Positions 1 to 29,750 of a DNA stretch of 29,750 nt are shown one piece after another (the stretch's first letter is position 1; each line of letters starts with the position of its first letter). The DNA is from a virus. The DNA lies in the IMG/VR virus record IMGVR_UViG_3300044655_000282, positions 1 to 29,750 of that record. One strand, written 5' to 3'. Position numbers and translations under genes: made by a program. The notes beneath the pieces are model-generated. The model worked only from the letters and a program-made list of their open reading frames with translations, did no database searches and had not been told where the DNA came from.

Positions 1-3000
1 CATCCTCCGCTTGATAAGCGTTCTCTAACCCAATCTTTGTACTGATTCCTTTTGTCATCAAGTACTGACCAATTCTTCCGAGCCTACCTTTTGATTTCTT
101 ATTGGATAATCTCCTCTCAAGGTACTTATCAAGGTTTGCGTCCTTGAACATATCTCTAATCTCATTGATGCCTGCGCCCTGACGCATAATACCTGCCTCG
201 ATGTACTCGTCAATTCTTTTCTGAATGTCAGCATCGCTCATCACCTTTAAGTCATCCTTGACAACTTTAAATGCATCGTATAGCTTGGTGATATTGTGGC
301 CATTTACCATTACAAAACCAAGGTTAGACACAACGTTTTTAGCGTGAGTCGCAAGTGATGCAATTGTTTTAAGCCACTTGACCAATCCCATTGCACCATA
401 GAAAAGCTTCATTGCTTTGTTGGTCTCTTTCTCTCCAAACTCTTGGTTAAATGCCTGAACAATTTCAGGAGTGGTATATAAGCCATTCAATGGCGCCATT
501 ACCTTACTGCCTTCTGCTGATATCTGAGCATTGAAACCTGTTGGTCTTGCAGCATCATTCTTCTCAAAGAAGAACTTACCCAATCCTGCTTTTTTGATAT
601 CAGTCAAGAACTTGTGTCTTGCACCCAAATGAATTAGGTTGTTGACAGTTCTTGCGTAGTTCATGGCAGGGTCTGAATATTCACCCATAAGCATTCTAAT
701 TTGCTCAGGAATATCTTCCCTTTCCTTAAGTGTAGATAAGTCCTTAGATCCAAGCTTTTGCCCACTAACTAATGATGTGACTTCAGTCTTAGTGAAGATA
801 TCGTCAATAGCGTTGTCGACTAGAATGTCAAGCGCTTCATCAAGGGTTATGTTCTTTTGAGCGGCCTCGTCCATAGCCATTGCTATCATGCCCTCTTGTG
901 ATCTCAAGAAGTTCTTTGCTTGGACTATTGTCTCCTTGGCTACATCATCTCTCCAATTCTTATTGTCATAGATTTCATATGACCTTGTAAGGTATGTCCC
1001 GATATTGCCACTTACTATATCAGCCATCTCTCCTTCAACAGCACCATTGTTAATGAGCATTTGAGATAGTGTGTCAATTTGGTTACGCATTTCATTTGCA
1101 ACAGCAGCAAACTTCCTAGGTAACTTCACAGTTGTGTCTCCTCTCAAGAACTTATCGAATGAATCTAGAAGTAGGTCTTTGTCGCCATTAAAGTCTTCAA
1201 ACATTTTTCCGAACTTTCTAGCTGTCTTCACGGCTCTGTTCGTTTCTTTTGAAATCTCACCTTCCATTTTTTCTTTCAGAGAGAAACCAATCTTAGGCAA
1301 CAATCCTTTTGACTTGAGATACTGCTCCTTAAACTTCTTAGCGCGTTCGTATAGTTTGGTTGTAACACCTGTCTTTCCTGAGCGAACAAACACACCTTCT
1401 TCCTTGGCGTAGTATTTCGCCAATGCGTTTGACGCCTCTTTAGCGCTGAATCCGGCAGCTTTGGCTTCGTCTCTAATTTCCTGATCCGTTTTGCCCTGTT
1501 CCTTACCTTCCTTCACAAGACGGTCTACGCTGTTCTTCTGCTTTCTTGCGGCAAACTGACTTTGTTGTCTTTCTTTATATTGTTTCTCTAATTCCTCATT
1601 CCCATCAAAACTTGCTTTACCTCTAGCAACAGGTTTTAATTTACCTAAGTCTTTTATTTTATTATTAAACCAAACACCACCACCTATTGATTCAAGATCT
1701 CCTAAATTTTTTACATTTGAATTAGTAAAATAAGCGTTTCCTCCTATTTCCTTTAATTTCCCTAAATTCTCTATTTTAGTATCTCGAAAATCTACAACGC
1801 CTTCAACTAATTTAAGATTACCCAAATCTTCTAAATTTGAATCTGTAAAAATCGCACCTCCTTTTATTTTCTCTAAATTACCTAAGTCTGTTATTGAAGA
1901 GTCAGAAATATTAAGACTACCACCCATACTACTTAAGTATCCAACTGATTCAAGTTTACCTAAACTTTTTAAATTTTTATTGCCAGCTACTGAGAAACTT
2001 TTACCTACTTCTGTAAGATTACCTAGATTTTCTATTGAAGATTCAAAACCAATGAAGACGGAACCTTCAACTTTTTTAAGATTACTTAATGTTTTTATTT
2101 TATTATTCTTTCCTTCTGCAATGAAATCACCACCTACAAATTCTAAATCTCCTAAATCTTCAACTTCTGAAAATTCAAGATCAAGATTCCCACCAACTTT
2201 TTTAAGATTACCTAAAGTTGTAACTCTAGAATCTTGAAAGTTAGCATCTCCACCTACTTCTGTAAGATTACCTAAGTCTGCAACTCTTGAATCTCTTAAC
2301 CAAATAGATCTACCTACAAACTCTAAGTTCCCTAATGAATATAAATTAGCTCTTCTAAAATCTGCAACTTCTCCAATTCTTTTTAAGTTACCTAAATCTA
2401 AAACTTTTGAATCTCTAAATGTAGCTCTTCCTCCAATTTCTTTTAAGCTTCCTAAATTTTTAATATTGGATTCTGTAAATCTTACACCACCTCCAATTGA
2501 TTCAATACTTTTTATTTCTTTTACTGATGAATCAGTGCCAAATTCAACACTACCTGAAATTACTTTTACTTTTCCTCCATCAAAATTATCGTAAGCATTA
2601 AGATTACCAATTATAACTTGAACATTTTTTGATTGTTCATTAGATGTAAATTCAAAGGTTGTATTTGGAGCAATTAACAATAAAGTATCATCATTAATCT
2701 CCGAATATTTCTTAGCAATACCAAATGAGAATTTTGCATCTTGAAATTTATCCTGTAGTGTTTGAACAAGACCATTCTCTCCATAGTCAACTGAGAATTC
2801 ATCCTTGTCTTTAATGATATCAATATACTCCATGACATCGTCCATATTAAGAACTTTATTGTCAATCTTATCAGTAAGCTCTTTTACCTTGGTATTGTAA
2901 GCAATTGAGTTCAACCACTTCTTACCGCTATCATTAGGTATCTTCTCTTTTAAAAATTTATCAGCAACCGGTAGCATATCAGCCTCAAGATCTTGCTTAG

Positions 3001-6000
3001 AAGAAGCATTACCTCTGACCTCACCAACCTCATCGCCTTTCATTCTTACAGCAATTCTCGGATCAAATTCGCCCTTCTGATTCTCTGTAACATATACGTA
3101 AAAGTCACCATCCCTCAATTGTCCTAGAGCATTTGTTTTGGTACACCAATAGGTGTTCTGAACCAATTGTGATAACTTATTAGCATTATCTTGAAGTTCT
3201 TGATCACTACTAATATTTTTTCCTCCGTCAAATTTAATCCACTTGCCATCTTTCGTGGATGAGAACGCAGCTGACTCGACAATGCTTGCTGAGTTATCAG
3301 CTTGAATTTTCACATAGTCTTTAAGCAACTCATTGCTATCGCTCATATAAAGCTCAGCTAATGTTCCTGCATCAAATGGAGTAAAGTTTCTTATAGTCTT
3401 TGCGGTTCTCTTTTGGTATCGATCTGACTTAAGGTCATAGTTGTTTGTCAACACAGCATCAAGAATTAAATACTTAAATGCAGGTGTATAATCAGACTGA
3501 CCTAAGTAGCTTTCCCATTGGCTAACTGTTTCCAACTGAGCTCTTCTGTACTCATCAATAACACTGTTTCTCTCAGGGCTAGGTTTAAATGCTCTTTTTG
3601 CGCGCTCAATCTGATCGTTAGAGTAGCCTTGATCAACCATAGTATCAATCTCATTTTGGATTGCTTGGTCAATTGCAGGACTATCCTCTCTAAAGATATA
3701 GTCTTTGGTATTCTTTACAAGACTATCAAACTCTTTTTTTATTGTATCAAGGATTGATTTCTTGTCAAACTTAGTCCCCTGAAGACCAATCTGCTTGATA
3801 GCCTGTGCTTCATATTTATTCTCAACGCCCGCTCTCGCATACTTAACAGCCTCTTGGTCCGTCAAGTTGATAAGACCTTTCTGCTTTCTTGGCGCGAATT
3901 TACCACCGTCAAATATTTGTTGTTGTTTTTTAACCTCAGCAGTTTCAGATAGTAGAGTATTTCTTCTCTCCTCCTCTGTCATATCCATTCTCTTCTCAAC
4001 ATTTCGAGCTTCAACTTCACCTGACTTACGGTTGTAAAGATTATTGGCATCTAATATTCTTTTTCCATTTTTTGTTACAGTATTGTTTTGTATAAATTCT
4101 CTGTAATCTTGCTTTGCTTTTTCTAATAAAACTTCATTATCTGCAGCATTTTTTAATCTTTTTACTCTATTGATTAAAGATTTTTCTCTATTAAAAAAAT
4201 CATCAACCATTTTTTGCAAATTAGTTCCGCTATCAAAACCTTCAATCTCTTGAATAGCATGCTGAACTTCATGTAAAAGTGTGGATGTAAAAACAAATGG
4301 GTTTTTTCCTACATTTATTTCAATAGTTTTTGTCTTGTGATTATAGCTACCTTCGCCTTCTTTCCCTTTAGAAAATTTAATATTTATATCCCCTAATTCA
4401 GGATACATTTCAATTAATTCTTTAGGAAGTACATCTTTTGCAGAAGCATCAGCTGATTGTTTTTGTGGTATTTTTTTTAGGTAGTCCATAGCATTATATG
4501 CAAGACTTCTAAATTGTCTTATATTATCTACAGTCTCAAATCTCCACTTACCATCAGACCCAAGCTCCCAACCGGTAGCAACTCTAATTTCAAGTGGTGA
4601 CTTCCCATCGTCAGTCATATTCTTAGCCATGACAAGGTTACTCATTCTTCGAGTACCGCTCTCCATGGCGTCAAGTCTTTCAGCGCCTTTCTCTCCGATG
4701 ATTTGTTTTCTTGTCCCTGATACTGCTCCGTCTTTTTGTTTGCCTACTTCTTTCTTAGAAATCACCTCACCTGCCTCAACTTTTGCTGATAAGACATTCA
4801 TGAATTGAATGACCTCTCCGCTTGTCATTGGTTTAATACCAACAAGCTTAGCCATTCTTTCTAAGAAGCGTACAATGATATTTTTAGTAGCCGGTGGTAG
4901 CCTCTTGTAGTTATCAGATAGTATAGCAAACAACTCAGAGAGTTTCTCTTCGTTTTGGATGTTAGCCTCATATTCGCTCTCAAAGTCCTCTAAGAACGAA
5001 ATTATTTCAGCGCCACCATCAGCTTGCTTCAATGACTTGATAACAGCCTTAATCATTGACCTTGTCAATCTACTTGCCTCAGCATCTGACGCTACCTTTG
5101 ATAGGATTAACGCATGGAACACCTCATGTGCAACTGTTCGGCTATTCGCATTCTTTAAGTTGATGTGAATTGTCTTTGTATTGTGGTCATAGATACCACC
5201 TTCAGATTCACGACCATCAAGATTTTTGGTGGCCTCAACAAAAGCTTCAGGTGTGCTATGCACAACAAACTTAACTTTAGGCAATACCTTTGAGATTGCC
5301 TTAGCAGCTTTGGTTATTTGAGCAGCAACTTTATTGCTCTTCTTGTCCGATAGGTTTACCTCACTAAAGTCTTCAGCGGTCAATATATTATTGAGCTGTT
5401 CAACTTCATTTATTGTCTCTTGAGCAACAGGAACTTCAGTCACCTCAATGTCGCCTATTGTTGCCTCAGTAGCCACAGGCTCAGAAACAGGTGTTACTTC
5501 CCCGGTTACTTCCCCGGTTACTTCCTCAGTTACTTCCTCAGCGACAGGTGCTGCCTCTTTTATATATTGTTTTTCTACCTCTTGGTATACAGTGTCAAAC
5601 TCAGCTTGCTCAACGACACCAAGTTTGTTCTCCCTATCTCTAATAGCAAAGTCAAGTGCTTGATCACCGGTAAGCTTAGCTGTGTTTCCTAAACGGTCAT
5701 TGACAGTTACTGATACCAACGCATCATTTTCATCAAACTCAAACCCATCTTCGGCAATCTCCATAGATGGCGTGTCAAGTACGATTACTTCCCCGTTTGG
5801 CATCGGAGCCTCAACCCTTCCGTTCTTGTCTTGTAGCGTTACTTCTTGGCCGTTAACGGTTGCTTTGACGCCATTAAAGTACTTTTCAGCCCTGATTTTC
5901 CTGACCGCTTCAGAAGTTTTTCTAGTAGCTGTAGCTGTGCCGGCTTTGGTAGTTTCGACAGTTTCAGTCTTTGTTCTAAATTCATAATTATCTAGTTTAT

Positions 6001-8836
6001 CTGCAATGTTTAATAACTTATCAGATATAGCTGCCTTTGTCTCAGGACTATACTTGTCTGACTTTTCTAACTGCTCAACCTCATTAAAGATTGTGGTGAT
6101 GGCATTGTCGATATCATTGTCATTAATGAATTCAGCATTGGCCATCTTGTCCATTATTGGACTTACTACAGAACCAATGCGTGCCTCTGCACCCATGTCA
6201 GCAATATACTGATCTACTTCTTCTTGACCTTTTTGGGCAGCTTCTTTAAGTTCTGTCCCGGGTGTTCCTCCCTCCACTTCTTCGCCAACTCCGGTTGTTG
6301 GCTGTACAGGAACCTCATCTGTGCTTTGCTCTTGAACGGCATAACTTAATCCTTTTAATTGTGTTTCAATCTCGGCTATACGATCTTTTTGTTTAGCAAC
6401 GAGAGCGGGGTCTTTCCCTTCTATTTCTTTTTGTAATTGATTCTTTTCTCTCAACAATCCAAACGCTTCACGTTGTGATGATAGTGAGAAAGAAGAAGGT
6501 ATTTGTCTTAATGCAGGATATGATTCATTAATAGATTTTATTTGCTCATCTGCCTCTTCTCTTGTTAATTTATTATCCTCTACCTTTTTATTTATTGAAG
6601 ATATAGCTCCTTCACGGGCGTCATCATTCAATATAATATCTCGATATACAGCAAATTTATTATTTGAAATTTTATTTGTTATAGGTTCTACTATACCAAC
6701 GGAAATGCCCGAACCCATTCCTCCCGCCACAGCTCCAACAAGAAATGCATTACCTGATTCTTTTAATAACTGTCCTATACCTTCAGTAGTTGATAAGTCA
6801 GCAGCATCTTTAAAGAATTTATTTTCTACAATTTGATTATATATTTCTTTAGAAACAGTTCCACCGCCTTCTTCTTTTGCAGTTTCTAATTGGTTTGATT
6901 GTATAATTCTATTGGCTACATCCTTTTCTATTCCTTCAAAAATTTGCTGAGTGAACTCGGTACCACCTTCAACTATACCTGCGCCTGTAATTTTAAGCAT
7001 TCCATTAGCTACGCTCGCCGCAACACTCTTGTCAATTGCACTTTTTATTTCTAATAAAGAAGCATTTTTTGGAAGAGAACTAAACGTCTTAGCCATGATA
7101 TACTCAGAAAACATTCCAAGCGTTTTGTTTTTTGCAGCACCTGCAGCAACTTTAGCTCCTAACTTTTCAAGAGCTCCAATGACTAATCCATAAGGGACTG
7201 ACATTATTTTCTTTTCATTTTCGCTTAATGCATCAAATTGAGGACCTCTCATTTGGTCTTCAAGTGCATTGTATGACATTGCAAAAAATCCTGCATTTGT
7301 TCCTGCTGTAGCAATACCTCCTCCTACAGCCCCTAGACTTTCTCCTAATGCATAAGCAGCTTGCTCTATAATTCCTCTATCAGCAGACTTCGCATATTCT
7401 TCAGTAGTTCCAAGACCAAATGCATCAGGTACACTTCTTAAAACTTGATTTGCTTTATTTTTTACTGATTTCTGAATTTCATTTTTTATTTGGTCATCAC
7501 TGAATCCCAACCTTTTTAGTCTTTCATATTCTCCAGGTGTAATTGCATCTGCAAGAGTTTTAGCATCTGATACTGCAGATACTCCTGAAATACCAAAATC
7601 AATCATTGCCTGAGATACATCTGTCAATCCTTCTCCAATACCTCTAAGAACAAGGCCCGTAAGGCTACCTTGTTTCTCTCTTTCAGCAGCCGTAATTACA
7701 TTGGCTTTTTCTAAGTTATTTGTAAGCTTATCAATCTTTTCAGCTTTACCAATGACACTTGACATAATGTCTCTTCTTTGGGTCAAAGACTTACGTTCAT
7801 TCTCAAGCGCTGCTGATCTTGAATCAAAATCAGACTTAGACATTTTGCCTCCTTTTACATCCTGATTGAATTTAACAACTTTTTGCTCGTATGATTTTAA
7901 ATCAGAGTCATAAGTGTCAGCATTAGCTCTAGCCATTTCTCCATTGAGAAGCTGTCTCTCTCTTTCAAAATACTTTTCTACATCCATGCCTTCTAGCAGT
8001 GATGCTTTAAATTTATTTGGATTAGAGCCAACTAATTCAACTAAGTCTTCTACGCTTTGTGCATTTTCAAATTGTTCTCTCTCTGATTTTTTTACTAGAT
8101 TGTTAGAAATAAAACTTTTTAATTGCTTGTCAGCATTAGGACCTGATAAATCAATTGTTTGTTCGTTTAGAATGGTATCACTAATACCATCTTTTATTCT
8201 TGATGTGACTGTTAGTTGCCAACCTAATTTTTTAAATTCTAAATTTGTTCCTTCAAATTGTTTATTTAAAATATTGGCAGTTGTCTCCTCATCTAAATCT
8301 TTAAGTTTATTTGCAGATGGTATTTTTTCAATAGAAGAATAAGCCTCAAATTCTTTTTTTCCAAAGTCTTCAGCCATCATTTGCATGGCCTCTTTGTCAC
8401 TTAATGTGTCAAATTTAACACTTGGCTTTGTTTCTTTAGGCTGCTCAAATGTACTTTCAACCTTTTGACTTGTTGCCTTAGGTTTTTTCTGAATGTTCTG
8501 AACCTGATCTAAATAGTCTTCAGTTCGAACCTTCTTTTGAGAAATAGGCTCTTCAGTAACGCCTTCAAATCTCCTTTTGGAAGAAGAAGCCGAAGTAGGT
8601 TTTTCCAAATTGGAAGCCGATGCGGTAAATTCTTTTTTTTTTAATGGTTCTTGTTGACCTGAGTATTTAGTTAAAAACTCATCCTTGCTTTTAGTATAAA
8701 GGCCATCTCTAGATACAACACCATATACCTTATCCTGATAAGCTTGATCTTGCCATTTTACTTTAAACTCTTCAAAAGATTTAGTATAGTACCCATCTCT
8801 TTTGAGTACGTCATAAAGTTTTTGTAAATCATTCAT
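1..8836 (-). CDS. Giant multidomain (polyvalent) virion protein, N-terminal 2945 residues; runs off the left edge
   Basis: The reading frame is open from an ATG at 8836-8834 to the left edge, so the C-terminus is not in the window. I followed the frame through 901-4300 without a stop and confirmed it at many other points. Domains in order: two YTKS repeats (residues 7-60); a charged, helical stretch to about 380; an Ala/Gly-rich hydrophobic region (about 390-710); a long acidic linker with EVTE/EVTG repeats (about 1100-1120); zincin 1 with HEVFH at 1237-1241 and a possible third ligand in NEEKLSE near 1294; zincin 2 with HEVQH at 1522-1526 and GEVEARN at 1606-1612; a WCT domain (W1897); LGNL repeats (2086-2405); and a C-terminal region with YLTRSYEIYD near 2618. 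Position after the internal-protein genes suggests a protein packaged in the head and ejected into the host, which is inference. HEVQH followed by GEVEAR is known from phage polyvalent proteins. I saw no RNA-polymerase DxDxD motif in the part I read closely. Coding is sure; the role is uncertain. Confidence 0.93.
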   Translation of the reverse strand, partial: MNDLQKLYDVLKRDGYYTKSFEEFKVKWQDQAYQDKVYGVVSRDGLYTKSKDEFLTKYSGQQEPLKKKEFTASASNLEKPTSASSSKRRFEGVTEEPISQKKVRTEDYLDQVQNIQKKPKATSQKVESTFEQPKETKPSVKFDTLSDKEAMQMMAEDFGKKEFEAYSSIEKIPSANKLKDLDEETTANILNKQFEGTNLEFKKLGWQLTVTSRIKDGISDTILNEQTIDLSGPNADKQLKSFISNNLVKKSEREQFENAQSVEDLVELVGSNPNKFKASLLEGMDVEKYFERERQLLNGEMARANADTYDSDLKSYEQKVVKFNQDVKGGKMSKSDFDSRSAALENERKSLTQRRDIMSSVIGKAEKIDKLTNNLEKANVITAAEREKQGSLTGLVLRGIGEGLTDVSQAMIDFGISGVSAVSDAKTLADAITPGEYERLKRLGFSDDQIKNEIQKSVKNKANQVLRSVPDAFGLGTTEEYAKSADRGIIEQAAYALGESLGAVGGGIATAGTNAGFFAMSYNALEDQMRGPQFDALSENEKKIMSVPYGLVIGALEKLGAKVAAGAAKNKTLGMFSEYIMAKTFSSLPKNASLLEIKSAIDKSVAASVANGMLKITGAGIVEGGTEFTQQIFEGIEKDVANRIIQSNQLETAKEEGGGTVSKEIYNQIVENKFFKDAADLSTTEGIGQLLKESGNAFLVGAVAGGMGSGISVGIVEPITNKISNNKFAVYRDIILNDDAREGAISSINKKVEDNKLTREEADEQIKSINESYPALRQIPSSFSLSSQREAFGLLREKNQLQKEIEGKDPALVAKQKDRIAEIETQLKGLSYAVQEQSTDEVPVQPTTGVGEEVEGGTPGTELKEAAQKGQEEVDQYIADMGAEARIGSVVSPIMDKMANAEFINDNDIDNAITTIFNEVEQLEKSDKYSPETKAAISDKLLNIADKLDNYEFRTKTETVETTKAGTATATRKTSEAVRKIRAEKYFNGVKATVNGQEVTLQDKNGRVEAPMPNGEVIVLDTPSMEIAEDGFEFDENDALVSVTVNDRLGNTAKLTGDQALDFAIRDRENKLGVVEQAEFDTVYQEVEKQYIKEAAPVAEEVTEEVTGEVTGEVTPVSEPVATEATIGDIEVTEVPVAQETINEVEQLNNILTAEDFSEVNLSDKKSNKVAAQITKAAKAISKVLPKVKFVVHSTPEAFVEATKNLDGRESEGGIYDHNTKTIHINLKNANSRTVAHEVFHALILSKVASDAEASRLTRSMIKAVIKSLKQADGGAEIISFLEDFESEYEANIQNEEKLSELFAILSDNYKRLPPATKNIIVRFLERMAKLVGIKPMTSGEVIQFMNVLSAKVEAGEVISKKEVGKQKDGAVSGTRKQIIGEKGAERLDAMESGTRRMSNLVMAKNMTDDGKSPLEIRVATGWELGSDGKWRFETVDNIRQFRSLAYNAMDYLKKIPQKQSADASAKDVLPKELIEMYPELGDINIKFSKGKEGEGSYNHKTKTIEINVGKNPFVFTSTLLHEVQHAIQEIEGFDSGTNLQKMVDDFFNREKSLINRVKRLKNAADNEVLLEKAKQDYREFIQNNTVTKNGKRILDANNLYNRKSGEVEARNVEKRMDMTEEERRNTLLSETAEVKKQQQIFDGGKFAPRKQKGLINLTDQEAVKYARAGVENKYEAQAIKQIGLQGTKFDKKSILDTIKKEFDSLVKNTKDYIFREDSPAIDQAIQNEIDTMVDQGYSNDQIERAKRAFKPSPERNSVIDEYRRAQLETVSQWESYLGQSDYTPAFKYLILDAVLTNNYDLKSDRYQKRTAKTIRNFTPFDAGTLAELYMSDSNELLKDYVKIQADNSASIVESAAFSSTKDGKWIKFDGGKNISSDQELQDNANKLSQLVQNTYWCTKTNALGQLRDGDFYVYVTENQKGEFDPRIAVRMKGDEVGEVRGNASSKQDLEADMLPVADKFLKEKIPNDSGKKWLNSIAYNTKVKELTDKIDNKVLNMDDVMEYIDIIKDKDEFSVDYGENGLVQTLQDKFQDAKFSFGIAKKYSEINDDTLLLIAPNTTFEFTSNEQSKNVQVIIGNLNAYDNFDGGKVKVISGSVEFGTDSSVKEIKSIESIGGGVRFTESNIKNLGSLKEIGGRATFRDSKVLDLGNLKRIGEVADFRRANLYSLGNLEFVGRSIWLRDSRVADLGNLTEVGGDANFQDSRVTTLGNLKKVGGNLDLEFSEVEDLGDLEFVGGDFIAEGKNNKIKTLSNLKKVEGSVFIGFESSIENLGNLTEVGKSFSVAGNKNLKSLGKLESVGYLSSMGGSLNISDSSITDLGNLEKIKGGAIFTDSNLEDLGNLKLVEGVVDFRDTKIENLGKLKEIGGNAYFTNSNVKNLGDLESIGGGVWFNNKIKDLGKLKPVARGKASFDGNEELEKQYKERQQSQFAARKQKNSVDRLVKEGKEQGKTDQEIRDEAKAAGFSAKEASNALAKYYAKEEGVFVRSGKTGVTTKLYERAKKFKEQYLKSKGLLPKIGFSLKEKMEGEISKETNRAVKTARKFGKMFEDFNGDKDLLLDSFDKFLRGDTTVKLPRKFAAVANEMRNQIDTLSQMLINNGAVEGEMADIVSGNIGTYLTRSYEIYDNKNWRDDVAKETIVQAKNFLRSQEGMIAMAMDEAAQKNITLDEALDILVDNAIDDIFTKTEVTSLVSGQKLGSKDLSTLKEREDIPEQIRMLMGEYSDPAMNYARTVNNLIHLGARHKFLTDIKKAGLGKFFFEKNDAARPTGFNAQISAEGSKVMAPLNGLYTTPEIVQAFNQEFGEKETNKAMKLFYGAMGLVKWLKTIASLATHAKNVVSNLGFVMVNGHNITKLYDAFKVVKDDLKVMSDADIQKRIDEYIEAGIMRQGAGINEIRDMFKDANLDKYLERRLSNKKSKGRLGRIGQYLMTKGISTKIGLENAYQAED
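1620..2600 (-). repeat. About 16 tandem leucine-rich LGNLxxVGG repeats inside the giant protein
   Basis: In frame, residues about 2086-2405 form consecutive units of 20 residues (60 bases), a few stretched to 22. The consensus is LGNLKxVGGxxxFxDSxV, for example ADLGNLTEVGGDANFQDSRV and KNLGSLKEIGGRATFRDSKV. The DNA copies have diverged widely, so this is an old protein repeat and not a recent DNA amplification. The regular Leu, Gly and Phe positions suggest a solenoid of leucine-rich or beta-helix type, likely a binding surface. It follows directly after the WCT domain. The stretch is visibly richer in A+T than the sequence on either side. Confidence 0.85.
5493..5540 (-). repeat. 12-base tandem repeat, four copies, in an acidic linker of the giant protein
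   Basis: Four consecutive 12-base units are present on the plus strand: GTTACTTCCCCG twice, then GTTACTTCCTCA twice. On the coding strand they give EVTE/EVTG units within a Val/Thr/Glu-rich linker just before zincin 1. Copies within each pair are identical, so recent slippage duplication is likely. Gain or loss of a unit keeps the frame and only changes linker length. Confidence 0.8.
8657..8818 (-). repeat. Two tandem RDGxYTKSxxEF motifs at the N-terminus of the giant protein
   Basis: Residues 7-35 (containing LKRDGYYTKSFEEFKVKW) and 36-60 (containing VSRDGLYTKSKDEFLTKY) align with spacing of about 29 residues and share a (L/V)Y-x-V-x-x-RDG-x-YTKS-x-x-EF pattern. From memory, similar short motifs begin other very large proteins of Bacteroidota phages, where they might be a packaging or anchoring tag. 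That role is inference. Confidence 0.7.
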
Positions 8837-8840
8837 ACTT

Positions 8841-8848
8841 CAAAGATA
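8841..8848 (-). promoter_or_regulatory. Bacteroidota-type -7 box (TATCTTTG) directly before the giant gene
   Basis: The minus strand reads CTTATCTTTGAAGTATG, with TATCTTTG matching the Bacteroidota -7 consensus TAnnTTTG. It sits in the 24-base gap between the 536-residue gene and the giant gene. Transcription would begin about at the ATG, giving an almost leaderless mRNA. I see no TTTG box 19-21 bases upstream. The ten bases CTTATCTTTG recur before the 276-residue gene at 11326-11335, which strengthens the call. Confidence 0.5.
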
Positions 8849-8860
8849 AGTATTTTATAG

Positions 8861-10471
8861 CTAATCATCTAGTTCTCCTTCTTTCTTAGGCTTAGGCTTA
8901 GGCTTAGGCTTAGTTTTTGATGAAGATTGACCCGTTCTTTTTTCTCTTTCCTCATCAGTGTATGTTGAAGAGCTATATAGCTTATCTTGGTCGAATGTTG
9001 AGTCTGACGGTAAATAAGATCCAAACAATGTAAATCCATGGATATCCCTAAATTGATCTTTACCTTGCTTATAAACTAATTGAGCTTCTTTTGGATCAAT
9101 ACCTGCTAAGTATGAAGCTAAATCATCAGCATTCGTAACAGGCTTGAATTTTTCTTTCTGATCTCCTTCATAATTGATATTTCCTCCTGATGCTACATAC
9201 ATTACATTCTTGCCTCCCTTGTTGTCAAAATAGAAGCTGTAGTCTGTAGTGTTCAATGCACCTAAGTTGCCCGTTCTCATGGCATTGTTTGCCTTCTCGT
9301 AATAAGTAACTTGATCTTTATCATCATCACCGCCGCCGCCACCGCTTCCTTTTCCTCCATAATTTGGAGCATATTGAATTGATGGCTCTGCCTGTAGGTC
9401 AACCTTAGTTTTTTGGTCTAGGCTATTACGTGTTTGAGTACGCAAGAAATCAGCAGCAACTTTATTCTGCTCCTCAGTGAATTCAGGACGTGGCATACCT
9501 GAGCCATCGTCTTTCATATAGATATACTTCGAGCTGCTCTTAGCCAACTCAGGGTCAAATGTAAACTCATAGAATTCATTCGTGCCCGGTACCTTGTTAA
9601 CTGCGTCAGTTAATAAACCAAGCTGATTGAATGGGTTAGATAACTCAGACTCAATCATATTGTTTTCCCAATCCATATATGTGGTGACCACCTGCTTCTC
9701 TTCGTCAGTCAAGCGCTCTCTTTTTGTCGGGTCAGTAAACTCCTCAATTTTAAGCATTCTATATGCACCCTTAAGCTTGGATACATTAGTAAGCACAACC
9801 TCACCCAAAGATGTAACTTGCTTATCTACCGCTTCTTGGTATTGATATTTGTCAAGCTTTACATTCATGCGATTGCGAAGCTGATTGACGGTAACGTAGT
9901 TGTCAGGATTGTCATCCATAACCATAACCTCTTTGCCATCAGCACCCTTAACTCTTTTCATCTGAGCAATGCTCACCTGACCATTAGTAGGGTTAATGTA
10001 TGCCTTGGTATTTGTAAAGTTACTGAGGCCCTCAGCTTGCTTTGTAAGCCAAATCTCAAACTCTTGAGACTTATCGCCATTGTATCGCTCAACAGCCTCT
10101 TTGTATTTAGTTTGATACTCTTTTGATACCGCAAACAATTGGTTTGTGCTATCATTCAAGTTTTGACGCTGAACAGTATAATCTCTTAAATCCATTCGAC
10201 CACTCTTAAGTAATCTGTCTTGTATCAACCTTTGTTGAGCAGCATCATTGGCAAAGTTTAACGTCCACTCATTAGCACTTTGAAAGTCACCTTGTGGCGC
10301 ATTTGATAATACATCACCAAATTGGCGAGATGCCTCATCAATGGCAGCCTTCTTTTCTTCACGTAATGTTGCCTCAGTTGACAACATTTCAGTGACGTTC
10401 TTACCTACCTCAGCCCAATTTATTTGTGACTCAGCGCTTCTCTCCGCATATTTGTAAAATGTCTTAGCCAT
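8861..10471 (-). CDS. Putative internal (ejected) virion protein, 536 residues
   Basis: The protein starts MAKTFYKYAERSAESQ and is largely hydrophilic and helical. A glycine-rich, acidic linker lies near residue 375 (GGKGSGGGGGDDDKD). The C-terminus is a Lys-Pro tail (KPKPKPKPKK) followed by an acidic end. There is no signal peptide or membrane segment, and I recognise no enzyme motif. It lies three bases after the 276-residue gene and 24 bases before the giant gene, so it belongs to the late virion block, in the place where T7-like and crAss-like phages encode proteins stored in the head and ejected with the DNA. My recollection is that this N-terminus is conserved in Bacteroidota podoviruses. 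The coding call is firm; the cargo role is inferred from position and composition. Confidence 0.9.
   Translation of the reverse strand: MAKTFYKYAERSAESQINWAEVGKNVTEMLSTEATLREEKKAAIDEASRQFGDVLSNAPQGDFQSANEWTLNFANDAAQQRLIQDRLLKSGRMDLRDYTVQRQNLNDSTNQLFAVSKEYQTKYKEAVERYNGDKSQEFEIWLTKQAEGLSNFTNTKAYINPTNGQVSIAQMKRVKGADGKEVMVMDDNPDNYVTVNQLRNRMNVKLDKYQYQEAVDKQVTSLGEVVLTNVSKLKGAYRMLKIEEFTDPTKRERLTDEEKQVVTTYMDWENNMIESELSNPFNQLGLLTDAVNKVPGTNEFYEFTFDPELAKSSSKYIYMKDDGSGMPRPEFTEEQNKVAADFLRTQTRNSLDQKTKVDLQAEPSIQYAPNYGGKGSGGGGGDDDKDQVTYYEKANNAMRTGNLGALNTTDYSFYFDNKGGKNVMYVASGGNINYEGDQKEKFKPVTNADDLASYLAGIDPKEAQLVYKQGKDQFRDIHGFTLFGSYLPSDSTFDQDKLYSSSTYTDEEREKRTGQSSSKTKPKPKPKPKKEGELDD
8885..8913 (-). repeat. Hexanucleotide (CTTAGG) tract coding the Lys-Pro tail
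   Basis: The plus strand carries CTTAGG four times plus a partial fifth copy. On the coding strand each unit reads Pro-Lys, giving the KPKPKPKPK tail of the 536-residue protein. Because the unit is two codons, slippage lengthens or shortens the tail without changing frame. Confidence 0.85.
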
Positions 10472-10474
10472 GTT

Positions 10475-11305
10475 TTAGAATTGGAACGGATTAAATCTGC
10501 TTGCTGAAGCAGCATCATAAAGTTGACCAAATTGCTTGCTTCCAAATATCATTCTATATTGATCAGGAGTTAGCGATTTGACAAATGCCTTATACTCAGG
10601 TTTTGATAATTGGCTAATAGCTTCTAAGTCAAGGTTGGTAAAACCTTCACCTGCGGTACCTAATCCTTCAAAATTGACATTGCCTATTTGCTTCATTTGA
10701 TCAGGTGTTAATTCCATTTTACTAAAAGCAGATTGTTCAGCCTTGGTGTCAACACCATATAAAGGTGCAAATTTAGACGCTTGGCCAATCATGCTAGTCA
10801 CACCTGCTGCAACATTCTTAGCTGCTTGCGCAGCACGCTCGTCATACATTGCTGATGCAGCTTGTGCACCCTCAACCTCATCCAAGTAAAGTTGTGTCTT
10901 GATATCTTTAAGTCTTGAGTCTTCAGCAGCTGACAACTTGTCAAGGTCAGCCATCTCTTTGCCCATACGTGTTTGAATGTCACGATTTAAGTTCTGTTGA
11001 TTAGCTTGAATACGCCCTGCCATTGCAGCAGCGCCTCTCTCACTTTCTCTTCCCGCCTCAATAAGTTGGGCGCCTGTAGACAATGCTGCCTCACGCTCAA
11101 GATCATATGGCTTCATTTGGATGTTCAATGCATCATAAACATTAACATCAAGGAATTTTCTTGCCTCAGCCATGGCTTTTTCAGCCTCAGCGTCAGCTTC
11201 TTTCTGAAGTCTTTTAGACTTTATTAAGTCAGAAACTTGAAATCCTGTTGTTAAAGCAGTTGAGGCTATACCACCTATAGCTGCTATTGCTGCAAATCCT
11301 ATCAT
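10475..11305 (-). CDS. Putative internal virion / ejection protein with a hydrophobic N-terminus, 276 residues
   Basis: The N-terminus (MIGFAAIAAIGGIASTALTT, about residues 1-23) is an Ala/Ile/Gly-rich hydrophobic stretch that could insert in a membrane. Residues about 30-170 are Ala/Glu/Lys/Gln-rich and predicted helical, with a segment around MKPYDLEREAALSTGAQL. The C-terminal third is more soluble and ends SRFNPFQF. This plan recalls T7 gp14-like inner-core proteins and crAss-like cargo proteins of similar size, which help form a conduit through the cell envelope. Family membership is inference. A TAnnTTTG promoter core lies 21 bases upstream, so the gene probably opens its own transcript together with the two genes after it. 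Confidence 0.88.
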   Translation of the reverse strand: MIGFAAIAAIGGIASTALTTGFQVSDLIKSKRLQKEADAEAEKAMAEARKFLDVNVYDALNIQMKPYDLEREAALSTGAQLIEAGRESERGAAAMAGRIQANQQNLNRDIQTRMGKEMADLDKLSAAEDSRLKDIKTQLYLDEVEGAQAASAMYDERAAQAAKNVAAGVTSMIGQASKFAPLYGVDTKAEQSAFSKMELTPDQMKQIGNVNFEGLGTAGEGFTNLDLEAISQLSKPEYKAFVKSLTPDQYRMIFGSKQFGQLYDAASASRFNPFQF

Positions 11306-11325
11306 ATTTTATAAATATATTAATA

Positions 11326-11333
11326 CAAAGATA
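11326..11333 (-). promoter_or_regulatory. Bacteroidota-type -7 box (TATCTTTG) before the ejection-protein genes
   Basis: The 34-base gap between the 267- and 276-residue genes contains TATCTTTG on the minus strand, a full match to TAnnTTTG. The expected start point near 11323 would leave a leader of about 18 bases before the ATG at 11305. No TTTG box is visible 19-21 bases upstream. The ten-base string CTTATCTTTG is identical to that before the giant gene. Confidence 0.55.
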
Positions 11334-11339
11334 AGTTTT

Positions 11340-12143
11340 TTAAGGGAAACTCTTCATAACCTCTGACTGCACGGCAAAAAGCTCAATTTTTGACGTATTG
11401 TCATTCTCTAAAGTGAACAAGCAGTAATGCCCAAGTACACCATGTGACTCAGCAACTGAGTTTTTGATGTAGAAGAAATATGCATTTTGAACAGGAGGAA
11501 CGGAGCCACCCGTAACAGTGGTGTCAACCTCAAAGTAGTTGTCACCTGCAGGATAGTTCTGTACAATATTGGTAATCTCTCCACATAATACAGGAGCCGA
11601 AAATGAAGGTGGAAGCGCATAGTATAAGTAGTCACCCACACTTGCAATACTTCCAATGGCAATCAATGGAGATATTGAGAACTGAATCTCAGTAGCTGCC
11701 GCAGGACCTGTTACCACAACACTTCTTCCAACACCATTAAGTGATCGAAGTGCATACTCATCAGCCTGCGCAGGTATGTTGCCTGAGTTTCTAATAAACG
11801 CAAAAAACACCTGTTCTTTTTTCTCAAACCAATCCTTATCAATAAATCCACTGTTCTGAATGTCAGTCTCAATTGGAATGGCCTCCCAAGAATCATCTCC
11901 CTGAAGCGCAAGCGTTTTAAACAACTTGTTGTCCAATGGAGCTTCATTGAATACACTTTTCATTATTGACGTGTACTGCTGACCATAGAAGTTATTTCTT
12001 ATAGCATTTACATTATGGCGATATAGATTACCGCCTTTAAATGTGTAGAAGTAGTTATTCATTCCAATCATCCAATCAGGAATGTAGGAATAAAATGATG
12101 GCCAACCTCCTGAATTATCGCTGTATGTTAGTGTATATTCCAT
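11340..12143 (-). CDS. Nozzle/muzzle C-terminal-like tail protein, 267 residues
   Basis: The N-terminal half contains SGGWPSFYSYIPDWMIGMNN, then YFYTFKGGNLYRHN and RNNFYGQQY, followed by FKTLALQGDDSWEAIPIETD. From memory, this GW-SF-sY-P to FYTFKxGxLYxH to NNFYG series normally forms the C-terminal part of the large nozzle (tail tubular B/muzzle-like) protein of Bacteroidota podoviruses. Here it stands as its own gene, one base after the cysteine-rich 435-residue gene and 1.3 kb past the end of the large nozzle gene. The remainder is beta-rich with no membrane segment. It probably folds onto or next to the nozzle at the tail tip. No Shine-Dalgarno sequence precedes the ATG, and coupling to the previous stop is likely. 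Confidence 0.88.
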   Translation of the reverse strand: MEYTLTYSDNSGGWPSFYSYIPDWMIGMNNYFYTFKGGNLYRHNVNAIRNNFYGQQYTSIMKSVFNEAPLDNKLFKTLALQGDDSWEAIPIETDIQNSGFIDKDWFEKKEQVFFAFIRNSGNIPAQADEYALRSLNGVGRSVVVTGPAAATEIQFSISPLIAIGSIASVGDYLYYALPPSFSAPVLCGEITNIVQNYPAGDNYFEVDTTVTGGSVPPVQNAYFFYIKNSVAESHGVLGHYCLFTLENDNTSKIELFAVQSEVMKSFP

Positions 12144-12144
12144 A

Positions 12145-13452
12145 TTATGAAGGGCAATTACAATCGTTAATTTGAACAGTTACTCCGCTTGGACTAGTAT
12201 TAATTGTTATACTCTCTGATCTAGCACAAATGTACTGAATTGTATATGCAGGGATAGTAAATGAAGTTGTTGATCCCGCACAATTAATATATACTCCACT
12301 ATGACTAGATGATGTCATATTATTGACAATGTAATAAGAACAAATATCTGAGCATGACTCATATATAGATATGGCATCAATAGTCAAAACAGGAACTCCA
12401 CTTGTCTGAGATATTACTGTAAATGCACATCCTGAGTATGCAACCTCATCAACAGTTACAATATCTCCTATCGCTACTGCAATATTTGCTATTGCTATAA
12501 AATCTTCTCCTGTTGCACATCTTCTTATGATATATTTTTTGAATTCGCATTCACCCATTTGGATGATGACGCCATTTTGTGCTAAAAACCAATCATATGA
12601 CCCCGGCAACATAGTAGGAGCATAATAGTATCCATCACCAACAACTGACTCTCCGTAAGGGTCTATGAATACCCAATCGTATAGACCAAGTGTTGTGCCA
12701 TTACCATTAACAGGATAATTATAGTATGTCAAATTATCATTTAAATCACAAACAGAGTCTGCTGTTATTGCGACTTGACTAGTTTGAGTAGGGAATAGTG
12801 TTGTTGGGCAAGATACAACAAGGCCAAATTGGGCACCACATGGTGCTTCAATAGTTACTTCTAATGATGAAGGATTTAAATTAACCTTTGGTATTACCAT
12901 TATGCATAAACCCGGAGGATTTACCGTTAGGTTTGTTTGAGATGGCAATACACTTACAATTGATGTTGTGCCATTATAATCATAACCACCACCTGTCCAA
13001 ATATTGTTATCGAGTATAAATGATGATGTTGTAATACCGCAATCATTATCTTCATCTCCCATATACACAGGAAGACCTGCAGGTGCAGTCATATATCCAT
13101 ACAATGGAGAGCTAAAGCTATTGTAAGTAATTCCATCATAGACCGCTTTGAATCCATTTGGGAAAACCATTGGTTCAAAACTAATAATAACAGCTCCAAT
13201 ATCTCCCGGGTCATTACCTAAATCAACAGTAGCTTTAAATACACCTGTATCATTTTTTAATAATGTAAAGTCTGAATCGCAAACTTCGCCACATGAAGGA
13301 CAAAACTTTGCAGGGCCTAATACACATGATGTCTGAACGCGTGTGATTGACCCATCAGAATAAACACCATTGGGAGCGCATGTTGTTAGCGCTGCATTTG
13401 TATATACTGCTGTAGCTTGCGCTAATGTGGGGGCATCTAAATAGTATGGCAT
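12145..13452 (-). CDS. Cysteine-rich tail-associated protein, 435 residues
   Basis: The start MPYYLDAPTLAQATAVYTNA resembles a 'YLDxPTLxxAT-VYT' module I associate with Bacteroidota phage surface proteins. It is followed by a cysteine cluster (VLGPAKFCPSCGEVC, about residues 45-60). The middle is beta-rich and Thr/Asn/Gly-rich. The last 67 residues (369-435) form a five-cysteine module that aligns without gaps with the C-terminus of the adjacent 1563-residue protein. Position between the two nozzle-like pieces suggests an accessory of the tail tip, perhaps a receptor-contacting or disulfide-stabilised part. The exact function is not recognised. Spacing is 10 bases from the gene before and 1 base to the gene after. 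Confidence 0.9.
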   Translation of the reverse strand: MPYYLDAPTLAQATAVYTNAALTTCAPNGVYSDGSITRVQTSCVLGPAKFCPSCGEVCDSDFTLLKNDTGVFKATVDLGNDPGDIGAVIISFEPMVFPNGFKAVYDGITYNSFSSPLYGYMTAPAGLPVYMGDEDNDCGITTSSFILDNNIWTGGGYDYNGTTSIVSVLPSQTNLTVNPPGLCIMVIPKVNLNPSSLEVTIEAPCGAQFGLVVSCPTTLFPTQTSQVAITADSVCDLNDNLTYYNYPVNGNGTTLGLYDWVFIDPYGESVVGDGYYYAPTMLPGSYDWFLAQNGVIIQMGECEFKKYIIRRCATGEDFIAIANIAVAIGDIVTVDEVAYSGCAFTVISQTSGVPVLTIDAISIYESCSDICSYYIVNNMTSSSHSGVYINCAGSTTSFTIPAYTIQYICARSESITINTSPSGVTVQINDCNCPS

Positions 13453-13462
13453 ATTAATTAAT

Positions 13463-16400
13463 TTAACTTCTACATCCGCATTCCTGCGTAATTGTTATGT
13501 ATACTGCTCCTGATCTAACAATTGGTGGGTCTGATGCTTTTCCACATATAATTTGAGTTTGATTTCTAAGAATTGTTGCTGTTCGTGCAACTCCAGCACA
13601 ATCAACATAACTTACTGTAGCTGTAACTGAACCTACATTCTGAAGAGACCACTCACGACATAGGTCTGTACATGGGTCGCATGTGCAGCATACATAATTC
13701 ACGTCAAGTGGGTCTGATGAGAAACATAAATCAACAACTCCTGTGTTACGCAAATCCCAAATTAAATACAAGTAATCTCCTGTTGTTCCCGCAGGGACAT
13801 CAGAATAGTAGTATATACCACTTCCTGCCGTAGTGCCTACTGAAGAGGCTGCCAACAAGTTATTGATGCCAATTGTATTGTTATTGTATACGGTATTTGT
13901 TCTAAGATATCTAAACTTATTTTGAGATGGATTAAAGTCAAAGTTTGTTGGGAATGCTTTATTTGTGGCTATTCTCACAGTACTGCCATTCGTTGGTATA
14001 CTTGCTGAACCTTGGAATCCTGACACTGAGTTAAATCTAGATACCACAGGGTTTACGCCTGTAGCAAATGTAACAGGTGTATTTTGAAGAGACCCAACAA
14101 ATGCTCCATCAGTGTATCTCCATTGAGCATAAATGCTTTGACCCGCCTGATAGTTTGAAGTTAATACCACCTCAACTACATTAAGTGTATTTGCAGTAGG
14201 GCAATTTACGGTAATCTCAATGACAACAGCACCTGTTGTTTCAATAGCCATGTTGACTACATCTGCAATGTTGCTGTCTTTATCAATCGTTAATGTTCCA
14301 CTCAATGAGGTGAATCCTGTGGTATAAGAAGTTCCATTGTATTCTGCGGAAATTTCAAATTCTACATCAGGATCTATTGATGTTACATTGTATTCAATCT
14401 CAACGTCTCCAACAGTCTGACCTACATTTACGCAGTACTCAAAAGCTGTTTTGCTTTCTGTAAAAATAAACTCTTGAGTTAATCCACAAGAGATACACTC
14501 ATCAACAGTTGGCACATTTATATTATTAGAGCTAAGCACATATTCTTTTGAATACGGATCATATGCTCCTAATTTCTGTGTGTTAAAATCAGTTGTAAAT
14601 AAATCACGGAACCAAGTGCTCATACCTGAATCTGAGATGACTTGCAATTGGCTTAGTCCTGTCTCTGAATCTTTTAGGTTGATTACCGCTCCGCGCTTCA
14701 CATCAGTAAAGTATCTGTCTTCACCCCACTGAATATAACTCTCAGGGTTAAATGAGATACCATACTTCTCTACGCGAGCAACTTGAGTGCCCAATACCTC
14801 AGGTACAGATGTCAATGCACCTCCACCACCTGCATCAGATAACAAGTTTTTATCAGCAAGAACATATGAGATTTTGTCCTCTTGCAATACAAGTACGTCA
14901 GTCTGACGGGCATCCATAATATAGATAGGCCCAAAGGAGCGCTCTAACTGCTTAAAGTTTAGTAAGCCAAGGTTGAATTCATTCAACTTGTTTACGTTGC
15001 TCTCGTTGTTGTAAATACCACTGTACGTGATGTCAGCGTATCTTCTGACTTCTCTGTAATCTTCAGCCGAGATTGAAGTAACTCTGTTACCAAGTGTAAT
15101 GTAATTACCAATGATTGAGTCACGAATTTTATAGCTTTCAGCGCCGTTACCAAATGCATAACAGTTAAAGAAACCTGTGTCAATAACAGCCGGTGAACCT
15201 GTACCAAAGTTTTGATTCATTACGTTACCTTGGTGCTGACCAAGTGAGTCAATCGAAAATGATAACTCATTCTCAAAGAATACATCAGGTAAAGTATCAG
15301 ATGGCTCAGTTTCAAATATAAAAGTTGTATCGGATCTGAAAACTTCAAACTCAGCCTCAACGGTAGATTTCTTAAATCCACAATCACCTGTTCCTGATAT
15401 GTATAATGATAATTTATTTGTCGTTGTATCTCTAAAGAATTGATAATAATTTATACATATAGTCGGATCAGGGAATCCCGGTGGCAAAGTCTGACCTGTA
15501 AATGTTGGACCCGACAAAAGAGTTGATACAAATGTATTTTGTATAGGGCAATTTGTAGCAGGGTTATTGTCAGGACCTACCCATGAATAACCATCATTTA
15601 ATTGCGTTCCAATATCGTCACTTATAAACCACTGATACATATTGGTGTAGTCACCTTGAGAAACAAATTGTTTTTCTAATGTATAGATACGAGATTCGCA
15701 GTTCTCATCAGTGTCACCATCTTTTCCTCTTTTGAAGTTTAATTTCATTTTAATTATACTTCCTTGAGGCACATCGTAGTCTATGTAGAAACCTGCTGCT
15801 GCAGGGTCCTCAATATTCATTGGATATCCAATACTAGGATAATAAGTTCTTGTTCCTCCTAATACAGAGTCACTTATAAGTCCTGCTGATATGTAAGAAT
15901 TTTCCTTAAATACTATGCTGAAGTCATTGGCCTTTATCTTCATGTAGACACCTGCCGGTACAGGTATGTCTGTAGAAGGTGACGATGGACTAGGTATTTG
16001 TATAAAGTCAGCAGGTTGCGCTTCTTTCTCCAATACAGTGGCATAAGCACAATTGTCAAGAGCTCCTGAGCTATCTGCTTTTACAATTAATCTACTTCCA
16101 ACCTCAACTTTTCTAGCATTTTCTCCTTCTAACAAGAAGTATGCATTTGCTGTTTCAGGATCTAAAAAGAATATGTTTGTGTATATACTCTCATAATTAT
16201 CTCTATCAGCCTTGATGACAAACTTGTACCTAGTAGCCCAATAAGGCGCTACTTGCGCAACAGGTATTGTCACAAATATTTTATTTTTTGTGACTGAATT
16301 TCCACATGGTACATGCTCAGTATTATACTGACTAACTAATGTGGTAGTAGAACGATTAAAGTCGTCCATATACACGATACCAATCTCATAGTCACGGTTG

Positions 16401-18154
16401 CTGTGCAAACTTTGGTTTTGAGAAATTGTCTGAAATACAGCTTCAGCTGATACTATCTGCATATATTCATACGCAGTATAAGTAGGTGTTGTTAAGTTGT
16501 CTACATAGGCAACCGCAGGGAATTGGATATATAAAACATCACTTCCAAAAACTGCTCCTGCAGCTATCAGTTGGTTTGCACTGTTGATACCACTCTGATA
16601 TTTGGTATAAATATTTAAATTCTGCGCCATGGCACAGTTAAATGCATCAGATAAAGTTACACCTGTACATGCATTTGCCATTGTCTGAACATTTGCCAAT
16701 GTACCAATTGCATTTTGAAATGATGCACTTGACACCATATCAAAAACACTAGCAAAATCATTTGGCAAATAATATGTAAATGATATGTCTACATTATTGT
16801 TTGTTTGAACAGGATATGGTGTAGACCCGCTAAATGAACTATGGTTTAAAGAAAAATCAATGTTAATTGCTGAGCCTGCTGTTAAATTAACACCTGCTAA
16901 ATCAAGCTCAAATAATGCGCTAGGAACAGTTACTGATCCATTTATGGTGTAGTTTCCATTCGAAGTAGCATAATCTAAATCTGTAGAACCTATGTCTTGA
17001 GATTGAAGATTAGTAACATATTCAAATTTAACAGGATATCCATTCTTATCAATTAGGTCGTAACCATCCAAGTAGTTCCCGTACATTATACGGTTCCCCA
17101 TAATTGTTTGGGCTTTAGCCAAAAGAGGAACATTGTCATACAACCTAAGTATCTCAGACTCAGGAAGAACTGTAAATATCTTGCTGTTCGTGAAGTTATA
17201 TGTATAGTCAGTGTTGTCTAATAAACCAAGAATTGATTTGTCTAACTTCTCAATAACTCTAATGACATTGCTCTCCATTTCCTTGAAGAGAAGGTCAATG
17301 CCAACAACCAATGGGCCACCTGCATTATAGGTAATAATGACGCTGTTAAATGAATTAATCATTCCATTGTTTAGGTAGCTGTCATCACTAAAATCAAAGT
17401 TCTCAGGAATGAACGCCGGCTCAGTAAACTGCGATATTGCAGAGTACTGATTGTCAGCATATCTATAGCGATAAGCAAAGCAAATGAATCGCTCACTTAA
17501 AAAGTTCTCTTGACCCGGTACATTTGTCATCTGAATCTCAGGAGACTCAACAGGTGGTTTTTTAATTACCTGAAGTCTTTCAAACAGAATCTCAGGAAAT
17601 GAAGCCGCAAGAGATGGTATGTAGTAGTCAATATTTGTAGCAGAAGGGTTTGGATAGTTCTCCTTTACATTAATGAATCTAGGAGGATTGTAGTCATCCG
17701 TCCAAAATAACAAGTCATCAATCTTATTGATACCTGTAATGACATATGTAGGGTTGAAATTTAAAGTGGTATTGACACCATCGCCATCGTCAACACTAAT
17801 AACGTGATACGTAAGTATGCTTGTAAGTACGTTAAATGACACAATAAGGTCAAGCTTACCCGTAGCTCCAACAGGAAAATTTGAATCATGTACAAACCAA
17901 TATATAGTCTCATTGGCACCATCCTCAAATGCACCAATTGTACGAGCATCATCACTAAGAGGAGTGCCATCAATGTAGATCAAATTGGTAAACTTTACAT
18001 TACCTTTTGTATTCTCAATTGCGCCTATGCTTTTCTGCTCAGTAGAGCCCATGCGCACGTTAAGTGCATCAATATATTGGCCATCAGGTATAAGTCGTTC
18101 ATCAACGACCTTATTCATTACACCCTTGTTGAAATTTCTAGTAAGTTCTGCCAT
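13463..18154 (-). CDS. Large tail nozzle/muzzle-like protein, 1563 residues
   Basis: The N-terminus (FNKGVMNKVVDERLIPDGQY, then IDALNVRMGS) fits the opening seen in T7 gp12-like nozzle proteins and their larger Bacteroidota relatives. The body is beta-rich, as in a propeller plus accessory domains. Residues about 1120-1210 hold the family-like series ESYIQWGEDRYFTD, KRGAVINL, GMSTWFRDLF and LGAYDPYSKEYVLSS. Beyond this comes a beta-rich extension and a cysteine-rich end (about 1486-1563, including CCTCDPCTDLC). T7 gp12 is about 790 residues, so this is about twice that size, as I recall for crAss-like muzzle proteins. It follows the ring-like proteins, as expected for the distal tail. The usual C-terminal GW-SF segment is missing here and appears in the 267-residue gene instead. 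Confidence 0.92.
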   Translation of the reverse strand: MAELTRNFNKGVMNKVVDERLIPDGQYIDALNVRMGSTEQKSIGAIENTKGNVKFTNLIYIDGTPLSDDARTIGAFEDGANETIYWFVHDSNFPVGATGKLDLIVSFNVLTSILTYHVISVDDGDGVNTTLNFNPTYVITGINKIDDLLFWTDDYNPPRFINVKENYPNPSATNIDYYIPSLAASFPEILFERLQVIKKPPVESPEIQMTNVPGQENFLSERFICFAYRYRYADNQYSAISQFTEPAFIPENFDFSDDSYLNNGMINSFNSVIITYNAGGPLVVGIDLLFKEMESNVIRVIEKLDKSILGLLDNTDYTYNFTNSKIFTVLPESEILRLYDNVPLLAKAQTIMGNRIMYGNYLDGYDLIDKNGYPVKFEYVTNLQSQDIGSTDLDYATSNGNYTINGSVTVPSALFELDLAGVNLTAGSAINIDFSLNHSSFSGSTPYPVQTNNNVDISFTYYLPNDFASVFDMVSSASFQNAIGTLANVQTMANACTGVTLSDAFNCAMAQNLNIYTKYQSGINSANQLIAAGAVFGSDVLYIQFPAVAYVDNLTTPTYTAYEYMQIVSAEAVFQTISQNQSLHSNRDYEIGIVYMDDFNRSTTTLVSQYNTEHVPCGNSVTKNKIFVTIPVAQVAPYWATRYKFVIKADRDNYESIYTNIFFLDPETANAYFLLEGENARKVEVGSRLIVKADSSGALDNCAYATVLEKEAQPADFIQIPSPSSPSTDIPVPAGVYMKIKANDFSIVFKENSYISAGLISDSVLGGTRTYYPSIGYPMNIEDPAAAGFYIDYDVPQGSIIKMKLNFKRGKDGDTDENCESRIYTLEKQFVSQGDYTNMYQWFISDDIGTQLNDGYSWVGPDNNPATNCPIQNTFVSTLLSGPTFTGQTLPPGFPDPTICINYYQFFRDTTTNKLSLYISGTGDCGFKKSTVEAEFEVFRSDTTFIFETEPSDTLPDVFFENELSFSIDSLGQHQGNVMNQNFGTGSPAVIDTGFFNCYAFGNGAESYKIRDSIIGNYITLGNRVTSISAEDYREVRRYADITYSGIYNNESNVNKLNEFNLGLLNFKQLERSFGPIYIMDARQTDVLVLQEDKISYVLADKNLLSDAGGGGALTSVPEVLGTQVARVEKYGISFNPESYIQWGEDRYFTDVKRGAVINLKDSETGLSQLQVISDSGMSTWFRDLFTTDFNTQKLGAYDPYSKEYVLSSNNINVPTVDECISCGLTQEFIFTESKTAFEYCVNVGQTVGDVEIEYNVTSIDPDVEFEISAEYNGTSYTTGFTSLSGTLTIDKDSNIADVVNMAIETTGAVVIEITVNCPTANTLNVVEVVLTSNYQAGQSIYAQWRYTDGAFVGSLQNTPVTFATGVNPVVSRFNSVSGFQGSASIPTNGSTVRIATNKAFPTNFDFNPSQNKFRYLRTNTVYNNNTIGINNLLAASSVGTTAGSGIYYYSDVPAGTTGDYLYLIWDLRNTGVVDLCFSSDPLDVNYVCCTCDPCTDLCREWSLQNVGSVTATVSYVDCAGVARTATILRNQTQIICGKASDPPIVRSGAVYITITQECGCRS

Positions 18155-18155
18155 A

Positions 18156-19079
18156 TTACTTTACCCATTTGTTCTGACCACGAAGGTTCATTAGCAATCT
18201 GCCCGGGTGAATATTACTGATTCTAATCTTGGCATTGCGTAAAAGAGACGTCTTTTCTTTGCGCGCGCGCATCACAACATACTCTTGAACACCAAGCTTT
18301 GAGTTGAGTATCTCGTACATAATGTACGCATACACATACTTCTCAAATAGCTTATTTACAGTAACTAAGCTGTCATCACCATTCTCCATACCATCAGATA
18401 CGTACTCAAGGATGACAGATTCACCTGACATATGTGAGCTAAAGTTAATAACTCCTGATCTCTTATCAATGGTAAATGTTGGATTTGCGTTAGCAGTTTC
18501 AGTATTTAAACCATATCTTGCGCCAATGCTTCTTTCAAAGAACCACATCCCATCATAATTCCAACCCTCCTGACCATCAAACTGATTCCCGGGATTTAGG
18601 TATATACTCTTTTGAGTGCCTTTTATGCGATCAAAATCAAGCTCAGAGAACTGTGGCTCAAGTGCATTTCCGTCTTGATCAAATAAAATCCTGCAATCAT
18701 TATCCTGTAGGTAAGCCTTGGCTGACTGAACTTGAATGTTTTCAGTCATTGGTCTAATATAGCCATCCTTATATAATGAGATACGAACCCAATTGACGTA
18801 GTCTGAAGGCAGAACAAAGCGCAGTTGGTCACAGATGGTCAACTGAAGAACTTTAATCTCTTTAAACGCGTCATAATTGAGTTCTTGAATTGCACGTTTT
18901 GCGTGAAATAAAATCTTGTAACGCTCCTCGTTGTTAACCAATGAGTGGTTTCCTGTGTACATCAATATGAAATTGTTGACAATTTGATGTAAGCTTACAT
19001 ACTGATAAGATCCCCAATTGGCGTCCTCAGGCGCATTACCGCCATTTTCGTAATACTGATACTGTGAAATATATGCCAT
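18156..19079 (-). CDS. Neck/tail ring protein (tail tubular A / crAss-like ring type), 307 residues
   Basis: Key stretches are VNNFILMYTGNHSLVNN, RYKILFHAKRAIQELNYDAF and LRFVLPSDYVNWVRISLY, followed by a beta-rich middle and a basic C-terminus (ARKEKTSLLRNAKIRISNIH). The 'FHAKRaIQELNYDafKEIK ... LPsDYVNwvRiS' series is, from memory, highly conserved in crAss-like and related phages as a ring or connector protein just above the nozzle. The gene is one base upstream of the nozzle gene and seven bases after the 250-residue gene, which supports a role in joining portal and tail. Which ring it corresponds to cannot be settled here. Confidence 0.92.
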   Translation of the reverse strand: MAYISQYQYYENGGNAPEDANWGSYQYVSLHQIVNNFILMYTGNHSLVNNEERYKILFHAKRAIQELNYDAFKEIKVLQLTICDQLRFVLPSDYVNWVRISLYKDGYIRPMTENIQVQSAKAYLQDNDCRILFDQDGNALEPQFSELDFDRIKGTQKSIYLNPGNQFDGQEGWNYDGMWFFERSIGARYGLNTETANANPTFTIDKRSGVINFSSHMSGESVILEYVSDGMENGDDSLVTVNKLFEKYVYAYIMYEILNSKLGVQEYVVMRARKEKTSLLRNAKIRISNIHPGRLLMNLRGQNKWVK

Positions 19080-19085
19080 GATTTA

Positions 19086-19838
19086 TTATTGTTGTATGCT
19101 AAATGCAGGATTCTCAGACTGCTCTTGCTGAATACCATATTGCGCAACTTGAATCTCTCTAATTGACATGCCGCAGTATTGAAGTATCTTCATTACAGTT
19201 TTGTACTCATCCTCTAACGGAAGCTCAAAGTCTTGATAATCAGGCTGCGATTGGTCAAATGCAGGCTCACCGTTAGGTAAGTTAATGTATGTCCACTTAG
19301 GATCTAAAGGCAATCTAAAGTATGAGCACTTTAATGATGATACACCGTTAATGGTATCAGGATAAACTGTAATTATATCTCCGTCAATAGTGTATGCAGG
19401 ATACTTTGTTGTTGGAGCTGTAAGCATTGAGTCCAACAAATTATAAATACGCGCATTAGCTACCTTCTCAGCATCACCCAATCTTGTTGCGCCAGTAGGG
19501 TCAAAACAAGTCAGTCGACTAATCATATAGAAGTTGTAGCCTGTTGTAATAGGCGATGGCACATAATACTGATTGGTTGAAGCTGTAACCTGAGATAAAG
19601 TGTCATTTCTTAAGAATGACTCTAATACCTCTGCAATTGGGTTCTCAATATCAGCGTATTCAGTACCTGATACGCGTGAATTCTCAGCATTAATTGTCTT
19701 GTTATAACTGCTGTAGTATTCTTCATAAATCTCCATCTGTGCTTGCTTTGCAAACAAGTTAAAGTCAGATGGCGAAATATATCCGTAGTTATTTTTATTA
19801 AGGATAGATAATACAGTGTTCCTTACCGAATTTATCAT
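19086..19838 (-). CDS. Head-tail connector / ring-like structural protein, 250 residues
   Basis: It starts MINSVRNTVLSILNKNNYGY followed by ISPSDFNLFAKQAQMEIYEE, a helical, charged N-terminus. The middle carries an aromatic beta-rich part (TKYPAYTIDGDIITVYPDTI), and the end is EDEYKTVMKILQYCGMSIRE with a Gln-rich tail. I recall this N-terminus from crAss-like structural proteins encoded just before the FHAKR-type ring protein. It is the first gene of the tail block, behind a terminator and a TATCTTTG promoter core, so it likely leads the neck/tail transcript. Function is inferred from position and resemblance. Confidence 0.9.
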   Translation of the reverse strand: MINSVRNTVLSILNKNNYGYISPSDFNLFAKQAQMEIYEEYYSSYNKTINAENSRVSGTEYADIENPIAEVLESFLRNDTLSQVTASTNQYYVPSPITTGYNFYMISRLTCFDPTGATRLGDAEKVANARIYNLLDSMLTAPTTKYPAYTIDGDIITVYPDTINGVSSLKCSYFRLPLDPKWTYINLPNGEPAFDQSQPDYQDFELPLEDEYKTVMKILQYCGMSIREIQVAQYGIQQEQSENPAFSIQQ

Positions 19839-19853
19839 AGTGATATCTTTTCA

Positions 19854-19861
19854 CAAAGATA
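19854..19861 (-). promoter_or_regulatory. Bacteroidota-type -7 box (TATCTTTG) opening the tail block
   Basis: TATCTTTG on the minus strand matches TAnnTTTG. It begins directly after the T-tract of the terminator at 19863-19892. A TTTG at 19882-19879 lies 17 bases upstream, slightly short of the usual 19-21, and is part of the terminator loop and stem. The predicted start near 19851 gives a leader of about 13 bases to the ATG at 19838. Confidence 0.6.
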
Positions 19862-19862
19862 C

Positions 19863-19892
19863 AAAAAAATAAAGGCCGCAAATAGCGGCCTT
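19863..19892 (-). terminator. Rho-independent terminator between head and tail blocks
   Basis: On the minus strand AAGGCCGC, a loop TATTT and GCGGCCTT form a perfect 8-base-pair stem, followed by TTATTTTTTT. The G+C-rich stem stands out in A+T-rich surroundings. It would stop transcripts coming from the head genes, or short transcripts started at the promoter at 19933-19963. Confidence 0.9.
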
Positions 19893-19932
19893 CATCAACA
19901 GAGAAATGAGTATTAACTCTAAAACAACATTG

Positions 19933-19963
19933 CAAATATAATGTTATTTATGCATTTTCCAAA
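19933..19963 (-). promoter_or_regulatory. Consensus Bacteroidota promoter: TTTG - 19 bases - TATATTTG
   Basis: The minus strand has TTTG at 19963-19960 and TATATTTG at 19940-19933, separated by exactly 19 bases. Both boxes and the spacing fit the Bacteroidota housekeeping-sigma consensus (TTTG, 19-21, TAnnTTTG). The -33 box lies inside the last codons of the head-associated gene. The predicted start (about 19927) is only about 35 bases before the terminator stem, so the promoter would make a roughly 65-base RNA unless the terminator is read through. Confidence 0.6.
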
Positions 19964-20706
19964 TGATGCTCTAACATTTTTAATGCTTCGAGACCTTCAT
20001 CTGTTTTAAAGTACATTGCAACCAATACATATGGGTCTTCACCATAAGGTATGTTAAGCATTTTCTTTCTATTTGTAGGAGTGCTATACCAAACCTCTTT
20101 ATTGTTGCTTCTGAAGCCAAGTAAGCCCATATCAAAGAAGATATGCACCTGTGACTGAAGCCTCAACATTGGGTCATCTAGAGCATTTAAAAAGCTTCCC
20201 GGATAGTTTCTAGCGTAAATGAGGGTATCTCTCTTCATTTCAGCTGTAGTTACACGAGATACATCTTTATTGAATAATACTCGATAAATTGTTTCGAGTT
20301 CTTCGATTGAAAGCTCACGAGCCTTAATAAGCGCGTCAACTTCTGCGGTAAGCATTTCAACTTCTTCTTGTGCATCACGCTCAGAATCAACTTCTTCAAA
20401 TACAAAACCATTCATTGGATGGTAGTATAAGAACTTTTGAAGGGCGGGATTTTGTTTTGGGACGGATAAGAAACCATTCTCAAAAATGATGGCTTCTACG
20501 ATGGCATTTCCATCCTGCTCATCTTCAAATGGCGACTTTTGGTTTATCGCATATCGCAATGGTCGGTTTTGATTACTTTCTTCATCGTACCAAAGCAATG
20601 GGAATCTTTTGGTATTTCGAGAAGCCAACATAAAAGACAATGGGGCTTTCTCATTTTTCAATCGGTAAATTCTGTCGGCAGCAACCAACTCTTCTTTCTT
20701 TTTCAT
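19948..20706 (-). CDS. Head-associated protein of unknown function, 252 residues
   Basis: The frame could open at 20751, but that ATG lies within the terminator hairpin after the capsid gene. The start MKKKEELVAADRIYRL at 20706 fits better and gives 252 residues. Visible stretches are APLSFMLASRNTKRFPLLWY, NQKSPFEDEQDGNAIVEAII and PYGEDPYVLVAMYFKTDEGL. A helical charged middle spans about 110-150, and there is no membrane segment. I recall this protein next to capsid genes in Bacteroidota and some marine phages, without a firm function. Candidates are decoration, head completion or a tail-fastening role. It lies between two terminators and may be expressed by read-through of the first. Confidence 0.88.
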   Translation of the reverse strand: MKKKEELVAADRIYRLKNEKAPLSFMLASRNTKRFPLLWYDEESNQNRPLRYAINQKSPFEDEQDGNAIVEAIIFENGFLSVPKQNPALQKFLYYHPMNGFVFEEVDSERDAQEEVEMLTAEVDALIKARELSIEELETIYRVLFNKDVSRVTTAEMKRDTLIYARNYPGSFLNALDDPMLRLQSQVHIFFDMGLLGFRSNNKEVWYSTPTNRKKMLNIPYGEDPYVLVAMYFKTDEGLEALKMLEHHLENA

Positions 20707-20730
20707 AGATATGATATAATTTAATTTTAC

Positions 20731-20764
20731 AATAAAAATAGAGAGGGACATTGCTGTCCCCCTC
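20731..20764 (-). terminator. Rho-independent terminator after the major capsid gene
   Basis: On the minus strand GAGGGGGACA, a loop GCAA and TGTCCCTCTC form a 10-base-pair stem with one G-T pair, followed by TATTTTTATT. It lies 14 bases past the capsid stop codon. A partial terminator here would lower expression of the next gene relative to the capsid protein. Confidence 0.85.
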
Positions 20765-20778
20765 TAAGTTTGTTATGC

Positions 20779-22218
20779 TTATGCTCCGTAACGGAAAAGT
20801 ACGAAGTTGTTAGCACCAAGTGTACAAACTGCACGCTCAGACAAGAAGTTAACTTCCATTGCATCGAGGTCGCTTGTAGCAGCACCACCGGCAGAACCTG
20901 TAATCCAAGTTTTGTAACGGCGATCTTCAGTCTCAGACGCACGGTAACGAACGTGTAAGAATGGACGCTTAGCGTTTTTACCAAGAATTTGGTCGTAAAC
21001 TGTAGTTGAACCTGCAGGAACCAATAGACCTGTGATAACATTAGCAGTGCTTGCTCCTAAAGTAGATGCAGTCAAACCACCACGCATTGTTGGATCGTTG
21101 AGGTATTTCCAATCAGTTTTGTAGAAGTCATAACCACGACGGAAACCTGAGAACCCAAGGTTCAAAGCCATTTCTTTGTCATTGTCAAACAAACCGTAAG
21201 AAGTACCACCTGCACCGTAGCTGTTTTGAGCAGCCAACATATCATCGATGTCGAAAGAGAAGTCACGGTTAACGAAGAGAACGTTTTCTTCGATAGAACC
21301 TTGCTTATCCAAGCGAGAGATGATTGTGTCAAAGTCAGCCAAAGATGTTGGGTTACCACCGCCCCAAACGTTACCACGAGAGTTAACTACGTAGAATACA
21401 CCTTCAGAACCTTTGTTACCATAAGTTGGGTTAATACCTGCGTTAACAACACCTGAACCTGTTTCAGCAGGAACAGCCTCTAACATAGAAGTCTCTAAGT
21501 AATCTTCGAAACGGAGACGAGTCTCGTGCTCTGATTTCAAATACCACAAGAAACCTGTAGCACCATTCTCAGTAGTGATTTCAATCCATCCAATCTGAGC
21601 CATGTCAGAACCTGAAACAGCATACTTGTCTTTGATGATGATTGGGCTGTTAGAGAAGATTTCGTCTTCAGCTTCCAATGAACCAATCATACCTGTAGTA
21701 CCTTTCTTGAATTCAGAACCGTAAACAAATACAGTAAATTCGTTAGCTGTAGAAGCATTGGTCATACCATTTTGCTCATAGAAAGCAACAGTGAATTGGT
21801 TAGTAGCAGTGTTAACAGCAGTGATGATACCTTTGTTTTGAGTAGGACCCGCAACGTTAGGAGTAATCATTACAGTTTGACCTGCGCGGAAAGCGATACC
21901 TGTAACATTCAAGTCATTCACTTGGAATGTAGCGCTGTCAGCGTTGGTTAATGTAGCTGTAGAAACAACTTTGTTGTACTTCGTGTGAAGACGGCCTTGT
22001 TCTGCCCATTTGATTTGGTCAGAGATAGACGGCATCTCAGCACCTACCATACGCAAGAAAGATGCAACGGTACGGTTTCCGTAACGCTCAAATTCCTTCT
22101 CATATGTATCAGGCAAATACTGATTCATGAAGTTAAAGTTCGTAATATAGTTAGTTGATAATGGCACCTGCTCAGCACTTGGCTGTAAGTTGAACCCGGG
22201 TGTAGATAATAAAGACAT
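20779..22218 (-). CDS. Major capsid protein (HK97-like fold expected), 479 residues
   Basis: The N-terminal region contains NYITNFNFMNQYLPDTYEKE, FERYGNRTVASFLRMVGAEM and SDQIKWAEQGRLHTKYNKV, which I recall as the conserved start of crAss-like and related capsid proteins. The length (479) fits the roughly 490-residue family. Ala/Thr/Gly-rich beta segments follow, with a well-behaved C-terminus (ANNFVLFRYGA). Position directly after a scaffold-like gene and the portal, and before a strong terminator, is the standard head order. The codons are visibly richer in G+C than in neighbouring genes, consistent with very high expression. An A-rich leader precedes the start. Confidence 0.93.
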   Translation of the reverse strand: MSLLSTPGFNLQPSAEQVPLSTNYITNFNFMNQYLPDTYEKEFERYGNRTVASFLRMVGAEMPSISDQIKWAEQGRLHTKYNKVVSTATLTNADSATFQVNDLNVTGIAFRAGQTVMITPNVAGPTQNKGIITAVNTATNQFTVAFYEQNGMTNASTANEFTVFVYGSEFKKGTTGMIGSLEAEDEIFSNSPIIIKDKYAVSGSDMAQIGWIEITTENGATGFLWYLKSEHETRLRFEDYLETSMLEAVPAETGSGVVNAGINPTYGNKGSEGVFYVVNSRGNVWGGGNPTSLADFDTIISRLDKQGSIEENVLFVNRDFSFDIDDMLAAQNSYGAGGTSYGLFDNDKEMALNLGFSGFRRGYDFYKTDWKYLNDPTMRGGLTASTLGASTANVITGLLVPAGSTTVYDQILGKNAKRPFLHVRYRASETEDRRYKTWITGSAGGAATSDLDAMEVNFLSERAVCTLGANNFVLFRYGA

Positions 22219-22232
22219 TTTTTTCTTTTTTT
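22219..22232 (-). promoter_or_regulatory. A-rich translation leader of the capsid gene
   Basis: The minus strand directly before the capsid ATG reads AAAAAAAGAAAAAA. Bacteroidota ribosomes make little use of Shine-Dalgarno pairing, and their highly expressed genes favour A-rich, unstructured leaders. This fits the gene that should be translated most. Confidence 0.5.
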
Positions 22233-22238
22233 AATTGT

Positions 22239-23321
22239 TTATATTCTTTTTGCGCTTTTGATTTTCAACCCACGACCTGCGTCAGGGTTTACTTGTCGGA
22301 CTTGCATTCCTCCTTTGACGGTTGCCTCAGGGGCTCTGCGCTCAGACATATTGATGTTCTTAATTTTTTTAGTAACATCTTCTGTCGCATCAGCCTGACC
22401 TTGTTCGTAGAAGAACTTGGCAAACTTCTCAGGATTCATTGCGATTGCTAAAGACCTATGGTATCCTGCTGCATCACTAACCATTCCACTTTCATCTAAA
22501 TACTTGTTAATAAAATTAGCAGGGTTAGACTGAAGCTTCTTGAGTTCTGCGGTATCTCCCGGAGAAAAAACAACTTTCTTGTCGTCAATATTGAATTCAA
22601 AACCTTTGAACTCTTGACTAAACACATCGTCAGTTTTCTTTAAGAACCAATCTCTTTTACGATTTTGATCCTCCTCTTGATTTTTAGCTTGTTGTATATA
22701 TTGTTTATACGCCTCAAACTCTTCTTTCTCAGCATTTGGAATAGCTGACCCACTTGACTCAAGAGGTTGCTTATACTTCTCTTTCTGAGAATTGAAGTGT
22801 TCTTTGGCCTTAGCAATAACTTTTTTCTTTGCAATCTTCGCTTTTTTAACATGAGAGTCATCGTCAAAATCCTCATCATATTTGAACTCTTCCATTAGCG
22901 CATCGATATCATCATCATCGAGACCAATTTCAGTGTCCTTGAAGTATTGCTTCAAAAGCACGTCAGGATTCATTGTATCAAAGTCCTCTTGAAGTTTCAA
23001 GTAGTCTTGGATACCACGCCCTGTCTCGCGCTTATACTTAAGGAATGCACCAACGTCTTCAGGCAATTCTTCTGCCTCTTTTCGTTCTGCCATCAACTCA
23101 TCAAATGAGTTAATTTCCTTGTTATATCGTTTTCCTAAATATGAAAGAACGTCTTCTTCTTTAAGATCTATAGGCGTCTCGACAAGTGGCTCATCAATCG
23201 GTGGTGTATCCACAGGAGGCACATTATTGAACTGCTCCTCATGCTTGTTTAACAATTCCTCTTCAATCTGAGCGGCACTCTTTTCAACGATGCCTGATAC
23301 TTCTTTTACTTTAAATTCCAT
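22239..23321 (-). CDS. Scaffold-like head assembly protein, 360 residues
   Basis: The protein is strongly acidic in its first half (Pro/Glu/Asp-rich to about 50, then DTEIGLDDDDIDALMEEFKY). It is Lys-rich and helical around 140-180, has a Gln/Glu-rich helical middle, and ends in a basic tail (GRGLKIKSAKRI). No cysteine or membrane segment is evident. Acidic helical proteins with a basic C-terminal tail, encoded directly before the capsid protein, are typical phage scaffolds, whose tail binds the capsid. The gene starts behind its own TAnnTTTG box and ends 20 bases before the capsid ATG. The role is inferred from composition and position. Confidence 0.88.
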   Translation of the reverse strand: MEFKVKEVSGIVEKSAAQIEEELLNKHEEQFNNVPPVDTPPIDEPLVETPIDLKEEDVLSYLGKRYNKEINSFDELMAERKEAEELPEDVGAFLKYKRETGRGIQDYLKLQEDFDTMNPDVLLKQYFKDTEIGLDDDDIDALMEEFKYDEDFDDDSHVKKAKIAKKKVIAKAKEHFNSQKEKYKQPLESSGSAIPNAEKEEFEAYKQYIQQAKNQEEDQNRKRDWFLKKTDDVFSQEFKGFEFNIDDKKVVFSPGDTAELKKLQSNPANFINKYLDESGMVSDAAGYHRSLAIAMNPEKFAKFFYEQGQADATEDVTKKIKNINMSERRAPEATVKGGMQVRQVNPDAGRGLKIKSAKRI

Positions 23322-23336
23322 TTGATTTAATTTTTA

Positions 23337-23344
23337 CAAAGTTA
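23337..23344 (-). promoter_or_regulatory. Bacteroidota-type -7 box (TAACTTTG) before scaffold and capsid genes
   Basis: The 42-base gap after the portal gene holds TAACTTTG on the minus strand, matching TAnnTTTG, 15 bases before the scaffold ATG. The gap is otherwise A/T-rich. I see no TTTG at 19-21 bases upstream, so strength is uncertain. A separate start here would let scaffold and capsid exceed portal and terminase in amount. Confidence 0.5.
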
Positions 23345-23363
23345 TATATTATTTTTTATTGTT

Positions 23364-25799
23364 TTAACGAGGTTCAAACTCCGCTAAATCAAACCCATCC
23401 AAGCTATCCTCATTTGATTCAAAGTCGATTGGAGGTAAATTATTCTTCCTTTGATTTATGAGCTTAGATTGCTGAGTATTTTGAATTGAAACCCTTTTGT
23501 CTTTGGCTTCTTCTTTTTTATCCTCTCTTGACTTCAAAGACTCTACTTCCATGCCCCTAAGTTGCATTTGCATATCAAACTCAGTCTGCATCAACTGCTG
23601 CTTAAGTATGGCCTCATTCTTCATCTTCTCAATCTCAAAAGCCACCTCAGCTTGCTTCAACTGCATCTTAGCTTGAGACTCAGCCTGAATCTTAGCCATA
23701 GCTGTTTGAGCTGCCATCTGCTGTGACTGAAGAGTTTGCTGAGCTTGGATTGCCTGCATCTGCATAGCATTCTTCTGCTCCTGCTCTTGCTTCTTAACTC
23801 GTTTTACCTTAAGAAGTTGGTTAGCCAATTTGATATTTTTAATCTCACGGATATCAATCGCATCCTCAAGGTTAATATCACCTTTAGATAAAGCAATTTG
23901 AATGTTTTGCTCGAGTTGTGCTTTTTGCTCTTCGTCTGGAGAGATATCAATAAAAATTCCGAAATCATATACGTATAGGTCTTTAATCTCTTCTAAAATG
24001 GATACATTATATTTGCCAATCTTATTGGCGAAGTCATCTCTAAAGTCAGCGTACTCTAAGATATCAGCAATCCTATATGTAAGCGCCTCAGCCATAGACC
24101 TGAACATATACAGGCTTCCATCAAGAATGTGACGTGTGGCTGTATTTGAATTTAATGCCGCAAGTTTCTGAACACCAATTAATGCGCGCGGATCAGGGTC
24201 TGAACCATCTCTAGCCTCATTAAGACCTGTCACTGAACGAATCATATCAAGGTAATGATTATAGTTGGTAATCAACATCTGAGTCTTACTTAGACCTGAG
24301 TTGCTATTCAGCTCTTGGATTGGAACACGAGCATTATTGAACTCACCATCTTGAGTGTAGCTACGACCAATTACACTACCCGTTTGGAAGTATAATCGAA
24401 GCGCATCCTCAGGGTTGTATGCAGCACCTGTACCAAGGTCAACCTCATTGAGACCATCAGCGTCAATAAATACACCATCAGGGACAACGCGTGATATAAC
24501 CTGCTGTAGCTTCAAGTGTGTCAACTGAATCAAGTCAGCAAATGGTATCATTCTACGAACTAGTGACTCAATCACACCTTTGTACATGCGAGGTGCAACA
24601 GCCACATAGTTTGGCAATGCATGCTGAGTAGCTGACTTTGGTCTAACCATGTTCTCAGACATCTTCCATTTAAGCAAGATATTGGTACCCATGACCATTA
24701 CGCCTTCATACCAAACATCAATAGTCTTCTCTACTTTTTCGAATCGGCCTTCCTCCATCATTTCTACAGGAGGATTAAATTTATCATCCTTTTCAATCAT
24801 TCGAGTATTTCCATTGTCAAGAATTTTCTTCTTGTATACAATTTTTTTAGTAGTCTTATAGTTAAAGTAAAGAAGAGTGCACGTATCACGGTAAAAGATA
24901 TTATTCTCGTAGAACTGAGCTACATTGTAGTAGTCATACCAACTTTGGCTGTATTTTGAAATTTTCTCTAAATCTTCTTTAGTCAAAGATTGGTCAATCT
25001 TTAAAAGCTCTGTGATCGGAAGAGTTTTAATTTCTCCCCAATAAAAACAGTCCCTAAAGTACGGATCCTCAGTATAGCTGTAAACAATATTTGCAGGATC
25101 TACATAAGAAATCTGCACACCTGCTCCGGGAAGAAACTCGTGCTTTTCAACAGCAATGCCTATTGTAGTTAGGTCATACTCGCACTGTTTTCTCACATAG
25201 TCATAGTGGTTCTCCTCAAGAATGGTATTAATAGCTTCCTCTTCAGCAATCTCAATCGCAGGCTTGTAATTCAAGTTCATGTACAAAGAGAGTTCCTCAT
25301 CATTGCTAGGTAACTCATCAGGCTCCATAACAAACGGGTCTACACCTGTCTGCTCTTTAATGTTCATCAAAAGGTCTTTTGCAACCATCTGACCTTCAAT
25401 CATATCTTGGTACTTGCTGCGCTTAGCCTGTGACATTGCATCCTGAGAATATGCCTTAACCTTAAATAAACGATCAGACATGCCATTTACAACAATATCA
25501 ACAAACTTAGGAATGATAGGAACAGGAGTCCAATCCAAATTCATATATGAAAGGTCGCCATCAATAGCAAGCTCTTCCTTATACTTTTGAATTGGCTGTT
25601 CGCCTCTTGAATATAGTCTTAATCTATGGAAATCTCTCCATTGACTGTAGTATCTACATTGATTACCATCCTTACGAAACCACTCGTATTGAATGGCCTG
25701 TCCAACTTGGAGACCAAACTCAAGTGTTTCTTTCTCCGCATCACTTGCGAATTGACTCGGAAATGATGTGGTTGATATGTTTACTATTACTTCTTTCAT
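23364..25799 (-). CDS. Portal protein with a long Gln/Met-rich helical tail, 811 residues
   Basis: The N-terminal half carries FVDIVVNGMSDRLFKVKAYS (99-118). The centre holds ADLIQLTHLKLQQVISRVVP, then DGVFIDADGL (421-450), and GSDPDPRALIGVQKLAALNS (532-551). These match my recollection of crAss-like portals, which are near 800 residues. Residues about 660-790 form one long, charged, Gln/Met/Ala-rich helix, the expected coiled or barrel extension into the head as in P22-like portals. The last 25 residues are acidic. The ATG overlaps the terminase stop by four bases (ATGA), so the two are translationally coupled. The portal forms the dodecameric DNA channel at the head vertex. Confidence 0.93.
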   Translation of the reverse strand: MKEVIVNISTTSFPSQFASDAEKETLEFGLQVGQAIQYEWFRKDGNQCRYYSQWRDFHRLRLYSRGEQPIQKYKEELAIDGDLSYMNLDWTPVPIIPKFVDIVVNGMSDRLFKVKAYSQDAMSQAKRSKYQDMIEGQMVAKDLLMNIKEQTGVDPFVMEPDELPSNDEELSLYMNLNYKPAIEIAEEEAINTILEENHYDYVRKQCEYDLTTIGIAVEKHEFLPGAGVQISYVDPANIVYSYTEDPYFRDCFYWGEIKTLPITELLKIDQSLTKEDLEKISKYSQSWYDYYNVAQFYENNIFYRDTCTLLYFNYKTTKKIVYKKKILDNGNTRMIEKDDKFNPPVEMMEEGRFEKVEKTIDVWYEGVMVMGTNILLKWKMSENMVRPKSATQHALPNYVAVAPRMYKGVIESLVRRMIPFADLIQLTHLKLQQVISRVVPDGVFIDADGLNEVDLGTGAAYNPEDALRLYFQTGSVIGRSYTQDGEFNNARVPIQELNSNSGLSKTQMLITNYNHYLDMIRSVTGLNEARDGSDPDPRALIGVQKLAALNSNTATRHILDGSLYMFRSMAEALTYRIADILEYADFRDDFANKIGKYNVSILEEIKDLYVYDFGIFIDISPDEEQKAQLEQNIQIALSKGDINLEDAIDIREIKNIKLANQLLKVKRVKKQEQEQKNAMQMQAIQAQQTLQSQQMAAQTAMAKIQAESQAKMQLKQAEVAFEIEKMKNEAILKQQLMQTEFDMQMQLRGMEVESLKSREDKKEEAKDKRVSIQNTQQSKLINQRKNNLPPIDFESNEDSLDGFDLAEFEPR

Positions 25800-28057
25800 A
25801 CATTCAAGGAGCTAATATTCCCTTTATTATTATATGTAGCAAATTTAATGCTTATTTTTGACTCTTTTCTCTCAGGTTGATATAAGTGCTTTTGACAAGC
25901 CATAATAGCCAATCCTGAGCTAATTGTAGCATCATACATTGTACGATCACTGATGTCAAACTTAGCCCAATCCTCAAGGGTCCTAGTAAACGGCATATAG
26001 CCCATCTCATCTTCGCTTACCATACCGACATACTTCTCGATGTATGACTCAACAGCTGCTGCGTGCGCTTGCTTCACATCCTCAGATGAGTTTGGTATAC
26101 CACCTAGCTCACGCTCTGTCTTTGACAACTTGTTGTACGTCTTGTCAGGTCTGTTAATACAGAACCCTCTATAGCCTCTGTTCTTAAAGTGATATAATAG
26201 ACGAGGTTTATTGTTCTCAATTAAGATTGGCATACCATAAAACACGCACGCCATCAATACCTCCTCAAAGAATACCTCAGCAGTCTGAGGACGGGCGACA
26301 TATTCCAAGAAGAACTGATTGATAGGGGCATCGTCCATATGGAACTTGGTAAGGCCATGCAGTGCACCATTAGACCCACGTCCAACAACAACACCTGATA
26401 TATCGTAGGAGTCACACCCAAATGCGCCAATGTGCTCATTGCCCGGGTGTCTTATTCCATTCTTTTCATATACATTGTTCTGAAGGCCTTTATTTGGCGT
26501 CCATCCAACCAAAAACCTACCTCTTTTGTCAGGGGTAAATATAACCTTGGTATCCTTGATGCCATCCTTCCAACTAAAGCTGCCTCTAGTCAAATGGTGC
26601 TCTTGAATCAATGTATCATTGTAGTCAATCTGCTGATAAATTCTTGTGAGATTAAATAACGCAGCCTTACTCTCATCACGGAACGCGTGTGACTCTGTGC
26701 GTGGGAACTGACGGTAATACTCATTGAGAGCATCAGGGTCATTCTTAAGCGAGTCAACCTCAGCCTCCCAATAGTCAATGGCACCATTAACAATCAACGC
26801 ATCATCAACACCTCTGATTGGCGCAGGTGGTCTTCTTAATACGGGAATTCCGTACCTATCAATAAAGCCCTCCATGTTCCACTCCATTGGAATAAACAAG
26901 CTATATAAGCCTGACTTGGTCTGACCATTGGCATTGCGAGTATATGGATCAGAGTCCTCATACAAATTTTTGTAGTTCTGACCACCCTTGCTCAGTGCAT
27001 TTGATGTTGAGCCCATCATGCACTTACCGATAATCTTAGATCCCAAACGCAAACACGTCTTTGTTACACGCCAATTGTTTAGGATGTTATTTGGCTTTAT
27101 CCATTTAGCGCTCTCATCATGTGCTAAGAATAGTAACTTCTCACCATCGTATGAGTTCTCGTCAGTATTCTTCCAATCTATTGTTGTGTCAAGGCCATCT
27201 ACGATATCATCGTCAATGTCATGCATATTTTTCTTAGTAATCTTAGATGCCGGCACGCGGTAGGCAAGCTCTGTCTTTGGCTTGTCCATACCATCCATGA
27301 CAGGCTTGAAAAAGAATGGAAGGTTGCTGTTTATTGGCACCACCTTATCAGTGAACATCTTCTTGGCATCAGAACCTGTTTTTGATAGGATACCAACGCG
27401 TGCATCTTTTGCAAGGGTTGCAATGTTCACGCACTCTGATGATGACATAAATGAGAAACCTGAGCGGCGTATTTTTAAGTACACCATTCCAAATGAGCGC
27501 GTATCAGCCTTACAAGCTTCCCAAAATATAAAGAAGATGCGATTGGCCTCACGAAAGTCAGGATAACCGATATCAATCTTAGACCACTGCAAGTACATAT
27601 AATGAGAGCCTGTGATGTATGTTGGCTTTCCATTATTCATAAACCAATGCCCATGATCTCTTCGATCAAACTGCTCCTCAATATAGTCTACATATTTAGC
27701 CTTGAACTCCTTAGGCATCTCATGCCATTGGAAGATTGACTGAATTCTAGACAGTTGTTTTGGAAGTTCAACTCTAGACCAATACTGCTCGGATGACTTA
27801 TCACTGCGTTTCTCACAGTTATTGGGTGCAAGCGGAAGTGCAATATACAGACCATTAATGAGGTATATATCACCTATCTGACCTGTCTTTGATATTACAA
27901 TGAGGTTGTATTGGTCAATGTAACCATACTGCCAACTGTAATTTCGGTTCTTCTGATCACGAGTGTGTTTTTGTATGTGATCATTGGCAAGACTATAAAG
28001 CTTATTTAGCTCTCCGCTCTGCGAATCCTTGCTTAGTGTCAAGTTTTTGCGATTCAT
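25796..28057 (-). CDS. terL: Terminase large subunit (DNA-packaging ATPase and nuclease), 753 residues
   Basis: The ATPase part shows a Walker-A-like segment KIRRSGFSFMS (195-205), a Walker B LLFLAHDE (308-315; D314, E315) and a coupling motif GSTSN (349-353). PRTESHAFRD (452-461) is the usual link to the nuclease. The RNase-H-like nuclease has acidic candidates D549 (GCDSYD), E614 (LIENN) and D709 (TMYDA). The Walker A lacks the classical GKT/S and is arginine-rich, as is common in T4-like and crAss-like terminases. The start at 28057 is fixed by a strong Shine-Dalgarno sequence and lies inside the preceding gene (56-base overlap); no other Met occurs before residue 114. It feeds DNA through the portal encoded next. 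Confidence 0.96.
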   Translation of the reverse strand: MNRKNLTLSKDSQSGELNKLYSLANDHIQKHTRDQKNRNYSWQYGYIDQYNLIVISKTGQIGDIYLINGLYIALPLAPNNCEKRSDKSSEQYWSRVELPKQLSRIQSIFQWHEMPKEFKAKYVDYIEEQFDRRDHGHWFMNNGKPTYITGSHYMYLQWSKIDIGYPDFREANRIFFIFWEACKADTRSFGMVYLKIRRSGFSFMSSSECVNIATLAKDARVGILSKTGSDAKKMFTDKVVPINSNLPFFFKPVMDGMDKPKTELAYRVPASKITKKNMHDIDDDIVDGLDTTIDWKNTDENSYDGEKLLFLAHDESAKWIKPNNILNNWRVTKTCLRLGSKIIGKCMMGSTSNALSKGGQNYKNLYEDSDPYTRNANGQTKSGLYSLFIPMEWNMEGFIDRYGIPVLRRPPAPIRGVDDALIVNGAIDYWEAEVDSLKNDPDALNEYYRQFPRTESHAFRDESKAALFNLTRIYQQIDYNDTLIQEHHLTRGSFSWKDGIKDTKVIFTPDKRGRFLVGWTPNKGLQNNVYEKNGIRHPGNEHIGAFGCDSYDISGVVVGRGSNGALHGLTKFHMDDAPINQFFLEYVARPQTAEVFFEEVLMACVFYGMPILIENNKPRLLYHFKNRGYRGFCINRPDKTYNKLSKTERELGGIPNSSEDVKQAHAAAVESYIEKYVGMVSEDEMGYMPFTRTLEDWAKFDISDRTMYDATISSGLAIMACQKHLYQPERKESKISIKFATYNNKGNISSLNV

Positions 28058-28283
28058 GTGTTACCTCCTCTAAACTAGCTTTTTCAGCTTCAATTCTATT
28101 TAATATGTCGAATGCATCAAATATAGCCAATCGTTTTGACGCGGCAGCATTCTTTAACTTATCCGCAGCCAAGTCATCTTCTGAGTCAATCTTGATGATA
28201 TCTTCTTTAGCAACTTTGATGAGCTGCTCAACAGCTTTGTATCCGGCCTCAATAATCTTATGCCTTAATTCTTTTGGGTTCAT
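28002..28283 (-). CDS. Small helical protein in the small-terminase position, 93 residues
   Basis: The protein is all-helical and charged (KAVEQLIKVAKEDIIKIDSE, then KLKNAAASKRLAIFDAFDIL), with a polar tail. It lies directly before and overlapping the large terminase. Position, size and helical content suit a small terminase subunit, but no helix-turn-helix is clear, so the role is a guess. Its start overlaps the stop of the previous gene in ATGA. The last 56 bases double as the start of the terminase and carry its Shine-Dalgarno sequence. Confidence 0.82.
   Translation of the reverse strand: MNPKELRHKIIEAGYKAVEQLIKVAKEDIIKIDSEDDLAADKLKNAAASKRLAIFDAFDILNRIEAEKASLEEVTHESQKLDTKQGFAERRAK
28063..28069 (-). 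promoter_or_regulatory. Strong Shine-Dalgarno sequence (AGGAGGT) for the terminase start
   Basis: The minus strand reads GAGGAGGTAACACATG, with AGGAGGT five bases before the ATG. It is inside the 93-residue gene, where it codes Glu-Glu-Val. I checked the other starts in this window and none has a comparable sequence, so this one decides the terminase start. Confidence 0.7.
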
Positions 28284-28843
28284 AGCTTAATTGTTATTTG
28301 ATGGTCATACATTCTGTACAGCTTCTCTTCATCTACAATAAACTCATACTCGCTGTCAGGCTTGAAGCATACCTTGTCGCCGGCTTTGATGCCCTTTGAC
28401 AATAGATACTCATTTGGATATACCATAATGGCCATTAGTGGCTCCTCCTCAATTGGCTTGTAGATAAATGACTCCTCAGGCTTTATGGGCTTGACAAAGC
28501 AATACCTGTCATAAGCCTTCCAATCTGTTCCATCATGGAACATAAAGAACTGCTCATCGTCAACAAAGAAAAGGTCTTCCTTAAAGAAGCTCTTACCGCT
28601 CTTACGGCGGCCCTTCATGTCGTTATAGAACTTGAACACGTTATGGTGAACTAGAAGTTTGTGGCCAACTTTAATTGGTCCTTTGTAGCCAATGGGTAGC
28701 TCAACAACATCAGCCTCTCTATTTGAGAACCTAAAATCTTCTTCAGAAGTATTGACAATAAAATCAATACCTCCTATTTCTTTTGTGTTGTTGTATCTTT
28801 TTCCCTCCTTTGGCTTTACTATAAAGTAAAATGGAGATTGCAT
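28280..28843 (-). CDS. GroES-like (co-chaperonin fold?) protein, 187 residues
   Basis: The C-terminal part reads GIKAGDKVCFKPDSEYEFIV, then DEEKLYRMYDHQITIKL. This follows the GroES ending pattern (GDxVxF, a loop, then a strand with a 'dEeklYrm...I' tail). An earlier stretch, VELPIGYKGPIKVGHKLLVH, has a second GroES-like GxKVGxxLLVH look. The middle contains KSGKSFFKEDLFFVDDEQFF and YDRYCFVKPI. I recall proteins like this beside terminase genes in Bacteroidota phages. A capsid-folding co-chaperonin like T4 gp31 is possible, but residues of a mobile loop are not evident. It overlaps neighbours by one base upstream (TAATG) and four downstream (ATGA), so it is translationally coupled to both. 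Confidence 0.85.
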   Translation of the reverse strand: MQSPFYFIVKPKEGKRYNNTKEIGGIDFIVNTSEEDFRFSNREADVVELPIGYKGPIKVGHKLLVHHNVFKFYNDMKGRRKSGKSFFKEDLFFVDDEQFFMFHDGTDWKAYDRYCFVKPIKPEESFIYKPIEEEPLMAIMVYPNEYLLSKGIKAGDKVCFKPDSEYEFIVDEEKLYRMYDHQITIKL

Positions 28844-29070
28844 TAGATATTTACATTATATTCGATTGCGACAGGGACTGTGTTATTAAACTCCTTCCAA
28901 AGGACAACCTCACTCTTTTCGTTTTCAATATAAATCTTAATTGATTTCCTGTCGTCATCATACTTAATGAGATGAATTTCTTGGGTATCATTCAAGACCT
29001 TTTGACCTACGATGTAGTGCATTGCGCCACCCTTGTAATCGGGTCCAACAGATATCTTCCTAATATGCAT
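28843..29070 (-). CDS. Conserved small protein of unknown function, 75 residues
   Basis: It starts MHIRKISVGPDYKGGAMHYI and is mostly beta-strand, ending with VPVAIEYNVNI. There is no cysteine, signal peptide or membrane segment. I recall very similar short proteins before the terminase in Bacteroidota phages, but know no function. Its start and stop are both TAATG one-base overlaps with the neighbours, so it is read as part of the same translationally coupled series. Confidence 0.85.
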   Translation of the reverse strand: MHIRKISVGPDYKGGAMHYIVGQKVLNDTQEIHLIKYDDDRKSIKIYIENEKSEVVLWKEFNNTVPVAIEYNVNI

Positions 29071-29750
29071 TAGCTAAGTTTCCAAATTTGAATTTGAGAA
29101 GACGGAACATTAGGCCAACCCCCCAATACCGTGTGACCGTATAAGCCACCTTGGTTTATACCTGATGAGTCGCGCATAATTTGAAAACGCATTACATCAC
29201 CTGCTTGCGCCTTAAATGGAATAGTTACCTCATACGGTATATCTAAGTTTGGTGAATCAAGATGAAAACCCTTTGTAGCACTAATTTGAGTTCCATTTAA
29301 AAGAACTCTAAATAAAAGAATAGCTACACCACCCGATGAACCTTGTCTCTCAACAGAACCAAATGCATTTATAAAGTAAACACCACCTGTATTAAATGTG
29401 ATTGTACCACCTGCATCAAGTGAAACATCTACATTTGATTGTGCAGCGCCAAATGATACAAGTAATGGTGTATCTAATGCTGATGGAGCTTGTGTAGCAA
29501 ATGATGTACCGTTTAAAACTTGAGGAACACTTAACGTATTTGCAGTTAAGTATGTATTAGAGTCAACTGTTCCGTTAGCCTTCAAGAACTGAGCAGATGT
29601 ACCGCCAACTTTTATAAAAGAATTAGCAGTGATGCTGTTAGAACCTAAGTTTACATTAGTGGATGCGCCTGTGTAAGGAACAAGACCTGACAATGATGAA
29701 GATGTCAAATATGTATTTGCATCAACTGATCCATCAGCCTTCAAGAACTG
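29070..29750 (-). CDS. Fibre-like protein, C-terminal fragment (5' end beyond the window)
   Basis: The frame is open through the right edge (codons for Gln-Phe-Leu precede the first apparent start, which is a TTG inside a repeat), so the gene begins outside. The visible N-terminal part has fibre repeats (QFLKADGSVDANTYLT, then QFLKANGTVDSNTYLT). The C-terminal 150 residues look like a C1q/TNF-type beta-sandwich: DTPLLVSFGAAQSNVDVSLD, GTITFNTGGVYFINAFGS, AGDVMRFQIMRDSSG and a closing IQIWKLS. Such heads trimerise at the tips of phage fibres. It may be a tail or head fibre used for adsorption. The stop overlaps the next start as TAATG. Confidence 0.88.
   Translation of the reverse strand, partial: QFLKADGSVDANTYLTSSSLSGLVPYTGASTNVNLGSNSITANSFIKVGGTSAQFLKANGTVDSNTYLTANTLSVPQVLNGTSFATQAPSALDTPLLVSFGAAQSNVDVSLDAGGTITFNTGGVYFINAFGSVERQGSSGGVAILLFRVLLNGTQISATKGFHLDSPNLDIPYEVTIPFKAQAGDVMRFQIMRDSSGINQGGLYGHTVLGGWPNVPSSQIQIWKLS
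29578..29750 (-). repeat. Fibre repeat with a 159-base (53-residue) period
   Basis: The 14 bases GCCTTCAAGAACTG at 29578-29591 recur exactly at 29737-29750, in the same frame. The protein copies are FLKANGTVDSNTYLT and FLKADGSVDANTYLT, separated by 53 residues. A stretch starting LVPYTGASTNVNLGSNSITA lies between them. More copies are likely beyond the right edge. Confidence 0.7.

Follow-up and report, generated by a model that had tools for sequence, protein, structure and literature searches.

Organization of the locus

The window, by which we mean the whole stretch of DNA analysed, is one complete IMG/VR virus record, 29,750 bases long. Its genes run leftward from a terminase through a portal, virion structural proteins and a muzzle-domain protein to a giant open reading frame (ORF), the last gene of the virion block. 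For the terminase, identity is 76% to MW202828, an uncultured spring phage, and 45% to Flavobacterium elemoviruses; the portal matches phrog_6547, and the muzzle domain is PF25729, the muzzle C-terminal domain of crassviruses. As homologues of terminase, portal and muzzle occur in matching order, these comparisons place the source phage with the Elemovirus/crAss-like podophages. The virion block of MW202828 and of the elemoviruses is also closed by a gene of 3.7–3.9 thousand codons, and the position of the giant ORF, together with the annotation of the elemovirus gene as 'structural protein', is consistent with carriage in the virion. We note that a GroES-like protein (phrog_13932) is encoded close to the terminase (28280–28843) and that MW202828 has an annotated groEL plus a 10-kDa chaperonin.

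The giant ORF is read on the minus strand, as are all its parts given below, from an ATG at 8836 until it leaves the window at base 2 (2..8836). It has 2945 codons and zero stops, in agreement with a preliminary description of at least 2945 residues. Because the window is the whole virus record, the C-terminus lies outside it and out of reach of the leftward extension suggested there. The protein of a relative, L002, runs 416 aa beyond the residue aligned to Q2945, which gives an expected full length of about 3360 aa, with some 416 aa absent from the window.

The N-terminal block (residues 1–870; 6227..8836) is common to the complete close relatives L002 (2983 aa), L003 (2413 aa) and L005 (2170 aa). 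Sequence comparison then defines a hypervariable, Pro/Glu/Val-rich linker (residues 871–1109; 5510..6226), which differs even among L002, L003 and L005 despite flanks that are 95–98% identical. Zincin 1 (residues 1110–1364; 4745..5509) is constant in the family and carries an HEVFH sequence invariant in relatives (residues 1237–1241; 5114..5128). The peptide RKQI, delimiter 1 (residues 1376–1379; 4700..4711), leads into cassette A, composed of LPD23 and zincin 2 (residues 1379–1649; 3890..4702), with HEVQH at residues 1522–1526 (4259..4273). Delimiter 2, RKQK (residues 1650–1653; 3878..3889), is followed by cassette B (residues 1654–2430; 1547..3877), which contains a WCT core (residues 1809–1969; 2930..3412) and a solenoid of LGNL repeats (residues 2085–2425; 1562..2584). 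Delimiter 3, again RKQK (residues 2431–2434; 1535..1546), precedes a small helical module that starts the C-terminal block (residues 2435–2472; 1421..1534), the remainder of this constant block being incomplete (residues 2473–2945; 2..1420). The C-terminus had been described as resembling polyvalent proteins; a protein encoded by Pseudoalteromonas phage Y3 does align with residues 2610–2907 (33%, E=1e-35), and a Pfam search of the C-terminal region gave no match.

Functionally unrelated domains, namely LPD23, two zincins, WCT and leucine-rich repeats (LRR), thus share one ORF, and both HExxH sequences, at 1237 and 1522, are in one frame as first described. A chimeric assembly was ruled out because both cassettes were found again elsewhere, WCT-LRR in L002 and five more contigs and LPD23-zincin 2 in L015, L054 and L064.

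The two zincins are not equivalent

On sequence comparison, zincin 1 is a constant component, whereas zincin 2 is part of a removable cassette. In an alignment of 28 relatives the HExxH motif of zincin 1 and E187/E188 are invariant, and the NEE that comes after HExxH is likewise conserved. The fold check called for in the preliminary description gave an AF2 model (average pLDDT 65) with a helix, three strands, the HExxH helix and the NEE helix, which is the zincin order of elements. The best structural match was the metallopeptidase region of the N4 virion RNA polymerase (vRNAP), residues 2124–2363 (9pnt; Z 7.8, 171 aligned), and the further top matches were Certhrax, lethal factor and PPEP; all have Z <8, so that the zincin fold is supported but unproven. 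Foldseek alone gave no match at E <0.1, its top rows being zinc peptidases.

Zincin 2, which belongs to a different type, has HEVQH at 1522 and GEVEAR at 1606 and travels together with LPD23 (residues 1393–1437, E=9e-11). It matches DUF6782 with E=1.4e-5 but scores 24.9 bits against a Pfam cut-off of 27, and is therefore termed zincin-like and not classed as a member of that family; a phrog_87 metalloprotease match was also found (E=0.004). The motifs HE[VIL]QH and GEVEARNV are conserved in L015, L054 and L064. Zincin 2 may be an effector directed against host proteins.

An exchangeable slot between zincin 1 and the C-terminal block

Most of residues 1–870 are common to the window protein, L002, L003 and L005, as are zincin 1 and the C-terminal block, and what lies between the latter two is a slot for zero to several swappable cassettes. 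It holds LPD23-zincin 2 and WCT-LRR in the window protein, WCT-LRR only in L002, and in L003 a module that reads as GNAT-like from its sequence, without a match in a Pfam search; in L005 it is empty and a single RKQK is retained. The DNA on both sides of the slot is 95–98% identical among L002, L003 and L005. Cassettes of relatives contain ART-PolyVal, Kinase-PolyVal, methyltransferase and LPD23 domains. The slot shows virion payload exchanged between phages as a cassette, and both edges carry RKQK, the first edge of the window protein having RKQI. In seven elemovirus isolates there was no cassette-sized change in the length of the giant gene, that of elemoD being 189 bp longer.

The WCT-LRR cassette is 91–93% identical in nucleotide sequence between the window and L002, and identity drops to 55–58% exactly where the RKQK codons lie at either end. 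Between the same two phages, identity is 66–71% for zincin 1, about 67% for the C-terminal block and about 74% for the virion genes. Residues 60–870 (within 6227–8836) are 86–91% identical at the nucleotide level and residues 1–60 show 22% amino acid identity; as the former value lies above the 74% of the virion genes, residues 60–870 may have been exchanged as well, as a second block towards the N-terminus that has an edge of its own.

The WCT domain, of about 160 aa with YWCT near residue 1896, was present as described. It is conserved in six other contigs, in each of which LGNL-type repeats follow it. In the window protein these repeats have a period of about 20 and are modelled as a solenoid (pLDDT ~90), and those of relatives are Receptor-L/EndoS-LRR-like; the repeats noted earlier are thus real, although 'about 16' becomes 14 when counted by pattern. 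No relatives of WCT-LRR were found in genome contigs (searched with narrow patterns), in plasmids or in phages (E 0.01), and its origin as a bacterial or plasmid gene was rejected on these searches. WCT was likewise rejected as a known family, having no Pfam name. Foldseek searches of BFVD gave LRR-containing or unnamed phage proteins with E down to 2.7e-8, and PcfJ-like proteins only at E >0.1, a weak lead to a relationship with the latter. Against the PDB there was no match at E<=0.001, the upper rows being mostly LRR or insulin-receptor L-domain structures. The protein had been called a 'multi-tool weapon'; since WCT-LRR is optional and missing from close relatives, this is true of the present cargo of this phage only.

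A short peptide delimits the modules

A discovery set of 67 loci was found with zincin 1, and the stretch after zincin 1 often contained RQQK, REQK, RKSK, RESK or a similar peptide followed by differing modules. In 55 nonredundant giant proteins from this set R[KEQ]QK occurs 75 times, compared with 6.7±2.7 in shuffled sequences, a count to be read with the motif having been chosen on the same data and the proteins being inter-related. The reversed motif K[REQ]QR occurs four times (4.3 expected) in the same proteins, and the highest of the looser rearrangements, RQ.K, 53 times (29 expected); other ORFs of those loci contain a single R[KEQ]QK in 126,233 aa. Seventy-two of the 75 occurrences lie after the zincin 1 HExxH and three before it, 48 are beside the start of a BLAST segment (11.4±3.1 by chance), and R.Q precedes the module of about 40 residues that starts the C-terminal block in 34 of 38 discovery proteins (1.7 expected). 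The strict four-residue motif was missing after zincin 1 from 16 of 53 discovery proteins.

A second zincin scan provided a test set of 33 proteins that have no long stretch of 80% identity in common with the discovery set or with each other and are still inter-related; a C-terminal scan for the same purpose, with narrow patterns, gave no new phage. R[KEQ]QK was found 14 times in the test set (2.9 expected), a weaker enrichment than in the discovery set, 13 times after the zincin and once before, nine of the 13 being at segment starts (2.1 expected). Of 20 C-terminal modules, 16 were preceded by R-x-Q (0.7 expected), whereas the strict four-residue motif was at the first junction in one of 31, and the fourth-residue K is not general. 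At the level of sequence, the core of the general delimiter is R-x-Q, with R-[K/Q/E]-Q-K usual in close relatives. The delimiter provides a rule for dividing giant phage proteins into functional units.

In keeping with the cutting proposed below, the modelled ends that bear the sites have pLDDT <50. Upstream of the sites, disorder-promoting residues make up 66%, compared with 56%. Such linker-like surroundings would suit peptides that act as docking or translocation signals, recognized by another factor, of virion or host, while the protein is packaged or threaded through the tail, and crassvirus cargo is thought to unfold in ejection (PMC10172136). Signals of this kind would have no need to match the resident zincin. 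Moreover, the giant proteins of Pseudomonas phages AF, F116 and 8P and of Pseudoalteromonas phage Y3, four checked that are without zincin 1, have no R[KEQ]QK, and that of MW202828, with another zincin type, has one, before its zincins, and no repeated use of such a word at module edges. We regard docking signals as an improbable explanation for the peptides.

The variant of the site follows the host protein and not the cassette. Within multi-site proteins of the discovery set the variable residue agrees in 0.78 of pairs, compared with 0.34±0.06 after shuffling; in the test set, with seven pairs, agreement was not significant. The WCT cassette, which starts with GLI[NT]L in seven proteins, is preceded by RKQK, RQQK, REQK, KSQK or KAQK, and the variant mostly agrees with the other sites of its host protein; the LPD23-zincin 2 cassette is preceded by RKQ or REQ. 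Within one gene the site codons differ (Arg AGA, CGT or AGG; Gln CAA or CAG; Lys codons as well), which indicates that the peptide, and not the DNA, is conserved.

One explanation for these data is that R-x-Q(-K) marks recombination joints only, a short repeated coding sequence that enables exchange while the protein stays uncut. The breaks between diverged phages do coincide with the motif codons, the empty slot of L005 retains a single copy, and the sites within a gene share slightly more codons than expected (147 compared with 121, of 223). However, the variation in Arg, Gln and Lys codons within a gene shows that the peptide is kept, the sites are nearly confined to the region after zincin 1, and one cassette bears differing site variants in different hosts. 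Joints alone are therefore an unlikely account, if a little less so than docking signals.

Proposed processing of the giant protein

We propose that the giant ORF encodes a polyvalent virion-cargo polyprotein in which zincin 1 cuts at R-x-Q peptides and frees exchangeable cassettes, and consider this reading probable. In the proposed layout a slot of zero to several cassettes, each bounded by a short peptide with the core R-x-Q, lies between a constant N-terminal block with constant zincin 1 on one side and a constant C-terminal block on the other. Cutting would take place after synthesis, either inside the virion or once injected, with zincin 1 the most likely cutter, and the cassettes would become separate proteins, in this phage LPD23-zincin 2 and WCT-LRR, each presumably with an effector role. 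Cassettes would arrive by phage–phage recombination and be retained if they carry, or gain, the recipient's own site. The preliminary description had the zincins possibly processing their own chain: the site pattern favours this for zincin 1, while zincin 2 appears to be swappable cargo. A more general form of the proposal is that the resident zincin and its lineage-matched R-x-Q(-K) site amount to a polyprotein code that makes any incoming effector module plug-in, to which we would give even chances. If this is true, virion payload is interchangeable and released by self-cutting. The R-x-Q motif yields cleavage predictions at the level of single residues.

Polyvalent proteins are large, multidomain and thought to be injected with the DNA, and autoprocessing by their zincins has been predicted; the idea that such phage proteins cut themselves dates back to 2017 (Iyer et al., 2017; PMC5512222). 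Their repertoire of zincins, ART, kinase, GNAT, methyltransferase and LPD domains resembles that of the window protein and the cassettes of its relatives, with LPD23 in the former and ART-PolyVal and Kinase-PolyVal in the latter. These PolyVal domains, the place of the ORF in the slot of the elemovirus 'structural' protein and the muzzle-containing virion module all fit the original suggestion of a polyvalent, co-delivered protein. The searched passages of PMC5512222 contain no delimiter peptide, slot or matching of site to host protein, and do not mention crAss. The literature searched, with few subscription journals covered, held nothing on crAss-like zincins or polyvalent-protein delimiters and named no cut sites of polyvalent proteins; slot, delimiter and host-protein matching thus appear to be undescribed for this class.

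The N4 vRNAP, gp50, is also a giant co-injected virion protein, and its metallopeptidase region is nearest to zincin 1; unlike the giant protein, it carries an RNA polymerase. We know of no exchangeable slot in gp50. It is reported to be packaged unprocessed (PMC5512222), and this counts against self-cutting, as it has the same kind of domain as zincin 1. Alternatively, the two zincins may be effectors that target host proteins, in a chain left uncut as is reported for the closest structural match of zincin 1; that zincin 2 moves as cargo is in keeping with this. Such a chain would not account for the delimiter, for its placement after zincin 1 or for the way it matches the host protein, and we consider it the least likely of the alternatives to a self-cutting polyprotein.

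Among crAss-like phages, the elemovirus giant structural protein YP_010108995 (3694 aa) also ends the virion block, and its zincin 1 is 40% identical; it has RQQK at 2079 and RMQK at 2302, and cassettes that differ from those of the window protein. A cultured elemovirus, of Flavobacterium sp. BAL314, thus has zincin 1 and two R-x-Q-type sites. In the elemovirus giant protein (L007 10654–21735) a DUF3293 lies at residues 1323–1392, N-terminal of zincin 1 and outside the slot. Crassviruses package large cargo proteins (PMC10172136). In crAss001, a crAss-like podovirus with a muzzle as here, gp45–gp50 are virion-packed cargo, described as channel-forming and RNA polymerase-related; a text search of the same paper for cleavage or a protease gave nothing.

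Other lineages carry different peptides. The giant protein of MW202828 (L008 744–12320) is annotated as 'reticulocyte binding/rhoptry protein' and has HEFGH zincins, and MFRATQ, not RxQK, precedes its C-terminal module. In F116 (L151 5382–16743) and 8P (L152 817–16254) RxQK is absent, and the FSR-type peptides LFSRSG and VFSRSG occur after a zincin; judging from the sequences, these are possibly the delimiter of another lineage. Elsewhere in the window, tandem CTTAGG hexamers at 8885–8913, near the 3' end of the gene at 8861–10471, encode a repeat of Pro-Lys when read on the minus strand and also score as a hairpin, and terminator-like hairpins with T-runs, of 12 pairs each, lie near virion genes on the minus strand at 20739–20766 and 19868–19896.
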